Source: an uncultured Elusimicrobia bacterium (GTDB lineage: Bacteria; Elusimicrobiota; Elusimicrobia; Elusimicrobiales; Elusimicrobiaceae). From it: a stretch of 64,000 nucleotides of DNA. The stretch lies in assembly GCA_945913025.1 (NCBI GenBank), contig CAMECJ010000004.1, forward strand, positions 100,745 to 164,744. Direction: 5' to 3'. Of this stretch, positions 1 to 64,000 are shown in pieces; the stretch's first letter is position 1, and each line of letters starts with the position of its first letter. A model generated the notes under the pieces. That model saw nothing but the letters and a program-made list of their open reading frames with translations, had not been told where the DNA came from and ran no database searches. Both the position numbers and the translations under genes were made by a program.

Positions 1-957
1 AAAATTATCACGGAAAAAAATATCGGCCCGATCACAAAAGACTACGAAAGCGGCGGCCGTATAGACATCTTTATAGAAAACGGCCGACAACAAATCGTTA
101 TAGAAAACAAAATATACGCTAAGGAACAGCAAAACCAGTTATATCGGTATCATAAAAAATATCCGAACGCCATACTGTTTTATCTAACCTTAAATGGCAA
201 AGAAGCCACCAAAACGGGGCTGAAAGATTTACAGCCAGGCCAATATATCTGCATCTCTTACAGATACCATATTTTAAAGTGGTTGGAGAAATGCCAACAA
301 GTAACCGCCGGACGGTCGGAATTTCAACTGCTTGATGCGGCAATCCGGCAGTATATGGGATTAATCAGCGATTTAACGGGACAAGGGAGAATACCGAAAA
401 TGACAAAAGAAATAGTGGACGTGTTAAGCCAAAACAAAGAAAGCATAGAAAGTGCATACAATATACATAGCAGTTATGTGCAGGCGCAAAATAGAATCGT
501 TGCAGATAGGTTTCTCCGTCCGATTGAAACTTTTGTAAAGAATAAGTATGGGCAGAATATTGAGTTAAAAACAAAGCGTGATGACAGCGGCGTTATTGTT
601 GAATTTTATTTACTTGTGCCGGATTGGAAAAATATAATAATACGGTTTGACAACGAACACATTAAAATTGACAACGAAACGGTTCTGGGCATTTACGGTT
701 TCGGGTTTAAGCAGGAAAAAATGGGCGATTTGGAAGCAAATAAAAAAATATCCGTTGCTGCCGCCCATCTGGAACCGGAAACGCAAACCCTTTGGTGGCC
801 GTTTATAAACCGCATAGACGACTATCCTTTTTGGGAAAGGGATACGATAAACTCTTTGTTTGATAATGCGGACACCGTCATACAGTATTATCAAGCAAAA
901 ATTATTCAACTGTTTGCGCTTGCGGAAAAGCTGAAATCAAACGGAGTAGAATTGTAA
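1..957 (+). CDS. PD-(D/E)XK nuclease-like protein, 5' end missing
   Basis: Open reading frame 1 is open from the first base of the window to a TAA at 957, so the N-terminus lies outside. The first ~50 visible residues carry the PD-(D/E)XK signature: D22 in GGRIDIFIENG, then 12 residues later E35-N-K37 in IVIENKIYA, followed by EQQNQLYRY, which is typical of PD-(D/E)XK families of unknown function such as PF14281. These proteins are presumed DNA-acting nucleases in defence or restriction contexts. The C-terminal ~220 residues show no motif I recognise. The next gene is AbiEii-like, which fits an accessory or defence setting. An ATG at 283 could only start a truncated protein without the catalytic motif. 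Confidence 0.7.
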   Translation, partial: KIITEKNIGPITKDYESGGRIDIFIENGRQQIVIENKIYAKEQQNQLYRYHKKYPNAILFYLTLNGKEATKTGLKDLQPGQYICISYRYHILKWLEKCQQVTAGRSEFQLLDAAIRQYMGLISDLTGQGRIPKMTKEIVDVLSQNKESIESAYNIHSSYVQAQNRIVADRFLRPIETFVKNKYGQNIELKTKRDDSGVIVEFYLLVPDWKNIIIRFDNEHIKIDNETVLGIYGFGFKQEKMGDLEANKKISVAAAHLEPETQTLWWPFINRIDDYPFWERDTINSLFDNADTVIQYYQAKIIQLFALAEKLKSNGVEL

Positions 958-1083
958 AGCTGTAACGAGCCGACTTTTTTAGCTGCGTTTGGGTGTGGTA
1001 CAAATTGTCCGACATTCTGTTGTCGCTTCTTGGTTTTATAATTTAAGATAAGCAAACAAATTTATCAATAAAAGGGTAATGAG

Positions 1084-2058
1084 ATGACAAAGAACAAAAT
1101 GACAAGGGAACAAGTGGCTGGTGCCGCGGGCCTGATTCATAAAGAATTGGCGGCGCTGGCACTCTCCGCAGGTAACAGTACTCAAGAAATGCTTTACCGG
1201 TATTTACAGGATCGGTTTTTGTACTTGCTGTCGCACTCCGCGTATAAAGATAAATTTACGTTAAAAGACTATTCGCGGCCTGAACCGGAGGCAAACCTCC
1301 GTACTCGTGCGGCAGAACTTCATTTTCAAAAGGCAAAGCTGCAAATCACGCCGGATACACGCTTGGAAGAAATCCGGCGGGCGATGCCGGATTTACGGCT
1401 GAAGGAGCTGACGCGTTTGCATTTGCCCGAGATAAACCAAGAAATGGATATCGGTTGGATAAAATACGCATTTACGGAAATTTGTGACGGGATTATTTTC
1501 GATAAGACTTCTGTAACGGTCTCCTATGCGGACGGAGGGGAAAATCAAGACCGCGTGCAAATTTTTCTGACAGCGGCTTTAGGGGCGTCTGCGGTCAAAA
1601 TGCGTTTTTTTGTAGATTTTGAAAATTTTACTTTGCCAAAAGAAAAACGCCGGTTCTTGCCCGTATTGAAGTTTTTTTCTCTTGTACATACGCCCTCCGC
1701 TTTGACAGCTCCCGCCCGTTTGCAAACTTACAGTGCGGAAAAGGTGGCTGCCGAAAAAATTTGTGCAATCAAAGCGGCTCCTGCGTCGGCGGTAAATATG
1801 TGGGATTGTTACGAGCTTTATTTAGCGGCGACAAAACGCCCATTGGATAGGGATACCCTTAAAGACGGCCTGCGGGAATTGTTTGGAGGGAGAGAAGGCG
1901 TTTATTTGGCGGATTGGTTTTTGTTTAATAAAGAAAATCTCCCACATCAACAACTGCGGTGGGAAGCGTTTTTAAACGCTAACGGGCTGACGGACACTGG
2001 AATAAAAGATTTTGAAATGGTGTGGGCGCGTATTGCGTCCGCTCTGTGTATGTGTTGA
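1084..2058 (+). CDS. AbiEii-like nucleotidyltransferase homologue, probably catalytically dead
   Basis: Protein of 324 residues resembling the AbiEii/AbiGii toxin family (PF08843): RFLYLLSHSAYKDKFTLK near residue 50, DGIIFDKTSVTV near 155, a hydrophobic strand ending in VDFENFTLP near 195, and YSAEKVAAEKICAI near 235. The family's catalytic signature, a KGG or GS turn followed by DxD, should follow YKDKF-LK. Here the sequence reads LKDYSRPEPEANLRTRAAELHF and no DxD is present. The usual RxKDxYD near the C-terminus is MWDCYEL. No AbiEi-type antitoxin gene lies next to it. A role in a toxin system is therefore uncertain; it may be a remnant or a repurposed binding domain. The start follows a GGGTAATGAG context 126 nt after the nuclease-like gene. 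Confidence 0.55.
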   Translation: MTKNKMTREQVAGAAGLIHKELAALALSAGNSTQEMLYRYLQDRFLYLLSHSAYKDKFTLKDYSRPEPEANLRTRAAELHFQKAKLQITPDTRLEEIRRAMPDLRLKELTRLHLPEINQEMDIGWIKYAFTEICDGIIFDKTSVTVSYADGGENQDRVQIFLTAALGASAVKMRFFVDFENFTLPKEKRRFLPVLKFFSLVHTPSALTAPARLQTYSAEKVAAEKICAIKAAPASAVNMWDCYELYLAATKRPLDRDTLKDGLRELFGGREGVYLADWFLFNKENLPHQQLRWEAFLNANGLTDTGIKDFEMVWARIASALCMC

Positions 2059-2125
2059 TAGCCCTTTTGCCCGGTTATGGACGGCGGAAAAGTAGAAGAG
2101 AGTTGGAAGCTCGTTGCCTCGTAAA

Positions 2126-2749
2126 CTATTTATGTAAACGTTTAACAAAGAAAACGTGTATGAGGAGCGTAAAAAAACCGGCGGAAGCAATATGCAGTAA
2201 AATCCCCGCGGCGGCGGATGGAGCGGGAGAGGAAAAAGTTGCCAAAAAGAATAATTTTTTCCACAGGCCGATCGTAAAGCAAGCATACAGTCCGCCCGCA
2301 AACCAGACGGCGCAGCACGCGCGGCGCAGAAAAACGCGCTTTGCCGGCCGGACGGGGGGAAGGTGGAACCCGACGTGCGCTCCCGTTAATACAAGGCCCC
2401 AGTAGGCAGCGCAAAGGTGTATTTTTCGCCACAGAAGCGAACCGTTTAAATCCAAAAATCCGAATACGTGCTGGGAAATCATTACGCCGGAAACGGCCGT
2501 CAGCACGAAGGCCGACAGGAGCAGCAAATTTACGGTTGCCCATATCAAACGGCGCGCGTTATACGGCCCGCAGAAGAGGGAAACATACCAACGGACATTC
2601 AGCGTGTTGTGCAAGAGGAGAAGAATAAACAAAGCAATGCCCATCCGCTCGTGGCGCAGGACGCCCGTCCACGGTACGGCAAACATCAATAAAAGGAGGA
2701 CGCTCATCAGCGCATCCGCGAAAATCCGGCCCGTTCGTTTCCAGCGCAT
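2126..2749 (-). CDS. DUF4405 membrane cytochrome b-like protein
   Basis: Protein of 207 residues with about five hydrophobic helices. It has the histidine pattern of DUF4405 or cytochrome b561-like proteins: LLLLHNTLNVRWYV near residue 45, SGVMISQHVF near 85, and KIHLCAAYWGLVLTGAHVGFH near 110-130. Paired histidines in neighbouring helices are probable haem ligands. It is the third gene of a minus-strand operon, 35 nt after a flavodoxin, so it may pass electrons between a quinone and a periplasmic flavin protein (inference). Its start is an ATG after GGAGGAC. Confidence 0.7.
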   Translation of the reverse strand: MRWKRTGRIFADALMSVLLLLMFAVPWTGVLRHERMGIALFILLLLHNTLNVRWYVSLFCGPYNARRLIWATVNLLLLSAFVLTAVSGVMISQHVFGFLDLNGSLLWRKIHLCAAYWGLVLTGAHVGFHLPPVRPAKRVFLRRACCAVWFAGGLYACFTIGLWKKLFFLATFSSPAPSAAAGILLHIASAGFFTLLIHVFFVKRLHK

Positions 2750-2784
2750 ATCCGTCCTCCTTAAACCAAGTTTTCTTTACTATA

Positions 2785-3381
2785 CTATTTAGCGGCGCCC
2801 AGTTGGGCCAGCCACGCGGCGAGCGTCTTTTCGTTTGCGCCGGCAGAGCGGCCGGGGAACGTCATCGCGGTGCCGAAAGTTACGCCAGCAAGTTGTTTCT
2901 TCATATCGCGTTCGCAGTTTTGCATACCGCCGCCCCCGTGCGTGAAGAACGGCACAACGGTTTTACCCTTGAAATCGTATGCGGCCAAAAAGGCGGCAAC
3001 CGCCGGAGCATAGGTGCCCCACCAGTTGGGCGAGCCGACAAAAACCATATCGTAATCTTCCCAGTTTTCCGGTTTGGACGTGAGTTCCGGTTTGAAGCCG
3101 GCCTGAATTTCTTTTTTCGCTTGCGAGGTCATCGCGTTATACGCTTCGGGATATTGGTGTGAAGTGGTAATTTCAAACAGCGTTCCTCCCGCGGCTTGGG
3201 CGATTTGCTTGGCGACGGCCTCGGTGTTGCCGGAATACGAATAATACACCACCAGCACTTTTTTGGGCTTTTGCGCTGTGGGCGTTTGTCCGGTTGCGGA
3301 GCCCGTGTCCGCGGCGTTGGTGCAAGCGGCCATAGAGCACGTCATCAAAGTTGTAAACAGCAGATTTGTGGTTGTTTTCAT
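2785..3381 (-). CDS. flavodoxin-fold lipoprotein
   Basis: Protein of 198 residues. A signal peptide ends near residues 15-22 (MTCSMAAC, a weak lipobox). A flavodoxin domain follows: VLVVYYSYSGNTEAVAKQIA is the FMN phosphate loop, and FVGSPNWWGTYAPAVAAFL is the second flavin-binding loop. This is the YxxxGNT type of flavodoxin found next to MerR regulators. Start chosen at 3381 because AAGGAGAAATT precedes that ATG; an in-frame TTG or ATG further upstream would overlap the MerR gene and put charged residues before the signal peptide. An exported flavodoxin is unusual, since most are cytoplasmic. With its DUF4405 neighbour it suggests an envelope electron-transfer module. Confidence 0.8.
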   Translation of the reverse strand: MKTTTNLLFTTLMTCSMAACTNAADTGSATGQTPTAQKPKKVLVVYYSYSGNTEAVAKQIAQAAGGTLFEITTSHQYPEAYNAMTSQAKKEIQAGFKPELTSKPENWEDYDMVFVGSPNWWGTYAPAVAAFLAAYDFKGKTVVPFFTHGGGGMQNCERDMKKQLAGVTFGTAMTFPGRSAGANEKTLAAWLAQLGAAK

Positions 3382-3407
3382 AATTTCTCCTTTCAACGAA
3401 AACGGAT

Positions 3408-3791
3408 TTAACCCTCTTTTAACAGTTTTTTCTCGCACGATACGATTTTTTCTTCGTACACTTCAATTTTATAGTTAAGGCGTTTAAGCACTTGCTGCAT
3501 GCCGGCAATGCGCGCGGCCAGTGCGTCGCGTTCCTGTATTAACAGGTTTTTGCGTTTTTGCAGGGTGCGGTTGCCGCGGCGGAACAGCGCCACATATTCA
3601 ATCAGCGTTTCAATAGACAGCCCCGCCCCGCGCATACATTTGATAAATTCCACCCAGCCGCAGTCTTGCGGCGTGTAATCCCGTATGCCGCTTTCTTTTC
3701 GGTGTACGGGGGGAATTAAGCCCACTTTTTCATAATAGCGAAGGGTATCGGCAGGCAGGCCGTACTTTTCGCTTACTTCGGAAATGGTCAT
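3408..3791 (-). CDS. MerR-family transcriptional regulator
   Basis: Protein of 127 residues. The N-terminal winged helix-turn-helix is typical of MerR (MTISEVSEKYGLPADTLRYYEKVGLI), followed by a long C-terminal coiled coil (about residues 75-125). No conserved metal-binding cysteine pair is visible in the usual loop. Cysteines occur at CMRG and near the C-terminus (SCEKK). It resembles the AdhR-like group that responds to electrophiles or redox stress. It is the first gene of an operon with the flavodoxin and DUF4405 genes, 26 nt before the flavodoxin start, and is preceded by a 19-bp-spacer promoter with a dyad, so autoregulation of the operon is likely. Confidence 0.88.
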   Translation of the reverse strand: MTISEVSEKYGLPADTLRYYEKVGLIPPVHRKESGIRDYTPQDCGWVEFIKCMRGAGLSIETLIEYVALFRRGNRTLQKRKNLLIQERDALAARIAGMQQVLKRLNYKIEVYEEKIVSCEKKLLKEG

Positions 3792-3808
3792 AGAAACCTC
3801 CTGAAAAT

Positions 3809-3839
3809 ATTATAAAGTCTGGAGTTTGCTCCAAGTCAA
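3809..3839 (-). promoter_or_regulatory. MerR-type promoter with 19-bp spacer and dyad operator
   Basis: On the minus strand TTGACT (3834-3839) and TATAAT (3809-3814) are separated by exactly 19 bp. The spacer contains the inverted repeat TGGAG-CAAA-CTCCA (3820-3833). Overlong spacers with a centred dyad are the hallmark of MerR-activated promoters. It lies 18 nt upstream of the MerR start codon. Confidence 0.8.
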
Positions 3840-3904
3840 GCGGAATTTGCAAAAAACCCTTCTCCTGTATTCCGGAAGAAGGGGAAGATTACTTTTCGGT
3901 TATG

Positions 3905-5101
3905 TTATTTTTTAAGAGCAATCAGCCCGCACGTAAGAGAGAGCAGGGCGCAGACGGTAAACGTGATACCCGTAGGCAGTAAAATATCGCCAAGGCCTAC
4001 CAACGGGGATGCAAGTCCGCCAAACAGAAAACACACCGCTCCGAACAGGGCCGACGCCGTTCCGGCGCGCGAGCGTTCGGCGTTCATCGCAAGAGTCGTG
4101 GCGGCGGTAAACGTAAGGCCCATCGCAAGCAGCATAATAAAAAGCAGGCTTTCAAATAATACGATGGACGCCCCGCTTTGCAACGCGCACAAAACCGCCA
4201 CGCTGCATACCAACATTCCGATACAGCTGGTTAAAATACACGTTTCCAAGCGTTTAAATTTAACGGAACTTGCCGCACCCGTACCGATGGCTACTGCGTT
4301 TGCGGCAAAAAATAGGCTGAATGCAAACGGGCTAAACCCGTAATGTTGTTGGATGATAAACGGCGACGCGGCGATATACGCAAATAAAAGCGCTTGTGCA
4401 AAGCCCATTTGGAGCGTATAAAAGAGGTAGCGGCGGTTGGAAAACAGCGGTTTAAAGAGGGCGAGGGATTTCATTAATTTTTGTTTTGTCCGCCGTTTGG
4501 CGGAAAGCGATTCTTTAAAATGCAGGCACGACGCTAGTACGGCTATTCCCAACACGAACAAAACGCCGAATACTCCCCGCCACGAGGTTACTTTCAGCAC
4601 GCTTCCGCCAATAACGGGCGCGGCTACAGGAGCAATTCCGTTGATGGCGCCCACCACGGCAAGTGCGGTAGCCAAGTTACGCCCTTTAAATTTATCCGTG
4701 GCGATGGAGCGGGAAATGACGATTCCGCCCGCCGCCGCCATTCCCTGCACGAGGCGCATCAAGATAAACAGCCGGATATTCGGCGCAAAAATACATCCCG
4801 CCGTTGCCAACAGGTACAACGCCATAGACGTCAAAAGCGGTGGGCGGCGGCCGTATTTATCACTTAATGGACCGAAAACGATTTGGCCTACTGCCAACCC
4901 CAACATCGAAAACGTCAGTCCCAGCTGTACCATAGATACGCTGACGCCGAAGTACTGCGTCATAGCGGGGAGACTGGGCAGGTACATATCCGTTACAAAC
5001 GGCGCAAACGCCGTCAGCATACCCAGAAAGATAAATAAAAAAAAGGCCGAATTGCGCCTTTTAGTGGAGGATCCCTGCCAGGTTTTTTGTGGTTGTTTCA
5101 T
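3905..5101 (-). CDS. MFS multidrug exporter, Bcr/CflA type
   Basis: Protein of 398 residues with about 12 hydrophobic segments. It has the MFS motif A-like loop GPLSDKYGRRPPLL after TM2 and an N-terminal DMYLPSLPAM segment characteristic of the Bcr/CflA drug-resistance transporters. It is expected to export drugs or other small molecules using the proton gradient. Start placed at the ATG at 5101; an upstream in-frame TTG at 5146 has no ribosome-binding site. A TATAAT lies six nucleotides before the ATG, suggesting a leaderless mRNA. It is transcribed divergently from the HAD gene. Confidence 0.85.
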   Translation of the reverse strand: MKQPQKTWQGSSTKRRNSAFFLFIFLGMLTAFAPFVTDMYLPSLPAMTQYFGVSVSMVQLGLTFSMLGLAVGQIVFGPLSDKYGRRPPLLTSMALYLLATAGCIFAPNIRLFILMRLVQGMAAAGGIVISRSIATDKFKGRNLATALAVVGAINGIAPVAAPVIGGSVLKVTSWRGVFGVLFVLGIAVLASCLHFKESLSAKRRTKQKLMKSLALFKPLFSNRRYLFYTLQMGFAQALLFAYIAASPFIIQQHYGFSPFAFSLFFAANAVAIGTGAASSVKFKRLETCILTSCIGMLVCSVAVLCALQSGASIVLFESLLFIMLLAMGLTFTAATTLAMNAERSRAGTASALFGAVCFLFGGLASPLVGLGDILLPTGITFTVCALLSLTCGLIALKK

Positions 5102-5107
5102 ATAAAA

Positions 5108-5113
5108 ATTATA
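5108..5113 (-). promoter_or_regulatory. -10 box of MFS gene, implying leaderless transcript
   Basis: TATAAT on the minus strand is followed by six nucleotides (TTTTAT) and then the ATG of the MFS gene, so transcription should start at or next to the start codon. No Shine-Dalgarno sequence is present. Confidence 0.6.
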
Positions 5114-5216
5114 TCTTTTTTGAAGGAACCTCCGCCAACGGGGCAAAAAGACCTATTTGCGGTTTGGGTCCAAGTATCCGTGCGGGCGGATTTGGTAAAA
5201 AAGTAAAATATAAATA

Positions 5217-6227
5217 ATGAAAAATCTTATGTTTTGGATTACTGTGCCGGTGTTTTTTTGCGGGATATTCGTGCCCGCGCCTGTCTTTGCACAGAGGAAA
5301 AATCCAATAAAAATTTGGCAGCAGACCCAAAAAGCCATTTCCGCGCTGGAAAGTAAAACGTTCCAACAGCTCAACCGGACCACTTTTTCCTCGGCTGCGT
5401 TTCAGGCGGAGAGGGCCGGAAGAGCCGCTTCTTTTCAACGGAATGTTTCGGCACGGCCGGTTCCGTCCGAGCCGCCGCACCTGCCGAAAGTTTCTTCCGG
5501 CAGGGAGTTTGCTTCTCCTGTTACGCTTTCCGTTACCGATACGCCTCCCGCCACACCGGTCGTTTTTCCTGGTAAATCTGTAGTTGACGCCGTAATTTTT
5601 GATTTGGACGGAACCCTTTTAAATTCTCTTTCCGCTTGGGAACATTCTGGCACGAATTTTTTACGCACGCAAGGCATTACGCCGCCGGAAGGGTTAGATG
5701 AACAGTTGGCCACGATGTCGCTGATGGACGGGGCCCGCCTGTTGAAAGAAAAGTTTGCCTTGCCGCAGGAGCCGGAAGAAATTTTGCGTCTTACGCTGGA
5801 ACCCATCCGCCGTCATTATTTTGAGGATATTCCCGCCAAGAACGGGGTGCCTGAGCTTCTTTATATTTTAAAAGCGCAAGGGATCAAGTTGTGTGTGGCC
5901 ACCGCATCGGACCGAGAACTGGCCGAAGCGGCGCTGTCTCGTTTAGGACTGTTGGATTTGTTTGATTTTGTGCTTACCTGCGACGAGGTGGGCCTGGGAA
6001 AACGAAGCTCGCTGATTTATGAGGACGCTCTTTACCAACTGGGGACGTCTAAATCCCGCACCCTGGTGGTGGAGGACGCCCGTTATGCGTTGGAAACCGC
6101 TAAGAGAGCCGGCTTTTTAACAGCGGGTGTAGCCGATCCGCACACGCCGGAAGCGGATGCACAAAAAATCCGCGCGCAGGCGGACTATTACATTGAGTAT
6201 TTTATAGGCGGCGTATTTAAAAAATAA
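5217..6227 (+). CDS. exported HAD-family phosphatase
   Basis: Protein of 336 residues. Residues 1-25 form a signal peptide ending PVFAQ, followed by about 95 residues of low-complexity Pro/Ser/Ala-rich linker. A complete HAD domain then starts at AVIFDLDGTLLNS (motif I), with VATASD (motif II), a lysine in GLGKRSS and VVEDARYALETAKRAG (motif IV). It resembles the beta-phosphoglucomutase/phosphoglycolate phosphatase subfamily with a helical cap. An exported HAD of this type is unusual because the subfamily is normally cytoplasmic. A TAAAAT box lies 7 nt before the ATG and there is no Shine-Dalgarno. A strong terminator follows, so it is monocistronic. Confidence 0.8.
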   Translation: MKNLMFWITVPVFFCGIFVPAPVFAQRKNPIKIWQQTQKAISALESKTFQQLNRTTFSSAAFQAERAGRAASFQRNVSARPVPSEPPHLPKVSSGREFASPVTLSVTDTPPATPVVFPGKSVVDAVIFDLDGTLLNSLSAWEHSGTNFLRTQGITPPEGLDEQLATMSLMDGARLLKEKFALPQEPEEILRLTLEPIRRHYFEDIPAKNGVPELLYILKAQGIKLCVATASDRELAEAALSRLGLLDLFDFVLTCDEVGLGKRSSLIYEDALYQLGTSKSRTLVVEDARYALETAKRAGFLTAGVADPHTPEADAQKIRAQADYYIEYFIGGVFKK

Positions 6228-6247
6228 GGTTTTAAGGTGCCCTTTAG

Positions 6248-6278
6248 CCCCCGTTTCTGAGGAAGCGGGGGTTTTTTT
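6248..6278 (+). terminator. Rho-independent terminator after HAD gene
   Basis: Stem 6248-6256 / 6263-6271 (CCCCCGTTT / AAGCGGGGG, one wobble pair) is followed by a run of seven T. Confidence 0.85.
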
Positions 6279-6299
6279 CCAACTAACCTTTTTTTATCT

Positions 6300-6345
6300 T
6301 TGCGGAAAAAATATAAAACGGGTATAGTAAAAGAGTAGGCCTACT
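6300..6345 (+). promoter_or_regulatory. promoter of iron-alcohol dehydrogenase with 12-bp palindrome
   Basis: TTGCGG (6300-6305), 17-bp spacer, TATAGT (6323-6328). A perfect palindrome AGTAGGCCTACT occupies 6334-6345, about where transcription should start, so it is a candidate operator. Confidence 0.6.
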
Positions 6346-6367
6346 AAAATCAGGAGGGTAATAAGTT

Positions 6368-7582
6368 ATGTGGGAAAAAGACATTAACATTAACGAAGTA
6401 CGCGAAATCCGCAGCCGCACGACCGTTTATTTCGGCGTGGGGGCGATTGCCAAAATCGCGGATATTTGCCAAGATTTAAAAGCCAAAGGATTAGATAAAA
6501 TTATCGTAATGACGGGCCGCGGCGCATACAAAAAAACGGGCGCGTGGGATTACGTTACCAAAGCGTTTGATGAAAACGGCATTTCGTACGTTCATTACGA
6601 CAAAGTAACCCCGAACCCGAACACCCACCACGTCAACGAAGCCGCCAAAATGGCCGCCGAGTTCGGCGCCAAAGCGATGCTTGCCATCGGCGGCGGTTCC
6701 GCCATTGACGCGGGCAAAAGCGTGGCGATTTTGATGAAAAACCCCGGTAAAACCGCCGAAGATTTGTACGAGTTTAAATTTACGCCCGCCGAAGCCGCGC
6801 CGATTATCGCCATTAACTTGACGCACGGCACCGGTTCCGAAGCCAACCGCTTTGCGGTGGTAACGATTGAAGAAAAAGATTTCAAACCCGCCATCGCGTA
6901 CGACTGCATTTACCCGATGTATTCTATTGACGACCCTGCTTTGATGACGGGCCTGTCCGAAAATCAGACGCGCTATGTGTCTATTGATGCGGTCAACCAT
7001 GTGGTGGAAGCATCCACTACCAAGGTCGCTTCGCCGTATGCGATTGATTTGGGGATTTCCGTCGTCAAACTGGTGGCCGAATACCTGCCCGTTGCGCTGA
7101 AAGACCCGAAAAATTTGGAAGCGCGTTACTTCCTCGCGTATGCGGCTTTGATTGCCGGCATCAGCTTTGACAACGGCCTGCTGCACTACACGCACGCGCT
7201 TGAACACCCGCTTTCCGGCGTGAACCCGAATTTGACGCACGGTTTGGGTTTGGCGATGCTGCTGCCTGCCGTCATCAAAAACATTTATAAAGCTAAACCC
7301 GCCACACTGGCCGACGTGCTCGCGCCGATTGTGCCCGGGCTGAAAGGCTGCGCCTGTGAGGCCGATCAAGTGGCCGAAGGGGTAGAAAAATGGCTGTTCT
7401 CCGTGGGCTCTACGCATAAACTGGAGGACGAAGGTTTTAAAGCGTCCGACGTGGATAAGCTGGTGGAACTGGCGTTTAATACGCCGTCTTTGGGCGGGCT
7501 GTTGTCCATTGCGCCGACCGAAGCCACCAAGGATGCCGTCCGCGCGATTTACACCGAATCGCTCAAACCGTATACCAAATAA
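6368..7582 (+). CDS. iron-containing alcohol dehydrogenase
   Basis: Protein of 404 residues of the group III iron-dependent alcohol dehydrogenase family, full length. It has the nucleotide-binding GGGSAIDAGKS motif near residue 115 and metal-binding residues in SIDAVNHVVEA, HALEHPLSG and LTHGLGLAML. It interconverts alcohols and aldehydes with NAD(P)H, most likely as a fermentative ethanol or butanol dehydrogenase that regenerates NAD+ under anaerobic growth. It has its own promoter and terminator and a strong ribosome-binding site (AGGAGGGTAATAAGTT before ATG). Exact substrate cannot be told from sequence. Confidence 0.92.
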   Translation: MWEKDININEVREIRSRTTVYFGVGAIAKIADICQDLKAKGLDKIIVMTGRGAYKKTGAWDYVTKAFDENGISYVHYDKVTPNPNTHHVNEAAKMAAEFGAKAMLAIGGGSAIDAGKSVAILMKNPGKTAEDLYEFKFTPAEAAPIIAINLTHGTGSEANRFAVVTIEEKDFKPAIAYDCIYPMYSIDDPALMTGLSENQTRYVSIDAVNHVVEASTTKVASPYAIDLGISVVKLVAEYLPVALKDPKNLEARYFLAYAALIAGISFDNGLLHYTHALEHPLSGVNPNLTHGLGLAMLLPAVIKNIYKAKPATLADVLAPIVPGLKGCACEADQVAEGVEKWLFSVGSTHKLEDEGFKASDVDKLVELAFNTPSLGGLLSIAPTEATKDAVRAIYTESLKPYTK

Positions 7583-7597
7583 GCTGTTTTGACGTAG

Positions 7598-7627
7598 AAA
7601 AAGCCCCGTCTCGCGGCGGGGCTTTTT
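7598..7627 (+). terminator. terminator after alcohol dehydrogenase
   Basis: Perfect 11-bp stem AAAAAGCCCCG / CGGGGCTTTTT (7598-7608 / 7617-7627) with an 8-nt loop and T-run. Confidence 0.9.
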
Positions 7628-7673
7628 GCGTGCATAACTGGCGCTTTTATATTTTCCAATTTGCCAACACAGT

Positions 7674-7724
7674 TTGACAAAACAATTATTATAATTCTAT
7701 AATTCCAGTATAATAGAATTATAA
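7674..7724 (+). promoter_or_regulatory. arsR-type promoter with 12-12-12 inverted-repeat operator
   Basis: TTGACA (7674-7679), 18-bp spacer, TATAAT (7698-7703). Perfect 12-bp arms TTATAATTCTAT (7689-7700) and ATAGAATTATAA (7713-7724) flank a 12-bp centre and overlap the -10 box. This fits repression by the ArsR protein encoded 13 nt downstream. Confidence 0.75.
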
Positions 7725-7736
7725 AAGGGGATAAAT

Positions 7737-8048
7737 ATGAAAATAGAAAAGTATGTAACGGTTTTTGAAGCGTTGGCGCAGGCCTCCCGTTTAAAAATTT
7801 TTCGTTTGTTGGTTAAGGCGGGAGGAAACGGTATTTGTCCGTGCGTGCTGGCCGAACGGTTAAAAATGCCGCGTAATACGCTGTCTTTTCATTTGGCGTT
7901 GCTGACGCAGGCGGGGTTGTGCCGTTCGGAACGAAAAGGAAAAAATTTATTCTATCGGGCGCAGTGCGGAGCGGTGTCGGCCGCGGCGGAATTTTTGTTA
8001 AAAGACTGCTGTGGGTGCAATAGACCGAAGGAGAAACAAAATGTTTGA
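7737..8048 (+). CDS. ArsR/SmtB-family metalloid-responsive repressor
   Basis: Protein of 103 residues with a winged helix-turn-helix (LAERLKMPRNTLSFHLALLTQAGL). Cysteines are at CPC near residue 35 and at the C-terminus (CCGC), in the region used by ArsR-type sensors to bind As(III)/Sb(III) or other thiophilic ions. The canonical ELCVCDL is here ICPCVLA. It overlaps the permease gene by 8 nt, indicating a two-gene operon under its own repressor. The inducing metal or metalloid is inferred only from the partner permease. Confidence 0.85.
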   Translation: MKIEKYVTVFEALAQASRLKIFRLLVKAGGNGICPCVLAERLKMPRNTLSFHLALLTQAGLCRSERKGKNLFYRAQCGAVSAAAEFLLKDCCGCNRPKEKQNV

Positions 8049-9030
8049 TATGTTTACCCGCTTCGCCGATTGGGGCGTTAATGGGTTGGGGTTATCAAAA
8101 ACAACTGCTTTCGGCGCAGCCGTACATTTCTTTTTGGAAGATTTTACAAAAATCATTGTCCTTATTTATGTGCTGATTTTTACGGTTTCGTTATTCCGCT
8201 CTCAGTTGTCGGCGGAGAAGGTGAAAGCGTATTTAAGCGGAAAAAGCCGTTGGTACGGATATGTGCTGGCTGTTGTACTGGGGATTGTAACTCCTTTTTG
8301 TTCTTGTTCGTCTATTCCTCTGTTTATCGGGTTTATGGCGGCGGGTATTCCCTTTGGCGTGACGATGGCTTTTTTGATTTCTTCGCCGCTGGTGAGCGAA
8401 ATTGCCGCCGTATTATTAGTCGGCACGCCGGAGGCGGGGTGGTTGGCTGCGGGGATATATGTGCTGTCCGGGTGTTTAATTTCCGTACTGGGCGGTTATT
8501 TGTGTGACCGGTTTCTGTTGGTCCGGTGGATTCAGCCGGATTCTTTCCTGCCGGAGAAAAAATCCTCGCCCTGTTGCTGTTGTTGCGGAAAAGGGCGTAA
8601 AAGCCGGATATTTCGGATAAAAGAGTTATTAAAATATGCGCACTCCTACGCTTGGAATACGCTTTGTGAACTGTTTTGGTATATTTTAGCGGGGTTGTTG
8701 GTGGGGGCTTTTATTCACGGTTATATTCCGCAGACGTTTTTTGCCGACTGGTTGGGCCGCAGAAACTGGTATGCGGTGCCTTTGGCTTCTGTAGCGGGAG
8801 CGCCTTTGTATGCCAGCCACGCAGGAGTAATTCCGGTCATCCAATCGTTACTGGGCAAAGGGGTTCCGTTGGGGACGGCGCTCGTCTTATTGATGAGCAT
8901 AACGGCCCTTTCATTTCCGGAAATGATTATGCTCAACCGTGTATTAAAATGGAAACTAATCGGTTGCTTCTGCGCGTTTTTAATTATTTCTTTTATCATA
9001 ACAGGTTATTTGCTAAATATGTTCATTTAA
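8041..9030 (+). CDS. ArsP-like permease (PF03773) with pentacysteine loop
   Basis: Protein of 329 residues with about eight hydrophobic helices and the family hallmark TPFCSCSSIPLFIG near residue 80. ArsP-type permeases export organoarsenicals or trivalent metalloids. A cytosolic loop near residue 180 contains five consecutive cysteines (SSPCCCCCGKG) next to a basic stretch, probably a metal-binding patch. Start placed at the ATG at 8041 preceded by GAAGGAGAAACAAA, overlapping the arsR stop. It is followed by a terminator, closing the operon. Confidence 0.82.
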   Translation: MFDMFTRFADWGVNGLGLSKTTAFGAAVHFFLEDFTKIIVLIYVLIFTVSLFRSQLSAEKVKAYLSGKSRWYGYVLAVVLGIVTPFCSCSSIPLFIGFMAAGIPFGVTMAFLISSPLVSEIAAVLLVGTPEAGWLAAGIYVLSGCLISVLGGYLCDRFLLVRWIQPDSFLPEKKSSPCCCCCGKGRKSRIFRIKELLKYAHSYAWNTLCELFWYILAGLLVGAFIHGYIPQTFFADWLGRRNWYAVPLASVAGAPLYASHAGVIPVIQSLLGKGVPLGTALVLLMSITALSFPEMIMLNRVLKWKLIGCFCAFLIISFIITGYLLNMFI

Positions 9031-9035
9031 ATTAC

Positions 9036-9059
9036 CCCCGCTTTTCGGCGGGGCTTTTT
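9036..9059 (+). terminator. terminator after ArsP-like permease
   Basis: Stem CCCCGC / GCGGGG (9036-9041 / 9048-9053), loop TTTTCG, then five T. Confidence 0.85.
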
Positions 9060-9073
9060 GTTATACTGTAACT

Positions 9074-9634
9074 ATGGAAAAAATAATTTTAACGGGGATT
9101 TTTGTTCTGCTTGCCGTATCGTTTGCGTGGGGGGGCGTGTCGTTGTACCGTCGGGCGCAAAAACGCGGGGAAAGAGCGGGCTGTGCGTGTTTATTGTATT
9201 TTTTATCATCGTTTGTCTGCGGTATTTTTGCGTTTCAACAATTGCCGGTGGAAACGATGAGTGCTTTGGTTGCCGCGTTAGGCGGATTTGCCTTTTGGAG
9301 AGATTACCGCTTTTTTAAACGCGCAATTATCGTGTGCGGCGTGGTAAGGAAATTCGTGCCCCGCAGAGTATACAGATACTTAGGTACTCGCGCAGTAGTC
9401 TATCTTCCCGTTGTCCGGTTTGAATTTGACGGACAGGTCCGCCAGGTAACGGGAACGGTTTATTCCCGTTTCAAACCTAAAATAGGAAAGCCGATGAAGG
9501 TAGGCGTGAACCCGCAGAATATAAAGGACGTGCGGATATATCAAAAATCCAGCCTGATCCTTACCGGCACAATAGCCATTTTGGGAACAATTTTTTTGAT
9601 TCGTATGGTATATTCACGCCTGGCCGGAATATAA
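9074..9634 (+). CDS. DUF3592-like membrane protein
   Basis: Protein of 186 residues with N-terminal hydrophobic segments (about 5-22 and 45-65), a soluble segment PVVRFEFDGQVRQVTGTVYSR and KPKIGKPMKVGVNPQNIKDV, then a C-terminal hydrophobic helix. This is the usual DUF3592 layout (a small beta domain between membrane helices). Function unknown. A TATACT box (9062-9067) ends six nucleotides before the ATG, so the transcript is probably leaderless. The next gene is a diverged paralogue. Confidence 0.6.
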   Translation: MEKIILTGIFVLLAVSFAWGGVSLYRRAQKRGERAGCACLLYFLSSFVCGIFAFQQLPVETMSALVAALGGFAFWRDYRFFKRAIIVCGVVRKFVPRRVYRYLGTRAVVYLPVVRFEFDGQVRQVTGTVYSRFKPKIGKPMKVGVNPQNIKDVRIYQKSSLILTGTIAILGTIFLIRMVYSRLAGI

Positions 9635-9653
9635 AAATAATGCAGGGAGTAAA

Positions 9654-10271
9654 ATGGGTACTATGGATACATTTACAATTTTATTTGCAACGGTTGTTAT
9701 TATTTTTGTGGCTGCACCATTGGTGGTGTGCGGTGTGTTTCTGCCTCGTTATATGAGGAAGATGCGTGAAGGAAGGATGGATACCTTGTATACGAGTGGT
9801 GACAAAGTGTTTATCTTGGCGCTTGCTGTTGCAGTTTGCTGGCTGTATAAGCATTTTCCCCAGGAGACGATCGGCCTTTGTTGTGCTGTTTTTGGTGGTT
9901 ATTACTTGTGGGAGGGGTACCGGTTTTTTACCCGCGCGGTTATGGCGGACGGCGTGATAACGGCTTATACAAGGAGCGAGAGCCTGTTTAACTTTAGAAA
10001 AATGTATATACCCATTGTACAAGTTGTATTTAAGGGGCAAGTCCTTAAAACAGAGGTATGGAGAGGGATGCACTACTACACAAAGCCTAAAATAGGAAAA
10101 ACGGTAAAGGTGGGTATAGACCCCGATTTTTGCCCAACACCCCGGGAAAACATGGGACCGTTGGAAAAAGTAAAAATTATGAGATCTGTACGGATATACG
10201 ACATATCCCAAAGGATAATCTTTTTGTTCTTCTATGTAGCGGGAATGGCTGTATTGTTAAGCGCTATTTAG
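9654..10271 (+). CDS. DUF3592-like membrane protein, paralogue of the preceding gene
   Basis: Protein of 205 residues with the same plan as the gene 19 nt upstream: two N-terminal hydrophobic segments, a soluble stretch PIVQVVFKGQVLKTEVWRG and KPKIGKTVKVGIDPDFCPTP, and a C-terminal helix. Shared motifs such as KPKIGK, KVG and GYYLWEGYRFFTRAV versus GFAFWRDYRFFKRAI show tandem duplication followed by divergence. Start at the first ATG, 7 nt after GGGAG. Function unknown. Confidence 0.6.
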   Translation: MGTMDTFTILFATVVIIFVAAPLVVCGVFLPRYMRKMREGRMDTLYTSGDKVFILALAVAVCWLYKHFPQETIGLCCAVFGGYYLWEGYRFFTRAVMADGVITAYTRSESLFNFRKMYIPIVQVVFKGQVLKTEVWRGMHYYTKPKIGKTVKVGIDPDFCPTPRENMGPLEKVKIMRSVRIYDISQRIIFLFFYVAGMAVLLSAI

Positions 10272-10311
10272 CGGCCCTTGGCTGCATCTCCCGCGTTTTA
10301 ATTGGAGCATT

Positions 10312-11625
10312 TTATGCCGGAACGCGGTTGCCGCGGACGTATTCAAAGAATTGTTTTACGCGCGCATCGCACAATACGTCGCGTACCATAATATCTTTTT
10401 TGAGGTGTACGCCGGAGAGCGTGCGGCAGCGGCTCAGCGCCACATACGTCTGCCCCGTAGCGAACGCGCCACGGCCGATATCCAAATAAATGTTGTCAAA
10501 CGTCAGCCCCTGCGATTTGTGAATTGTAATCGCCCACGCCAGTTTCAGCGGATATTGTTTAAAAAATCCTTTTACGTTCGGTTCCAGTTTTTGCGTCAGC
10601 GGATTAAATTCGTATTTGACGTCCTCCCACACGTGCGGTTCCACCTGATAGACGCGGCCTTTTAATTCCACTTTAATAAAATCCGGCCCCAAGTCGTACA
10701 CGGTGCCGATGTCCCCGTTTACCCAGTCGTTGTCGTTGACAAGCATCATAATCTTTGCGCCTTTTTTGAGTTTTAATACCTGTTCGGCGGGGGGCGTTTT
10801 CTTTTGAAAAGACTCATCCGCCGCGGCGTTATATGTAAATTCTTCGCCGGAGAGCATAGACAAATAATGCAAATTCCGCCAAGCGGCTTCGCGGTTGGTG
10901 GGGGATAAAATAATGCAGTTTTCAAAATTTTCGGGCAGCTCAAACGTTTTGTGCGTGTTGAGCAGCGCGTCCAGTTCCGGCTGGGTCACGCGGCCTTCGC
11001 GGATGAGGTTTAACAGGCGCGCAAACTCCGGATCCGCTTTTTGGCGGAAGATACGTTTAAGTTCAAATACTTCTGTCGGCAGGCGGCGCAGGACGTGCGC
11101 TTCAAAAAAGTACGGGCTGGGATAAATTTGCCGGAAATAATCAAACAGTCCGCCGGAAGCCTGCTCTTCCACGGGCGGAAGTTGAAATAAATCGCCGAAC
11201 AGCACGATTTTTTTGCCGCCGAACGGTTCGTCCGAATGGGTGGAGATTTGGAGAATATGGTCTATCGCATCTAAAAGGTCGGCGCGGAGCATAGACGCTT
11301 CGTCAATAATAATGGTATCCACCGTGTCCACCGTTTTGCGCGGGAGACGTTTTAAATTGGCCTTGTCCAACAGATTGCCCGGCTTTAAATGAAAAAATGA
11401 ATGTACGGTCTGGCCGCGCACATTGACGGCCGCCAGCCCCGTGGTAGCCAATACGACGGTATTTTGCGCCGAATGTTCGGCAAAATACCTAAGGAGCGTG
11501 GTTTTCCCCGTGCCCGCGCGGCCCGTGATAAAAATGAGCGGTTTAACCGGCGGCTGCGCCTCCAGTAAGGCTAGCGCGTCTTTAAATTCATCCGTTAAAA
11601 TAATGGGGGATTCGTTAGCGGACAT
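10312..11625 (-). CDS. PIF1-like superfamily 1 DNA helicase
   Basis: Protein of 437 residues. Motifs in order: Walker A GRAGTGKTTLL (near 35), ATTGLAAVNVRGQTVHSFF (Ia), IIIDEASML (II), VLFGDLFQLPPV (III), ELKRIFRQ (IV), a C-terminal AITIHKSQGLTFD (V) and TYVALSRC (VI). These are the signatures of PIF1/RecD-like 5'-3' helicases, which resolve G-quadruplexes or assist replication and recombination. It is compact, with no additional nuclease domain. A TATAAT lies 5 nt upstream of the ATG. It is divergent from the ZIP transporter. Confidence 0.88.
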   Translation of the reverse strand: MSANESPIILTDEFKDALALLEAQPPVKPLIFITGRAGTGKTTLLRYFAEHSAQNTVVLATTGLAAVNVRGQTVHSFFHLKPGNLLDKANLKRLPRKTVDTVDTIIIDEASMLRADLLDAIDHILQISTHSDEPFGGKKIVLFGDLFQLPPVEEQASGGLFDYFRQIYPSPYFFEAHVLRRLPTEVFELKRIFRQKADPEFARLLNLIREGRVTQPELDALLNTHKTFELPENFENCIILSPTNREAAWRNLHYLSMLSGEEFTYNAAADESFQKKTPPAEQVLKLKKGAKIMMLVNDNDWVNGDIGTVYDLGPDFIKVELKGRVYQVEPHVWEDVKYEFNPLTQKLEPNVKGFFKQYPLKLAWAITIHKSQGLTFDNIYLDIGRGAFATGQTYVALSRCRTLSGVHLKKDIMVRDVLCDARVKQFFEYVRGNRVPA

Positions 11626-11630
11626 ACTTT

Positions 11631-11690
11631 ATTATAGCAATTCGGGAATAATCTTTTTAGTTGAGCGGTGCGTTTAATTTTCTCTATAAT
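11631..11690. promoter_or_regulatory. divergent promoter region of PIF1-like and ZIP genes
   Basis: Minus strand: TGC-TATAAT (extended -10; box at 11631-11636) ending 5 nt before the helicase ATG. Plus strand: TTGAGC (11661-11666), 18-bp spacer, TATAAT (11685-11690) ending 6 nt before the ZIP ATG at 11697. Neither gene has room for a Shine-Dalgarno sequence. Confidence 0.65.
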
Positions 11691-11696
11691 ATACCT

Positions 11697-12470
11697 ATGG
11701 AATACTCGGTACTTGTTGCGTTGTTTTTAAGTTTTTTGGCCGGAGCCGCCACTTCCGTGGGCGGACTCCTTGCGTTTGTCATCAAAAAGGAAAACCTGTC
11801 CGCCCTTTCGCTGGGGCTTGGGTTTTCGGCAGGCGTGATGATTTACGTATCGTTTATGGAAATTCTGCCGCAGGCCTCGGAGTCGTTGTCGTCCGCGTAC
11901 GGCGGCAAGACGGGCGAGTGGATCAGCACGGGGATTTTTTTCGGCGGGATTGTGCTGGCGTGGCTGATTGATACGCTGCTGCCGTCACATCACGTGGAAG
12001 AACATACCCTGGATCAGTCTGCCAAGTTAAAACATTTGGGTTTGTTTACCGCGCTGGCGCTGGCCGTTCACAATTTTCCCGAAGGGCTTGCCACATTTAT
12101 GGCGTCTATGAAAGACGCCACCCTCGGCGTATCTATCGCCGCGGCGGTGGCGATTCACAACATTCCGGAAGGGGTGGCCGTCGCGTTGCCCGTTTATCAC
12201 TCTACAGGCTCGCGTTCCAAGGCGTTTTGGTACAGCGCGCTTTCCGGTATGGCCGAGCCCGTAGGGGCGCTGTTGGGTTTTTTGCTGCTGCGGTCGTTAC
12301 TTGGGGAACGGGCGTTTGGCGTAATGTTTGCCTTAATTGCGGGGATTATGATTTACATCTCTTTAGACGAACTGCTTCCCACGGCACACGAGTACGGCGA
12401 GGGACATAAAGTTATTTGGGGCGTTTTGGGCGGGATGATGATTATGGCTCTTTCGCTCTTGTTATTCTAA
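11697..12470 (+). CDS. zupT: ZIP-family divalent metal transporter (ZupT-like)
   Basis: Protein of 257 residues with eight predicted helices. It has the two ZIP signature motifs that build the binuclear metal site: HNFPEGLATF and HNIPEGVAVALP, plus EPVGALLG. A histidine-containing loop HHVEEH (near residue 100) may gather metal. It imports zinc or iron into the cytoplasm. The ATG at 11697 is the first in frame after a good promoter. A bidirectional terminator follows. Confidence 0.9.
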   Translation: MEYSVLVALFLSFLAGAATSVGGLLAFVIKKENLSALSLGLGFSAGVMIYVSFMEILPQASESLSSAYGGKTGEWISTGIFFGGIVLAWLIDTLLPSHHVEEHTLDQSAKLKHLGLFTALALAVHNFPEGLATFMASMKDATLGVSIAAAVAIHNIPEGVAVALPVYHSTGSRSKAFWYSALSGMAEPVGALLGFLLLRSLLGERAFGVMFALIAGIMIYISLDELLPTAHEYGEGHKVIWGVLGGMMIMALSLLLF

Positions 12471-12472
12471 AT

Positions 12473-12500
12473 AAAAAGCTCCCAAATGCGGGAGCTTTTT
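12473..12500. terminator. bidirectional terminator
   Basis: Perfect stem AAAAAGCTCCC / GGGAGCTTTTT (12473-12483 / 12490-12500). It lies between convergent genes, has T-runs on both strands and can serve both. Confidence 0.85.
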
Positions 12501-12505
12501 AGATC

Positions 12506-13264
12506 TCAAAAAATCAGCGGCGCAAGCCAGAAGGAAATAATCATACCCAGCGAATAACTGGTTACGTTCATCACTATACTGAGCACCAGTGCGTCTTTTA
12601 TGGGCATTTTACGCGGATTCATTAAGCGTATAATTACCGCTTCCGCAAGCAGGCAGAACAGCCACAAGAGCGCCGTTTCTTTTACAAATTGTACAAAAAG
12701 CAGCCATGCTGCCGCAGTAGACAATACATTGCTAATCGCTACGCTGTACAAAATTGTAAACGGTTTTTGTGTGTACATCAAATACGCCAGCGCGGCCAGT
12801 ATTTCAAGCAGTAAAATAATGACGAGCGATACCCAGGCGTCTGTACGCGCCCAAGCAGGTGTTTCGGACAGGACTTCCGCCGGTTCCACCGTTAATGAAT
12901 CATTATTGATATATACATTGAAGCGGGAACGCAGCGAATCAGGCGCGGGGAAAATGTTACTTTCACGTTTCGTGCCGTCCGCAAATGCGATAATCAATTT
13001 CTGAAAATTATCGTATTCATACGCCACGGAAGTGCACGCTCCCGCCCCGCAGTACAGTTTTTGAATCCCGTAATGCCCCAGCGGCGCGCTTTGGATGCAT
13101 TGGTTGTCGGCACATTGGATTTGCTCGCTGTGCAGCGGGTCAATCAGCGGTTTTGCTTGCGTATTATAAATAAAGGAAAATTCCATTTCCGGTTTAGGCG
13201 ATACATTGGCCCACAGCGGGGGGAAAGCACAGAACAGTAATATAAAAGCCAATAATTTTTTCAT
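12506..13264 (-). CDS. hypothetical exported membrane protein
   Basis: Protein of 252 residues. Signal peptide ending LWANV near residue 19. An extracytoplasmic domain of about 115 residues has four cysteines (CADNQC and CGAGAC), suggesting two disulfides. Four C-terminal hydrophobic helices follow (from about residue 145). I do not recognise a family. An ATG in the AT-rich context GGGTAAAAAAATG starts it; TATAAT lies about 40 nt upstream on the minus strand. Confidence 0.6.
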   Translation of the reverse strand: MKKLLAFILLFCAFPPLWANVSPKPEMEFSFIYNTQAKPLIDPLHSEQIQCADNQCIQSAPLGHYGIQKLYCGAGACTSVAYEYDNFQKLIIAFADGTKRESNIFPAPDSLRSRFNVYINNDSLTVEPAEVLSETPAWARTDAWVSLVIILLLEILAALAYLMYTQKPFTILYSVAISNVLSTAAAWLLFVQFVKETALLWLFCLLAEAVIIRLMNPRKMPIKDALVLSIVMNVTSYSLGMIISFWLAPLIF

Positions 13265-13326
13265 TTTTTTACCCGATAGTCTTTATTTTGTATTATAACA
13301 TTAATACCAGTAGAGGGGGAACGGAA

Positions 13327-14532
13327 ATGTTTTTGACCAAAACGCAAAATGAAAAATATGCCGATGTAATGATTTGGGCCCTGCAAACGGCCCGCCGCAA
13401 CGGAAAATTTAAAAAGTACGATTCCGTTTTACTGCGTACGGATATGGCCGCCTTGCCTTTGGCGGAAGCTATTTATAAAAAATTAATCGCTGCGCGGTTT
13501 AACGTCATCACCCGCATTAACGCGCCGGAGGCGTTTTCCAAGGCGTTTTATACAAGCGCGGACGACAAACAATTATCGTTTATCGCATCGGGCGAAAAAG
13601 AATTTCAAGGCGGTATCAACGGACTGATTTCGCTGCGTGCGCCGGAAGATTTGACGCATTTAAAAGACGTGAGTCCCGCCCGTATTGCCAAAAGCGCGGT
13701 GGCGCATAAACCCTTACGTGAAATTTTGGACGTACGCGAACAGCAGGGGCTTTTTTCTTGGACGCTGTGCAACTATCCTACGGAAGAACTTGCCAAGCGC
13801 GCGGGGTTGACCGCCAAAGAGTACGCCGGCCAAATCGCACGGGCGTGCTTTTTAAATGAAAAAGATCCCGTTAAAACATGGAAAGAAGTTACCAAACAAA
13901 TTACCGAAATCGGCAAGTGGCTGTCCTCGCTGCCGGTTGAAACGCTGCGCGTGGAGTCGGCGCATATGGATTTGGAAGTATTATTGGGCGAAAAACGCAA
14001 ATTTATTGCAGGGGGCGGGTGCAATGTACCGTCTTTTGAAATTTTTACCTCGCCCGACTGGCGCGGTACGCGCGGCGTGTATTTTGCCGACTTGTCGTCC
14101 TACCGCAGCGGCAATTATGTTCGCGGCGTAAAGCTGGAATTTAAAAACGGCCGCGCCGTTAAGGCGGACGCCGAACAGGGCGGCGAGTTCGTACGCAAAA
14201 TGTTGGCGATGGACCGCGGAGCGGCGCAAATCGGCGAGTTTTCGCTGACAGACCGCCGGTTTTCCAAAATCACCAAATTTATGGCCGATATTCTGTACGA
14301 TGAAAATTTCGGCGGCAAATACGGCAACTGCCACGTAGCCGTGGGCGCAAGTTACGCCGATACATTTGCCGGCCCGCAAAACGAGTTGGACAAAAAACTC
14401 AAAGAAAAACTCGGTTTTAACGATTCTTCCCTGCACTGGGATTTAATTAATACCGAGGATAAAACCGTTACCGCACGCTTAAAAGACGGATCGGCTTGCG
14501 TGGTATACGAAAAGGGCCAATTTAAATACTAG
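13327..14532 (+). CDS. M29 (thermophilic) aminopeptidase
   Basis: Protein of 401 residues, the normal length for peptidase family M29. Metal ligands expected for the family can be seen: Glu in NVPSFEIFTSPDW, Glu in QIGEFSLTD, His in YGNCHVAVG, and His/Asp in SSLHWDLI. It removes N-terminal residues from peptides in the cytoplasm with a two-metal site. Start moved to the ATG at 13327, which has GAGGGGGAACGGAA in front, rather than an upstream in-frame ATG with no ribosome-binding site. It appears monocistronic. Confidence 0.85.
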   Translation: MFLTKTQNEKYADVMIWALQTARRNGKFKKYDSVLLRTDMAALPLAEAIYKKLIAARFNVITRINAPEAFSKAFYTSADDKQLSFIASGEKEFQGGINGLISLRAPEDLTHLKDVSPARIAKSAVAHKPLREILDVREQQGLFSWTLCNYPTEELAKRAGLTAKEYAGQIARACFLNEKDPVKTWKEVTKQITEIGKWLSSLPVETLRVESAHMDLEVLLGEKRKFIAGGGCNVPSFEIFTSPDWRGTRGVYFADLSSYRSGNYVRGVKLEFKNGRAVKADAEQGGEFVRKMLAMDRGAAQIGEFSLTDRRFSKITKFMADILYDENFGGKYGNCHVAVGASYADTFAGPQNELDKKLKEKLGFNDSSLHWDLINTEDKTVTARLKDGSACVVYEKGQFKY

Positions 14533-14645
14533 GTCCCAGAAGGGGCCCAAACGGCCATAGGTCTTTAGACCCTTGTTATAGACGGCTTGATTTCTTACAC
14601 TAAATATAGAAGCAAATAATTTTTGTAAAACACAAGGAGATGAGT

Positions 14646-15443
14646 ATGAGAAAACTATTTGTGATGTTACTGGCCTTGACAGTGTTGGGATTGCCGGCTT
14701 TTGCCCAAACATCGGCTGTTGGCAAGGATTCTGTGAATACCGCGTATAGAAAAGTGGCACAGGCCGTGTTTGATTCCCAAGACGAAATTGCTAAAGGAAA
14801 AGAGGCTGTATTAAACAGTTTAAAATACTTCCGTAAAGTTACGGAAGAAAGCGAAGAGTTTAACGGTTCTTATTCCCTGCAGAATATGCTGTCTTTAATG
14901 GATAATTATTTGGATTTGTACAGTAAATCTCAGGCGGCGGCGCTGTCCTTGAATGAAGAAATTAACAAGCCCATTAAAGCGGGGTGGGGCAGCACAGTAA
15001 CTATTCCTCAGTTGATTAGAGATAACATTCAGCACGTGTTTGCCGGTTCTTCTACGGCAGAGGACTTTGGCTATTTTGAAGAATTATTGGGGCAAAAAGC
15101 GGCTTCTCAAGCGGAAAAACAGCTGAGTAAGAATCAGGCGTTCGTGTTAGAAAGCCTGAAATATTTCCGCAAAGTTACGGAAGAAAGAAAAGAATTTAAC
15201 GGTTCTTTTACGCTGCAGAATATGATGGATTTAATGGACAATTATTTGGCCCTGTATCAAAAATCCGAATCGGAGGCGTTAGCCTTGAATAAAGAAATTA
15301 ACAAGCCGATTAAAGCGGGTTGGGGCCAAACGGTTACTATCCCTCAGTTGATTAGAGATAACATTCAGCACGTGTTTGCCGGATCTTCTACGGCGCAGGA
15401 TTTGGAATTCTTTGCCGACTTGTTGGTCAAGGATGTAAAATAG
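14646..15443 (+). CDS. secreted protein made of two near-identical ~112-residue repeats
   Basis: Protein of 265 residues. Signal peptide of 20 residues (ALTVLGLPAFA then Q). Two tandem copies of a helical domain then follow with a 112-codon period: LKYFRKVTEE, EFNGS, LQNM, LMDNYL, EINKPIKAGWG, VTIPQLIRDNIQHVFAGSS recur almost unchanged. The DNA copies are similar too, pointing to a recent internal duplication. No cysteines or known catalytic motifs are seen. Start at the second ATG (14646) because AAGGAG is 6 nt upstream of it. Function unknown. Confidence 0.7.
   Translation: MRKLFVMLLALTVLGLPAFAQTSAVGKDSVNTAYRKVAQAVFDSQDEIAKGKEAVLNSLKYFRKVTEESEEFNGSYSLQNMLSLMDNYLDLYSKSQAAALSLNEEINKPIKAGWGSTVTIPQLIRDNIQHVFAGSSTAEDFGYFEELLGQKAASQAEKQLSKNQAFVLESLKYFRKVTEERKEFNGSFTLQNMMDLMDNYLALYQKSESEALALNKEINKPIKAGWGQTVTIPQLIRDNIQHVFAGSSTAQDLEFFADLLVKDVK
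14817..15430 (+). repeat. intragenic tandem duplication, period 336 bp
   Basis: The segment from 14817 recurs from 15153, exactly 336 bp (112 codons) later. Both encode SLKYFRKVTEE ... NKPIKAGWG ... QLIRDNIQHVFAGSSTA, with synonymous and few replacement changes. Confidence 0.85.
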
Positions 15444-15541
15444 GTCAGTATTGAAACAGTCTCTTGTGATTCCTGTCAACCAAAACCGGACGGGCTGAGA
15501 TTAAAAATAAAAGCCGTTGATTAGAAATAGTTTTATAATGC

Positions 15542-15576
15542 AAAGCCGCTTGGTGTTTTAAACCAAGCGGCTTTTT
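15542..15576 (+). terminator. terminator after the repeat protein gene
   Basis: 13-bp stem AAAGCCGCTTGGT / ACCAAGCGGCTTT (15542-15554 / 15562-15574) with a T-run. Confidence 0.88.
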
Positions 15577-15589
15577 GTAGATTGTGAAA

Positions 15590-15973
15590 ACTCCCAGTGG
15601 GGCCGTACGCTGCGCGCCGTACCCTGCAGTCTGTCAGACATTTCAGGATGACCTTTTTAATAGGAGAAACGACAATAAAACGTTTATTTGCCGTCATTCT
15701 GAATTTATTTCAGAATCCAGTCGTTCATAAAACAAAGCCGTATGTATGGACCCTGAAACGGCGGCCCGCAGGGTTCGGGAATCTGTCGTTATGAAAGAGG
15801 AGAAGATCCCCGACAAAAAACCTCGGGGATGACATCTTTTTATTGGCCCCGAACGCCACGTTCCGCCCCTCTTTGGGGATGACAGTATAATGGAAAAATC
15901 TGTGGAAAACGCGGATTTGATATAGAAAAAGCCCTGTATTTAACAGGGCTTTTTCATTCGTTTGAAATAGCAA
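15590..15973. repeat. intergenic region of short palindromic (REP-like) elements
   Basis: Gene-free stretch. It holds GTCATTCTGA...TCAGAATCCA (15693-15719), GATCCCCGA...CGGGGATGACA (15805-15834), the phrase GGCGGCCCGCAGGGT shared with the 25.5 kb region, and a final hairpin with a T-run (AAAAAGCCCTG...CAGGGCTTTTT, near 15925-15955) that can terminate either side. Short ORFs here are artefacts of the repeats. Confidence 0.7.
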
Positions 15974-16597
15974 CTAAATTTCTTTATGCAGCACTTTGAG
16001 CGTTGCCTTTTCTTTGGCAACGGGCAGACATTCCTGTACGCGGTAGTTTTTGCCGTTTAAGCGTTGGGTAATGACAGAAATGTCCGCGTCCGTTAACACT
16101 TCTTTATCGTAGGTGGTGCGAAATTCGTATTCTAACCCACTTTGACGGATGAGATCGATAGACTGTTTCAATACTTCCGGATTAAAATCTACGCCGGTAA
16201 TCAGCGCATATTTTTCCAGCGGCGCCTTAATGTCCATTGCAATATAATCCAGTAATTTGGCATCTAAAAGCTGCCGCAGCATTTCCGGACGGGTGCCGTT
16301 GGTGTCCAGCTTGGTGGCATAACCCATTGCTTTTAAATCAGTTAGGAATTGGGGTAAGTCTTCATGCAGGGTAGGTTCCCCGCCGGATACAACAACGCCT
16401 TCCAAGGTGCCTTGGCGGCGTTTTAAAAAGGAATAGATTTCTTCTTTGGCAACGGGTTCGGCGAACATATGCGGATAAACCAGTTCCGGATTGTGGCAGT
16501 AGCGGCAGCGGAAGTTGCACCCTTGGGTAAACACCACTGCGGCCGGCCGGCCCGGAAAGTCTATTAACGTGAATTTAATCAGTCCGCCTATTTTCAT
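15974..16597 (-). CDS. nrdG: anaerobic ribonucleotide reductase activating enzyme
   Basis: Radical SAM protein of 207 residues with the cluster motif CNFRCRYCHNPEL (CxxxCxxC) near residue 27 and GGEPTLHEDL. It is of the NrdG2 type, longer than E. coli NrdG. It reduces SAM and abstracts a hydrogen from the reductase's glycine to create the glycyl radical. It is the last gene of nrdD, small glycyl-radical subunit, nrdG, starting 28 nt after the small gene. In this genome its substrate glycine lies on the separate 73-residue protein. Confidence 0.9.
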   Translation of the reverse strand: MKIGGLIKFTLIDFPGRPAAVVFTQGCNFRCRYCHNPELVYPHMFAEPVAKEEIYSFLKRRQGTLEGVVVSGGEPTLHEDLPQFLTDLKAMGYATKLDTNGTRPEMLRQLLDAKLLDYIAMDIKAPLEKYALITGVDFNPEVLKQSIDLIRQSGLEYEFRTTYDKEVLTDADISVITQRLNGKNYRVQECLPVAKEKATLKVLHKEI

Positions 16598-16625
16598 CCG
16601 AACACCGTTGCGATAGAGTATAAGC

Positions 16626-16847
16626 TTATTTGTCGCTGGCGCATTCGCAGCCGCAGCCGCAGGAGCCGACGGTCATCGTTTTACGCATCGCAAATTCTTC
16701 TTTTTTGCCTTTGTTCCAGTTCTGTACGGGGCGCAGGTAACCAACTACGCGGGAGTATACTTCGCATTTGGAACCGTGCGTTTCGTTCATTTCCCGTTTG
16801 AGTTCGGAAATTTTGTTTTCAATGGCTTGTTTTTCTTGAGCGGTCAT
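16626..16847 (-). CDS. stand-alone glycyl-radical domain of class III ribonucleotide reductase
   Basis: Protein of 73 residues. Residues 27-57 (SKCEVYSRVVGYLRPVQNWN, then GKKEEFAMRKTM) match the extreme C-terminus of NrdD proteins, including the glycyl-radical glycine, here Gly36 in VVGYL. Residues 3-22 form a charged amphipathic helix with hydrophobics at i, i+4, i+7 spacing (coiled-coil-like). The tail GSCGCGCECASDK adds five cysteines. The large NrdD immediately upstream stops just before this domain, so the enzyme is encoded in two pieces. It has its own AGGAGAAACCTT ribosome-binding site, which argues against a sequencing frameshift. Confidence 0.85.
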   Translation of the reverse strand: MTAQEKQAIENKISELKREMNETHGSKCEVYSRVVGYLRPVQNWNKGKKEEFAMRKTMTVGSCGCGCECASDK

Positions 16848-16954
16848 AAGGTTTCTCCTAATTGGTAATTTGTTAGGTTGAAAGTGTGCGGGCCCGTGAA
16901 AACCCGTACCTTTATTATGGCACTTTGCGGGTGCATATTCAACCTCTTTTTTTA

Positions 16955-16978
16955 GTTATTTTAACCGTTAAAAATAAC
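16955..16978. repeat. AT-rich inverted repeat between nrdD and the glycyl-radical subunit gene
   Basis: GTTATTTTAAC (16955-16965) and GTTAAAAATAAC (16967-16978) pair with a single bulged base, extended by T and A runs outside. In the minus-strand mRNA the hairpin is followed by A's, not U's, so it is not a standard terminator. Confidence 0.5.
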
Positions 16979-17002
16979 CAAAAAAAGGTAATCAGGGAAG
17001 AA

Positions 17003-19063
17003 CTATTTACTATAGAGCTGTTCTTCCAAAAGTTTTACTTTGTGTTCCAGTTCCTGCATCCGTTCGGCTTTGCATTTTGGGCATTCAAAATGTTCTCCTT
17101 CAATGTAGCCGCATTTGGGGCAGACGCTGAACGTGGGGGTGATGGAGAAGTACGGCAAGGTGTATTTCTCACATACGGTTTTGATGAATTTCTTCATCGC
17201 TTCCAGATTTTTAATCTTTTCGCCGGTAAAGATGTGCTGTACCGTTCCGCCGGTGTATTTGGACTGGATGGTGCTTTGCAAATCCAGCATTTCAAACACG
17301 TCGTCCGTGTAGTTTACGGGCAGCTGCGAAGAGTTGGTGTAGAAAGGCTGGTGGCCTTGTTTATACAATTCTTCGTTGGCGCAGATAATTTCGGGAAATC
17401 TTTCTTTGTCCAGCTTCGCCAAACGGTAAGAAGTGCCTTCGGCGGGCGTGGCTTCCAAGTTATAATTGTTGCCAGTTTCTTCCTGAAATTTAACGAGCGT
17501 TTCGCGCATAAATGTCAGCACTTTTTCGGCAAACGCTTTGCCTTTTTCGGTACCGATGTCCTCTCCGATCAGGTTGACGGCCGCTTCGTTAAGGCCGACA
17601 AGCCCGATAGTGGAGAAATGGTTTTTCCAGTATTCGTTAAAGCGCTGGCGCACGGAGCGCAGGTAGAAACTCATATACGGATACAGGTTTCCTTTGGTAA
17701 AGCGTTCAATCACTTTGCGCTTGATTTCCAAACTGCTCTTGGCCACTTCCATACGGTCTTTCAAGTTGGCGAAAAATTCATCTTCGGTTTTGGACAAATA
17801 GCCCAGGCGCGGCAAGTTAATGGTAACTACACCGATGGAACCCGTCAGGGGAGCGGAACCGAACAGGCCGCCGCCGCGTTTTCTCAGTTCGCGGTTGTCG
17901 ATACGCAAACGGCAGCACATCGAGCGGGCGTCCTCGGGGTTCATATCGGAGTTGATAAAGTTGGCAAAGTACGGAATACCGTATTTGGCCGTCATTTCCC
18001 ACAGCGGGGTAAGTTTGGGGTTGTCCCAGTCAAAATCTTTGGTAATGTTGTACGTCGGAATCGGAAACGTGAACACGCGGCCCTTGGCATCGCCCGCGAG
18101 CATTACTTCGCAGAATGCGCGGTTGAGCATATCCATTTCCGCTTGGAATTCGCCGTACGTTTTGTCCTGCAGTTTGCCGCCGATGATGACGGGCTGGTCT
18201 TTATAATAAGACGGCACAGTCAGGTCTAGCGTCAGGTTGGTAAACGGCGTTTGGAAACCCACGCGGGTGGGCACGTTTACATTAAATAAAAATTCCTGCA
18301 AGGCTTGTTTGACTTCATCATAAGTCAGCTGGTCGTAATAGATAAACGGAGCCAAAAGCGTATCGAAATTGCTAAACGCCTGCGCGCCGGCGCTTTCACC
18401 CTGGAGCGTATAGAAAAAGTTGACCACTTGCCCGAGTGCGGTGCGCAAGTGTTTGGCGGGTTTACTTTCCGCTTTGCCGACGACGCCCGTAAAACCGCTG
18501 AGGAGCAGATCCTGCAAATCCCAGCCTACGCAGTAAGCGCCCAACAAGCCTAAATCGTGCAGGTGAAAATCGCCTTCCGAGTGCATCCGTTTTACGTTGT
18601 CCGGATAAATTTTGTTCAGCCAGTATACTTTGCTGATTTCGGAAGAAATGTAATTGTTCAGCCCCTGAAGCGAATATCCCATATTGCTGTTTTCGTTTAC
18701 CTGCCAGTCGATTTTTTGCAGGTACTGGTCCACCAAATCTACATTGAATTTGGAGGTAATTTCACGCATGCGGGCGTGCTGGTCGCGGTATAAGATGTAA
18801 GCTTTGGCCGTTTTGTGATAGTTGGAGGTTAGCAGTACGTCCTCTACAATGTCCTGCACGTTTTCCACATTGGGAACGGTGTCGGAGTAAAGCTGTTGGA
18901 TAATGTTAATCGCGCGGATGGTCAGTTTTTTGGCGGTTTCCGCGTCAAATTCTCCGGTAGCTTCAGCGGCTTTGGCGATGGCTTTTGTAATTTTTTTGGA
19001 ATCAAAACGTTGAGTGGTACCGTCTCTTTTGACGATATGGGTAATGACTTCAGAGTTTTCCAT
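17003..19063 (-). CDS. nrdD: anaerobic (class III) ribonucleoside-triphosphate reductase large chain, lacking the glycyl-radical loop
   Basis: Protein of 686 residues. An ATP-cone allosteric domain spans about residues 8-105 (VKRDGTTQRFDSKKITKAIAKA), followed by the alpha/beta-barrel catalytic domain and a zinc ribbon with C648, C651, C661 and C664 (VCPKCGYIEGEHFECPKC). In relatives the ribbon is directly followed by a tyrosine/glycine-rich loop with the radical glycine. Here it is replaced by residues 667-686, a helix with leucine-zipper-like spacing (RMQELEHKVKLLEEQL), then a stop. The glycine is on the next gene. It reduces NTPs to dNTPs without oxygen. First gene of the operon, behind a palindromic operator. 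Confidence 0.93.
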   Translation of the reverse strand: MENSEVITHIVKRDGTTQRFDSKKITKAIAKAAEATGEFDAETAKKLTIRAINIIQQLYSDTVPNVENVQDIVEDVLLTSNYHKTAKAYILYRDQHARMREITSKFNVDLVDQYLQKIDWQVNENSNMGYSLQGLNNYISSEISKVYWLNKIYPDNVKRMHSEGDFHLHDLGLLGAYCVGWDLQDLLLSGFTGVVGKAESKPAKHLRTALGQVVNFFYTLQGESAGAQAFSNFDTLLAPFIYYDQLTYDEVKQALQEFLFNVNVPTRVGFQTPFTNLTLDLTVPSYYKDQPVIIGGKLQDKTYGEFQAEMDMLNRAFCEVMLAGDAKGRVFTFPIPTYNITKDFDWDNPKLTPLWEMTAKYGIPYFANFINSDMNPEDARSMCCRLRIDNRELRKRGGGLFGSAPLTGSIGVVTINLPRLGYLSKTEDEFFANLKDRMEVAKSSLEIKRKVIERFTKGNLYPYMSFYLRSVRQRFNEYWKNHFSTIGLVGLNEAAVNLIGEDIGTEKGKAFAEKVLTFMRETLVKFQEETGNNYNLEATPAEGTSYRLAKLDKERFPEIICANEELYKQGHQPFYTNSSQLPVNYTDDVFEMLDLQSTIQSKYTGGTVQHIFTGEKIKNLEAMKKFIKTVCEKYTLPYFSITPTFSVCPKCGYIEGEHFECPKCKAERMQELEHKVKLLEEQLYSK

Positions 19064-19248
19064 AATAAGTGTCCTGATAGAGATATTAGCCGCGGAAAAA
19101 ATAAACGGCTTCTAAAATTTTGGCAAAATCCAACCTAAAATGCAAATCACGTCTAAGCGGGTGAATTTTGAAACGGCCGGATTTTTTATTCTTCGTCGGA
19201 AAAAGCAAGTTGTTTTGACATCCGGCGGGCGCACGCGGCGGCTTTTTC

Positions 19249-19286
19249 TTATTAGTAATTATTACTAATAACGTAAGGCGTGTCAA
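19249..19286 (-). promoter_or_regulatory. nrdD promoter with a 23-bp perfect palindrome (Fur-superfamily-like operator)
   Basis: Minus strand TTGACA (19281-19286) and, 17 bp on, AATAAT (19258-19263). Overlapping the -10 is TTATTAGTAAT-T-ATTACTAATAA (19249-19271), with perfect 11-bp arms. Its 7-1-7 core TAGTAAT-N-ATTACTA resembles Zur/PerR/Fur boxes (for example TCGTAATnATTACGA). The untranslated leader to the nrdD ATG would be about 180 nt. Confidence 0.65.
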
Positions 19287-19442
19287 CTGTTTTTTAGACC
19301 TATGAAAATAATGGTTAAAAAATAAGCGGTTTTTGGATAAAAAAATATTGTTGGCGTGTCCTGCAAATATTTCCGTTTGGGCCGGAAAAAATATTTTCCG
19401 ACGGAAAACTTTCTTCTCCGCGTTCTAATCCTCTTTTTGGGG

Positions 19443-19471
19443 TTGACGGCGCGCGGGCAAACTGGTTTAAT
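19443..19471 (+). promoter_or_regulatory. promoter of the small membrane protein gene
   Basis: TTGACG (19443-19448), 17-bp spacer, TTTAAT (19466-19471), 27 nt before the ATG at 19498. The rest of the 19064-19497 gap holds the nrdD leader and promoter and a short palindrome GGAAAA-AATA-TTTTCC near 19384, and nothing else I can name. Confidence 0.55.
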
Positions 19472-19497
19472 TAAAAAAAGCAGAAAAGGGGGCATTT

Positions 19498-19752
19498 ATG
19501 GACTTTTACCAATGGTGTGTACTTGTTGCGGTGGTGACGTTTGTCGTTTTGGTCGTGTTTGCAGTGCGCGCGCTCTTGCAGATTACGCGCACGGCCGAAG
19601 CCGTGGAATATCTGGCGGTAACTACCGCAGAAAACGTGGAAAAAACAAAAGGCGCGTTTGCGCTGATTGAAAACGTATCCTCTTTGTTGGATTCTTCTTT
19701 TTATAAAGCAATGAAGCTGGGGATTGATTTGGTCCGGCGTATCCGCAAATAA
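19498..19752 (+). CDS. small membrane-anchored helical protein (DUF948-like)
   Basis: Protein of 84 residues: one N-terminal transmembrane helix (about 7-28) followed by a helical region with regular threonine/valine spacing (LQITRTAEAVEYLAVTTAENVEKTK), as in DUF948/YtxG-like proteins. Good ribosome-binding site (AAAAGGGGG). It is flanked by its own promoter and a terminator, so it is probably a single-gene unit. Function unknown; the family assignment is tentative. Confidence 0.6.
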   Translation: MDFYQWCVLVAVVTFVVLVVFAVRALLQITRTAEAVEYLAVTTAENVEKTKGAFALIENVSSLLDSSFYKAMKLGIDLVRRIRK

Positions 19753-19769
19753 TGTTTTGGCCGGTTTTA

Positions 19770-19796
19770 AAAAAGCCCGCTTCCGGCGGGCTTTTT
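19770..19796. terminator. bidirectional terminator
   Basis: GCCCGC / GCGGGC (19775-19780 / 19786-19791) with A/T runs on both sides, between convergent genes. Confidence 0.85.
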
Positions 19797-19800
19797 CGTT

Positions 19801-20277
19801 TTAACGGTTAAGCAGCCAAAATCCCATATTTAAATAAGCCGCATAAGCCAGCCAGAATCCGTACGGCAGAAGCAGTACCCCCGCCGCGCGGTTGGCGCGC
19901 CAAAAAGCGCGGGCGAGCCATATTCCTTGCAAAAGCATAGCCGCAAGCAGCAGTAAAGCTGGTCCCGTTAGGTGCAGCCCGAAGAACAGCGGAGTCCAAC
20001 AGGCGTTTAACAATAATTGCATCCAAAACGGAAATAGTGCTTTTTGGGCGTTTTTTCCGCTTAAGTTTTTAAAAACCAGAAAGGCCGCTGTTCCCAACAG
20101 AATGTATAATATGGCCCAGGCAAAACCGAAAATTTCGTCCGGCGGCGTGAGCGGCGGGCGGTTTAATGTGTGATACCAATCCAAATTTTGCTGTACCGCG
20201 GCGGATCCCGTCAAGCTTGGCAGTTGGCAGATGGCCAGCCAAAAAAGTAAGATCAATATTGGTTTTAGTATTGTCAT
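19801..20277 (-). CDS. tspO: TspO/MBR-family tryptophan-rich sensory protein
   Basis: Protein of 158 residues with five hydrophobic helices and the TspO signatures WYHTLNRPPLTPPDEIFGFAWAILYILLG and a C-terminal WLAYAAYLNMGFWLLNR. TspO binds porphyrins and sterol-like ligands in the outer or inner membrane; its role here is unknown. TATACT (minus strand, 20284-20289) ends exactly six nucleotides before the ATG, so the mRNA is probably leaderless. Confidence 0.88.
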   Translation of the reverse strand: MTILKPILILLFWLAICQLPSLTGSAAVQQNLDWYHTLNRPPLTPPDEIFGFAWAILYILLGTAAFLVFKNLSGKNAQKALFPFWMQLLLNACWTPLFFGLHLTGPALLLLAAMLLQGIWLARAFWRANRAAGVLLLPYGFWLAYAAYLNMGFWLLNR

Positions 20278-20403
20278 ACAGACAGTATAACAGCCATTTT
20301 TCTCCGTCCAAACGGAAAAACGGGTTAGACGTTTAGTAGCGGCTCGGGCTTAAAAATGGTAAAATAATTTCAATCGTATTTCTATTTTAAATCCGAGGAT
20401 TTT

Positions 20404-20778
20404 ATGGACACCAAACTCATTACGGAAATTACCGGCTGGCTGAAAACCACCGACTTGGCCGAATTTTGCTACGAGAAAGACGGCGACTGTATTGAAGTAA
20501 AAACGAAAGAAGCGCTTCCGGAACCCGCCCATTTTGAATGTTCTTTAACGGCGGTAACGGCTCCCGCGGTCGGTATTTACCGCGCGGCGGACAAAGGCAA
20601 AAACCTGGTTTTAAAAGAAGGCCAGACCGTAAAAGAGGGCGACGCGCTCGGTTTGGTGGAAACCGTTTCCCAAAAACATAAAATTACCGCTCCTTTAAGC
20701 GGTAAACTCCGCGTGGTAACCGCGCAGGACGGCGCCCCTGTGGAATTTGGTTTGCCGCTTTTCTTTATCGAAAAATAG
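20404..20778 (+). CDS. accB: AccB-like biotin carrier homologue lacking the biotinyl lysine
   Basis: Protein of 124 residues with the AccB arrangement: an N-terminal helical piece (residues 1-35), a short linker, and a biotinyl/lipoyl-fold domain (48-123; TAPAVGIYR, LKEGQTVKEGDALGLVET, KITAPLSGKL, PVEFGLPLFFIE). The biotinylation motif EAMKM should lie at residues 86-90, but the sequence is ETVSQ. Aligned at equal length, the acceptor lysine is Ser89. Lysines at 91 and 93 are displaced by two and four residues. It sits 9 nt before accC, so it is part of the acetyl-CoA carboxylase system but may be non-biotinylated. Confidence 0.8.
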   Translation: MDTKLITEITGWLKTTDLAEFCYEKDGDCIEVKTKEALPEPAHFECSLTAVTAPAVGIYRAADKGKNLVLKEGQTVKEGDALGLVETVSQKHKITAPLSGKLRVVTAQDGAPVEFGLPLFFIEK

Positions 20779-20787
20779 GAGCCGTCC

Positions 20788-22182
20788 ATGTCCGCTGAAA
20801 TCAAAATTACCCCTTTTAAAAAAGTTTTAATCGCCAACCGCGGCGAAATTGCGCTGCGCGTTATCCGCACGCTGAAAGAAATGGGCATTAAGTCCGTTGC
20901 TATTTATTCGGAAGCGGACCGCAGTTCGATGCACGTACGTATGGCTGACGAGGCCGTTTGCATCGGCGCCGCGCCGTCGCCGCTTAGCTATTTGAATATT
21001 GACGCCATCGTTACCGCCGGCAAAATTACCGGCGCGGACGCGGTGCACCCGGGCTACGGTTTCCTGTCCGAAAACGCGGACTTTGCCGAAGCCGTTACCA
21101 AGGCCGGTATGACGTTTATCGGGCCGACCGCCAAAGCCATTGAAATGCTGGGCGTCAAATCCACCGCGCGCGAAATCGCCGTCAAAGCCGGCGTGCCGAT
21201 AACCCCCGGGTCCGACGGCGTAGTAGGCAAAAACTTCCGCGAAGTGGCCCGCAAAATCGGTTTCCCGATTATGATTAAAGCTTCTTTGGGCGGCGGCGGC
21301 AAAGGGATGCGCGCGTGCCTGAAAGAAGAAGATTTGGAACGTATGATGAAAACCGCGCAGGGCGAAGCCAAAGCCAACTTCGGCGATGACCGCGTGTATT
21401 TCGAAAAACTCGTTTTAAATCCGCGCCACATCGAAGTCCAAGTGGCGGGGGACAATTACGGCAACGTCGTGGCGTTTGCCGAGCGCGACTGCAGTATGCA
21501 GCGCCGCCACCAGAAACTGGTGGAAGAATCCCCGTCTCCGTTTGTGGACGAAAAAACGCGCGCCAAACTGCGCGAAGCCGCGTGCAAGCTCGTCAAAGCC
21601 GCCAAATACCGCGGCGTGGGTACGGTGGAATTTTTGATGGCGCAGAATAAAGAATTTTATTTTATGGAAGTCAACACGCGCCTTCAGGTGGAACATCCGG
21701 TAACGGAATCCGTCTGCGGACAGGACCTTGTTAAAATGCAAATCCAAATTGCGCAGGGCGAACCGCTTCACCTCACGCAAGAAGAAGCGGCCGTGATTAA
21801 ATGCCACGCGATCGAGCACCGCATTAACGCCGAGGACAGCGAACGCAACTTTATGCCTTGCCCGGGGACCATTGAAGAATGGATTCCCGCCGGCGGGCTG
21901 GGCGTGCGCGTAGACAGCCATATGTACACGGGATATACAATCCCCAGCTATTACGACAGTTTAATCGCCAAACTGATTGTTACTGCGCCGGACCGTGCGC
22001 ACTTGCTCGAGCGCAGCCGCCGCTGTTTGGGCGAATTTCAAATCGGCGGAGTCAAAACGACGATTCCGTTCCACCAAAAAATCGTCAATAACGAAGATTT
22101 TGTGGCGGGCAACATGGACACGGGCCTTATCGAACGCATGATGGCCGCGGAAAAGGAAGAGGCCGGTGAAAGCAAAAAATAA
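20788..22182 (+). CDS. accC: biotin carboxylase subunit of acetyl-CoA carboxylase
   Basis: Protein of 464 residues, full length. ATP-grasp fold: N-terminal ANRGEIALRVIRTLKEMGI, HPGYGFLSENADFAEAV, glycine-rich lid SLGGGGKGMR, ERDCSMQRRHQKLVEESPSP and the catalytic FMEVNTRLQVEHPVTE. It carboxylates biotin with bicarbonate and ATP in the first step of fatty-acid synthesis (or of a related carboxylase). Immediately downstream of accB-like; the last 17 nt overlap the hldE-like gene, indicating a single operon. Carboxyltransferase genes accA/accD are not in this window. Confidence 0.95.
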   Translation: MSAEIKITPFKKVLIANRGEIALRVIRTLKEMGIKSVAIYSEADRSSMHVRMADEAVCIGAAPSPLSYLNIDAIVTAGKITGADAVHPGYGFLSENADFAEAVTKAGMTFIGPTAKAIEMLGVKSTAREIAVKAGVPITPGSDGVVGKNFREVARKIGFPIMIKASLGGGGKGMRACLKEEDLERMMKTAQGEAKANFGDDRVYFEKLVLNPRHIEVQVAGDNYGNVVAFAERDCSMQRRHQKLVEESPSPFVDEKTRAKLREAACKLVKAAKYRGVGTVEFLMAQNKEFYFMEVNTRLQVEHPVTESVCGQDLVKMQIQIAQGEPLHLTQEEAAVIKCHAIEHRINAEDSERNFMPCPGTIEEWIPAGGLGVRVDSHMYTGYTIPSYYDSLIAKLIVTAPDRAHLLERSRRCLGEFQIGGVKTTIPFHQKIVNNEDFVAGNMDTGLIERMMAAEKEEAGESKK

Positions 22183-22630
22183 AATTCTGGGGCCGCGTTC
22201 GCTCAAGAAATTTGTGGACGAGCAGCGCGCCGCCGGAAAAAAAATCGTATTTACGAACGGGTGTTTTGATATTCTGCACGCCGGACACGTAAGCGTACTG
22301 GAATTTTCCCGCTCCAAAGGCGACGTGCTGATTGTAGGAATGAACAGCGACGCGTCCGTGCGCCGCTTAAAAGGCCCTGCGCGTCCCGTCAATACGCAGG
22401 CGGACCGTGCGCTTGTGCTGGCCGCGCTCGAAAGCGTATCCGCCGTCAGCATTTTTGAAGAGGATACGCCGTATAATTTGATTAAACTCGTTCAGCCGGA
22501 CGTACTGGTTAAAGGCGGGGATTACAAACCGTCGGAAATCGTCGGCAGAGAATTTGCAAAAAAAGTGGTGCGTTTTGCGCTGTTGAAAGGGCGTTCCACT
22601 ACTAATATTATTAAAAAGGTAAGTAAATAA
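22166..22630 (+). CDS. rfaE2: D-glycero-beta-D-manno-heptose 1-phosphate adenylyltransferase
   Basis: Protein of 154 residues, the stand-alone nucleotidyltransferase half of HldE. It has the HxGH-type motif in TNGCFDILHAGHV, then VGMNSDASVRRLKGPARPV and GRSTTNIIKK (ISSTx-like). It activates heptose-1-phosphate to ADP-heptose for the LPS core, so the cell has a heptose-containing outer membrane. The start is a GTG inside the end of accC, preceded by GGAAGAGG. Confidence 0.88.
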   Translation: MKAKNKILGPRSLKKFVDEQRAAGKKIVFTNGCFDILHAGHVSVLEFSRSKGDVLIVGMNSDASVRRLKGPARPVNTQADRALVLAALESVSAVSIFEEDTPYNLIKLVQPDVLVKGGDYKPSEIVGREFAKKVVRFALLKGRSTTNIIKKVSK

Positions 22631-22675
22631 CCCTCGGGGCTTGGGTTCCGATGGTTGCGCCGAAAGGATAAAAAC

Positions 22676-23866
22676 ATGTCTGATATTTTTGAGAAATGCA
22701 GAAATTTCAAAGACGCCAAAATCGCTATGCGTATGGGTATTTACGGCTATTTCCAGCCGATTGAATCCGCGCAAGGCCCCGAAGTCGTGTTGGGCGGCAA
22801 GACCTATATTATGGCTGGTTCCAACAACTATTTGGGTTTGGCCAACGACCCCGAAATGAAAAAAGCCGCCAGCGACGCCGCCCTTAAATACGGCTCCGGC
22901 GTGGCGGGTTCGCGCTTTTTGAACGGCAACACCAAGGCGCTTGACGAATTGGAACAGCGCATCGCCAAATTCAAACGCAAAGAAGCGGGGCTTATTTTCT
23001 CCACCGGCTACCAGATGAACCTGGGTGTGGTGGGCTGCCTTCTTAAAAAAGGCGATTACGCGATTGTGGATAAGCTGGATCACGCCAGCATTTTGGACGG
23101 CGTTAAACTTTCCGACGGCGAAATGGTGCGCTTTAAACACAACGACATGGCGGATTTGGAACGCGTCATTTCCAAACTGCCCGAAGAAGCCGGAAAACTG
23201 ATTATCGTAGACGGCGTGTTTAGTATGGAAGGGGATATCTGCCCGCTGCCGGAAATCGTCAAAATCGGCAAGAAATACGGCGCGCGCATTATTGTGGACG
23301 ACGCGCACGCGACGGGTATTTTGGGTAAAACGGGCCGCGGCACTTGCGAACATTTCGGTCTCGAAAATGGCGAAGTGGACCTAGTGGTCGGTACCTGCTC
23401 CAAAACGTTTGCCACCGTCGGCGGTTTTGTGGTGGGCGACGCGGATATTATTCATTACATCCGCCACAACGCCCGCAGCCAAATTTTTTCCGCCGCGTTG
23501 CCGCCCGCTTCCGTGGCGTCCATTTCCAAAGCGTTGGAACTGATTGAAAACGACACCTCCCGCCGCGATAACCTGTTCCGCCTGACTGATAAACTCAAAA
23601 AAGGGCTGCGCGAACTGGGCTACGATCTCGGCCACAGCACCACTCCGGTTATCCCCGTACACGTGGGAAGTAACGAAAACTGCTTTAAAATGTGGAAAGC
23701 GTTGCACGAAATGGGTATTTTTTCGAACCCCGTCGTCAGCCCCGCGGTGCCCCCCGGGCAGGCCCTTATGCGCCTGACGCTGATGGCGACGCATACCGAT
23801 GATCACGTAGACAAAATTATTGCCGCGTTTGCCCAGGCGGGCCGTATGGTCGGCGTGATTAAATAG
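22676..23866 (+). CDS. alpha-oxoamine synthase, serine palmitoyltransferase-like
   Basis: PLP enzyme of 396 residues of the KBL/BioF/SPT family. Motifs: AGSNNYLGLANDPEM, SGVAGSRFLNGNTKALDELEQRIA, DHASILDG, VDDAHATGILGKTGRGTCEHFG and the PLP lysine in GTCSKTFATVGGFV. The family condenses an amino acid with an acyl-CoA or acyl-ACP. Sequence style and the following acyltransferase favour serine palmitoyltransferase over BioF or Kbl, but the substrate is inferred. Start at the ATG at 22676 after AAAGGATAAAAAC. Confidence 0.75.
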   Translation: MSDIFEKCRNFKDAKIAMRMGIYGYFQPIESAQGPEVVLGGKTYIMAGSNNYLGLANDPEMKKAASDAALKYGSGVAGSRFLNGNTKALDELEQRIAKFKRKEAGLIFSTGYQMNLGVVGCLLKKGDYAIVDKLDHASILDGVKLSDGEMVRFKHNDMADLERVISKLPEEAGKLIIVDGVFSMEGDICPLPEIVKIGKKYGARIIVDDAHATGILGKTGRGTCEHFGLENGEVDLVVGTCSKTFATVGGFVVGDADIIHYIRHNARSQIFSAALPPASVASISKALELIENDTSRRDNLFRLTDKLKKGLRELGYDLGHSTTPVIPVHVGSNENCFKMWKALHEMGIFSNPVVSPAVPPGQALMRLTLMATHTDDHVDKIIAAFAQAGRMVGVIK

Positions 23867-23878
23867 TTTTTATCCTAA

Positions 23879-23904
23879 AAAACCCCGTCATCCGGCGGGG
23901 TTTT
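23879..23904 (+). terminator. terminator-like hairpin after the SPT-like gene
   Basis: AAAACCCCG / CGGGGTTTT stem (23879-23887 / 23896-23904) with T-rich tail. The next gene begins 22 nt later and may depend on readthrough or on its own promoter. Confidence 0.75.
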
Positions 23905-23925
23905 GTTTTTTAGAGGGGGATATAT

Positions 23926-25035
23926 ATGTCCGTAGAAATTCGTCAAATTACCGATAAAGAATTGAACGCTTTTGTAAATTTTCCGTTTGAACTGTATAAA
24001 AATGACCCGTACTGGGTGGGCGAACTGAAAGCCGACACCAAAAAACTGCTGCGTGCGGATAACGCGTTTTGGACGCACGGCAAACGCGCGCTTTTTATGG
24101 CGTATAAGGACGGCAAGCCCGCAGGGCGCATTGCCGCCGTCGTTAACGATGCGTTCAACGAATACCATAAAGAGAATATTGGCTTTTTCGGTTTTTTTGA
24201 TTGTATTGAGGACGAAGCGGTTTCTTCTTCTTTATTTGCTGCAGCCGAAACATGGCTGCGCTGCCAAGGGGTTACCGCCGTGCGCGGACCGGCTAACCCT
24301 TCGAGCAACCACGTCTACGGGCTTTTGGTGGACAGTTTTGATTCTATGCCCGCCATTATGATGCCGTATAATTATCCTTATTACGCGCAACTGATTGAAA
24401 AAGCGGGTTTTAAAAAAGTGAAAGATTTACTGGCTTTCCACCGCACAAAAGAAGATCAGTTTTCCGAACGGTTTATAAAGGTCTGTGCGCGCTGTGAACG
24501 CGCGGCGGGGATTACATTGCGGCGGTTGGACCTCAAAAATTTGGCGAAAGAAGCCGAAATCATCCGCGAAATTTACAATAAAGCGTGGGCGCAGAACTGG
24601 GGCTTTGTGCCGCTTTCTAAGCGCGAAATGGCCGATATGGTGGACGAGTTAAAGCTGATTGTCCGCCCTGAGGGCACCTGCGTGCTGGAGGTGGACGGCG
24701 TTCCCGCAGGATTCTATATTGCCATTCCGAATATGAATCACGCGCTTAAAGAACTGAAAGGCTCTCTGGCGAACCCGTGGCGCGTGTTAAAGGCGGTGCG
24801 GGCGTGGCGCAAGATTAAGGACGCGCGGCTGATTATGTTGGGGGTATCGCCGGAGTTCCGCAAGCGCGGGATTGATTTGATTTTGATTAAGCACATTATC
24901 ACGCACGGTGTGGCGGTATGGAACGAGGCGGAACTGTCGTGGGTGCTCGAAGACAACGACGGCATTATCCGCGGAATTATGGAGTGCGGGTGTCATCAAA
25001 GCAAACGCTACCGCCTGTATGAGAAGGGGTTGTAA
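23926..25035 (+). CDS. GNAT-superfamily acyltransferase, candidate bacterial ceramide synthase-like protein
   Basis: Protein of 369 residues of the family often mis-annotated as dATP pyrophosphohydrolase. Motifs: NFPFELYKNDPYWVGELKAD, GKPAGRIAAVVNDAFNEYH, GFFGFFDCIEDEAVSSSLF, VRGPANPSSNHVYGLLVDSF, MMPYNYPYYAQLIEKAGFKK, and a C-terminal GNAT part LIMLGVSPEFRKRGIDLILI. As I recall, a Caulobacter protein of this type acts as ceramide synthase, N-acylating the product of serine palmitoyltransferase. The gene directly follows an SPT-like gene, which supports a sphingolipid role. The exact substrate remains inferred. Confidence 0.65.
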   Translation: MSVEIRQITDKELNAFVNFPFELYKNDPYWVGELKADTKKLLRADNAFWTHGKRALFMAYKDGKPAGRIAAVVNDAFNEYHKENIGFFGFFDCIEDEAVSSSLFAAAETWLRCQGVTAVRGPANPSSNHVYGLLVDSFDSMPAIMMPYNYPYYAQLIEKAGFKKVKDLLAFHRTKEDQFSERFIKVCARCERAAGITLRRLDLKNLAKEAEIIREIYNKAWAQNWGFVPLSKREMADMVDELKLIVRPEGTCVLEVDGVPAGFYIAIPNMNHALKELKGSLANPWRVLKAVRAWRKIKDARLIMLGVSPEFRKRGIDLILIKHIITHGVAVWNEAELSWVLEDNDGIIRGIMECGCHQSKRYRLYEKGL

Positions 25036-25054
25036 AGACTGTACTTATTTTTCA

Positions 25055-25260
25055 GTTTACGCACAAGGGCCGAAAAGATTATTTTCGTCCCTTGTGTCTT
25101 TTCAGGATAAACAATTTTCCAAAACCTGCCGTCTTGCGCGTACCTTGGGGCTTACGTAATTACCACTACGCTGCGCCCCGACTCGTCCGCGCAATCCGGA
25201 GCGGTTTTGAAAAATCATATAATCATCTATTGTGTTATTCTGCCCTGCACGGCACTTGAA
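25055..25260. repeat. structured intergenic element, copy 1
   Basis: Begins with a hairpin CACAAGGG-C-CGAAAA / TTTTCG-T-CCCTTGTG (25062-25096). Landmarks TTTTCCA, TTGAAAAATCAT (25207) and GCCCTGCACGGC (25242) follow at the same distances as in copies 2 and 3. No gene. Confidence 0.65.
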
Positions 25261-25279
25261 TAATAGCTGATGTTATCTT

Positions 25280-25500
25280 TAGATTAGCGCACAAACCGCA
25301 AAGAAATTTTCTTTGCGGTTCGTTGCTTTTATGGGCAACCATTTTCCATATTTGGCTAACTTTGCGTTCCCTTGCCCTTGACGTGGCTACAGCCACGCCG
25401 ATGCGGGCAACTGGCAACGCAAATTTAGCGCAAATCTGAAAAATCAGCCGAAGCTATGCAATGTTATTTTGCCCTGCACGGCGTAGAGTAACGGCTGTTA
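25280..25500. repeat. structured intergenic element, copy 2
   Basis: Flank GCGCACAA, then a perfect inverted repeat AACCGCAAAG / CTTTGCGGTT (25294-25303 / 25311-25320), then GGGCAACCATTTTCCA, CTTTGCG, CTGAAAAATCAG (25436) and GCCCTGCACGGC (25471). The hairpin arms differ in sequence from copies 1 and 3 but still pair. Confidence 0.7.
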
Positions 25501-25504
25501 TAAA

Positions 25505-25963
25505 ATAAAGTCATGCTGAGGAGGGCGGCCCGCAGGGTCTCACCATCTACCGATTTTCTTGCCGTCATCCTGAACTTGTTTCAGGATCCAGTAAAATAAG
25601 AATACTTTTTCTGGCAAAAACAAAAAAGGCCTTATCCTTCCCCTAGGAATAAGACCTTTTATTTTTTGTCCGGTTGGCGGGTCCCCTCCCGCGTCCGGAA
25701 CGGATGAAATCTATAGGTTTACTTTATCGTTTTATGCGTCCCCCGCCAAGCGGAAAAAAGGATTAGTTTTTTGTGCCGAACGTAGACCCTTGCCCCGTTT
25801 TTAATAAAGACGCTTGCAGAATAGACGTCTTTTGTGGCAGCGTTCATAAGTGCTCCAAGCTTCAGCGCGGAAGTGCGCGGTAAGGCCTCCATAAAAACAT
25901 TCCGTTTTGTGTGCATATTTGATAAAATGAAAAAAACGCAGTATGCACTTGTAAGAGGTTTGT
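25505..25963. repeat. intergenic region with REP-like palindrome and hairpin
   Basis: Contains GTCATGCTGAG..., GTCATCCTGAACTTGTTTCAGGATCCA-type palindrome (25564-25590), and a long imperfect hairpin AAAGGCCTTATCC...GGAATAAGACCTTT near 25626-25661 with a T-run that could terminate plus-strand transcripts. From about 25670 to 25950 I see no convincing gene; TAAAAT near 25924 may be a -10 box for the ACT gene. Confidence 0.5.
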
Positions 25964-26374
25964 ATGTCAATCAGCGTAGTAAAACAATACAGCGTATTTT
26001 TGATTAACGAGCCGGGGGCGCTAAAAAATTTTGCAGAATTTTTTGTGCGCGAAAATGTAGGACTTATTGCCATTTCACAAGATGTCCGTTACGATGCGGC
26101 GGTATTGCGGCTGGCTATTCCGTATGATCGGGAAATCAGTCACGCACTGACCAAGGCCGGTTTTACCAGTGTAAAAACGGACGCTATTTGTATAGACGCA
26201 CCTGACCGCGTAGGGCTGGCACGCGACATCGGCGCCGTGCTGTTCGAACAAGGCATCAATATTACCAGTATTTACGGCGCTGCAGGGCAAGGCAACACCA
26301 GCCGTTGGATTGTAGTGGTAAATGATATTACAAAAGCTCTAAACGCACTGGAAGCTTCCGGTTTGTTTGAATAA
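25964..26374 (+). CDS. tandem ACT-domain protein
   Basis: Protein of 136 residues consisting of two ACT domains (about 5-65: YSVFLINEPGALKNFAEFF; about 70-135: IDAPDRVGLARDIGAVLFEQGINITSIYG). Such stand-alone double-ACT proteins bind amino acids or other small ligands and regulate partners; no enzyme domain is attached. The aspartokinase at 42.7 kb lacks ACT domains, but a link between the two is speculation. Ribosome-binding site AAGAGG. Followed by a terminator. Confidence 0.8.
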   Translation: MSISVVKQYSVFLINEPGALKNFAEFFVRENVGLIAISQDVRYDAAVLRLAIPYDREISHALTKAGFTSVKTDAICIDAPDRVGLARDIGAVLFEQGINITSIYGAAGQGNTSRWIVVVNDITKALNALEASGLFE

Positions 26375-26384
26375 ATTTACCATA

Positions 26385-26416
26385 AAAAACGCCCCGCCTA
26401 AAAAGCGGGGTGTTTT
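26385..26416. terminator. bidirectional terminator
   Basis: AAAACGCCCCGC...GCGGGGTGTTTT (26385-26416) lies between convergent genes with A and T runs on the two sides. Confidence 0.8.
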
Positions 26417-26437
26417 GATATTCAGCAGGGGCGGAAC

Positions 26438-26959
26438 TTAGCGCATTTGGCGTTTGGCATCTTTTATCTGCTTCTTCCACGCTTTCCGGGTCGCTTTATG
26501 TTTGCGCTTGGCTTCGCCGGACAGCAAATCCTCCACCCGCTGCGCTTTAACGGCGGGAAGATCGTCTTCTTCGGCTTTTATTTTCGCTTCCCAGTTATCC
26601 AAATTGGCGCGCTCAGCAGCAATACGGGCTTTTACGTACGCGAGCCCCGCGTCCACCCCCTGCGAAACCACTTCCGCCAGCTGCGCCTTAATAGCAGGCT
26701 TTTCGGCCTCCGGCGCTTTGCGGTACGCTTTTACCAATCTTTTGATGAGCTTGCGGCGCGCTTTAAACTGTTTCTTCTGTTCCGCCGGAGTCAGCGTTTG
26801 TTGCGTTTCCGTTGTTTTTTCCGGTTTAACCAACGAAACTTCTGCAGGAAGATTAGATTCGGTTGCTCCTGCTTCTACATAATTATCCGCTTTCTCTGCC
26901 TTGGCGAACGCGGCGGCGGCAAAAACGCATACGGCAACCGTCAAAAATACTTTCTTCAT
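26438..26959 (-). CDS. secreted lysine/alanine-rich helical protein
   Basis: Protein of 173 residues. Signal peptide ending AAAAFAKA near residue 20, then an almost entirely helical, Lys/Ala/Glu-rich sequence (AEQKKQFKARRKLIKRLVKAYRK; AERANLDNWEAKIKAEED) without cysteines, likely coiled coil. No family recognised. It is the last gene of the rlmN operon, 9 nt after the ComB-QueC gene; basic periplasmic coiled-coil proteins may bind LPS or nucleic acid, but that is a guess. Confidence 0.6.
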   Translation of the reverse strand: MKKVFLTVAVCVFAAAAFAKAEKADNYVEAGATESNLPAEVSLVKPEKTTETQQTLTPAEQKKQFKARRKLIKRLVKAYRKAPEAEKPAIKAQLAEVVSQGVDAGLAYVKARIAAERANLDNWEAKIKAEEDDLPAVKAQRVEDLLSGEAKRKHKATRKAWKKQIKDAKRQMR

Positions 26960-26968
26960 AAACGCTCC

Positions 26969-28972
26969 TTAATCCAAGGACGTATCGTGCACACCCGCTT
27001 CGGCAAAACCCTTGGCGCGCAGTTTGCACGAATCGCAATGTCCGCACGGTTTTTTACCACCCGCGTAACAGCTCCACGTTAGCTCAAACGGCACGTTGAG
27101 TTTGACCGCCAACTGTACGATTTGCGTTTTGGACAAACGCATCAGCGGCGCAAGGACCTCTATTCCTTCCGTTACGCCCATTTTAGTTCCGCGGTTGAGC
27201 GCATCAGCCGCCGATTTAAAAAACGCAGGAGTGCAATCCGGATAACCGGAGAAATCAACCGCATTCGGACCGGCGATAATCGCGTCTGCGCCAATGGAAT
27301 CCAACAAGGACCCTGCAATCGACAAAAACATCAAATTCCGGCCTGGAACATAGGTAGACGGAATCCCCTCTTTGGGAATGTCTTCCAAAGCCACGTCGGG
27401 AATTTGCTGGCTCTTATCCACCAAAGAGCTGGAAACCAGCCACGGCAAGTTAAGCGTAATCAGATGATGTTTTACGCCCAAATTGCGCGCAATCATCTGT
27501 GCGGCCAACACTTCGCGGTCGTGACGCTGCCCGTAGGAAACGGTCAACGCTTCACATTCATAGCCGTGTTCAATGGCCCAGTACAAACAAGTGGTAGAAT
27601 CCAGCCCGCCGGAAAACAGCACAATGGCTTTTTTCTTTTTTTCGCCGCCGTCAAAACCGGAATTGTTACCCGAAAACGTTACTTCGCCCGCCAATGGAAT
27701 TTCTTGCGCGGGAGACGGTTCTTGCGTTTGTTCTGCGGCCGGCACGGAACTTTCCGGCTCCGCTTTTTGTACAACGGAAGCCGCCTGCTTCAAAACGGGT
27801 GCAGGCTGTACCGTTTGCGGTGCTGTATTTCCTTCCGGCTGCGGGGCGGGGGGATCTTTCGGCGCTGATTGTTTCATTAGCGCGTCAAAGGGATCATCGC
27901 TGTTCAACGTATAGGTTCGTTCCCGATCGGAGGAGGAAGGTTCTCTAAAAAGAGAGTCTTGCAATTCTTTTTTCTCTTCTTTTACGGAACGGACAATGTC
28001 GGAAAAGAAATTTTTTATTTTAGATTTGGCTTCTTCTGCCTTCGGATCGGACGCTGCGGCGGAAGCTTTTTCTTTTAAATTTTGCGCTTCCTCTTGTACG
28101 GACTTGGCAAGCCCGCCAAACAAACTTTTAAGCGAAGAGGTTTTGGTTGGTTTTTCCTGTATGGACTCCTCCTGCAAAGCGGGTTCCGCCGCGGGAAGAA
28201 CGTCCATTTGTACAGGTGTTTGTGCTTTGGGCGCGTCCTCTTGAACGGGTTCTTCCGCCGCGGCAGGCGGGGTAACGGCCGGCACATTTAACCAACGCGC
28301 TTCGGAGCCGAACGGATGGCAGACGGCATATGCGCCGTCCGCGGCAAAAGTCAGCTGTGGAACTAGATCAAACCCGTTTATTTTGAATGCTAGGCGGGAA
28401 TCTTTGTCAGCTGTTTTCGGGCCGTTTTGATGAAATTCTTTCATGCGCATTGTATTGCTAAAGTCACCCAACGCTTGTTCCGGCGTACCAATACCTTGAA
28501 TAAAATCTTTCAAAGCGCCGGCGCATAAGATATCCTCTTCTTCTCCGGAACTGAATAAAGCTGCGGGAACTACAAGAACATCTTTACCCAGAGCAGTCAA
28601 AGCTCCCGCCAACGCGTAAAAATTGCAGAACCCGCCCAACAGCACCGTCCTGCAGCGGCGCAATGCCCAAACGGCTTTACTGGCGGATGAAGCCAACAGC
28701 AGCGCCGGCTGGCGGGCGGAAGATTTGGAGGCTAAAAAAGGCGAATTGTCCGCGTAAGCGGAAGAGAGCGGCTCGTCGGAAAATACTTCAAAATCCGCGT
28801 GATGCGCCAAAAAAGCGTCCGCCTGCGGCGCAGTTTCAAACAGCAAAACATCCTTCTTGCCTCTGTCTAGCAGCGCACACGCGGTGGTCGCCCCGCGAAG
28901 CACGTCAATTACAACGGCCGTTTCCGACCAAACAGAACATTCTTCTTTTCCTCTAGCGATCAGTACGTTCAT
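26969..28972 (-). CDS. queC: fusion of a ComB-like (2-phosphosulfolactate phosphatase family) domain with QueC (7-cyano-7-deazaguanine synthase)
   Basis: Protein of 667 residues. Residues 1-235 match the ComB family: AVVIDVLRGATTACALLDRG, DNSPFLASK, ALLLASSASKAVWAL, TVLLGGFCNFYALAGAL, and EEDILCAGALKDFI. Residues ~236-445 are a Pro/Ala/Glu-rich, probably disordered linker with two short helical segments. Residues 446-667 are a complete QueC: ATP loop VLFSGGLDSTT, VSYGQRHDRE, STYVPGRNLMFLS and the zinc ligands C635, C643, C646, C649. QueC makes preQ0 for queuosine or deazaguanine DNA. I know of no such fusion. It overlaps the lipoprotein gene by 20 nt. Confidence 0.85.
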   Translation of the reverse strand: MNVLIARGKEECSVWSETAVVIDVLRGATTACALLDRGKKDVLLFETAPQADAFLAHHADFEVFSDEPLSSAYADNSPFLASKSSARQPALLLASSASKAVWALRRCRTVLLGGFCNFYALAGALTALGKDVLVVPAALFSSGEEEDILCAGALKDFIQGIGTPEQALGDFSNTMRMKEFHQNGPKTADKDSRLAFKINGFDLVPQLTFAADGAYAVCHPFGSEARWLNVPAVTPPAAAEEPVQEDAPKAQTPVQMDVLPAAEPALQEESIQEKPTKTSSLKSLFGGLAKSVQEEAQNLKEKASAAASDPKAEEAKSKIKNFFSDIVRSVKEEKKELQDSLFREPSSSDRERTYTLNSDDPFDALMKQSAPKDPPAPQPEGNTAPQTVQPAPVLKQAASVVQKAEPESSVPAAEQTQEPSPAQEIPLAGEVTFSGNNSGFDGGEKKKKAIVLFSGGLDSTTCLYWAIEHGYECEALTVSYGQRHDREVLAAQMIARNLGVKHHLITLNLPWLVSSSLVDKSQQIPDVALEDIPKEGIPSTYVPGRNLMFLSIAGSLLDSIGADAIIAGPNAVDFSGYPDCTPAFFKSAADALNRGTKMGVTEGIEVLAPLMRLSKTQIVQLAVKLNVPFELTWSCYAGGKKPCGHCDSCKLRAKGFAEAGVHDTSLD

Positions 28973-29390
28973 TTAAAATCCCCAATACTTTAAAGTCTTC
29001 AATAGCCTTTTCGTCGGCTTCGCTTAAATGGTCCACATATTTAATGGCGTAAATAATAAGCGTTACGCGCGGATTGCTTGCGCCGTCCTCCGCGCTGTTA
29101 TACTGCCCAATTTGAATAGCATCCGCCCCTTTCGACGCGGCGATTTTCCGTCCCTTTTCTACGCCCATAAGCAGGGTATCTCGGTCCGGTTTTAAATTTT
29201 TAATGCGCAGCAGCCCCAAGTTGCCGTACGGACGCGTAACATCTTCCCTTCCGCTGATAATTTGTATGTCTTTGGCTTTTGTAGGCGGAAAATCCGGCCC
29301 TATCGGTATCCAGTCCACATTGGTTTGGTCGAGTGTCGCACAGGCTGAGAACAAAGCACAAAATGCGGCTAAAACCCATATTTTTTTCAT
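28953..29390 (-). CDS. small lipoprotein
   Basis: Protein of 145 residues with a signal peptide and lipobox LFSAC near residue 18, then a soluble domain with DIQIISGREDVTRPYGNLGLLRIK and GRKIAASKGADAIQIGQYN, resembling envelope lipoproteins of the DUF4156 or YbjQ type only loosely. Probably anchored in the outer membrane facing the periplasm. Located between rlmN and comB-queC in one minus-strand operon. Function unknown. Confidence 0.65.
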   Translation of the reverse strand: MKKIWVLAAFCALFSACATLDQTNVDWIPIGPDFPPTKAKDIQIISGREDVTRPYGNLGLLRIKNLKPDRDTLLMGVEKGRKIAASKGADAIQIGQYNSAEDGASNPRVTLIIYAIKYVDHLSEADEKAIEDFKVLGILNERTDR

Positions 29391-29398
29391 TTTTCCTC

Positions 29399-30421
29399 CT
29401 ATTTCTGTTGCGAAGCTAACTGCCCGCAGGCGGCTAAAATATCATTACCCATACTCTTACGAATCGTTACTCCAATGCCCATACCTTTCAGGCCGGCGGC
29501 AAAATCCTTCACCACACGGTCGCTTGTTTTTTCGCCGCGGCCTAAGTTACACGCAATTAAATTAACGTGCAGCAGATAATTGTCTTTCACGGAATAAATC
29601 CAATCCGCCAATTTGCGGATATGTTCCGGCCGGCTGTTGACGTTTTCAATTACCGAGTATTCCAAAAATACTTGGCGGCCCGTCATTGCGATATACTCTT
29701 CAAGCGCTTTTTTCAGGTCGTCCAAATCGTAGCGGCGGTTGACGGGCATAATTTTGCTGCGCTCCGCGTTGTCGGCATTATGCAAAGACACGGCCAGGTT
29801 GGCCTGCGGCAAATCCACGGCCAGTTTATGCAGTTTGTCCGCAATGCCCGATGTGGAAACGGAAATATGCCGCGCACCGATATTTAGCTGGTCCGGTCGG
29901 GATAAATCCCGTGCTGCTTTCACGACATTTACATAATTTAATAGCGGTTCTCCCATTCCCATAAACACCACGCTGGAAATGCGTTCGCCCAGTTTTTCTT
30001 TGCGCACATATTGATACCACATCAGCACTTGATCGGTAATTTCTTCTTGCGTCAAATCGCGTTTAAAACCCATTTTTCCCGTACTGCAAAACGCGCAGCG
30101 TAACGGACACCCCACTTGGCTGGATACGCATACGCTCCAGGTGTCCTGCGGTTTTAACAAAACGGTTTCGATTTGAAACCCGTCTTTAAGCGTTAAAAGT
30201 GCTTTTGCCACTTTATCTTCCTGCGAACAAACGATTTTACTCACTTGAAAAGACAAAATCGGACGGGCCACCGTCAGTTTGGCGCGCAAATCTGCCGGCA
30301 GGGAAGACGCTTCTTCCCACGACGAAATACCGCGTTTAAAAACTGCATCCTGCACCTGCGCGATGCGGTAGTTGGGCAGGCCGGCGTCTTTAATGTATTG
30401 TTTGACGTATTCAAAATTCAT
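29399..30421 (-). CDS. rlmN: 23S rRNA (adenine-C2)-methyltransferase / tRNA A37 C2-methyltransferase
   Basis: Radical SAM protein of 340 residues, normal length. Cluster cysteines C105, C109 and C112 (GCPLRCAFCSTGKMGF), SAM-binding VVFMGMGEPLLN, and the C-terminal methyl-carrier cysteine C332 in MGNDILAACGQL. It methylates C2 of A2503 in 23S rRNA and A37 of some tRNAs. Leads a four-gene minus-strand operon; start ATG after GAGGATGAATGT. Confidence 0.95.
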   Translation of the reverse strand: MNFEYVKQYIKDAGLPNYRIAQVQDAVFKRGISSWEEASSLPADLRAKLTVARPILSFQVSKIVCSQEDKVAKALLTLKDGFQIETVLLKPQDTWSVCVSSQVGCPLRCAFCSTGKMGFKRDLTQEEITDQVLMWYQYVRKEKLGERISSVVFMGMGEPLLNYVNVVKAARDLSRPDQLNIGARHISVSTSGIADKLHKLAVDLPQANLAVSLHNADNAERSKIMPVNRRYDLDDLKKALEEYIAMTGRQVFLEYSVIENVNSRPEHIRKLADWIYSVKDNYLLHVNLIACNLGRGEKTSDRVVKDFAAGLKGMGIGVTIRKSMGNDILAACGQLASQQK

Positions 30422-30563
30422 ACATTCATCCTCATAGTCTTTTATTTATTCTATCATTTTATACGGTTTAATCCTATCGTACGCGCCCGCGCGCGCACTT
30501 ATTTGTAATAACCTTTATTGCGGGGATGAAAAAAACGCTCTTTTTTAGTATAATACTGGCACG

Positions 30564-32051
30564 ATGAGTGAAGATATTAAATTTAGTACCGCCGGCTTCC
30601 GTGCCGTTACCGCAGACGGGTTAACTGCCCAGTCCGTACAGCGCCTTGCTTACGGGATTTCCGAACACGTGTTGGAACATCCTTTCTATGGATTTGAAGG
30701 TATCGGGTACCGCAAGCATTGTGCGGAACACGGCAAAAAACCGAAAAAACCCCTCGTGTTTGTGGGGTTCGATACGCGTTTTCCCTCAAAACAGTTAGCG
30801 TATGTAGCCGCCAACGCCCTTGTGCAAAGCGGTGTGACCGTGCGTATGGCCGAATTTCCGTTGCCCACTCCGGTGGCGGAATGGGCCGTTTGGAACGAAT
30901 GTGCCGTCGGCGCGGTGGTAATTACCGGCAGTGAGGCCGAATACTATGTTAACGGCGTAAAATGGATTTCGTACTATGGAGGCATCGCCAACAACGAAAT
31001 TATGGAGGATATCGAAAAACGTATTCCTTCTCCTTCCGCCCAAATTTTAAAAGCGTCCTCTACTGAGTTCGGTTCGTTAAATGCCGCCGTTACCCTTACC
31101 AAGGATTTGCGTAAAGGATATATGGCCCGCCTGGAACAGATGATTAATGTAAAAGCGCTGAAGAAATCGAAACTCAAAATCGCTGTGGACCCGCTGTTCG
31201 GCACGGCAAAAAACTATTTTAGGGATTTTCTGGAAAAATTCGGCGTTACCGTGGAAGGAATCCACGAAGGCGACGACGTACTGTTCGGCGGCGTGGTGCC
31301 TAATGCGGGGCCGGTCAGTTTGGCGGAACTCAAAAAACTGGTAACGTCCAAAAAAATGCACTTGGGCATTGCCTGTAATCCGGATTGCGACAAATTCGGC
31401 ATTATTGATGCCGAAGGCAACTGGGTGTCCCCCAACGAAATCGCGCCGATGCTGCTGGATCACTTGGTGCGTAATAAAAAAATCAAAGGACGCGTATGCA
31501 GAAGCGTGATTACGTCCAACCTCATTGACCAAGTGGCTAAAGCCAACGGACTTATGCTGCGTGAAACGCCCGTGGGTTTTAAATATATTACCGAACTGAT
31601 GATTACGGGCCAATACATTATGGGCATGGAAGAATCGGGCGGCTTGGCGGTAGCCAACCATATTCCGGATAAAGACGGCCTGTTGGCGTGTTTGCTTGTC
31701 GTCGATATGCTGGCGACGGAAGGCAAAACGCTCAAGCAAATTAAAAAAGATTTTTACAAGAAATACAAGCAGTTGTTTGACCAAAAAGTCAGCATACCTA
31801 AAACGGAAACGGAAATCAACCGCATTATGGAACGGCTCGATATCCGTCCGCCGCTTTCCATTAACAAGACGTCCGTATGGAGAATCGACTCTACGGATGG
31901 ATTCAAGTTTATCTTAAAAGGCGGCAGCTGGCTGGCCATTCGTCCGTCCGGCACCGAACGTTTGATTCGTATGTATGCGGAATCAATGGATGAAAACCTG
32001 CCCGCTGCGCTTATCAAAGAAGGCAAAAAGATAATTGAAAGCATTATTTAA
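30564..32051 (+). CDS. phosphohexomutase (phosphoglucomutase/phosphomannomutase family), divergent active site
   Basis: Protein of 495 residues with the four-domain fold. The phosphoserine loop, usually TASHNP, reads VVITGSEAEYYVNGVKW: the serine is kept but H-N-P is lost. The metal loop, usually DPDADR, is NPDCDKFGIID. The sugar-binding MEESGG and the phosphate-binding RPSGTERLIRMYAE are present. It probably interconverts hexose 1- and 6-phosphates, perhaps with altered specificity. TATAAT (30549-30554) ends 9 nt before the ATG. Followed by enolase 32 nt downstream. Confidence 0.78.
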   Translation: MSEDIKFSTAGFRAVTADGLTAQSVQRLAYGISEHVLEHPFYGFEGIGYRKHCAEHGKKPKKPLVFVGFDTRFPSKQLAYVAANALVQSGVTVRMAEFPLPTPVAEWAVWNECAVGAVVITGSEAEYYVNGVKWISYYGGIANNEIMEDIEKRIPSPSAQILKASSTEFGSLNAAVTLTKDLRKGYMARLEQMINVKALKKSKLKIAVDPLFGTAKNYFRDFLEKFGVTVEGIHEGDDVLFGGVVPNAGPVSLAELKKLVTSKKMHLGIACNPDCDKFGIIDAEGNWVSPNEIAPMLLDHLVRNKKIKGRVCRSVITSNLIDQVAKANGLMLRETPVGFKYITELMITGQYIMGMEESGGLAVANHIPDKDGLLACLLVVDMLATEGKTLKQIKKDFYKKYKQLFDQKVSIPKTETEINRIMERLDIRPPLSINKTSVWRIDSTDGFKFILKGGSWLAIRPSGTERLIRMYAESMDENLPAALIKEGKKIIESII

Positions 32052-32083
32052 CGGCCGCGGCAGGCGGCCAAGGGGGTTAGATT

Positions 32084-33355
32084 ATGGTTCGCATTAAAAA
32101 AATTACGGCACGGGAAATTTTGGATTCCCGCGGGTATCCGACCGTCGCCGCCGACGTACTGTTAGATGATGGCAACACCGGAACCGCCGCGGTGCCTAGC
32201 GGCGCTTCCACCGGCTCGCACGAAGCGCTTGAACTGCGCGACGGCGGGGAACGCTACAACGGCAAAGGCGTTTTAAAAGCCGTGGAAAATGTGGAACGCA
32301 TTTCCCAACAGCTGGCGGGAATGGACCCGTTTGACATCCGCCTCGTGGATGAAAGCATGATTGCCATGGACGGGACGGAAAATAAATCCAATCTGGGTGC
32401 CAATGCCACGCTGGCCGTTTCTATGGCCGTCCTGCGCGCCGGCTGCCACAGCGCCAAACTGCCGCTTTACCGGCATATCCGCAACGTCTACGAACTGAAA
32501 GACGACTTGTATGTGATGCCCGCGCCGATGCTCAACATCATCAACGGCGGCAAACACGCCGATTCGGGGCTGGACGTACAGGAATTTATGATCGTACCCA
32601 CCGCGCCCAAGACGTTTGCCGAAGCCTTGCGCGAAGCGAGCGAAACGTACCATTCTTTAAGAAACGTGCTCAAAGCCGAAGGCTTGGTGATTGCCGTGGG
32701 CGACGAAGGCGGATTTGCACCGAAAATCGCCAAGCACGAGGACGTGCTCAAAACCATTTTGGACGCCGCCAAAAAAGCCGGACACCCGGAAATTTCTCTG
32801 GCGATGGACTGCGCCGCCAGCGAATTTTTCAAGAACGGGGCGTACCACTTTGAAGGCAAAGATTACGACGCCGAACAAATGGCCGCCGTTTATGCCGGTT
32901 GGTGCGCCAAATATCCTATCGTTTCCATTGAAGATCCGCTTCAGGAGGATGATTGGACCGGCTGGCAGTATATCACCAAAAAACTTGGTAAAAAAATCAA
33001 TCTGGTGGGAGACGATTTGTTTGTTACCAACCTAAAACGTCTCCAACAAGGTATTGAGTTAAAAGCCGCCAATTCCATTTTGATTAAGGTCAACCAAATC
33101 GGTACCGTATCCGAAACCATTGACGTGATGGAACTGGCCAAACAAAACGGCTATTCGCGTATCGTGTCGCACCGGTCCGGCGAAACGGAAGATACGTTTA
33201 TCGCCGATTTGGCCGTCGCCACCAACGCGGGCGCCATCAAAACCGGCGCGCCCGCCCGCTCCGAACGTACGGCAAAATACAACCGCCTGCTGCAAATCGA
33301 AAGCGAGCTGGGCGAAAGAGCCGTCTACGCGCAGGACCGCGCATTTAAACGCTAA
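32084..33355 (+). CDS. eno: enolase
   Basis: Protein of 423 residues, full length. N-terminal [16 protein letters not shown], catalytic loop [16 protein letters not shown], magnesium ligands in [20 protein letters not shown] and [10 protein letters not shown], and the signature [17 protein letters not shown] plus [12 protein letters not shown]. It converts 2-phosphoglycerate to phosphoenolpyruvate in glycolysis. Translationally coupled to the following ftsB-like gene (stop and start overlap by one base). Confidence 0.96.
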
Positions 33356-33654
33356 TGACACAGGAACTCACGGACGTTTTACTTAAAAACAAAAAACCAC
33401 TGCTGCTGGCGCTGGCCGCCGCGGCAGTGGTTATCCTTTTTTTGGGCGGCAGCTTTGTCAGCCTGGCGCATAACAAACTGGAACTGCGCAAGCTGACCCG
33501 CCAAAGCGCGCAGCTGGATAAAGAGTACGACGAACTCCTCGCCAAAAAAGACCTCTTGGAAAAAGAAGACCCCGCTTATCTGGAGCACATTGCCCGCACG
33601 GAGTACCATTTGGTTAAACCGGGCGAAACGGAATTTCGTTTTCACGTTAAATAG
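33355..33654 (+). CDS. septum formation initiator family protein (FtsB/DivIC-like)
   Basis: Protein of 99 residues: short cytoplasmic N-terminus, a single transmembrane helix (about 17-37), a coiled coil (about 40-70, LRKLTRQSAQLDKEYDELLAKKDLLEKED), and the family C-terminal motif EHIARTEYHLVKPGE. FtsB-like proteins bridge the divisome at midcell. The position directly after eno is the same as ftsB in many Proteobacteria, which supports the call. Confidence 0.85.
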   Translation: MTQELTDVLLKNKKPLLLALAAAAVVILFLGGSFVSLAHNKLELRKLTRQSAQLDKEYDELLAKKDLLEKEDPAYLEHIARTEYHLVKPGETEFRFHVK

Positions 33655-33663
33655 GACGACGTT

Positions 33664-34272
33664 ATGAACATTGAAGTTATCAACCTGGGCCCCATGGACA
33701 ACTGCACCTACCTCGTAACCGAGGGGAAGGAGGCTCTTTTGATTGACCCTGCCTGGGATATGAATTTTTTAAAACATACCTTAACGCAAAAAAAATTAAA
33801 TCTGCTGGCCGTATTTTTTACGCACGGGCATTTTGACCATGTTAAATTCGCCCAAACGCTTTTGCAGGAAACGGGCGTAAAAGCCTATATCGAAAAAAAC
33901 GACGCGGAGCTTTGCGGCATTGACCCGCAATTTTTGAACGTTTATGAAGGCGCGCAGACGTTGGATATCGGGCCGTTCCACATTCACGTCATGCTCACGC
34001 CCGGCCATACGGCGGGCTGCGTTTGTATTCAGATTGGGAACGCCCTGTTCACGGGGGATACGCTGTTCCCCGGCGCGTGCGGACGGGTGGATTTGCCGTC
34101 TTCCAATCCGCGGGAAATGCGCAGAAGTTTATTAAAACTTTCCAAACTGCCGGAAGACACGCAGATTTTTGCGGGCCATAGCTACGGTGGCAAATGCAGT
34201 TCTACCATCGGGTACGAACGGCTGAAAAATCCGTTTATGCGCAACGCCATCCGCGACGAGGAAATCTTATAA
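33664..34272 (+). CDS. metallo-beta-lactamase-fold hydrolase (glyoxalase II-like)
   Basis: Protein of 202 residues with the MBL zinc motif FFTHGHFDHV, further ligands in TPGHTAGC, FTGDTLFP and FAGHSYGG. This is the short hydroxyacylglutathione hydrolase-like type that hydrolyses thioesters in the cytoplasm; the substrate is not known. Nine nucleotides after the ftsB-like gene and abutting lgt, so part of the eno operon. Confidence 0.85.
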   Translation: MNIEVINLGPMDNCTYLVTEGKEALLIDPAWDMNFLKHTLTQKKLNLLAVFFTHGHFDHVKFAQTLLQETGVKAYIEKNDAELCGIDPQFLNVYEGAQTLDIGPFHIHVMLTPGHTAGCVCIQIGNALFTGDTLFPGACGRVDLPSSNPREMRRSLLKLSKLPEDTQIFAGHSYGGKCSSTIGYERLKNPFMRNAIRDEEIL

Positions 34273-35061
34273 ATGCACCCCGTACTTCTAAAAATCGGCT
34301 CCTTTGAACTGGCCAGTTACGGACTCATGACTGCGCTCGGCTATGCGGCGGCCGCGCTTTACCTGCTGCCGCGCCTGAACAAAATCAACCTCGACAAAGA
34401 CACGTTTTGGAACCTGATTTTTATTGCGTTTATGGGCGCGCTGATTGGCGCGAAACTATTGTTCATTATCGTTTCCTGGCCGCAGCTGGGGGCAACAACG
34501 ACTGAAAAAATCGCTAACATTGTGCGGGATTTCAGGTACGGGTTCGTATTCTTCGGCGGAATGATTGTATCCGTATGTTCCCTTATTTTCTATATGAAGA
34601 AAAAAGGGCTTCCCGTTTTAAAAACGTCCGACTTTTTAATTACCGCCCTGCCGCTCGGCCACGCGCTCGGGCGTATAGGGTGTTTTTTGGCGGGGTGCTG
34701 TTACGGCCGCCCGACGAATATGCCGTGGGGAGTGATATTTACCAACCCGCACGCGTTGGTGGCGCCGGAACTGTTGGGCGTACCGCTCCACCCTACGCAG
34801 TTGTATGAAGCGGGCGGAAACCTTATTTTGTTCTTTATTCTGCGCAGACTATATCGTAAACCGCATAAAAACGGAATGATTTTACTGGCATACGTTGCTT
34901 GTTATGCGTTTATGCGTTTTATGATTGAATTTTTCCGCGGGGACTTCCGCGGCGAATACATACTGGGGCTTTCCCCCTCGCAACTGATTTCACTTTTAAC
35001 CGCGCTGGCCGCCGGAGCGTTTTGGATTTATCTACAGAAAAAGGAAGTAAAAAATGGCTGA
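34273..35061 (+). CDS. lgt: prolipoprotein diacylglyceryl transferase
   Basis: Protein of 262 residues with seven hydrophobic helices and the Lgt signature GHALGRIGCFLAGCCYGRPT near residue 130, together with RYGFVFFGG and HPTQLYEA. It transfers diacylglycerol from phosphatidylglycerol to the lipobox cysteine of prolipoproteins, consistent with the lipoproteins found in this window. Start directly follows the MBL gene stop; overlaps the pseudouridine synthase gene by 8 nt. Confidence 0.94.
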   Translation: MHPVLLKIGSFELASYGLMTALGYAAAALYLLPRLNKINLDKDTFWNLIFIAFMGALIGAKLLFIIVSWPQLGATTTEKIANIVRDFRYGFVFFGGMIVSVCSLIFYMKKKGLPVLKTSDFLITALPLGHALGRIGCFLAGCCYGRPTNMPWGVIFTNPHALVAPELLGVPLHPTQLYEAGGNLILFFILRRLYRKPHKNGMILLAYVACYAFMRFMIEFFRGDFRGEYILGLSPSQLISLLTALAAGAFWIYLQKKEVKNG

Positions 35062-35962
35062 AAAAAAGACTGTCGTATTTCAAGGATATTCCCGCCGCTT
35101 GGACGTGTTTGTGTCCGACGAGTTGGAAACGCTTTCGCGCTCTTTGGTGCAAAAACTGATTAAGGACGGGCACGTTACCGTCAACGGCAAAAAAGTAAAA
35201 CCGTCCTGGCCGCTGACTGAGGGCGAAACAGTGGAAATCGAACTGCCCGCAGCGGAAAGCAAAACCAAACTGTCCGATTTAGTTATTCACGACGATAAAG
35301 ATTTCTTCGTTTTAATTAAACCCGCCGGAATGCTCGTACACCCGCAAAGCCCCGTGTGGGAAGAACACCCCGAAGCCGTTTTCTCTTCCGAGGAAACCTT
35401 AGTGTCCGTCATTTTGGCAAACCCGCCCAAAGGGTTTGATTTATCCACTCCCCGTGCGGGTCTGGTGCACCGCTTGGACCGCGAAACAAGCGGTGTAATG
35501 GTAGTTGCCAAAAATCCGGAATTTCAAGCGGAAATGGTAGCATTGTTTTCCAACAGGGAAGTGCATAAAACGTACCACTCCATCGCCTGCGGCGAAGTGC
35601 CCGGCGATGAGGGAATTATTGACGTGCCGATAGGCCGCGTAGCAGGCGGAAAAATAAAAGCGTCCGACGTGGGGCGAGAGGCCGTAACCGGCTACAAAGT
35701 GCTGGAGCGAAAAAACGGGTTTACCTACATCGAACTTTACCCCAAAACGGGCCGCACCAACCAGTTACGCGTGCATTTAAGCTGGCTGGGGTACCCCGTA
35801 CTGGGCGACTGGCTGTACCGCGGCGCAACGGCAGACCGCTTAATGTTGCATGCGCGGCGGATAGAATTTAAACATCCGTTGACGGGCAAAAAACTCAAGT
35901 TTGAGGCGCCCGTTCCTCCGGATTTTGAAGCGGCTTGGAAACGCGTAACGAAAGAGAAATAA
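35054..35962 (+). CDS. rluD: RluD-type RNA pseudouridine synthase
   Basis: Protein of 302 residues. N-terminal S4 RNA-binding domain (RLDVFVSDELETLSRSLVQKLIKDGHVTVNGKKVK), catalytic aspartate in LVHRLDRETSGVMVVAKN, and TGRTNQLRVHLSWLGYPVLGD. It isomerises uridines in 23S rRNA; the RluD assignment is by architecture. An unusual 10-15-residue insertion lies before the catalytic motif (PVWEEHPEAVFSSEET). Last gene of the eno-ftsB-MBL-lgt operon. Confidence 0.88.
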   Translation: MAEKKTVVFQGYSRRLDVFVSDELETLSRSLVQKLIKDGHVTVNGKKVKPSWPLTEGETVEIELPAAESKTKLSDLVIHDDKDFFVLIKPAGMLVHPQSPVWEEHPEAVFSSEETLVSVILANPPKGFDLSTPRAGLVHRLDRETSGVMVVAKNPEFQAEMVALFSNREVHKTYHSIACGEVPGDEGIIDVPIGRVAGGKIKASDVGREAVTGYKVLERKNGFTYIELYPKTGRTNQLRVHLSWLGYPVLGDWLYRGATADRLMLHARRIEFKHPLTGKKLKFEAPVPPDFEAAWKRVTKEK

Positions 35963-36032
35963 TTAAAACATCGCCTGTAAAAAGCGTTTTTGCAATACAC
36001 GGGGAAAATCCATCGTTAAAAACGATTTAAAA

Positions 36033-36827
36033 TCAGCATTTTTCCGGTGTTGTTTGGCGGAGGATTTGCAGCATTTGCGTGTGGATCCGTCCGTTAGTGG
36101 CCAGGAGCGTTTTGCCGTAATCTTGAATGTGTTTGAATTTTTTTCCGTCAAATCCCGTTACTTTTCCGCCCGCTTCCTGTAAAATCAAGATACCGGCCGA
36201 CACATCCCACGGGTTCAAAGCGTCTTCCCAGTAGCCGTCGGCGCGTCCGGCGGCCAGCCAGCACAAATCCAACGCGGCCGAGCCCAGCCTCCGCACGTCG
36301 TGCGAATTGTTTAAAAATCCTTCAAAACGCTTGAGCAGCGCCGGCATCCGTTCAAAACGGTCGTACGGAAAACCGGTAATCAGCAGGGAATTTTGCAGTT
36401 TGGACACGTTGGAAACGTGGATTTTTTTACCGTTCAGCGTGGCTCCTTTTCCTTTTTGAGCCAAAAAGGTTTCGCCCGTAACGGCGTTTTTTACGCCGCC
36501 CAAAACGGGTTCGTTCTTATAAAAAAGCGCGATGGATGTGCTGCATTGGGGAAAGGTGTGGGCGAAGTTGGTAGTACCGTCAATGGGGTCCACTACCCAG
36601 GTGTAATCGCTGCCCGTATTTTTCAGGCCGTTTTCTTCGGCCAGATAATCGTGCTGCGGAAAATTTTTGCGAATGACGGACAGCACGGCTTTCTGTGCGG
36701 CTACATCAGCCGCAGTAACCAGATTGGCTTTGCCTTTCAGTTCGTAATCCACTTTGCCGAATTTGGCGCGCACCACTTTGGCGGCCGCCTCCAAGGCTTG
36801 TTGCAGAACGGTAAATTCTTTTTTCAT
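36033..36827 (-). CDS. suhB: inositol monophosphatase family protein
   Basis: Protein of 264 residues with the metal-binding motifs of inositol monophosphatases: AEENG, WVVDPIDGTTNFAHTFP and NPWDVSAGILILQEAGGKVT. It dephosphorylates inositol phosphates or related substrates; SuhB proteins also act on rRNA transcription complexes in some bacteria. It overlaps the preceding nuclease gene by 4 nt, making a two-gene operon. Confidence 0.9.
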   Translation of the reverse strand: MKKEFTVLQQALEAAAKVVRAKFGKVDYELKGKANLVTAADVAAQKAVLSVIRKNFPQHDYLAEENGLKNTGSDYTWVVDPIDGTTNFAHTFPQCSTSIALFYKNEPVLGGVKNAVTGETFLAQKGKGATLNGKKIHVSNVSKLQNSLLITGFPYDRFERMPALLKRFEGFLNNSHDVRRLGSAALDLCWLAAGRADGYWEDALNPWDVSAGILILQEAGGKVTGFDGKKFKHIQDYGKTLLATNGRIHTQMLQILRQTTPEKC

Positions 36828-38314
36828 TTTTTAAGATTCAGTACGTCGGCTTCTTTGAGTTTATTTTCCAAATCCAACATCGCTTTGCAGTCGTCCTCAT
36901 TGTACATCAGCACTTTTTTCAGCAAATCGTCGTTGCCGGTTTTCAGCCAGTTGGTAAAATAAACCATACTGTCCATTGCGCCGCAGTCGTCCTGCCGCCA
37001 GTTAAACCCGAAGGCGGGCGCGGCGGCTTTTAACGAAAAACTCGGCGCGGGCAGATAAAAAGCTTTGTTGACGGCCACTTTCAGGTCGTAGCAGATATTG
37101 CACAACGCTTTTAATTTGGCGGCGTCCTGCGGGTTTTTGTCCGCCAGATTTTTCATTTTTTTAACTTCGTACTCCGTCCAATGGTAGAGGGCGGTGTCGG
37201 AAAAATCTTTTACGTAATCGTAAAATTGTTCGAAAATTTTAATTTCTTCTTCCGGCGTTTTGGCCACGAAGCTGACGTACTTATCCTCTTCTTTATCCCA
37301 AATTCCGATTAAGTAGACGAAAGAGACGTTGTCTTTCGTGAAGGTTTCCGTCGCTTCAAAATCAAAATACAAATTGTATTTTTTGGCGGGCGGGGGGAAG
37401 TGCCCCGCTTCGCGCAGCACGGGTTTATGGTGCAGATAGGCTTGGGCGTTATAATAGGAGTCGGTGGCATAGGGTTCTTCCAGAATACCGCGCAATTTTT
37501 CAAGCCCCGCGCGCGCAACGTCGTCGGTCGTGTGCATACCGTTGATTTTCAGGCATTGGCGCATTTCGGTATTTAGCGCGGGCAGCATCAGCAAATCTTT
37601 GCTCTGGGCGACCGTTTTGTTGGCGTACACGCGCCACGGCGCGCCGGCGGCTTTGGGCGGTTTGTGCGCTTCGGGCTTGGCGAGCCCGTCGCGGATGTTG
37701 CGCCAGTAAGCCAGTTCGCGGGCCAAGCGGTCGCAATGGTCTTGGTATTCCACGTTGATTTGGCGGTCCTTTAAAAATACGCGTGCGTAGTCCGGCGTAT
37801 ATTTTTGCGTAACGCCCAATATGCGGTTAAGCAGACAGACCTGCAGCGCGTAATGTTCCTTTAAATCGTGCGCCCGTTTGAATTGGTATAAGCGGTAATG
37901 GTAATTGCCGAACACGCTTTTTGCGTCGTCAAAGCGGACGAGCAGATTTACGCTGCCGTAGGTGCTTTCCGGCAGGTTCCACAGTTGGGCGTTGGCGATG
38001 GCGGATTCCCCGCGCGCCATAGCGGCCAATGTATTTTTAAAGCGTTCGGTTTCGTTATCCGCGGAAATAAAAACGACGCCCTGAAATTCTTTTTTAATCC
38101 ATTCGTCGCGGGTGTGGCGGTCGGTGCGTATTTTTAAATTTTCGTAGCGGTTTGCTTCGGGTACGGCTTCTTCGCGCGGAGCGTGAAATGCGCACCATAT
38201 GCTGAACGGATCTTCCAAAAGCGTATACATTCGGGAAGCGTTAAAATCCCGCTGGTCGGGGGTGCGGCCGTCCGATAGGGTATTAAATAAAAGTTGAAGG
38301 TCTTGCTCAGTCAT
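36824..38314 (-). CDS. TM0106-type RecB-like nuclease with RNase H-like domain
   Basis: Protein of 496 residues. The N-terminal ~280 residues resemble the RecB-like nuclease region of TM0106 proteins (DFNASRMYTLLEDPFSIWCAFHAP, GVVFISADNETERFKNTLAAMARG). The C-terminal ~200 residues are a predicted RNase H-like/DEDD exonuclease (PF13482): YLYFDFEATE-like motif NLYFDFEATET, LYHWTEYEVKKM, and YNEDDCKAM. DNA repair or nucleic-acid turnover is expected; unstudied in this group. A TAAAAT box lies 9 nt before the ATG on the minus strand. Confidence 0.75.
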   Translation of the reverse strand: MTEQDLQLLFNTLSDGRTPDQRDFNASRMYTLLEDPFSIWCAFHAPREEAVPEANRYENLKIRTDRHTRDEWIKKEFQGVVFISADNETERFKNTLAAMARGESAIANAQLWNLPESTYGSVNLLVRFDDAKSVFGNYHYRLYQFKRAHDLKEHYALQVCLLNRILGVTQKYTPDYARVFLKDRQINVEYQDHCDRLARELAYWRNIRDGLAKPEAHKPPKAAGAPWRVYANKTVAQSKDLLMLPALNTEMRQCLKINGMHTTDDVARAGLEKLRGILEEPYATDSYYNAQAYLHHKPVLREAGHFPPPAKKYNLYFDFEATETFTKDNVSFVYLIGIWDKEEDKYVSFVAKTPEEEIKIFEQFYDYVKDFSDTALYHWTEYEVKKMKNLADKNPQDAAKLKALCNICYDLKVAVNKAFYLPAPSFSLKAAAPAFGFNWRQDDCGAMDSMVYFTNWLKTGNDDLLKKVLMYNEDDCKAMLDLENKLKEADVLNLKK

Positions 38315-38411
38315 TCTACAGCTATTTTAGCTTTTTTAGAGCGGGAATAAAACCGTTTTCTGCCCGCTTGCCAACGCGGCGTTTATTTTGGTAGCATACA
38401 ATTTTACGAAT

Positions 38412-38900
38412 ATGATAGAAATTGTACAAGAAAAAATTGCTTCCGGCGGTTTATTGACTCCGGATAAAATTTTACCGGTAACCGGAGAAACGGACAAGAA
38501 AACGCTTATCTTCCGGTTGGTACAAACCGCCTGCCGCGGACTGGAGCGGGTGGACGTTGCCGAGGCGGCGGCCCAAGTGCTTAAGCGCGAGGAAGGCCTT
38601 GGCACCGCGCTTGAAACGGGGTTGGCTATTCCGCACGCGCGGTTGGAAGAGTTGGACGATTTTGCTGCGGCTGCGGCGGTTTTATCCCGCCCGCTGACGG
38701 ACGAAAAACATCTGAAAAAGCCGACAAAGGTGATGTTTTTATTCTTGTCGCCGGATAATCCCTCTTTTTTTAAACGCCATTTGCGGCTGTTGTCTTTCTT
38801 GGCCGAAACGTTTCAGCCGGCCCTCATAGAAGAACTGGCGGGGGAACAGAATCCGGCGCGCGTGGCGGAAATCCTTGCCCGCGTGAATATGGTAAAATAA
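38412..38900 (+). CDS. PTS fructose-type EIIA (PtsN-like) domain protein
   Basis: Protein of 162 residues with the EIIA(Fru/Ntr) phosphorylation site ETGLAIPHAR (His near residue 77) and VMFLFLSPDN. The start ATG at 38412 has TACAAT 9 nt upstream. Likely a regulatory phosphocarrier, as no EIIB/EIIC genes are near. The following def gene starts 4 nt after the stop. Confidence 0.85.
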   Translation: MIEIVQEKIASGGLLTPDKILPVTGETDKKTLIFRLVQTACRGLERVDVAEAAAQVLKREEGLGTALETGLAIPHARLEELDDFAAAAAVLSRPLTDEKHLKKPTKVMFLFLSPDNPSFFKRHLRLLSFLAETFQPALIEELAGEQNPARVAEILARVNMVK

Positions 38901-38904
38901 CTGT

Positions 38905-39429
38905 ATGGCAATACTGCGCGTAACCAAATATGGCGAAGATATCCTCCGCCAAAAATTAAAACCCGTTGATTTTGAAACGATTAAACCCATTCTGCCCAAA
39001 CTTTTGCAGGATATGGAAGAAACGTGTCTTGCGGTGCGCGGCGTGGGGCTGGCGGCCAACCAAATCGGGTTGGATTACCGTCTGGCGGTTATTTTAATAC
39101 CGGAGTCGGACGAAGAAAATGCGCCGCTCAAACGTTACGTTATTATTAATCCTGAAATCGTGTCCATGCGAGGGGAAAAGCTGGAAGAAGAAGGATGTCT
39201 TTCGCTGCCAGGGCTGTGGGCCGAGGTCAAGCGCGCCACGGACGTTACGCTGAAATATACCGACGAAAACGGCAAGGAACAGGTCAAACGCGCGCGCGGG
39301 TTACTCGCCAAGGCGTTCCAGCACGAAGTGGACCACTTGGACGGCAAGCTGTTTGTCGATTTGGTGGACCCGAAACTCAAGCCGGAGTTAAAAAAAGCCA
39401 TTAAAAAACTGCGGCCGAAATGGAACTGA
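38905..39429 (+). CDS. def: peptide deformylase
   Basis: Protein of 174 residues with all three deformylase motifs: GVGLAANQIG, EEGCLSLPG and QHEVDHLDGKLF. It removes the N-terminal formyl group of nascent proteins using a metal bound by Cys and two His. TAAAAT at 38893-38898, inside the end of the PTS gene, ends six nucleotides before the ATG, so a separate leaderless transcript is possible. Confidence 0.95.
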   Translation: MAILRVTKYGEDILRQKLKPVDFETIKPILPKLLQDMEETCLAVRGVGLAANQIGLDYRLAVILIPESDEENAPLKRYVIINPEIVSMRGEKLEEEGCLSLPGLWAEVKRATDVTLKYTDENGKEQVKRARGLLAKAFQHEVDHLDGKLFVDLVDPKLKPELKKAIKKLRPKWN

Positions 39430-39444
39430 TTTTTTAGTATAATG

Positions 39445-39479
39445 CGCCCCGGAACAAAACAAAGTTCCGGGGCGTTTTT
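39445..39479. terminator. terminator between def and a pilin gene
   Basis: CGCCCCGGAAC / GTTCCGGGGCG (39445-39455 / 39464-39474) followed by five T. Confidence 0.88.
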
Positions 39480-39499
39480 GGTGTTGGAGTTGCGCAGCG

Positions 39500-40033
39500 T
39501 CAGCGGAAATAATCGTAGCCATGGTAATTGCGTTCGAACGTAAATCCCATGACTTTGGTGCAAAAATCTCCTTTGGCGTAGTTGGTGCGTCTGTCTCTTT
39601 CTACACAAAACAGTTCGTCTCCGGAGGATATTTCGCTTTTAATATACGCGAATCCGGCGCACGGGTACGGGCCTTGGGTAAATACGGCGAAAAGATCATT
39701 CCATAACGTGGATTTCCCAATAACAAGGGCGTAATCTTTCCCCAGTTTTAACGTGTTTCCCGTTCCGACGCTCAAGCCACAGGCCGTTCCCTGTTGGGAT
39801 GGAAGGGGAAAATCCAGGTCCAGGCCGTCAAAATTTTCCGGCCAGCTGCCGTTTGCCAGAAAATAGCTTTGCACCGCTTTGTTTAGCCCGTTAATGGCCG
39901 TATACAGTTGTGCGGCGCGCGATTTGGCTACCGTTTTTTGGTACTGTGGCAGGGCGATTGCGGATAAAACGCCGATAATGAGTACGACGACTAATAATTC
40001 AATAAGTGTAAACCCATCGGTGCGTTTGTGCAT
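39500..40033 (-). CDS. type IV pilin-like protein
   Basis: Protein of 177 residues. Prepilin leader MHKRTDG, cleavage before FTLIELLVVVLIIGVLSAIALPQYQ (the conserved hydrophobic helix with Glu5), then a variable domain with four cysteines (CGLS, CAGF, CVER, CTKV). Start at 40033 because AGGAGAACAAT precedes it; an apparent upstream extension is untranslated leader. Such pilins or pseudopilins are exported and assembled by the type IV pilus or type II secretion machinery. One of three in this window. Confidence 0.9.
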   Translation of the reverse strand: MHKRTDGFTLIELLVVVLIIGVLSAIALPQYQKTVAKSRAAQLYTAINGLNKAVQSYFLANGSWPENFDGLDLDFPLPSQQGTACGLSVGTGNTLKLGKDYALVIGKSTLWNDLFAVFTQGPYPCAGFAYIKSEISSGDELFCVERDRRTNYAKGDFCTKVMGFTFERNYHGYDYFR

Positions 40034-40392
40034 ATTGTTCTCCTGTTTATTCCATCCGTTTTTGGAGAACGCGCTGCAAAAAAACGGCTGCCATATCCGA
40101 GCTAATCCTAGTAACCCAAATATAAACAGCCGCGGTTTGCCGTCCTTGCGGGCGGCAAACACTTGACGCAAAACAACCGGGTAATTAGTCCGTTTATTTT
40201 GCGTCCGAAACGACTGTTCTTGGACTAGGATTATGCCTTTGGCGTACCAAAAGCGCACCGTATGCCTTATACGGTTCCAAAAACAGATTAAATTTGTAAC
40301 CGGGTTTTTTCGGACCCGGGGTCCAACAATAAAACTCCTTTGCTGGAATGATTTATTTTAGCATATTTGTTTTTTTGATAGACGGCCCGGGT
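40034..40392. other. long upstream region of the pilin gene, full of hairpins
   Basis: No gene. Inverted repeats present: TTTGCCGTCCTTGC-GGGCGGCAAA type (about 40136-40160), GTGCGC...GTACGCC-like near 40230-40255, GTATGC...GCATAC near 40258-40275, and GGACCCGGGGTCC (near 40312). The run of short stems looks like a structured 5' untranslated RNA for the pilin mRNA. Confidence 0.45.
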
Positions 40393-41139
40393 CTATTTTG
40401 TCTTACCCTGTGCGGCTACGGCGGCCATTTTGCGTTGGATTTCTTGCGGATTTCCCAAAAAGTAATCTTTTTGCAAAATGCGCCCGTTGTTAAATTCAAA
40501 TACGTACGGCACGCCCGTGGGCAGGTTTAAATTGACGATTTCTTCGTCGGACATGTTTTTTAAATACTTTACAATCCCGCGTAAACTGTTGCCGTGCGCC
40601 GCCACCAAAATTTCGTCCGCATCGGCCAAACGGGGGAAAATCACTTCTTCCCAGTACGGCATTAACCGTTCCACCGTGTCTTGTAAAGATTCCGTCAGCG
40701 GCAAATAGGCCGGCGGAAGGTTTTCGTAGCGTTTGTCGTTTTGCGGCGCGCGCGGGTCGTCCGGACTTAATGCGGGCGGGCGGACGCCGTAACTTCTGCG
40801 CCAGATTTTGACTTGTTCTTCTCCGTACTTTTCGGCGGTTTCGGCTTTGTTGAGGCCTTGCAATGCGCCGTAATGTTTTTCGTTCAGCCGCCAGTCTTTT
40901 TCCACGGGCAGCCAGTCTTGGTCCAGTGCATCTAACACTTCGTTTAGCGTTTTGACCGCGCGTTTTAAGTAAGATGTATACGCCGCATCAAAATAAAATC
41001 CGGCTTTTTTTAGCAGTTTTCCGGCGCGGCGGGCTTCGCGCAGCCCCAGCGGTGTCAGGTCTACATCCGTCCAGCCCGTAAAACGGTTTTCCAAATTCCA
41101 TTGGCTTTGCCCGTGGCGCAAAAGTACGATTCTCTTCAT
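40393..41139 (-). CDS. gpmA: 2,3-bisphosphoglycerate-dependent phosphoglycerate mutase
   Basis: Protein of 248 residues. Phosphohistidine motif [20 protein letters not shown] (His9), [12 protein letters not shown], and second catalytic histidine in [10 protein letters not shown]. It interconverts 3- and 2-phosphoglycerate. A cofactor-independent isoenzyme (gpmI) is at 59-60.5 kb, so the genome carries both. Good ribosome-binding site AAAGGAGGAGATTT. Confidence 0.95.
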
Positions 41140-41207
41140 AAATCTCCTCCTTTATATTGGGGAGTATAACGGTCTTTTTATTTTGTATTGCGTATAAAAA
41201 AGGTTAG

Positions 41208-41236
41208 TTGCGTATTTTTTGGAATTTTACTATACT
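41208..41236 (+). promoter_or_regulatory. promoter of the lysA-lysC leader
   Basis: TTGCGT (41208-41213), 17-bp spacer, TATACT (41231-41236). The box ends six nucleotides before the ATG of the leader ORF at 41243, the same spacing as other leaderless genes here. Confidence 0.75.
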
Positions 41237-41242
41237 AACTTT

Positions 41243-41335
41243 ATGAGCTTTATTCTATCCGTCAAACGTGTAAGCAAACAGGACAAGAGCAAAAAACGCT
41301 CTTGCGCCTCAGCTTACAATTTTGCGGAAAAATAG
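41243..41335 (+). CDS. leader peptide with clustered lysine codons (candidate lysine attenuation peptide)
   Basis: ORF of 30 codons plus TAG, shorter than usual gene-calling limits. Residues 8-18 contain five lysines (V-K-R-V-S-K-Q-D-K-S-K-K-R), ending in an AAA AAA pair at 41291-41296. A sixth lysine is residue 30. Serine is equally frequent overall (six), but lysine is the clustered residue. It starts on a probable leaderless mRNA. The ribosome stalling at the Lys codons would lie over the first hairpin of the attenuator, while a ribosome reaching the stop codon would lie next to the antiterminator strand. No homology is claimed. Confidence 0.65.
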   Translation: MSFILSVKRVSKQDKSKKRSCASAYNFAEK

Positions 41336-41397
41336 CGCTTTACTTAATATAACCGGTTTGCAACGCTCCCGCTTAATTGTAAGCGGGAGCTTTTTTT
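41284..41397 (+). promoter_or_regulatory. transcription attenuator upstream of lysA (antiterminator versus terminator)
   Basis: Hairpin 1: CAAGAGC / GCTCTTG (41284-41290 / 41298-41304) inside the leader ORF. Antiterminator: GCTTACAATT (41312-41321) is perfectly complementary to AATTGTAAGC (41375-41384). Terminator: GCTCCCGCTT / AAGCGGGAGC (41365-41374 / 41381-41390) plus seven T. The antiterminator uses the loop and part of the 3' arm of the terminator, so the two cannot coexist. Confidence 0.75.
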
Positions 41398-41424
41398 GTG
41401 CGTTGCAGCCAAGGAGAGAAAACG

Positions 41425-42675
41425 ATGTGCTTTCATTATCAAAACGGCGAAATGTATGCGGAAGGTGTAGACGTAAAACGGATTGCGCGGGAGGTGGGAA
41501 CCCCCTTTTATTGCTATTCGTCTGACAAACTGACGCAAAACTATCAGGCGTACCGCGAAGCGTTGGCGGAATTTAACGCTACGGTCTGTTATTCCGTGAA
41601 AGCCAATACAAACTTGGCGATAGTATCCGCTTTGGCGCGTATGGGCAGCGGTGCGGATGTGGTGTCTGCCGGCGAAATGTACGTGGCGATGAAAGCCGGT
41701 ATCCCTGCGGATAAAATCGTATTTTCCGGCGTAGGTAAAACGGCGGCGGAACTGGAAGCGGCCATTAAAAACCAAATTTTGCAAATTAACGCGGAATCAG
41801 CCGCCGAGGTCCGCGCTATCAACGAAATCGCGCTGCGCTTGGGGATAAAAGCCAATGTGGCGCTGCGCGTCAATCCGGACGTGGACGCCTTGACGCACGT
41901 CAAAATTACCACCGGCAAGAAAGAAAACAAATTCGGCGTAGACTGGGATGACGCGCTTCCCCTATACCGTGAAGCGTCCAAAATGGAAGGCGTCCGTTTG
42001 GCGGGGATTGCCGTGCATATCGGGTCGCAGCTGTTGGACGCGGAACCGTTCCGTCTGGCGTTTGCCAAAGTGGCGGCAATGGTGCGGGAACTGGAAGCGG
42101 AAGGCATCGTGTTGGATAATATTGATTTGGGCGGCGGTTTGGGCATTAACTATAATGCGGAGCTGCCCCTTACCTGCACGGCGTATGCAGAGGTGGTGCG
42201 CGAGACGCTGGGCAGTTTGCACAAACATATTATCGTGGAGCCCGGCCGCTCGGTAGTGGGCAACGCGGGTATTTTGGTAACCGAAGTGGTTTGTACGAAA
42301 AAAATGGGAAGCAAAAACTTTATTGTAGTGGACGCCGGTTTTAATGATTTGGTCCGCCCCGCTATGTACGATGCGTGGCATACCATTCAGCCCGTTTCCA
42401 AAAAAGGCGTTGCGCCGTTAATCGCCGATATCGTTGGGCCGATTTGCGAGTCGGGCGACGTTTTCGCCAAAGACCGCATTATTGAACCTGTGCAAGCAGG
42501 GCGGCTACTTGCTATAATGTGTGCTGGGGCATACGGCGCATCAATGTCGTCTATTTATAATTTCCGCCCGCTGGTGCCGGAAGTGATGGTGCGCGGCGGG
42601 GAATTTTGCGTCGTACGCAAACGGACTTCTTACGAAGAAATGCTGGCAGGACACAGCCTGCCCGCGTGGTTATAG
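41425..42675 (+). CDS. lysA: diaminopimelate decarboxylase
   Basis: PLP enzyme of 416 residues. Lys59 in CYSVKANTN binds PLP; the barrel carries GSGADVVSAGEM, HIGSQLLD, LGGGLGI and EPGRS, and the second domain GPICESGD and CAGAYGASMSS. It makes L-lysine from meso-diaminopimelate in the last step of lysine synthesis. Start at 41425 after AAGGAGAGAAAACG. First gene after the attenuator, followed 8 nt later by aspartokinase, so both ends of the lysine pathway are co-regulated. Confidence 0.95.
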   Translation: MCFHYQNGEMYAEGVDVKRIAREVGTPFYCYSSDKLTQNYQAYREALAEFNATVCYSVKANTNLAIVSALARMGSGADVVSAGEMYVAMKAGIPADKIVFSGVGKTAAELEAAIKNQILQINAESAAEVRAINEIALRLGIKANVALRVNPDVDALTHVKITTGKKENKFGVDWDDALPLYREASKMEGVRLAGIAVHIGSQLLDAEPFRLAFAKVAAMVRELEAEGIVLDNIDLGGGLGINYNAELPLTCTAYAEVVRETLGSLHKHIIVEPGRSVVGNAGILVTEVVCTKKMGSKNFIVVDAGFNDLVRPAMYDAWHTIQPVSKKGVAPLIADIVGPICESGDVFAKDRIIEPVQAGRLLAIMCAGAYGASMSSIYNFRPLVPEVMVRGGEFCVVRKRTSYEEMLAGHSLPAWL

Positions 42676-42683
42676 GACTGGCT

Positions 42684-43412
42684 ATGAGACAAATTTGCAT
42701 TATGAAATTCGGCGGCAATACGCTGGCCAATAAACAAAAACTTTTGATGGCGGCAGAGTTAATCAAATCCCGCTATGACAACGGTTTTATCCCCGTAATT
42801 GTGGCTTCGGCCAATGGTAATTTAACCGACGTCTTGCTGGATCACGCCTACAGCATTACCGCCAGCCCCGACAAGCGCGAACTGGATATGCTGATTACTA
42901 CCGGCGAGCGCGTCAGCGTGGCGCTTTTGTCTATTGCGCTGCGGGCCATTGGTGTTCCCGCCGTATCGCTGACGGGGTCGCAAATCGGCCTTATTACCAC
43001 TTGTACGCATACGGGGGCGGATATTTTATCTCTGAAAGGAGACCGCTTGGTGCGGGAGATTGAGTCCGGACACGTCCCCGTGGTGGCCGGTTTTCAGGGA
43101 ATCGGCGAAAACAAGGAAATTACCACGTTAAAACGCGGCGGGTCGGACGTGTCGGCCGTATTTCTGGCCTGCCAGCTGGGGGGCAAGCACGTGGAGATGA
43201 TTAAAGACGTGGATGGCGTTTATTCCGCCGACCCCAACAAAGACGAAAAAGCCCAAAAATACGAAGTGTTGGATTTTGACGAAATGTATAAGCTCGCCTT
43301 AAACGGTGCGAGCGTGCTTCATCCGGACGCCGTGCGCCTGGCCAAAGAAAAGGGCGTGGAAATCCGTATCGTGCACTACCAAACGGGGCAAACGGGAACG
43401 GTAATCCGTTAG
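42684..43412 (+). CDS. lysC: aspartokinase catalytic domain without ACT regulatory domains
   Basis: Protein of 242 residues of the amino-acid kinase fold. Motifs: IMKFGGNTLANKQK, MLITTGERVSVALLSIAL, TLKRGGSDVSAVFLA, KDVDGVYSADPN and the C-terminal GASVLHPDAVRLA. Typical aspartokinases have about 160 further residues forming two ACT domains that bind lysine or threonine; these are absent. It phosphorylates aspartate at the start of the lysine/threonine/methionine pathway. Without ACT domains, feedback inhibition by lysine would have to come from elsewhere, in line with the attenuator upstream. ATG at 42684 after TAGGACTGGCT. Confidence 0.88.
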   Translation: MRQICIMKFGGNTLANKQKLLMAAELIKSRYDNGFIPVIVASANGNLTDVLLDHAYSITASPDKRELDMLITTGERVSVALLSIALRAIGVPAVSLTGSQIGLITTCTHTGADILSLKGDRLVREIESGHVPVVAGFQGIGENKEITTLKRGGSDVSAVFLACQLGGKHVEMIKDVDGVYSADPNKDEKAQKYEVLDFDEMYKLALNGASVLHPDAVRLAKEKGVEIRIVHYQTGQTGTVIR

Positions 43413-43423
43413 GAGGTTTTTTT

Positions 43424-43588
43424 ATGGCTTTTAAATTCAGCTTAATAAATGTGGCTGCGTTTTTATTGTTGGGTGGGGCCGTATATGCGTGGGGCCCCGG
43501 CTGGGGCGGGTTGTGGCGCGCCGCGGTAAGTGCGTTATTGTACGCTGCCGTATTCGGGGCGTGCTTTGTAGTTGTCAAAAGACGGTAG
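43424..43588 (+). CDS. 54-residue membrane protein
   Basis: Short gene with a strong ribosome-binding site (AGGAGG, 7 nt from ATG), 11 nt after lysC. The product has two hydrophobic helices separated by a Gly/Trp-rich turn (AVYAWGPGWGGLWRAAV) and ends KRR. Function unknown. The following gene also starts with a strong GGAGG site. Confidence 0.55.
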   Translation: MAFKFSLINVAAFLLLGGAVYAWGPGWGGLWRAAVSALLYAAVFGACFVVVKRR

Positions 43589-43608
43589 TTTGACGGAGGA
43601 CAAAATAG

Positions 43609-43905
43609 ATGAACCCATTTTTCTTATTACAGTTCTTGCCGGTAATTATGGTGCCATGGCGGCCAAGCGGGCAGCCTGTTATACGGAATGCTTCTTTGTC
43701 CGGATTCAAAATGTGCGGTTTTGTGATTATAGCGCTGGGGATGATCATTTATTTTTGGTTTCTAAAGTGGTATCAGGCCCACTCTGTGTGGGGTAAAATT
43801 ATTGTATGGACGGCTGCGGTATGGTGCGTTTTACGGCTGATAGGAATTATCCGTTCTTTTTGCGATGATCCCTATACCCGCGTAAAATCCGATACATACA
43901 AATAA
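43609..43905 (+). CDS. small membrane protein
   Basis: Protein of 98 residues with two or three hydrophobic helices (residues 1-17, 35-52, 62-80), basic and polar ends, and no recognised family. GGAGGACAAAATAG precedes the ATG and it follows the 54-residue gene by 20 nt, so it may belong to the lysA-lysC transcript. Confidence 0.55.
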   Translation: MNPFFLLQFLPVIMVPWRPSGQPVIRNASLSGFKMCGFVIIALGMIIYFWFLKWYQAHSVWGKIIVWTAAVWCVLRLIGIIRSFCDDPYTRVKSDTYK

Positions 43906-43939
43906 AAATATGCCTAAAATATGATATGATATTTTTAAT

Positions 43940-44374
43940 ATGGAAAACATCGTCATTTTACAGTTAATCGGGTTTACCGTTTGCTTTATTTTACTGTTCG
44001 TTTTTACGGCCAAATACCGCGCCGCGTTGGCGCACGAGACGGATTTCGAGCCGGCGGTGGAAAATTTGACCGTCGTTACCGTAGCAAAGCCCACGTATAA
44101 ACCGCGCGCGTCTGTGTTGCACTCTTTGCAGGGAACGGCATCGTTGGAAACGGCTGATTTAAAAGAAAAAGTGAAGGATTTGCATTACCGTTTGGAAGAA
44201 CTCAAAATCGCGCAGGACAAAACAAGCGGCGATTTAGCCAAACAGTTGGCCCGTATGGAACAGCGCATCAGCACATTTGAACAGGAGTATATGACCAAAT
44301 TGCAGCCTACATTGTTGAGCTTGATTGGTGAGCTGGAAAATATGAAAGTGTCTGAAAGGAAAGACGAAAAATAA
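43940..44374 (+). CDS. membrane-anchored coiled-coil protein
   Basis: Protein of 144 residues: one N-terminal transmembrane helix (about 5-25), a spacer of 45 residues, then a coiled coil (about 72-140, ADLKEKVKDLHYRLEELKIAQDKTSGDLAKQLARMEQRISTFEQ in part). No family recognised; it resembles bacterial envelope or division-associated anchored coiled coils in layout only. TATGAT ends 9 nt before the ATG. Confidence 0.55.
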   Translation: MENIVILQLIGFTVCFILLFVFTAKYRAALAHETDFEPAVENLTVVTVAKPTYKPRASVLHSLQGTASLETADLKEKVKDLHYRLEELKIAQDKTSGDLAKQLARMEQRISTFEQEYMTKLQPTLLSLIGELENMKVSERKDEK

Positions 44375-44400
44375 TTTTAATACGTTTAAAAAGTGTAAAG

Positions 44401-44426
44401 CCGCCGCCCAAAAAGCGGCGGTTTGC
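44401..44426 (+). terminator. terminator-like hairpin
   Basis: GCCGCCGC / GCGGCGGT stem with loop CCAAAAA, followed by TTTGCTTATT; weak T-run. Confidence 0.55.
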
Positions 44427-44574
44427 TTATTAAAGGAGAGACCCGTTACTATGACGGTAGCATATGTGAGTGTTGGCACGTGGGGCGGCCGCATATGCGG
44501 GATAACTTGTTTTTGAAGAAAAAAATCGTATACTATTTATATCTTTTCAACGAAATTATTTTAGGAAGATTTTT

Positions 44575-46014
44575 ATGCGTATCTTTTTTATATTATCCTG
44601 TTTATTGTCCTCGGTTTTATTATGGGCCGATCCGTGGGGGGCCTTGACGGATTATGATTTGCCTTCCCCTTCGGAAAACGGCGGATCTTCGCTTGGGGAC
44701 TCTTCCGATAATGTAGGGGAACGGTATTTGCTCCGGCCCGTATTGGAAGGCCGGACGGTTAAGGTGCGTGTTATATTGAGGGGAGAGCCGGAAGAAGCCA
44801 TGGCGTTTTGGCATGAAAAAGTTCAAGACGCCTATAACGAGTGGTTTTTTAATACGGCTAAACATATCCGCAAAGCCAGGCGCGAACGCGAATTTGCCGA
44901 TATTCTGCCGCTGCTCGACAGAGGAATTCCCATAGAGTTTGTGGAAGACGGGGAAGATATTACGATTGAGTTTGTGGACCAGAAGGAAATTGCGGCGCTC
45001 TGTGCTGCGCAGTGGGCGGGGGCGTGTTATGTGTTTGACGGTCCTAAAATTTATGTGCCAGGAAATCTGCGCAAACAGAAGATGATGGTCTTGTTGTTGC
45101 ACGAGATCGGCCATTCTCTGGGTTTTAGCGACCAATATATGCTTGCCCGTGACGGCAATACGCACCCTCTCTACAGGGGGGATAATCCCGATAATACAGT
45201 TATGAACAGCCGCCAGCACTCCCTTACGTGCGATGATGCCGACGGTATAGTTAATTTGATTGATATTACGCGCCACAATCATCGCGGCGGAAACAGCGGT
45301 TGGCGCAGCCTGTGTAAAAAATCTTCGGTATATTATGTGGGCGGAATACAGTTGGGAATAGGTCCGTATGCAATTCGCTCTAAAGACGATGATGTGTGGA
45401 ATGTAAAAACCTATCAAAACGGGGCGTTGAAAGAGGAGCAAGATTTTGCACCCCGCAAGGAGAATTCTCTTTCCCCGTTTATCTCTTTTCCGGAAGAAGT
45501 CATTCATAGAGACAAATTAAACCGTCCCTTATTGGCACAAGGCCCGAACGGCGAGAAAATCTATTATATGCATCTGTACGATTCCTCCTTTCGGTTGGTC
45601 ACGAAAGACGGAAAAAATCTGTTGGCGGAAGAACGGAAAAAACTGGTGGAACAAGGAAAACCGCTTACCCGCCGTTCCGTCTGGTTTTACGCAAATAAGC
45701 GGGAGTCTTTTCTGCTTGCTGTCAAATCCGGTTCAAAAGGTGTTGTATATTATACTGAAGGAAAAAATGGTGAGTTTGTTTCTTTAGAAATGCGGTTTAA
45801 TAAGAAAAATCATGTTGCGGTTTGGGGCGGATCTGATGTGGCGTCCGCAGGGGTCCCTAAGTTCACAAGACCGGTTGCGCCGGCTTCGGCGTCAGCATCC
45901 TCTGGGTCCGGCGGATTATCCGGAAAACTGACAGAACAAGTAGAGAGAAAACTAAATTCTGCCCAACAACATCAATTGATGCAAGAAGTAGAACGGTGGT
46001 ATTTCAATAACTAA
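44575..46014 (+). CDS. secreted metzincin-type metalloprotease
   Basis: Protein of 479 residues. Signal peptide ending LLWADP near residue 18. Catalytic motif LLLHEIGHSLGFSDQY gives H176, E177, H180 and a third ligand Asp186, as in snapalysin-like (M7) enzymes, followed by the Met-turn NTVMNSR (Met210). The C-terminal ~260 residues carry a beta-rich region and a Ser/Ala/Gly-rich linker (about residues 440-455). It should cleave extracellular or periplasmic proteins with zinc. Monocistronic; AGGAAG ribosome-binding site. Confidence 0.78.
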   Translation: MRIFFILSCLLSSVLLWADPWGALTDYDLPSPSENGGSSLGDSSDNVGERYLLRPVLEGRTVKVRVILRGEPEEAMAFWHEKVQDAYNEWFFNTAKHIRKARREREFADILPLLDRGIPIEFVEDGEDITIEFVDQKEIAALCAAQWAGACYVFDGPKIYVPGNLRKQKMMVLLLHEIGHSLGFSDQYMLARDGNTHPLYRGDNPDNTVMNSRQHSLTCDDADGIVNLIDITRHNHRGGNSGWRSLCKKSSVYYVGGIQLGIGPYAIRSKDDDVWNVKTYQNGALKEEQDFAPRKENSLSPFISFPEEVIHRDKLNRPLLAQGPNGEKIYYMHLYDSSFRLVTKDGKNLLAEERKKLVEQGKPLTRRSVWFYANKRESFLLAVKSGSKGVVYYTEGKNGEFVSLEMRFNKKNHVAVWGGSDVASAGVPKFTRPVAPASASASSGSGGLSGKLTEQVERKLNSAQQHQLMQEVERWYFNN

Positions 46015-46040
46015 CAAGCGAATGCTTGTTTTACTGTGAT

Positions 46041-46077
46041 ACAAAAACGCCCCGAAGTAAGTTCGGGGCGTTTTTGT
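46041..46077. terminator. bidirectional terminator
   Basis: Perfect 16-bp stem from ACAAAAACGCCCCGAA to TTCGGGGCGTTTTTGT (46041-46056 / 46062-46077), between the metalloprotease gene and convergent rpoD. Confidence 0.92.
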
Positions 46078-46114
46078 AAAGTTCCAACCGGTTGCGGCAG
46101 GGTCGTGCAGCAAA

Positions 46115-47824
46115 CTATTCCTGGTAATCTTTTAACATCTTGGTACGGCTGGGGTGGCGTAATTTGCGGATGGCTTTGGCCTCAATTTGGCGCACGCGTT
46201 CGCGTGTTACGTTAAACATTTTGCCCACTTCTTCCAAGGTGCGGGGATAGCCCGAATCAATCCCAAAGCGCAGGCTGATGATTTTGGCTTCGCGTTCGGA
46301 TAGTGTCGCCAGTACGTCGGCCACTTCCTGCTTGCGCAGGAAATCCACGGCTGCGCTCGTCGGGTTCGGCCCGTTCTTATCCTCGATAAAATCTTCTAGG
46401 TTGGAATCCTCGTCCTCGCCGATAGGCGTGGAAAGCGAAATCGGGTCCTGCATGATTTTAAGAACGCTTTTTACTTTTTCCATTGATAGACGCAGCGTTT
46501 TGGAATAATCTTCCAGCGTGGGTTCGCGGCCGTGTTCCTGGCGGAACTTATTGGTAACTTTGGTCAGCTTGGAAACGAGCTCCTTCATATGCACCGGAAT
46601 ACGGATGGTGTTGGCCTGGTCCGCAATGGCGCGGTTGATGCTCTGGCGGATCCACCACGTGGCGTAGGTGGAGAATTTAAAACCGCGTTTGTATTCGAAT
46701 TTTTCCACGGCTTTCATAAGGCCCAGGCCGCCTTCCTGAATCAGGTCGGACAGTTCCAAATTGGAATTGATATGTTTCTTGGCAATGGACACCACCAAGC
46801 GCAGGTTGGCTTTAATCAGTTTTAATTTATCCTGCAAAATCATATCTTCAAAGAAGACAATGCGGTCGTTAAACGCGATAAATTCTTTTTCCGTCATCGG
46901 CAGCATATCCACCATTTGATCGTGGCGGCGGCGGACGTCCTCAATGTTACTGATGGCGCGGTCCAGCTCTTCAATGGTAAATTTGGTTTGCTTCTTAAAA
47001 TCTTTTTCGCTGATTTTGCCCTCGTGAAACCGCGTAACGAGTTTTTTGACCGATTCATACGGCCCGAAGTATTCGTCAAAGCGTTTCATATCGTTGGACG
47101 TTTCGCTTAAACGGTCGGCCAAATTTTTAATTTTATTCGTCAAGCGTTTGATTTTATTTTGGTTTAAGTTCAGCTTGGTAATGCTGGCCACCACTTCTTT
47201 CTGTTTGGCTTCCAGTTTTTCAATGCAGTTGTTGCGTTTTTTTTCGGACAAATCGCCTTCGCGCAATTCTTTCATCAGCTTGGTGATTTCCTGCTCGCGT
47301 TTGCCGATAAAAGCGGCCGCGTCTTTAAGTTTGCGGCGCATATTGTTCAGTTCTCTCGTCGTGCGTTTGCCGCGGGGCATAAGCTCTTTGGTGGTCATTT
47401 CTTCCTGGTCGACGAGTTCTTCCCAGTTGCAGATTTCGCGCATGGTGATGGGAGATTCCAGCACAAGCTTGCGCAGTTCTTTTTCGCGTTCGCGGATGTT
47501 GCGCGCGAGCGTAATTTCTTCATCGCGCGATAAAAGCGGCACTTTTCCCATTTCGGATAAGTACATACGAATGGAGTTGGAAATGTCGGGGCTGGAAGCC
47601 CAATCCTCGCTTAACATTTCTTTTTCCTGTGCGGCGACGGCTTTAAATTTTTTCTGGTCCACCACCTGAATGCCTAAATCGTCAAGCGTACCCATTACGC
47701 CGTCAATATCCTCGGCGCTCATATCCGCCGCGGCGATGGAACGGTTCAGTTCTTCCAGCGACAGAAATCCGCTCTCTTTCCCTTCTTCCAATAAATCTTT
47801 CAGCTCTTTGTTTCCGGATGCCAT
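46115..47824 (-). CDS. rpoD: RNA polymerase primary sigma factor (sigma-70/RpoD)
   Basis: Protein of 569 residues. Region 1.1-like N-terminus, region 1.2 ([21 protein letters not shown]), a non-conserved region of about 200 residues rich in charged helices, region 2 ([43 protein letters not shown]), region 3, and region 4 ([44 protein letters not shown]). Housekeeping sigma factor. Start at the ATG (47824) after GAGGAAACTT. Third gene of the rpsU-dnaG-rpoD operon. Confidence 0.95.
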
Positions 47825-47840
47825 AAGTTTCCTCAACTGC

Positions 47841-49577
47841 TTATTTTTTTAATTTGGTTTGCAACTGCATATATTCTTGAAAAATCTCTTGCGGTACGTT
47901 GCCCGCACCAAGACGTTTCATTTGGCGTTTTACTTCTTCCAAGCGTTTTTGCAGGCCCGCGTGCGCCAGTTTGGCCGCACAGGCGGCGATATCGCGCGCC
48001 GGTTCCGCGTCCTGCGGCGGCTGAAACAACGCCAACCGGACGATATCATTTTTTCTTTCCGGCGCGTATTCAGCCGCTTTTTGCGCGGCGGTTTGCGCGT
48101 CAAGGGTTTCCGAGGCCGCTTTGCGTACGGCTTCAAATAATTTCCACGCCTGTACCGTGGAAAAATCGTTTTGCGTCAGTTCCGCGCAAAGTGCGGCGTG
48201 CTGCGGCGCCCTTAACAGCCACGACGCCAGCTCCTCTTCCGCCGGAGCGGTTACCGGTGCGGCGGAATGCACCTCTTGTTTGTGCGCGAACGGAGTTTTT
48301 ATTGCCGGCCGGCGCAGCCTTTCTAGCACCAAGGCTTCGTCCACCCCCACATGTTCAGCTGCATATTTGGCCCATTCGCGCCGGACGATTTCGTCCGGTT
48401 GTTTGCCGATGGTTTCCGCCAGTTCCGTTACGATACGCGTTTTATCTTGCGCGCCGAGAGGCTGGGGATACATATTTAGCTGAAGGGCGGTATGAAAGGC
48501 AATCAAATCCTGCCCTTGGTCCAAAATTTTTTCAAATGATTCTTTGCCGTATTTGGCGATATATTCGTCGGGATCCAGCCCTTCCGGCAGCGACGCCACT
48601 TTCACAAACAGCCCGCGTTCAATCAAAATAAGCGCGCCGCGCAACGCGGCTTTAATGCCTGCCGCGTCCGGATCAAACAACACGGTTACGTTGTCCGTGT
48701 AGCGTTTCAAAAGCCGCGCGTGCTCCTCGGTCAAGCTGGTGCCGAGCGGCGCCACCGTATATTCCGCGCCTGCTTGGTGGCAGGCGATAACGTCCATATA
48801 GCCTTCAAGCAGCACCGCTTTGCCCGCTTTACGGATGGCGGGTCCCGCAAAATTCAACCCGTATAACACGCGGCTTTTTGTGAACAAAACCGTTTCCGGC
48901 GAGTTTAAATACTTGGGTTCGCCGTTCCCTAAAATGCGTCCGCCGAAGCCCACGGTGTCGCCGCGTTGGTTGATAATCGGGAACATCAGGCGGTTGCGGT
49001 AGTAATCCCGTGCGCCGTAGGCGGTAATAACGCACAGCCCCGCGTCTTTTAAATCTTTTTCCGTATATCCGGCGGCCTTGGCTTCGCGCGCAAAAGCGGT
49101 GGCGTCGTTTTTAGCAAAACCCAGTTCAAACTTTTGGCAGGTTTCTTTGGTCAGATTGCGCTGTTTCACGTACGCGCGTGCGGATTCGCCTCCGGCCGAC
49201 ATTAAATTTTTGTGATAGAACGATTTGGCTCTGTCAAGCAGCCGGCGTACGCCCGCGCGGCGCATTTCTTCGCCCGTCATGGGTTTGGCGGGTTTGTATT
49301 CCACGCCGGCCATACCGGCCAGTTTTTCAAGCGCCTCGTTAAACGACAGCCCTTCCATTTTCATCAGGAAAGCGATAATGTCGCCCCCTTCCTGGCAGCC
49401 GAAACAATAGTAAAGCCCCTTTTCGCTGCTGCAAGTGAAAGAGGGGGTTTTTTCTTTATGAAAAGGACAGCAGGCCTTGTAGGTTTTACCCGCGCGTTTC
49501 AGGTCCGGTACGTACTGGCGGATAAATTCTACAATGTCTAACTTGTCCTTGATAATTTCTACGATATTATTGTTCAC
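47841..49577 (-). CDS. dnaG: DNA primase
   Basis: Protein of 578 residues. Zinc-binding domain ([20 protein letters not shown]...CFGC), RNA polymerase core with TOPRIM ([31 protein letters not shown]), and a less conserved C-terminal helicase-interacting region. Synthesises RNA primers at the replication fork. Sixteen nucleotides before rpoD and downstream of rpsU in the classical macromolecular-synthesis operon order. Confidence 0.95.
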
Positions 49578-49614
49578 AACACGCCGTCCGCTTGGTTTGG
49601 ATTAAAGGCAAATA

Positions 49615-49652
49615 AGGCAATAGCCCGATACTTGCGTAAAGGACTATTGCCT
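49615..49652 (-). terminator. inverted repeat between rpsU and dnaG, possible attenuating terminator
   Basis: AGGCAATAG (49615-49623) and CTATTGCCT (49644-49652) form a 9-bp stem. On the minus strand it is followed by a T-rich tract (TTATTTGCCTTT). E. coli has an internal terminator at the same place in this operon, uncoupling abundant S21 from primase. Confidence 0.55.
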
Positions 49653-49667
49653 GTGGAGCTGCTTTAA

Positions 49668-49862
49668 TTAAAAACGTCTGCGTTTGGTGCGTCTGGCGCG
49701 GCGTTGGGCTTCCTGCGATTTAATTTTGCGTTTTACGCTCGGAGGCATATACGTTTCGCGTCTTTTGATTTCTTTCAAGATACCGTTTTTTTCGCATTCT
49801 CTTTTGAAGCGTTTAAGGGCTTCTTCGAGGTGTTCGGCGTCTCTTACTTTAACGAAAACCAT
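49668..49862 (-). CDS. rpsU: 30S ribosomal protein S21
   Basis: Protein of 64 residues, Lys/Arg rich, with the S21 pattern VFVKVRDAEHLEEALKRFKRECEKNGIL and ETYMPPSVKRKIK, ending in an arginine-rich tail. The ATG at 49862 starts the canonical domain; a GTG 15 nt upstream is less likely. First gene of the rpsU-dnaG-rpoD operon. Confidence 0.93.
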   Translation of the reverse strand: MVFVKVRDAEHLEEALKRFKRECEKNGILKEIKRRETYMPPSVKRKIKSQEAQRRARRTKRRRF

Positions 49863-49928
49863 TACGTTTTTCACCACCTTCTACAGCCAGTAGATAAAGA
49901 TAAAAAAGGTTTTTATTTCCTTATATAT

Positions 49929-49959
49929 ATTATAGCTTATTTTGGCGCGTTTTTTGCAA
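49929..49959 (-). promoter_or_regulatory. promoter of the rpsU-dnaG-rpoD operon
   Basis: Minus strand TATAAT (49929-49934) with a TTGCAA (49954-49959) 19 bp upstream; the spacer is long, so the -35 is tentative. It gives a leader of about 60 nt to rpsU. Confidence 0.5.
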
Positions 49960-49961
49960 GT

Positions 49962-50297
49962 TTAACCTGCTGGCCACAAAAAACGTCTGCCGGCCATTAA
50001 GTGGAAATGCAAGTGGTCCACGCTTTGGCCCGCGCCTTTGCCGTTGTTGGTGACGAGGCGGAAATCCTTGATGTTAAACTGCTTGGCCAGTTTCTGCGCT
50101 ACCAAAAGGATTTTGCCTAGCAGAAGCGCGTCCGATTCTTCCGCTTCGGACAAACGCGCAATATGTTTGCGCGGGATGATGAGCAGATGCGTGGGCGCCT
50201 GCGGGTTTAAATCTTTAAACGCCACCACGTCGTCATCTTCGTAAATGAGTTGGCTTTTGACGGAGCCGTCGGCGATGCCGCAAAAAATACAGTTCAT
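49962..50297 (-). CDS. HIT-family nucleotide-binding protein (Hint-like)
   Basis: Protein of 111 residues with the histidine triad SVDHLHFHLM near the C-terminus and an N-terminal CIFCGIADGS (zinc-binding cysteines). Hint-type nucleoside phosphoramidase expected. Start at 50297: TATAAT on the minus strand ends six nucleotides before this ATG (leaderless), and an in-frame ATG further upstream would lie within the -10 region. Confidence 0.9.
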   Translation of the reverse strand: MNCIFCGIADGSVKSQLIYEDDDVVAFKDLNPQAPTHLLIIPRKHIARLSEAEESDALLLGKILLVAQKLAKQFNIKDFRLVTNNGKGAGQSVDHLHFHLMAGRRFLWPAG

Positions 50298-50303
50298 AAA
50301 ATT

Positions 50304-50309
50304 ATTATA
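50304..50309 (-). promoter_or_regulatory. -10 box of the HIT gene, implying leaderless transcript
   Basis: Minus-strand TATAAT followed by AATTTT and the ATG at 50297. Confidence 0.6.
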
Positions 50310-50339
50310 CATATTTCCGCTTTTCATTTAAAAGCGGGC

Positions 50340-50700
50340 AAAATTTGTTTCTTACTTTTTGTATCGACAAAAAGTAAGCAAAAATATTCGTTCTTACTTT
50401 TTCTGACAGCAGAAAAAGTAAACAAAAAGACTGCGGCCAGTGCGGCATAAAAACTATATTTATCTTCCCGCCGGACAACTCGGCCTACGCGCCTCAAACA
50501 AGTCCGGCGGTTGGATACGATAAATAAGTTTTTATAGACGCCGCCAAAGGCCGTCAAACGGCCTTTGCTCAAACACATAAAACGCCATTTCCGTTTCGGA
50601 CGCTTTTTATAAGCAGGACTAAGGGCGGGAAAATAAAACGGAACGAATTTTATAGGGGAAACGCGAAGGGCTTGTATTGTTTTTTTTTTTTGATACGATA
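50340..50700. repeat. dispersed intergenic repeat, left copy, ending in a T12 tract
   Basis: Bases 50397-50451 are identical over 55 nt to 63946-64000 at the end of the window, including the hairpin CTTTTTCTG-ACAG-CAGAAAAAG. Stretches of AAAAGTAAGCAAAAA-like sequence flank it. The remainder to 50650 contains no supported gene; long ORFs on the minus strand are repeat translations. Twelve T's occupy 50680-50691. Confidence 0.7.
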
Positions 50701-50806
50701 CAGTTATCCCAAGGGGTTTCTGCGCGGGGTTTCCCAACTGCGGTTTATTTGCTTAAAATCGGTGGTTTCTGCGGCGGAAACCCAACGGGATGACTTTTTA
50801 AAAATT

Positions 50807-50954
50807 AGGTTTGGCGGCTTTGTATTTGCGTTACGTCATTCCGTAGTGTTTTTGTACGGAATCTCGTCGTTACGTAACAACAAGATTCCCGATAGAAACA
50901 TTCGGGAATGACGTAAGTAAAGTAAGCCGCCAAACCGTAATATAGGGGGCCTTT
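50807..50954 (+). repeat. pilin-upstream structured cassette, copy A
   Basis: Nearly identical to 61287-61437. Outer stem AGGTTTGGCGGCTT / AAGCCGCCAAACC closes the cassette. Inside are TTACGTCATTCC / GGAATGACGTAA, CCGT-ACGG, GTTACGTAAC and CCCGA-TCGGG stems. It ends in AATATAGGGGGCCTTT just before the pilin ATG. Confidence 0.8.
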
Positions 50955-51452
50955 ATGAAAGGATTTACGCTTATTGAGTTATTAGTCGTTGTTCTTATTA
51001 TCGGTATTTTATCCGCGGTTGCTCTGCCGCAATACCAAAAAGCGGTAATGAAAAGTCGCATGGCGGAAGCGTGGGGAAATTTGAAAAATATCAATATGGC
51101 AGTCGATGCTTTATGTTTAGAAGATCCGAGTGCTACAGGATGGTATGATGCTAGCACTTCCTATTCTTCATTATTGATAATAGATGTGAAGCACAGCAAA
51201 AATTTTACTTATGCTGGATATGTTGGCTGTAATGATACTTTTCATTATGGAAACAATAATGCTGCTATTTTTGCTATATGGAGGGGTGGCGGGAACTATA
51301 GTTTTAAATTAGGGTTACACCCTAAAACGGGATATCGTTCTTGCGAAGGGACCTCCTGCAAAGATCTTGGTTTTACTAAAGAGGCAGGGGGGCAGTTTGA
51401 TGTTTGCTTGTGCGGGGGCGAGAGCAACGGGTCTTGCTACTACGCAGACTAA
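50955..51452 (+). CDS. type IV pilin-like protein
   Basis: Protein of 165 residues. Leader MKG, cleavage before FTLIELLVVVLIIGILSAVALPQYQ, then a variable domain with six cysteines in the second half (CNDT, CEGT, CKDL, CLCG, CYYAD). The DNA of the variable part is noticeably more AT-rich than the conserved helix and surrounding genes. The ribosome-binding site is AGGGGGCCTTT, the end of the upstream cassette. A T-rich terminator hairpin follows. Confidence 0.9.
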   Translation: MKGFTLIELLVVVLIIGILSAVALPQYQKAVMKSRMAEAWGNLKNINMAVDALCLEDPSATGWYDASTSYSSLLIIDVKHSKNFTYAGYVGCNDTFHYGNNNAAIFAIWRGGGNYSFKLGLHPKTGYRSCEGTSCKDLGFTKEAGGQFDVCLCGGESNGSCYYAD

Positions 51453-51484
51453 CCTTATCTACCCGGCCAAATTATTTGTTTTGC

Positions 51485-51520
51485 CCTCTCTTTTTTAGTT
51501 TTTAAAAAGAGAGGTTTTTT
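51485..51520 (+). terminator. terminator after the pilin gene
   Basis: CCTCTCTTTTT / AAAAAGAGAGG (51485-51495 / 51504-51514) followed by six T. Confidence 0.85.
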
Positions 51521-51590
51521 GCCCCTAAAGTGCGCTGACGCTTAAAAATTAGTATCATATATCTATATTGTATTTTGGAGACTCCCAAAC

Positions 51591-53234
51591 ATGGCAAAAA
51601 ACGACCTGACAACCAGAAACCTGATGTTGGACAGTTTGAAGCAATATGCTAAAAACCGGATTTCCTTTAACCTCATCCGGGAGCATGACGCCAAGAACGA
51701 AATTCCCTTGGATATTTTGAAAGAAATGTACGACCACAACGTGCTGGGCGTACATCTTTTGTTAATCCCCGAAGAATACGGCGGCCTCGGCGGCCAAACC
51801 ACCGAAATTTACCGTGTGTGCGAACAACTTGCCCGTATTGATTTGGGTATCGCCACCGGCGTATTCGCCACCTTCTTGGGAAGCGACCCGATTAACGTGG
51901 GCGGTACCCCGGAGCAGAAAGCCAAATGGTTCCAAAAAATCGCGCACGAAAATAAACTCGTCGCTTACGGCGCGACGGAAGCCGACGCCGGCTCCGACCT
52001 TGTTTCTTTACGCACCCGCGCCGAACACGTCATTAAAGACGGTAAAGTGGTGGGATATAAAATCACCGGCAGCAAAATGTGGATTTCCAACGGCGGCGTG
52101 GCCGATATTTACACCGTGCTCGCGCTGGCCCCGGGCGGCCCGAGCTGGTTCATCGTTGAAAAAGGCACCCCCGGGTTCACGCAGGACGTACACGAAGACA
52201 AACACGGCATCCGCTTGTCCAACACCGCGGGACTCGCGTTTGACGACGTTTACGTTCCCGCCGAAAATTTAATCGGCCTTAAAGAAGGCCAGGGCTTCCT
52301 GCAGGCGCAGGCCGTATTCGGTTACACCCGTTTAATGGTTGCCGCGTTCGGTTTGGGCGGCGGCGAAGAAGCGGTGGAAACCGCTTTGCAGTACGCCCAA
52401 CAGCGCATTCAGGCCGGCGGCCCGCTGGCGGAAAAACAGGGGTTTATGTTAAAACTCATCACCCCGCATTACGTCCGCTTTGAAGCGGCCCGCGCGTATA
52501 TCGACTGGACGGCCAAACAGCTGGAAGTAAACAACCACGGCCTCGCTACTGAAGGCGCGATTGCGAAACTTTACGCCACGGAATCGGGCAACAAAGCCGC
52601 AGAGGACGCTATTCAGGCGATGGGCGGTTTCGGTTATACTAAAGAATTTTCCGTGGAAAAAATCAAACGCGACGTTAAAATTACCTGCATTTACGAAGGG
52701 ACCAGCGAAGTATTGGAAATGACGATCTTCCGCGGACGCTGGCAGGAACATTTGAAATCGCGCGGCCAATACTATTTGAACCAAGCCGCCGAGTTTGACG
52801 CTATCCACGCGCAGAACCCCAATGTAGGCGCCGACAGCGTGGCCTTAGGCTTTAGAGCCCTGGCCCGCGTGCTTGACGAATGCCGCGTGAGTAAGCTGAC
52901 CCGCCACCAATATGTAACCTTTATGCTGGGCGACCTAATCAGCGAAATGGAAGTGGCGGCTGTGTTCTCCCGCCAGTGCGCGAATAAAGTGGTAACCGAA
53001 GGCAGCCGTTTTGATATCAATACCTTGTGCACGATGGCCCGCGTCAATGCGCGCCAGAGCGCATTTAAAACCGCGTCCGACGGCCTGCGCCTGATTTTGG
53101 GCACCTGCCCGACGATTAACACCGCCGAACTCAGCCAAGGCGTAAACTTGGTGGGTATTGAAGATAAAATGCGCGGCCTTATCGACGATATGGACGTCGT
53201 TTCCGCCAAACTCAGAGAAATCTTTAAGAAATAG
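51591..53234 (+). CDS. acyl-CoA dehydrogenase family protein
   Basis: Protein of 547 residues. Typical acyl-CoA dehydrogenase core: GVHLLLIPEEYGGLGG, AYGATEADAGSDLVSLRT, GSKMWISNGGVAD, GIRLSNTAGLAFDDVYVP, AIQAMGGFGYTKEF and ITCIYEGTSEVLEMTI. The C-terminal ~140 residues are an extra helical extension, as in the longer subgroup. It is directly followed by etfB and etfA, so it probably oxidises an acyl-CoA or, coupled to a bifurcating Etf, reduces an enoyl-CoA. GGAG ribosome-binding site. Confidence 0.9.
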   Translation: MAKNDLTTRNLMLDSLKQYAKNRISFNLIREHDAKNEIPLDILKEMYDHNVLGVHLLLIPEEYGGLGGQTTEIYRVCEQLARIDLGIATGVFATFLGSDPINVGGTPEQKAKWFQKIAHENKLVAYGATEADAGSDLVSLRTRAEHVIKDGKVVGYKITGSKMWISNGGVADIYTVLALAPGGPSWFIVEKGTPGFTQDVHEDKHGIRLSNTAGLAFDDVYVPAENLIGLKEGQGFLQAQAVFGYTRLMVAAFGLGGGEEAVETALQYAQQRIQAGGPLAEKQGFMLKLITPHYVRFEAARAYIDWTAKQLEVNNHGLATEGAIAKLYATESGNKAAEDAIQAMGGFGYTKEFSVEKIKRDVKITCIYEGTSEVLEMTIFRGRWQEHLKSRGQYYLNQAAEFDAIHAQNPNVGADSVALGFRALARVLDECRVSKLTRHQYVTFMLGDLISEMEVAAVFSRQCANKVVTEGSRFDINTLCTMARVNARQSAFKTASDGLRLILGTCPTINTAELSQGVNLVGIEDKMRGLIDDMDVVSAKLREIFKK

Positions 53235-53242
53235 GATCTGAT

Positions 53243-54031
53243 ATGAATATCATTGTATGTATTAAACAAGTTCCCGATTCCACCCAAGTCAAAGTGGATC
53301 CGAAAACCGGTACGCTGATCCGTGCGGGCGTGCCCAGCATTTTGAATCCTTACGACCATTTCGCGTTGGAAAAAGCGCTTGAAATTAAAGCCAAAACCGG
53401 TGCGAAAGTGACGGTCCTGTCTATGGGCCCCGCACAGGCTACCGCTGTTTTACGCTTGGCCTTGGCGTTGGGAGCCGACGAAGGCGTACTGCTGTCCGAC
53501 CGCGCGTTTGCCGGTTCCGACACATGGGCCACTTCTTACGCGCTCGCTACGGCCGTTAAAAAAATCGGCCAGTACGATTTAATCCTTTGCGGCCAAATGG
53601 CTATCGACGGAGACACCGCCCAAACCGGCCCCGGGATTGCGTTCCATTTGGGCATTCCGCAGATTACGTTCTGCGAAAGTATTGATGCGAACGGCAGCCA
53701 AGTGGTTGTGAAAAAATTAATTGAAGGCGGCCACCAAATTTTGGAAGCCGATTTGCCGGTGCTCGTTACGATGACGATGCCGCACGATTACGTCGCCAAA
53801 TATCCGTCTTTTATGGCTGCGCACAAAGCGCAGGATAAAGCCACTTATACTTGGACGGCTGCCGACATCGGCGCGGACCCGCATAAACTGGGCTTGGAAG
53901 GCTCGCCCACGCGCGTGGACCGCATCTTCCCGCCGCCGGCCCGCCAAAAAGGCGAAATGTTCTCCGGCTCTGCCGTGGAACTGGCCGACAAGTTTGTCGA
54001 AATTTTGAAAAAGGAGAGTGTCATTAAATGA
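53243..54031 (+). CDS. etfB: electron transfer flavoprotein beta subunit
   Basis: Protein of 262 residues: MNIIVCIKQVPDSTQVKVDPKTG, LNPYDHFALEKALEIKAK, VTVLSMGPAQA, DLILCGQMAIDGDTAQTGPGIAFHLGIPQ and LPVLVTMT. Binds NAD(H)/flavin in the EtfAB heterodimer. Eight nucleotides after the dehydrogenase and overlapping etfA by four, so all three are co-translated. Confidence 0.94.
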   Translation: MNIIVCIKQVPDSTQVKVDPKTGTLIRAGVPSILNPYDHFALEKALEIKAKTGAKVTVLSMGPAQATAVLRLALALGADEGVLLSDRAFAGSDTWATSYALATAVKKIGQYDLILCGQMAIDGDTAQTGPGIAFHLGIPQITFCESIDANGSQVVVKKLIEGGHQILEADLPVLVTMTMPHDYVAKYPSFMAAHKAQDKATYTWTAADIGADPHKLGLEGSPTRVDRIFPPPARQKGEMFSGSAVELADKFVEILKKESVIK

Positions 54032-55221
54032 TTCAGATTTCTGCTAACTGCGTAGGATGCGGCAAATGCGTATCCACCTGTCCGTTTGGGGCGCTCTCGT
54101 TGGTAAACCGCAAAGCGGTTGCGTCCAATGCGTGCACGATGTGCGGCGCGTGCGTGAGCGGGTGCCCCGTTAAGGCGCTCTCTTTACCCGCCACCGGCGC
54201 GGCGAAGAAAGACCTGTCCGCCTACAAAGGCGTGTGGGTATTTATCGAAATTTCCGACGACGGAAAAACTCAAAAAGTACGCCCCGTGGGCTTTGAACTT
54301 TTGTCCAAAGGCCGCGAATTGGCGGACCAGCTGGGCGAAGAGCTCTGTGCGGTCATTATCGGCAATAATATCCAGCCGTATTTTACGGAACTTTCCCAAT
54401 ACGGCACCGATAAAATTTACGCAGTGGAAGGCCCTGCTTATGCGCGCTATAACACCGCCGCGTACGCCAACGCGATGGTTACTTTGATTAAAAAGTATAA
54501 CCCCAGCGTGGTGCTGTATCCTTCTACGTATATCGGCCGCGATTTGTCCCCGCGCATTTCTTCCGAACTGTTCGTGGGTTTAACCGCCGACTGCACGGGC
54601 CTGTCCATTAAAGAAGGCAACCTGATTCAAACCCGCCCCGCGTTCGGCGGCAACATCATGGCCGACATCAAATGCCCGGATTATCGTCCGCAGATGTCCA
54701 CCGTACGCCCCAATGTGTTTAAAAAGGTAGTTACGACGCCCAACAGAATGGCCCAGATTGTCAATGAGATGATTTCCGTTCCGGCCGAAGCTTCCCGCGT
54801 GCGTATTATCAATACGCACATGGATCCGCCTGCTGCGGGCATGAAGCTGGACGAAGCCGAAGTGGTTATTGCAGGCGGCCGCGGTATGAAAAACCAGGAA
54901 GGTTTTAACCTCTTGGAAACGTTGGCGGGAGAGCTCGGCGGCACCGTGGGTGCTTCGCGCGCGGCTATCGACCTTGGACTCAAACCGAAAGAACAGCAAA
55001 TCGGCCAGAGCGGCGTGACCGTATCCGCCAAATTGTATGTAGCCTGCGCTATTTCCGGTGCGGTGCAGCACGTAGTGGGTATGGAACACAGCGACGTGAT
55101 TATCGGTATCAACAAAGACGCGAACGCGCCGATTTTCAACGTCTGTAAATACGGCTTGGTGGGTGATGCGCACCAGATTTTGCCGCGCATTATTGAGCAA
55201 GTCAAGAACGCCAAAAAATAG
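54028..55221 (+). CDS. etfA: electron transfer flavoprotein alpha subunit with N-terminal ferredoxin domain
   Basis: Protein of 397 residues. Residues 1-55 hold two [4Fe-4S] motifs (CVGCGKCVSTCP and CTMCGACVSGCP). The EtfA domain follows, with the FAD-binding GRGMKNQEGFNLLETLAGELGGTVGASRAAID and QIGQSGVTVSAKLYVACAISGAVQHVVGM. Ferredoxin-fused EtfA occurs in complexes such as caffeyl-CoA reductase-Etf that couple NADH oxidation to enoyl-CoA and ferredoxin reduction. A similar bifurcating role is inferred here. Confidence 0.94.
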   Translation: MIQISANCVGCGKCVSTCPFGALSLVNRKAVASNACTMCGACVSGCPVKALSLPATGAAKKDLSAYKGVWVFIEISDDGKTQKVRPVGFELLSKGRELADQLGEELCAVIIGNNIQPYFTELSQYGTDKIYAVEGPAYARYNTAAYANAMVTLIKKYNPSVVLYPSTYIGRDLSPRISSELFVGLTADCTGLSIKEGNLIQTRPAFGGNIMADIKCPDYRPQMSTVRPNVFKKVVTTPNRMAQIVNEMISVPAEASRVRIINTHMDPPAAGMKLDEAEVVIAGGRGMKNQEGFNLLETLAGELGGTVGASRAAIDLGLKPKEQQIGQSGVTVSAKLYVACAISGAVQHVVGMEHSDVIIGINKDANAPIFNVCKYGLVGDAHQILPRIIEQVKNAKK

Positions 55222-55249
55222 TTGAATAACGGCTGTTGGTAACTGACGT

Positions 55250-55450
55250 TTTACGCACAACGGATAAGAAAGTGATTTCTTATCCGTTGCTCGTTATACG
55301 GGCAACCATTTTCCACTTTTGGGTTTCTTTGCGCCGACTTGCCTCTCGGCGTACCTAGCAGTACTTCCTCGGACAACTTGCGGTGCAAATAAACCGCAAA
55401 ACTGAAAAATCAGCCAAAGCAATGCAGTATTAGTCTGTGTAAGCCCGCCC
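55250..55450. repeat. structured intergenic element, copy 3
   Basis: Starts GCACAA, then a perfect 14-bp hairpin CAACGGATAAGAAA / TTTCTTATCCGTTG (55258-55271 / 55276-55289), then GGGCAACCATTTTCCA, CTTTGCG and CTGAAAAATCAG (55402). Arm sequence differs from copies 1 and 2 but pairing and spacing match. Confidence 0.7.
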
Positions 55451-55531
55451 AATCTAAAGCGAATTTGACAAATCAAGCGAACTCCTGCAATAGCATTTTA
55501 ATCCGCACGGCGTGTTTTATTGAGCGGTTTT

Positions 55532-55795
55532 TTACATATACACGGCGTAGCAAATTTTGCCCGGCGTAGGCGGCGGGGGAATGCCCAGGGAACGCCGGCG
55601 CGCTTCTTCTTGGCGTCGCAGCCGCATCAGCTGTGCCGATTCCACACTTACCCACGCGGCTTCTTCGGGGCTGAGCAAGATAGTCCGCTCGCATACATCG
55701 GCCGGACGGGGGGCGTATTCCCGTGGTTGTTGGTTTCTAGCCCGACTGAAAGCTTGTTTTATACGTGAGCTAAATTGAAGAATGTATGTTGTCAT
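55532..55795 (-). CDS. hypothetical small arginine-rich protein
   Basis: Protein of 87 residues, Arg-rich (SRIKQAFSRARNQQPREY; QLMRLRRQEEARRRSLG), ending in a Pro-rich stretch PPPPTPGK. No family recognised. Support for a real gene: TATGCT on the minus strand (55802-55807) ends six nucleotides before the ATG, the leaderless pattern seen elsewhere here. Against: short and next to repeats. Confidence 0.4.
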   Translation of the reverse strand: MTTYILQFSSRIKQAFSRARNQQPREYAPRPADVCERTILLSPEEAAWVSVESAQLMRLRRQEEARRRSLGIPPPPTPGKICYAVYM

Positions 55796-55948
55796 ATCTA
55801 CAGCATAAGGTTTTTATCGTTCAAAAACAGGGCCTTTGGACCCGACAGACCGGGTAAAAAGGACCTAACGCAGGGCGGGCCTTTTGGCTCCTGCGGATTT
55901 TTCCCGCCTGTTTTGTCACGAATTGATATAATGATACAAAGGGGAAAT

Positions 55949-57658
55949 ATGTCTTTATTTTCTAAACTTTTTAAATTGTTTCTGGCCGTAGTGTTAATGC
56001 CGTTTGTCCCTATGGTACTTTTGCTGGCGTATTACCAGGAACATTTAAAAGATAATATCTTGGAAACCCACGCCAATTTGGCGCAAATCGTTTCTTCTTC
56101 TATGAACCAGCACATTGAGGACTTGGGCTGGCGTCTTTCGTTTGCGCCGCACGTTACCGATGCGCTGAACAATAAAAAAAGCCCCGTTCCTATCTTGCGC
56201 GATGCTCTTGCCGCCAATCCCGATTTTGTAATGCTGGCCGTTTTGTCGCCGCAGGGCAAAGAACGCTACCGTGCCGGAGACAAACAGATTTTGCGCGACG
56301 TGCCTCCGCTTGATTTGTCGGGCGACCCTGTGTTGGACGAACTGTCTAAAAAAAACGAGTTGTCCGTCAGCAGTTTTGATGTGGTGGACGGCCGCCCCAT
56401 CAGCGAATTTATTTATCCGCTTCCCAACGGCGATTTTTTGTACGGCATTATGAGTTTTTTCGCTTTCCTGTCGCGCGTGCAGGAGCAGCGTATCGGAACA
56501 ACAGGCCGCATTTATTTGGTGGATCAAAACGGGTCCGTTTATGCGGGCGAATACCAATACCGCCCCGAGTTTGACGCGGAGGAACTGCGCCGCGCTTTTA
56601 CGTCCGGCGACCGCCTGATTAAAGCATTGAAAACGAAACAAGACGATTATGTGGGCGCGTATGCGTCAACACCTATTTTGGGTGCGTATGTGGCGGTGCT
56701 CCAGCTAAAAAGCGAAGCGTACCGCAGCATTTATTACACCAATATCATTTTGGCTTTATTCCTGCTGACCATTGCCACGTTGGCGTATTTCGGGGCTCTC
56801 ACGTTTGCCGAACGGCTGGGAGAACCGATCGGCGCGCTGTCCGAAGCGGCCAAAGAAGTCAGTAAAGGCAATTTGGAAGGAAAAATAGACGAAGATATCG
56901 GTTGGGGGGAATTTAAACAGTTAATTTCCCAGTTTAATAAAATGACCGCCGATTTAAAAGATTATCAGGTCCTGCAGCTTCAGGCGCAAATAAGCGAAAT
57001 GAAAGAACACGTTTTCCGCGCCGTCGCGCACGATTTGCGCGCGCCGCTTTTGGGCCTTCAGGGTTACTTGTACATTTTACAAAGCGGCAAAGCCTCCAAG
57101 GCGGAAGAAAAAGAATATCTGGAGCAGATGACCGGCGCCGCGCGCGATTTATCGTCGCTGTTGGAGGATGTATTGGACGTATCGCGCGTGCAGGCCGGTA
57201 TGCTTTCCCCGCGTAAAGAGCCGGTGGACGCGGCCGCCTTGGCTAAAAGCGTTACGGACGCGCTGGCGCCTACGGCGGCGGAAAAAGGGCTGCTGCTTGA
57301 AACGGATGTTCCGCCGCTTACGCTTGAGGCTGATGCAAAACTGTTGCGCCGCGTGCTGATGAATTTGGTTTCCAACGCTGTTAAATTTACCGATAAAGGC
57401 TATGTGCGCGTGTGCGGCGGGCAGGACGCCGCCGGCGATTGGCTGGCGGTGGAGGACAGCGGTATTGGAATGAGCGAACAGGAAATGAAGGGTCTTTTTC
57501 AAAAATATTACCAAATTAATTCCGACAAGGCCGGATACGGCTTAGGGCTGTTTATCAGCCGCCAAATTGTAACGGCGCACGGCGGCGAATTGCAAGTCAC
57601 CAGCCGCCGCGGAAAAGGGAGCCGTTTTACCGTGACGTTTCCCAAGGAGAAAAAATGA
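55949..57658 (+). CDS. membrane sensor histidine kinase (orphan)
   Basis: Protein of 569 residues. TM helix about 10-30, extracytoplasmic sensor of about 230 residues (cache-like), second TM about 265-285, HAMP, HisKA with phospho-acceptor His in HVFRAVAHDLRAPLLGLQGYL, and HATPase with LMNLVSNAVKFT, VEDSGIGMSEQE and GYGLGLFISRQI. No response-regulator gene is adjacent. ATG at 55949 after AAAGGGGAAAT, with TATAAT upstream (near 55926). Overlaps the next gene by 4 nt. Confidence 0.9.
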   Translation: MSLFSKLFKLFLAVVLMPFVPMVLLLAYYQEHLKDNILETHANLAQIVSSSMNQHIEDLGWRLSFAPHVTDALNNKKSPVPILRDALAANPDFVMLAVLSPQGKERYRAGDKQILRDVPPLDLSGDPVLDELSKKNELSVSSFDVVDGRPISEFIYPLPNGDFLYGIMSFFAFLSRVQEQRIGTTGRIYLVDQNGSVYAGEYQYRPEFDAEELRRAFTSGDRLIKALKTKQDDYVGAYASTPILGAYVAVLQLKSEAYRSIYYTNIILALFLLTIATLAYFGALTFAERLGEPIGALSEAAKEVSKGNLEGKIDEDIGWGEFKQLISQFNKMTADLKDYQVLQLQAQISEMKEHVFRAVAHDLRAPLLGLQGYLYILQSGKASKAEEKEYLEQMTGAARDLSSLLEDVLDVSRVQAGMLSPRKEPVDAAALAKSVTDALAPTAAEKGLLLETDVPPLTLEADAKLLRRVLMNLVSNAVKFTDKGYVRVCGGQDAAGDWLAVEDSGIGMSEQEMKGLFQKYYQINSDKAGYGLGLFISRQIVTAHGGELQVTSRRGKGSRFTVTFPKEKK

Positions 57659-58365
57659 TTGTATTTTGGCGTTTGTTTTTGGCGTACTTTTTGACGGATT
57701 TTGTACTTTTTAACCACGCGGGCGAAAAAGCGTTTGCCCGTTCCCGCGCGGCCGGTTTTTTGCTGCACGGCGGCGTATTCTTGCTGCTCGGGTTGGGGCT
57801 TTGCCACGGGTATTTGACGATGACTTGGCCGTTTTTGGAGCTGGTGCATCTGCCCGGGTGGGTGTGTATTTTATTATTTACCGTTTTCCACGTATTTTCG
57901 GATGATTTTTTTCAATTCGGCGGTAAGTTCCGCCACGGTTATGTTGTGACGTTTTTGGTAAAAAATCTTGTCAATTTGTTATTTTTGTTCTTGTGCGTGC
58001 CTTTTCACGTGTTGTATGAAACGGGCAATTTCTTTGCCGAACCGTGGGTGATTTTTTTGGTGGGACTCATTGTATCTACCCGTGTGCTGGGTTGGTTTAT
58101 TTTTGCCGTGGAGCAGGACCGTTACGGGAGCGAGTATCCCACGTTTGACGCCCGCTGGCTTTTAATGATGGCGCGCGCAATTTTCTTTTTAATTATGCTG
58201 CTGCCCGGGTGGCGTTGGGCGGCGGTGTTGGCCGTATGGTTTTCCGCGTGCGCGTATGCGCGCCGCAACCGCTTGTTGGACGTATCCTCTATGGCGTTTT
58301 ATGTGGGTATCTTCGGTTCCGTATTGATAGGATTTTTAGTGCGGATGCGTTTTTATTGGATGTAA
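57655..58365 (+). CDS. DUF3307-type membrane protein
   Basis: Protein of 236 residues with about seven hydrophobic helices; N-terminal FLAYFLTDFVLFNHAGEKAF and GFLLHGGVFLLLGL are the DUF3307 pattern. Function unknown. Translationally coupled to the sensor kinase by a 4-nt overlap, so it may be functionally linked to it. Confidence 0.7.
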   Translation: MIVFWRLFLAYFLTDFVLFNHAGEKAFARSRAAGFLLHGGVFLLLGLGLCHGYLTMTWPFLELVHLPGWVCILLFTVFHVFSDDFFQFGGKFRHGYVVTFLVKNLVNLLFLFLCVPFHVLYETGNFFAEPWVIFLVGLIVSTRVLGWFIFAVEQDRYGSEYPTFDARWLLMMARAIFFLIMLLPGWRWAAVLAVWFSACAYARRNRLLDVSSMAFYVGIFGSVLIGFLVRMRFYWM

Positions 58366-58369
58366 TGTT

Positions 58370-58963
58370 ATGCGCTTAAATGAAATTAAATTTGCTTGTT
58401 TAGATACTGAAACGACCGGTCTTTCTCCGGATCAGGGCGGCAGAATTTGCGAAATCGCCGTTTCCGTTTCCCAGGGCGGCCGCGTGGTGGAGGAGTTTTC
58501 CAGCTTGATTAATCCTCAAATACCGATGAGTCCGGAGGTTATCGCCATTCACGGGATTACCAACGAAATGGTAAAAGACGCCCCGACGTTTGCCGATATT
58601 ATGCCTAAACTTTTAGGAGTGTTGGATAACGCTGTTATTGTGGCGCACAACGCCGATTTTGACGTTTCCTTTCTGCGCGCGGAATTTGCCGCCTGCGGAA
58701 TGCGCTTCCCGCCGTATCCGGTGGTGGATACGCTTAAGCTGGCGCGCAAGAGCGGAAAATTTGAATCCAACCGTCTGGGGTTGATTGCCGAAGAGTTGGG
58801 AATCAGCTGCCAAGGGTGGCACCGCGCAATGGCCGATACAAAAATGGCCGAGCAGATTTTCTATTATTTTCTTACAATATTAAGTAAAGAAGGCGTAACG
58901 ACATTGGAACAGTTAAACCGGTTTCAATGCAAACGCTGGCAAGATTTGATTGGTCACAATTAA
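58370..58963 (+). CDS. DnaQ-like 3'-5' exonuclease (DEDDh)
   Basis: Protein of 197 residues. ExoI: FACLDTETTGLSP; ExoII: VAHNADFDVSFLRAEF; ExoIII: HRAMADTKMAEQIF, giving D-E-D-D with the catalytic His. It is of the stand-alone DNA polymerase III epsilon/PolC-type exonuclease class and is expected to proofread or trim DNA. Four nucleotides after the DUF3307 gene. Confidence 0.88.
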   Translation: MRLNEIKFACLDTETTGLSPDQGGRICEIAVSVSQGGRVVEEFSSLINPQIPMSPEVIAIHGITNEMVKDAPTFADIMPKLLGVLDNAVIVAHNADFDVSFLRAEFAACGMRFPPYPVVDTLKLARKSGKFESNRLGLIAEELGISCQGWHRAMADTKMAEQIFYYFLTILSKEGVTTLEQLNRFQCKRWQDLIGHN

Positions 58964-58976
58964 GGAGAATTACCGT

Positions 58977-60527
58977 ATGAAAAAAGTGGTTTTAATCATC
59001 CGCGACGGCTGGGGCGACGCCAAAGCTGGCCCGCATAACGCCGTAACAAGTGCCAAGACGCCCAATATTACCAAATACTTGGCCGAATATCCCCATACCC
59101 AAATTGAAGCCTCCGGCGAACAGGTGGGGCTGCCTGCGGGATATATGGGCTCGTCCGAAGTGGGCCACCTCAATATGGGGGCCGGACGTATCGTTATTCA
59201 GGAACTCAAACGCTTGAAAGACACGATTGAGGACGGATCTTTATTTAAATCGGCCGCGTTCTCCGCGTGTATAGATAACTGCGTTAAAAACAATAAACCG
59301 CTGCATGTAATGGGGCTTGTACAGGACGAAGGCGTTCACGCCCACCACGACCATTTGCACGCCATTATCAAATACGCCGCCGAAAAAGGCATTAAAGACA
59401 TTAACGTCCATTTCTTTGCCGACGGCCGCGATACGCCGCCGCAGAGCTCCATCGGCTATATCCGCACGCTGGAAGAAAAGATGAAAGAATACGGTGCGGG
59501 GAAAATCGCCACTATTCAAGGCCGCTACTACGCTATGGACCGCGGCGAGGACTGGAGCCTGACCGATAAAGCCTATGATTTGATTGTTCACGCCAAAGGT
59601 TTGCACGGCACGACCGCCGAAGCGGTGGTGGCTGAAGATTATAAAACGATGAAAACACCCGACGGCGGCCCGATGGTGGACGAATATATCCCGCCGACCG
59701 TATTGGGCGGTTACAAAGGAATGGAAGCAGGTTCCAGCGTGATTTTCTTCAACTTCCGCCAAGACCGCGCCATTCAGCTTACCCGCGCGTTTATTGACGA
59801 TACGTACCCGGGCCGCCGCGGCGAACGCGTGCCTTGCGTGTATTGCGGCTTAACCAAGTATTACGATTCCTTTCCCTATAACGCTCTGCCTTCTATGACG
59901 GACGGCGGCGGCATGAACAACCTCTTGGGTGAGGTTATTTCCAAAGCCGGCCTGAAACAGCTGCGCTTGGCGGAAACGCAAAAATTCAAACACGTTACAT
60001 CGTTCTTCAACGGCAAACTGTTAAAACCGTACCCGGGCGAGGACCGTATTGAAAAGAAGGGCCGCTTTGACCCCGCCACGTTTGCCGAACATCCGGAAAT
60101 GGAAGCGTATATCGTCAAGGACGAAGCGATTACCCAGATTAATTCCGGCAAGTACGATTTTATCGTGATCAACTTTGCCAACTGCGATATGGTGGGCCAT
60201 ACGGGCAATTTTAATTCCGTGGTCAAAGCCGTGGAAGTGGTGGACGAGTGCACGGGTGCGGTGACGGAAGCCGCTTTGGCGAAAGATTACGCCGTGTTTA
60301 TTACCGCCGACCACGGTAACGCCGAAGAAATGTGGGACGACAAAATCAATATGCCCAAAACCGCCCATACCACGAATTTGGTGGACTTTATCTATTTAAA
60401 TAACGACGATAAATCCGCCCAAATGCAGCCCACGGGCAACTTGGGCGACATTGCGGTGACGGTACTTGACGTCATGGGGATTGAGAAACCGGCGGATATG
60501 ACGGCCAAGAGCTTGATTAAGAAGTAA
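58977..60527 (+). CDS. gpmI: 2,3-bisphosphoglycerate-independent phosphoglycerate mutase
   Basis: Protein of 516 residues of the alkaline-phosphatase superfamily. Metal ligand Asp10 in IRDGWGD, catalytic serine in MGSSEVGHLNMGAGR, HAHHDHLHAIIKYA, FFADGRDTPPQSS and the C-terminal FITADHGNAEEMWD plus TAHTTNLVDF. Start at 58977 after TAAGGAGAATTACCGT. Does the same reaction as GpmA (40.4-41.1 kb) with a different mechanism; the domain order is standard. Confidence 0.95.
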   Translation: MKKVVLIIRDGWGDAKAGPHNAVTSAKTPNITKYLAEYPHTQIEASGEQVGLPAGYMGSSEVGHLNMGAGRIVIQELKRLKDTIEDGSLFKSAAFSACIDNCVKNNKPLHVMGLVQDEGVHAHHDHLHAIIKYAAEKGIKDINVHFFADGRDTPPQSSIGYIRTLEEKMKEYGAGKIATIQGRYYAMDRGEDWSLTDKAYDLIVHAKGLHGTTAEAVVAEDYKTMKTPDGGPMVDEYIPPTVLGGYKGMEAGSSVIFFNFRQDRAIQLTRAFIDDTYPGRRGERVPCVYCGLTKYYDSFPYNALPSMTDGGGMNNLLGEVISKAGLKQLRLAETQKFKHVTSFFNGKLLKPYPGEDRIEKKGRFDPATFAEHPEMEAYIVKDEAITQINSGKYDFIVINFANCDMVGHTGNFNSVVKAVEVVDECTGAVTEAALAKDYAVFITADHGNAEEMWDDKINMPKTAHTTNLVDFIYLNNDDKSAQMQPTGNLGDIAVTVLDVMGIEKPADMTAKSLIKK

Positions 60528-60535
60528 AATATTTT

Positions 60536-60640
60536 ATGTCATTCCCGGGTGTTTTTGCCGGGAATCTTCCGCTGATATTGCAGTTAACGCTTTTATCAGA
60601 CGAAGATCCCCGACGACGACCTCGGGGATGACATTTTATA
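60536..60640. repeat. two REP-like palindromes between gpmI and the GIY-YIG gene
   Basis: GTCATTCCCGG...CCGGGAATCT (60538-60567) and GATCCCCGA...CTCGGGGATGACA (60605-60634) belong to the same GTCAT-stem family as elements at 15.7, 25.6, 50.8 and 61.4 kb. Confidence 0.7.
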
Positions 60641-60654
60641 TGAATCTTGGGCAT

Positions 60655-60945
60655 ATGTATTGCGTTTATATTTTAACCAATAAAAATCACACGGTTTTAT
60701 ATATAGGTGTTACCAGTAATTTGCCCGGGCGTATTTACCAACATCAAAACGAAGTGGCTGAGGGATTTTCTTTCCGGTATAAGTTGCATAAATTGGTGTA
60801 TTATGAAACATGTGAAAGTATTTCTTCCGCTATTGCACGGGAAAAGCAATTAAAGAAATGGAACCGTGCTTGGAAAGAGCGTCTTATTGCAGAGAAAAAC
60901 CCCAGTTGGCGTGATTTGTCGGAAGAATGGGGTTTTGAATTTTAA
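60655..60945 (+). CDS. GIY-YIG nuclease-superfamily protein
   Basis: Protein of 96 residues: MYCVYILTNKNHTVLYIGVTSNLPGRIYQHQ (GIY-YIG core, with Arg) and the C-terminal YYETCESISSAIAREKQLKKW and WRDLSEEWG. Small stand-alone YhbQ-like members of unknown target. The ATG at 60655 matches the usual family start; an ATG at 60640 is possible. The gene sits directly after repeats and often travels with such regions. Confidence 0.85.
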   Translation: MYCVYILTNKNHTVLYIGVTSNLPGRIYQHQNEVAEGFSFRYKLHKLVYYETCESISSAIAREKQLKKWNRAWKERLIAEKNPSWRDLSEEWGFEF

Positions 60946-60967
60946 AAAATCTGTTTGTGCCAATATT

Positions 60968-61195
60968 ATGGAAAGTTATATTAAAGTAAAGGTCCACGCG
61001 GGGGAAAAGAAAAACTGGCTGGAACAAAAATCCCCCGATACGTTTGAAATCTGGGTCAAAGCGCCTGCCGAACAGGGCCGCGCCAACGAAGCCGTCCGCG
61101 CCGCGCTGGCGGAACATTTGGGCCTGCCCGAAAATAAACTTTCCCTCATCAAAGGGGCCACGAGCCCGTCTAAAATCTTTCTAAAAAGACAATAA
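60968..61195 (+). CDS. DUF167 (YggU) family protein
   Basis: Protein of 75 residues: YIKVKVHAGEKKNWLE, WVKAPAEQGRANEAVRAALAEHLGL and NKLSLIKGATSPSKIFL match the DUF167 consensus. Function is unknown in all members. Sits 22 nt after the GIY-YIG gene. Confidence 0.85.
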   Translation: MESYIKVKVHAGEKKNWLEQKSPDTFEIWVKAPAEQGRANEAVRAALAEHLGLPENKLSLIKGATSPSKIFLKRQ

Positions 61196-61199
61196 TTTT

Positions 61200-61286
61200 C
61201 AACTTTAATTTTTTTGCTTTGGTTGGGTTACGTCCGGCCTTTGGGCCTTGACCCGTTTTTTTTTTTTGATAACATAGGGATAATTC
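61200..61286. other. intergenic stretch with a T12 tract preceding the pilin cassette
   Basis: Twelve T's (61256-61267) are followed by GATAACATAGGGATAATTC and then the cassette. The same T12-GATA arrangement stands about 115 nt before copy A. GTCCGG...TTTGGGCC-type short dyads occur; no gene seen. Confidence 0.5.
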
Positions 61287-61437
61287 AGGTTTGGCGGCTT
61301 TGTATTTGCGTTGCGTCATTCCGTAGTGTTTTTGTGCGGAATCTCGTCGTTACGTAACAACAAGATTCCCGATAGAAACATTCGGGAATGACGCAATAGA
61401 ACGATAAAGCCGCCAAACCGTAATATAGGGGGCCTTT
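61287..61437 (+). repeat. pilin-upstream structured cassette, copy B
   Basis: Copy of 50807-50954 with few differences. Stem TTGCGTCATTCC / GGAATGACGCAA replaces TTACGTCATTCC / GGAATGACGTAA, a compensatory pair. GTGCGG replaces GTACGG, keeping a G-T pair. Ends AATATAGGGGGCCTTT before the ATG at 61438. Confidence 0.8.
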
Positions 61438-62037
61438 ATGAAAGGTTTTACGCTTTGCTGTCATCCTGAACTGACGCTTTTACCGCTTAGCGTCACTCCG
61501 GAAGGCCGTAGTCCGGAGTCTAGTCATAGAATTTCAGGATCTAATAAAACTGGTTTTACCTTAATTGAATTGTTAGTCGTCATTTTAATCATTGGTATTT
61601 TGGCGGCGGTGGCGCTGCCGCAGTACCAAACAGCAGTAGCGCGGTCGCGCTATCAGCAACTGGTATTAATGGGGACGGCGATTGCCGAGGCCGAAAAAGT
61701 TTATTATATGGCAAATGGCGAGTATACAACGGATTTTAGTGCACTTGATTTGGATTTCGGTGCGGCTACGCTAGGGGAAAATGCTTCTGGGACATATAGT
61801 AAAATTAGTGGAAAGTGGGGGCGTTGCGTTTTGCGTGATTACGGAATGGGAACTGTGCAGTGCAGCTCTGGATATACGGGAGTGCCGGAATTTGAAAAGA
61901 ACTTTTCTTCTTCTGTCCGTTATTGTCACGCAAGTTTTTCCAAAGGGGATGTAGCCCAACGGGTTTGCAAGCTGGAAACCAACACAACGGAGCCGTCGTC
62001 TTCTAATGACTCCTATGCCACGTACAAATTTAAATAA
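61438..62037 (+). CDS. type IV pilin-like protein with an in-frame palindromic element in its leader
   Basis: Protein of 199 residues. It begins MKGFTL like its paralogue, then has 36 extra residues (encoded by 61456-61563) before IELLVVILIIGILAAVALPQYQ. The insert ends KTGFTL, so the prepilin G-FTL sequence occurs twice, giving two possible peptidase sites; only the second continues into the helix. The inserted DNA is a palindromic element. The mature part has four cysteines in a variable domain. If the first ATG is used, the leader is about 39 residues instead of the usual 2-7. Confidence 0.8.
   Translation: MKGFTLCCHPELTLLPLSVTPEGRSPESSHRISGSNKTGFTLIELLVVILIIGILAAVALPQYQTAVARSRYQQLVLMGTAIAEAEKVYYMANGEYTTDFSALDLDFGAATLGENASGTYSKISGKWGRCVLRDYGMGTVQCSSGYTGVPEFEKNFSSSVRYCHASFSKGDVAQRVCKLETNTTEPSSSNDSYATYKFK
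61459..61545 (+). repeat. palindromic element inserted in the pilin gene
   Basis: Outer stem ATCCTGAA / TTCAGGAT (61463-61470 / 61533-61540); inner hairpins TGACGCT / AGCGTCA (61472-61478 / 61489-61495) and ACTCCGGA / TCCGGAGT (61495-61502 / 61512-61519). The outer stem matches the intergenic palindrome at 25564-25590. Confidence 0.75.
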
Positions 62038-62071
62038 CGGTTTTTAGAAAAAACTCTTTTTCCCGTTTTTT

Positions 62072-62177
62072 TGCTATAATATCTATAAGAAAAAATCCGC
62101 TTGGGCCACAGGTGTATTGACGCCCGAAAGAGATTTACAAAAAACTTCGCGGGACGGAAATCCCGTGGGGATTTTTT
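62072..62177 (+). promoter_or_regulatory. rpsF promoter and structured leader with candidate attenuator
   Basis: Extended -10 TGC-TATAAT (62072-62080) gives a start near 62087 and a leader of about 120 nt. Terminator: AAATCCC / GGGATTT (62158-62164 / 62168-62174) with a run of T. Alternative stem CGCGGGA / TCCCGTG (62148-62154 / 62161-62167) shares TCCC and excludes it. An upstream stem GGGC / GCCC (62103-62106 / 62122-62125) is also present. Confidence 0.6.
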
Positions 62178-62208
62178 GACGAAACAAAACGCAACTAAAA
62201 TAGAGTAT

Positions 62209-62529
62209 ATGAGAACTTACGAAAGCGTAATTATTGTTAAACCCCAACTCTCTGACGGAGAAGTGGGCGAATTCGTGTTGAAGGCGAAAGAACTTATCGC
62301 CAAACACGGCGGGGAAGTAACCAGCGAAGAAAAATTGGGCAGAAGAAAATTCACCCACGAAGTAAACCACGTTCGCGACGGTTTCTACCTCTACTTGAAA
62401 TTTAAAGCCGAACCGAAATTTGTAAAAATTTTTGATAGTGCTTTGAAACTCAATGAAAAAGTGCTTCGCTCTATGACGATGATCGCTATGGAAGTGAAAG
62501 CCAAACCGGCTCCTGTCGTTGCAAAATAA
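62209..62529 (+). CDS. rpsF: 30S ribosomal protein S6
   Basis: Protein of 106 residues: MRTYESVIIVKPQLSD, GRRKFTHEVNHVRDGFYLYLKF and SMTMIAMEVKAKPAPVVAK. Binds S18 in the 30S platform. Start at the ATG at 62209; upstream in-frame codons lie in the untranslated leader. First of rpsF-ssb-rpsR-rplI. Confidence 0.94.
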   Translation: MRTYESVIIVKPQLSDGEVGEFVLKAKELIAKHGGEVTSEEKLGRRKFTHEVNHVRDGFYLYLKFKAEPKFVKIFDSALKLNEKVLRSMTMIAMEVKAKPAPVVAK

Positions 62530-62538
62530 GGTTAACGT

Positions 62539-62982
62539 ATGCCAGCACAAATCAAATTACCGGAACAGAATCTTGTCCTTCTAGTCGGACGGTTAACACG
62601 TGACCCGAATGTGGCGTTTACGCAGAAAGGCCAGGCAGTGTGCCGTTGTGATATTGCGGTGAACCGCAGATATTTGGATGCTACCACAAACGAGTGGAAA
62701 GACGACACGGTTTTCGTGCCCGTGGTGGTTTGGGGCGCGGCAGCCGACCGGTGTAAAGACCGGGTGAAAAAGGGGACTCCCATTCAAGTGGAAGGCCGCC
62801 TCACCAGCAGCGAATACACCGACAAAACAACCGGGCAAACCCGCAGATCCCTACAGGTTACGGCCCGCCGGATCCAAATTCTGGAATCCGGTGCCGCGGG
62901 AGGGTCTTCTTACGAAACCCACGCGGCCGCTAAGGACGACGTCCCCACTTCCGAAGTAATGGAAGACGACGTGCCCTTTTAA
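62539..62982 (+). CDS. ssb: single-stranded DNA-binding protein
   Basis: Protein of 147 residues. OB fold: NLVLLVGRLTRDPNVAFTQKGQAVCRCDIAVNRRY, VVVWGAAADRCKDRVKKGTPIQVEGRLTSSEYTDKTTG and the acidic C-terminal tip EDDVPF that recruits partner proteins. Nine nucleotides after rpsF, between rpsF and rpsR as in many bacteria. Confidence 0.95.
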   Translation: MPAQIKLPEQNLVLLVGRLTRDPNVAFTQKGQAVCRCDIAVNRRYLDATTNEWKDDTVFVPVVVWGAAADRCKDRVKKGTPIQVEGRLTSSEYTDKTTGQTRRSLQVTARRIQILESGAAGGSSYETHAAAKDDVPTSEVMEDDVPF

Positions 62983-63006
62983 ACTTTAAGACAAGAGGAA
63001 TATCCA

Positions 63007-63324
63007 ATGTCCGAAGAAATTAAAACTCAAGCCCCCGCGGCCAACACCGCCGCTCCGGCCGCCCGCCCCGAAAGACCGGCGCGTCCGTTTATGGGCAAAA
63101 AGCGCTTTGAAAGCAGAAGAAAAGTCTGCAAAGTCTGCGCGGAAAAAATCGAAAACATCGATTACAAGAACTTTCAGTTTGTAAAGTCCTTTACGATGGA
63201 AAGCGGCAAAATCCTTTCCAGAAGAATCACCGGCACCTGCGCCAAACACCAGCGCCAGATTACCAAAGCGATCAAACGCGACCGCAACTTGGCCATCTTG
63301 CCGTATTCTTTGCCCAAAAAATAA
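63007..63324 (+). CDS. rpsR: 30S ribosomal protein S18
   Basis: Protein of 105 residues. N-terminal Pro/Ala-rich extension (APAANTAAPAARPERPARP), then the S18 core VCKVCAEKIENIDYKNFQFVKSF and GKILSRRITGTCAKHQRQITKAIKRDR. The C-x2-C with further cysteine suggests a zinc-binding (C+) S18. Binds S6. Confidence 0.94.
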   Translation: MSEEIKTQAPAANTAAPAARPERPARPFMGKKRFESRRKVCKVCAEKIENIDYKNFQFVKSFTMESGKILSRRITGTCAKHQRQITKAIKRDRNLAILPYSLPKK

Positions 63325-63339
63325 GCCGGAGGACGAACA

Positions 63340-63852
63340 ATGAAAGTTATTTTGAAACAGAACGTCAAAAATTTGGGTATGGTGGGCAGCATCGTTGAGG
63401 TAAAGCCCGGTTACGCCCGCAATTTCTTGGTGCCGCACCGCTTGGCGGAAATCGCCACCGAAGGCGCCATTAAGAACTGGCAGCTCGGCGCCGAACGCCG
63501 CGCCAAACGCATTGAAGCGGAACTCGCCGAAGCCCGCGCCATCGCCGAAAAATTGGCCGGTGTCGTGCTTCCGTTTACCAAAACCGTCAACAGCGACGGC
63601 GTGGTATTCGGTTCCGTCAACAAAGCCGACATCTTCAAAGCGTTGAACGCGCTCGGCCACAACATCGCCAAAGATTCTATTGAACTCAATATGCCTATTA
63701 AAGCTTTGGGCGAAACCGAAGTGGGCATTTATTTGAAACCGACCGTTACCGCTACGATCAAAGTGCAGATTAATCCTTTGACCACGGTGGAAGAAAAAAT
63801 CGCTGACGCCAAGCCGGAAGCGAAAGCCGAAGAAGCGGCCGAAGCCAAATAA
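63340..63852 (+). CDS. rplI: 50S ribosomal protein L9
   Basis: Protein of 170 residues: MKVILKQNVKNLGMVGSIVEVKPGYARNFLVPHRLA (N-domain), connecting helix, and C-domain FGSVNKADIFKALNALGHNIAKDSIELN. An Ala/Glu/Lys-rich tail follows. Last gene of the operon; a strong terminator follows. Confidence 0.95.
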   Translation: MKVILKQNVKNLGMVGSIVEVKPGYARNFLVPHRLAEIATEGAIKNWQLGAERRAKRIEAELAEARAIAEKLAGVVLPFTKTVNSDGVVFGSVNKADIFKALNALGHNIAKDSIELNMPIKALGETEVGIYLKPTVTATIKVQINPLTTVEEKIADAKPEAKAEEAAEAK

Positions 63853-63876
63853 ATACTGGAAATTGCGTTTTGTACA

Positions 63877-63908
63877 CCCCCCGCGCAAGCGGGGGGTTTC
63901 TTTTTTAT
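63877..63908 (+). terminator. terminator of the rpsF-ssb-rpsR-rplI operon
   Basis: CCCCCCGC / GCGGGGGG stem (63877-63884 / 63889-63896) with GCAA tetraloop and a T-rich tail. Confidence 0.9.
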
Positions 63909-63945
63909 ATAGAGAAGAAAATAGGATAAAGAAAGAATTTATTTC

Positions 63946-64000
63946 CTTTTTCTGACAGCAGAAAAAGTAAACAAAAAGACTGCGGCCAGTGCGGCATAAA
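63946..64000. repeat. dispersed repeat, right copy (continues beyond the window)
   Basis: Identical over 55 nt to 50397-50451, starting with the hairpin CTTTTTCTG-ACAG-CAGAAAAAG. The copy is cut by the window edge. Confidence 0.85.

What the first reader, a model, noticed from the sequence alone, without database searches (positions are those of the whole stretch)
41208..41424. Candidate leader-peptide attenuator with lysine codons controlling lysA-lysC
Seen: a promoter (TTGCGT, 17 bp, TATACT) places transcription at a 30-codon ORF (41243-41335) with five Lys codons in codons 8-18, ending in AAA AAA. Hairpin 41284-41304 covers those codons. GCTTACAATT (41312-41321) is perfectly complementary to 41375-41384, the loop and 3' arm of a perfect terminator (41365-41390, T7). 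The next genes are lysA and aspartokinase. Established: leader-peptide attenuation is well known for his, trp, leu, ilv, thr and phe operons, while lysine genes are usually under L-box riboswitches or T-boxes. Inference: ribosome stalling at Lys codons favours the antiterminator when lysyl-tRNA is scarce. Caveat: Ser is as frequent as Lys in the peptide.
Basis: partly seen in the sequence, partly recalled or inferred. Interest (0 to 1): 0.93.

Follow-up and report, generated by a model that had tools for sequence, protein, structure and literature searches.

The report
Leaderless lysine leader-peptide attenuator
In front of its lysine-making genes lysA and lysC, this Elusimicrobiota bacterium has a short reading frame whose five lysine codons are kept in 34 genomes of its genus, followed by an RNA that is predicted to switch between stopping transcription and letting it through, which would turn the genes on when lysine runs short.

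Summary
Of 66 genomes of the genus, 35 have lysA; 34 of these carry the leader, and in the 35th lysA is cut by a contig start. None of the 31 without lysA shows it. Five Lys columns had about 16 codon and 0 amino-acid changes; 16 other columns had 142 and 104. The antiterminator pairs in 97% of cells, with compensatory changes. No lysine riboswitch was found in 120 genomes. G082 (another genus) and one further MAG have diverged Lys leaders; two other lysA genes of relatives have none. Leader-peptide attenuation is classical; new are lysine codons on DAP-pathway lysA-lysC, the predicted leaderless start, and the phylum. No expression data exist.

The parts
41208..41236 (+). Promoter: -35 TTGCGT (41208-41213), 17-nt spacer, -10 TATACT (41231-41236)
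   Evidence: Sequence. TTGC...TATACT-like boxes recur upstream of the relatives' leaders. The consensus scan did not list it.
41243..41335 (+). Leader ORF, 30 codons, predicted leaderless start (ATG 6 nt behind the -10); Lys codons 8, 12, 15, 17, 18 conserved, Lys30 not conserved
   Evidence: the five Lys columns are invariant as amino acids in 34 leaders, with about 16 synonymous and 0 amino-acid changes.
41269..41275 (+). Region 1 (TGTAAGC): 5' arm of the anti-antiterminator, pairs with 41312-41318; outer pairs extend it (41258-41266 with 41321-41328)
   Evidence: Fold; pair counts on 13 and 33 leaders (88% and 87% of cells paired in this helix).
41284..41304 (+). Inner hairpin CAAGAGC-AAAAAAC-GCTCTTG over Lys codons 15, 17 and 18
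   Evidence: Fold; 94.5% and 95.9% of cells paired.
41312..41327 (+). Region 2: 5' strand of the antiterminator (GCTTACAATT, then UU, then GCGG)
   Evidence: 97.3% / 97.2% of cells paired; G-C/A-U, C-G/U-A and A-U/C-G exchanges; GCGG (leader nt 82-85) invariant in 13 leaders although the frame differs in L009.
41365..41397 (+). Intrinsic terminator: stem 41365-41390, T7 41391-41397. Region 3 of the antiterminator is CCGC 41369-41372 plus AATTGTAAGC 41375-41384
   Evidence: terminator helix 97.1% paired with 9 of 10 pairs showing a change on both sides (that alignment was fitted to this structure).
41425..42675 (+). lysA, diaminopimelate decarboxylase; Shine-Dalgarno AAGGAG at 41411-41416
   Evidence: TIGR01048 489 bits against a cut-off of 298; PF02784, PF00278.
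42684..43412 (+). lysC-like aspartokinase, 242 aa, catalytic domain only; starts 8 nt behind the lysA stop codon
   Evidence: AA_kinase only, no ACT match at E<=10; aligns with the first ~240 residues of ~400-600-residue aspartokinases, below the NCBIfam full-length cut-offs; follows lysA in the 13 genus loci checked.

Best explanation
The stretch 41208-41397 holds a 30-codon reading frame with five conserved lysine codons and two mutually exclusive RNA hairpins, and it likely works as a leader-peptide transcription attenuator that turns lysA-lysC on when charged lysyl-tRNA is scarce. Transcription is predicted to start at or next to the A of the ATG (41243), so the leader would be translated as a leaderless mRNA. 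With plentiful Lys-tRNA the ribosome would run to the stop codon (41333-41335) and cover region 2 (41312-41327), and the terminator 41365-41397 would form. With no ribosome, regions 1 and 2 are predicted to pair and the terminator also forms. With a ribosome held at Lys8, Lys12 or Lys15 (in most leaders also Lys17), region 1 is covered, region 2 is free, and it is predicted to pair with 41369-41384 before the terminator's 3' arm is made, so RNA polymerase would read through. Shown: the sequence elements, their conservation and their covariation. Modelled: the folding outcomes with an assumed ribosome footprint. Inferred: transcription start, translation, stalling and readthrough in the cell.
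For: 34 of 35 lysA-bearing genomes of the genus have the leader; the 35th has lysA cut at a contig start; 0 of 31 without lysA has it. Lys columns: 16 codon changes, 0 amino-acid changes; the 16 other columns compared: 142 and 104 (Fisher p 6e-9, treating changes as independent). Antiterminator: 97% of cells paired, 8 and 21 double-change cells, 0 of 500 shuffles as high on these and on the covariation score, slid controls 30-48% paired. 13 of 13 leaders fold as a long hairpin over the ORF plus terminator when whole, and as antiterminator when nt 1-65 are hidden (1-62 in the two with a codon deletion) and the last 6 nt are not yet made. Stall model: Lys8 and Lys12 give antiterminator values of 0.7-1.0 in 13 of 13, codons 22, 25 and 28 at most 0.2; for G000 even in the full transcript the antiterminator reaches 0.5 or more at codons 8-10 and 12 only. 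-10 to ATG spacing is 6 nt in 34 of 35 leaders and 7 in one; TATAMT-N6-ATG occurs 79 times against 22 for the reversed control in this genome, and 60 of the 78 sites other than this leader open frames of at least 60 aa or still open at the locus end. Diverged Lys leaders with an antiterminator also precede lysA in G082 (MLKNAKKTDSVKKGSKKTLGA) and L167 (MVNLISLKKAGIKIMGIKKSPYLSACDFVGK). No lysine riboswitch in 120 genomes, no T-box match in the genus.
Against: No transcript, ribosome profile or lysine-response data exist here. The -35 box is poor. In the full-length transcript of G000 the terminator wins at most stall positions, and with nt 1-65 hidden the complete RNA keeps the antiterminator as best fold in 7 of 13 leaders only, so the switch has to be kinetic. 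The stall model is not specific to Lys: in G000 any stop at codons 2-17 frees region 2. Lys18 in 10 of 13 leaders, and Lys17 in several, lies at or beyond the edge of the model's window. Two covariation measures do not exceed the shuffles: further pair types (495 and 436 of 500 as high) and, on 33 leaders, the number of doubly changed pairs (69 of 500). Two lysA genes of relatives have no such leader: G083, where lysA follows an ABC-transporter-like gene, and L169. One leader copy (L064, in a genome with 6% contamination) has no lysA behind it. Some Lys codons overlap the inner hairpin, so part of their conservation could come from the RNA.
Confidence: 0.9

Rival explanations
1. The conserved RNA is a metabolite-binding riboswitch or T-box for lysine, and the reading frame is incidental.
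For: Lysine genes are often under L-box riboswitches (PMC12925634, passages); the leader is highly structured.
Against: No Rfam family reaches its gathering score in 36000-48000. RF00168 is found in 0 of 120 genomes and RF00230 in none of the genus, while controls ring (both with stricter filters). The Lys columns keep the amino acid but not the codon. The leaders of G082 and L167 differ in sequence while Lys codons and an antiterminator are kept.
Confidence: 0.04
2. The peptide itself is an arrest peptide (like TnaC, recalled) or a functional small protein; ribosome arrest depends on the nascent chain and a ligand, not on lysyl-tRNA.
For: Beyond Lys, Gln13 (33 of 34), Cys21 (33), Ser16 (29) and Asn14 (28) are strongly kept. 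The S. meliloti leader peptide peTrpL has a function in trans (PMC7298713, start of abstract in search listings). An orphan leader copy exists (L064).
Against: Only Met1 and the five Lys columns are invariant among the 13 first leaders; residues 22, 23, 25 and 27 vary, and in L009 the frame shifts there. The peptides of G082 and L167 share little but Lys with the genus type.
Confidence: 0.07
3. Chance: an A-rich stretch that happens to encode Lys in front of an ordinary terminator of an upstream transcript.
For: The -35 box is weak; A-rich frames give Lys easily.
Against: Conserved in 34 lysA-bearing genomes with synonymous codon change and compensatory pairs; the upstream gene (40393-41139) is on the other strand.
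Confidence: 0.01

Closest known systems
Classical leader-peptide attenuators (trp, his, leu, ilv, thr, phe operons of Proteobacteria; general knowledge, his described in PMC9413887, passages)
   Same: Short ORF with codons of the end product, regions 1:2, 2:3 and 3:4, intrinsic terminator, biosynthetic operon behind.
   Different: Lysine; predicted leaderless start; Elusimicrobiota; region 2 pairs mainly with the loop and 3' arm of the terminator.
Lysine leader-peptide attenuation of the alpha-aminoadipate lysine cluster of Thermus thermophilus (Tsubouchi et al. 2005, recalled; not found in the library)
   Same: Lys codons in a leader peptide of a lysine gene cluster (recalled).
Leaderless trpL attenuator of Sinorhizobium meliloti (PMC10117765, passages)
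   Same: Attenuator RNA starting with the AUG of the leader ORF.
   Different: Tryptophan, Alphaproteobacteria; its RNA and peptide also act in trans.
Leaderless poly-cysteine attenuators of mycobacteria (Canestrari 2020; seen only as a reference entry)
   Same: Leaderless short ORF sensing one amino acid upstream of an operon (from its title).
   Different: Cysteine; Actinobacteria.
Sinorhizobium SEP5 (PMC10117765, passages)
   Same: Short ORF with Thr and Lys codons proposed as a possible leader peptide for an aspartate-related gene.
   Different: Six Thr and three Lys codons, in the 5' UTR of aspartate dehydrogenase; no attenuator structure in the passages read.

Membership tests
Leader-peptide transcription attenuator | Short ORF rich in codons of the regulated amino acid, conserved across relatives | tested here: met
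   Five Lys columns in 34 leaders, 16 synonymous and 0 amino-acid changes.
Leader-peptide transcription attenuator | Intrinsic terminator between leader ORF and first structural gene | tested here: met
   41365-41397; terminator helix paired in 97% of cells in relatives.
Leader-peptide transcription attenuator | Antiterminator exclusive with the terminator, and an anti-antiterminator in or near the ORF | tested here: met
   Covariation of 2:3 and of 1:2 (2 of 15 pairs of that helix doubly changed in each); folds of 13 leaders.
Leader-peptide transcription attenuator | Critical codons placed so that a stalled ribosome frees region 2 and a finishing ribosome hides it | tested here: met
   Model only: Lys8 and Lys12 in 13 of 13, Lys15 in 12 of 13; Lys17 mixed; Lys18 mostly outside.
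Leader-peptide transcription attenuator | Regulated genes make the sensed amino acid | tested here: met
   lysA and aspartokinase follow.
Leader-peptide transcription attenuator | The leader ORF is translated | not testable with these tools
   Only the synonymous-change pattern speaks for it.
Leader-peptide transcription attenuator | Readthrough rises when the charged tRNA is scarce | not testable with these tools
   Needs reporter or RNA data.
Leaderless mRNA | Start codon at the 5' end of the transcript | tested here: inconclusive
   6-nt -10 to ATG spacing in 34 of 35 leaders and genome-wide enrichment; no start-site mapping.
Lysine riboswitch (RF00168) | Match to the covariance model | tested here: not met
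   No match in window 36000-48000, 0 of 120 genomes.
T-box (RF00230) | Match to the covariance model | tested here: not met
   none in the genus, two sub-threshold matches in another family of the order.

The most novel reading that the evidence does not exclude
In this lineage, control of the aspartate-to-lysine pathway has moved from protein to RNA: the only aspartokinase has lost its lysine-sensing ACT domain, and a leaderless lysine-codon attenuator carries the feedback, so that the lysine genes read both lysyl-tRNA charging and the cell's capacity for leaderless (70S) initiation.
Probability: 0.25. Interest if true: 0.75.

Novelty: new variant of a known kind. Interest (0 to 1): 0.62.

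Why it matters
It extends ribosome-mediated attenuation to lysine on the common DAP-pathway genes and to a little-studied phylum; the library search for Elusimicrobiota with leader peptide gave two papers, and in the one whose passages I read Elusimicrobium is named for a repressor (the other was seen only in the listing). It shows attenuation from a predicted leaderless start in an organism that seems to use such starts widely. It also pairs RNA-level control with an aspartokinase without ACT domain and a genome in which homoserine dehydrogenase was not found: a small system in which the trade between allosteric and transcriptional feedback can be tested.

Tried and rejected
Lysine riboswitch and T-box: rejected. 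The best Rfam score over the leader, Spot_42 at 22.6 bits against a gathering score of 80, is a chance match. Seven weak model matches (below 40 bits) in seven genomes, two of them genus genomes without lysA (G015, G022), were looked at: terminator-like stretches without the leader ORF (L067-L070, L072-L074). The model's listing was cut at its weak end. Other attenuators of the same geometry in this genome: of the 78 TATAMT-N6-ATG sites other than this leader, 18 open short frames; none is an obvious second amino-acid leader, and one Arg-containing frame was only noted. A link between loss of the ACT domain and presence of the leader does not hold as a rule: ACT_9 has no match in any of the 66 genomes of the genus, with or without lysA, nor in most of the other family. 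Leaders in the other family of the order: 15 lysA-type loci looked at, none seen. In one search, 22 of the 26 loci were looked at; of the 16 from Elusimicrobiota, 12 show the leader with 6-nt spacing, L178 (the G080 locus by its coordinates) and L167 have 7 nt, L159 is cut by a contig start, L169 has none.

A first pass required exactly 6 nt between -10 and ATG (all 13 leaders with full upstream sequence passed, the cut L003 did not); the later pass did not require it and found one with 7. That later pass required the Lys spacing, and none of the 35 leaders given to it failed. In one search the lysA piece of L059 was only 17 residues, so its place in the tree is unreliable; Fisher's test treats changes as independent. 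MAFFT places the terminators of L002 and L030 slightly off, which lowers the counts. One search measures the antiterminator by a proxy: pairing of the last 10 nt of a transcript 6 nt short of the stem end with nt further upstream.

Full report
What was checked. The leader ORF 41243-41335 encodes MSFILSVKRVSKQDKSKKRSCASAYNFAEK. The leader from ATG to T-run folds at -55.1 kcal/mol against -33.2 for shuffles, z -5.9, 0 of 200. The 3' half alone folds into the antiterminator (z -2.3, 2 of 200). The terminator has the most pairs (11) of the 12 terminator-like sites of the region scan (8.5 expected from shuffles); the promoter is not listed there, because its -35 box matches only 3 of 6 positions.

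Anatomy beyond the finding. TGTAAGC (41269-41275, codons 9-11) pairs with GCTTACA (41312-41318). So there is a region 1 that competes with the antiterminator, extended by outer pairs and enclosing the hairpin 41284-41304. The antiterminator GCTTACAATT:AATTGTAAGC continues across a UU/UU internal loop into GCGG (41324-41327): CCGC (41369-41372). It uses the terminator's 5' arm, loop and 3' arm base, and is complete at 41384, six bases before the terminator's 3' arm ends.

Relatives. lysA was searched in 120 genomes including the window's own and the leader, as covariance model R1 built from 13 leaders, in the same 120. By kinship labels, 66 are of the genus. 35 of these 66 have lysA at E<=1e-50; 34 of the 35 have the leader; the remaining one, G077, has lysA beginning at residue 146 at a contig start. 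In one of the 34 (G012) the whole leader ORF and lysA lie on two contigs. None of the 31 without lysA shows a leader; their best model score was 38.8 bits (G015), a terminator without the ORF. A 35th leader copy (L064, G054, a genome with 6% contamination) has no lysA behind it; a PHP-type gene converges on it (naming by reading), and no antiterminator forms there.

Lys codons. In 13 leaders, Met1 and five Lys columns are the only invariant amino-acid columns of 29; Lys8, 17 and 18 occur as AAA and AAG. On a lysA tree of the 34 leaders (rooted with L167), Lys columns had 16 codon changes and 0 amino-acid changes; the 16 other columns of codons 2-22 had 142 and 104 (p 6e-9). Part of the C-terminal half is kept as RNA rather than as peptide: in L009 the frame shifts there while the RNA pairs remain.

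Structure. On 13 leaders the antiterminator forms standard pairs in 97.3% of 182 cells, with three doubly changed pairs (1 of 500 shuffles as high) and none of 500 shuffles as high in percentage paired, double-change cells or covariation score; further pair types do not exceed shuffles. On 33 leaders, 31 distinct, it is 97.2% of 422 cells with 21 double-change cells (0 of 500); the number of doubly changed pairs (4) was reached by 69 of 500 shuffles. That alignment was fitted to the other structure, not to this one. Region 1:2, inner hairpin and terminator together reach 91.1% and 92.0%. 13 of 13 leaders give a long hairpin over the ORF, taking in all or part of region 2, plus the terminator when whole, and the antiterminator when nt 1-65 (1-62 in two) are hidden and the last 6 nt are not yet made; with the last 6 nt present the antiterminator stays the best fold in 7 of 13. 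With an assumed ribosome footprint, stalling at Lys8 and Lys12 gives antiterminator values of 0.7-1.0 in all 13; Lys15 0.3-1.0; Lys17 0.0-1.0; Lys18 0.0-1.0; codons 22, 25 and 28 at most 0.2; no ribosome 0.00-0.32. For G000, codon by codon, any stall at codons 2-17 frees region 2 in the growing transcript, so the window is set by position and the Lys codons fill its second half; in the full-length transcript the antiterminator reaches 0.5 or more only at codons 8-10 and 12, elsewhere the terminator wins, so timing must matter.

Leaderless start. No Shine-Dalgarno precedes the ATG. The -10 to ATG distance is 6 nt in 34 of 35 leaders and 7 in G080. In this genome TATAMT-N6-ATG occurs 79 times against 22 for the reversed control; of the 78 sites other than this leader, 60 open frames of at least 60 aa or still open at the locus end. 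TATAAT-N3..10-ATG occurs 193 times against 136 for the reversed control; of the 100 places listed, 30 have 6 nt, the other seven spacings 8 to 14 each. A leaderless start therefore looks ordinary for this organism.

Reach. G082, of another genus of the family, with one contig of 1,643,562 bases (I recall this as the size of Elusimicrobium minutum Pei191; not checked), has MLKNAKKTDSVKKGSKKTLGA in front of lysA, again 6 nt behind a -10-like TATTAT, with a 13-pair antiterminator; model R1 did not find it. L167, an Elusimicrobiota MAG, has MVNLISLKKAGIKIMGIKKSPYLSACDFVGK, 7 nt behind TAAACT, with an antiterminator. Not found: G083 and L169, and 15 lysA-type loci of the other family.

Genes. lysA is TIGR01048. 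The next gene, lysC, starts 8 nt behind it and encodes a 242-aa aspartokinase that is a catalytic domain only; it follows lysA in all 13 genus loci checked, 10 of them complete and equally short, 3 cut, and in two more, cut, loci; the short G082 locus does not reach far enough to tell. The genome has two AA_kinase genes, this and one that reads as UMP kinase (the latter named from its sequence, recalled), no ACT_9 match and no homoserine dehydrogenase match, all in a genome of 97% stated completeness. The aspartate pathway therefore seems to serve DAP and lysine only. ACT_9 is also absent from most other genomes of the order (12 of 120 have a match, none in the genus), so this is not specific to leader-bearing genomes. 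An aspartokinase without ACT domains that resists feedback is known in Vibrio natriegens (PMC12925634, passages).

Literature. Leader-peptide attenuation of lysine genes: among the papers listed by searches 16 (20 listed of 5,932), 19, 25, 66 and 67 I saw none on it, apart from the SEP5 suggestion in PMC10117765. From memory, it has been described for the alpha-aminoadipate lysine cluster of Thermus thermophilus (Tsubouchi et al. 2005), so lysine sensing by a leader peptide as such is not new. A comparison of Actinobacteria found no RNA element on lysine operons and names L-box riboswitches for lysine genes elsewhere (PMC1262725, passage). Leaderless attenuators are known: trpL of S. meliloti (PMC10117765, passages) and poly-Cys ORFs of mycobacteria (reference entries only).

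Verdict. A conserved lysine-codon leader with a complete attenuator anatomy: new variant of a known kind. Shown: anatomy, conservation, covariation. Modelled: switching. Inferred: start site, translation, stalling and lysine response in the cell.

Noticed in passing
L064 (G054:C23:12279-12408): An extra leader copy with all five Lys codons but no lysA behind it; a convergent PHP-type gene follows. Remnant of a lost operon, a second strain in a contaminated bin, or a trans-acting RNA.
   Followed up: partly
L134 (G000:C6:28652 onward): Predicted leaderless 32-codon ORF MESVKIRFSSYRRTRVFSNKLMEHQIWSGLAF with several Arg codons, about 330 nt upstream of a membrane-transporter-like gene; possible Arg leader.
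   Followed up: no
L101 (G000:C2:104601): Predicted leaderless 16-codon ORF MEPPLPLKFNPVPYII directly upstream of what reads like S-adenosylmethionine synthetase.
   Followed up: no
window 42684-43412: Catalytic-domain-only aspartokinase in a genome without detected ACT_9 or homoserine dehydrogenase.
   Followed up: partly
window 41425-42675: Outside its phylum, this lysA is closest (49-54%) to genes in MAGs labelled Rhodospirillales, Rickettsiales or Alphaproteobacteria, closer than to lysA of the other family of its own order (38-47%), which suggests horizontal transfer.
   Followed up: no
genus-wide: 31 of 66 genomes of the genus have no lysA match at E<=1e-50, including ones stated 94-99% complete: apparent repeated loss of the last step to lysine.
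   Followed up: partly
G000, 79 sites: TATAMT-N6-ATG is 3.6-fold above the reversed control; many genes that read as housekeeping genes seem to start leaderless.
   Followed up: partly
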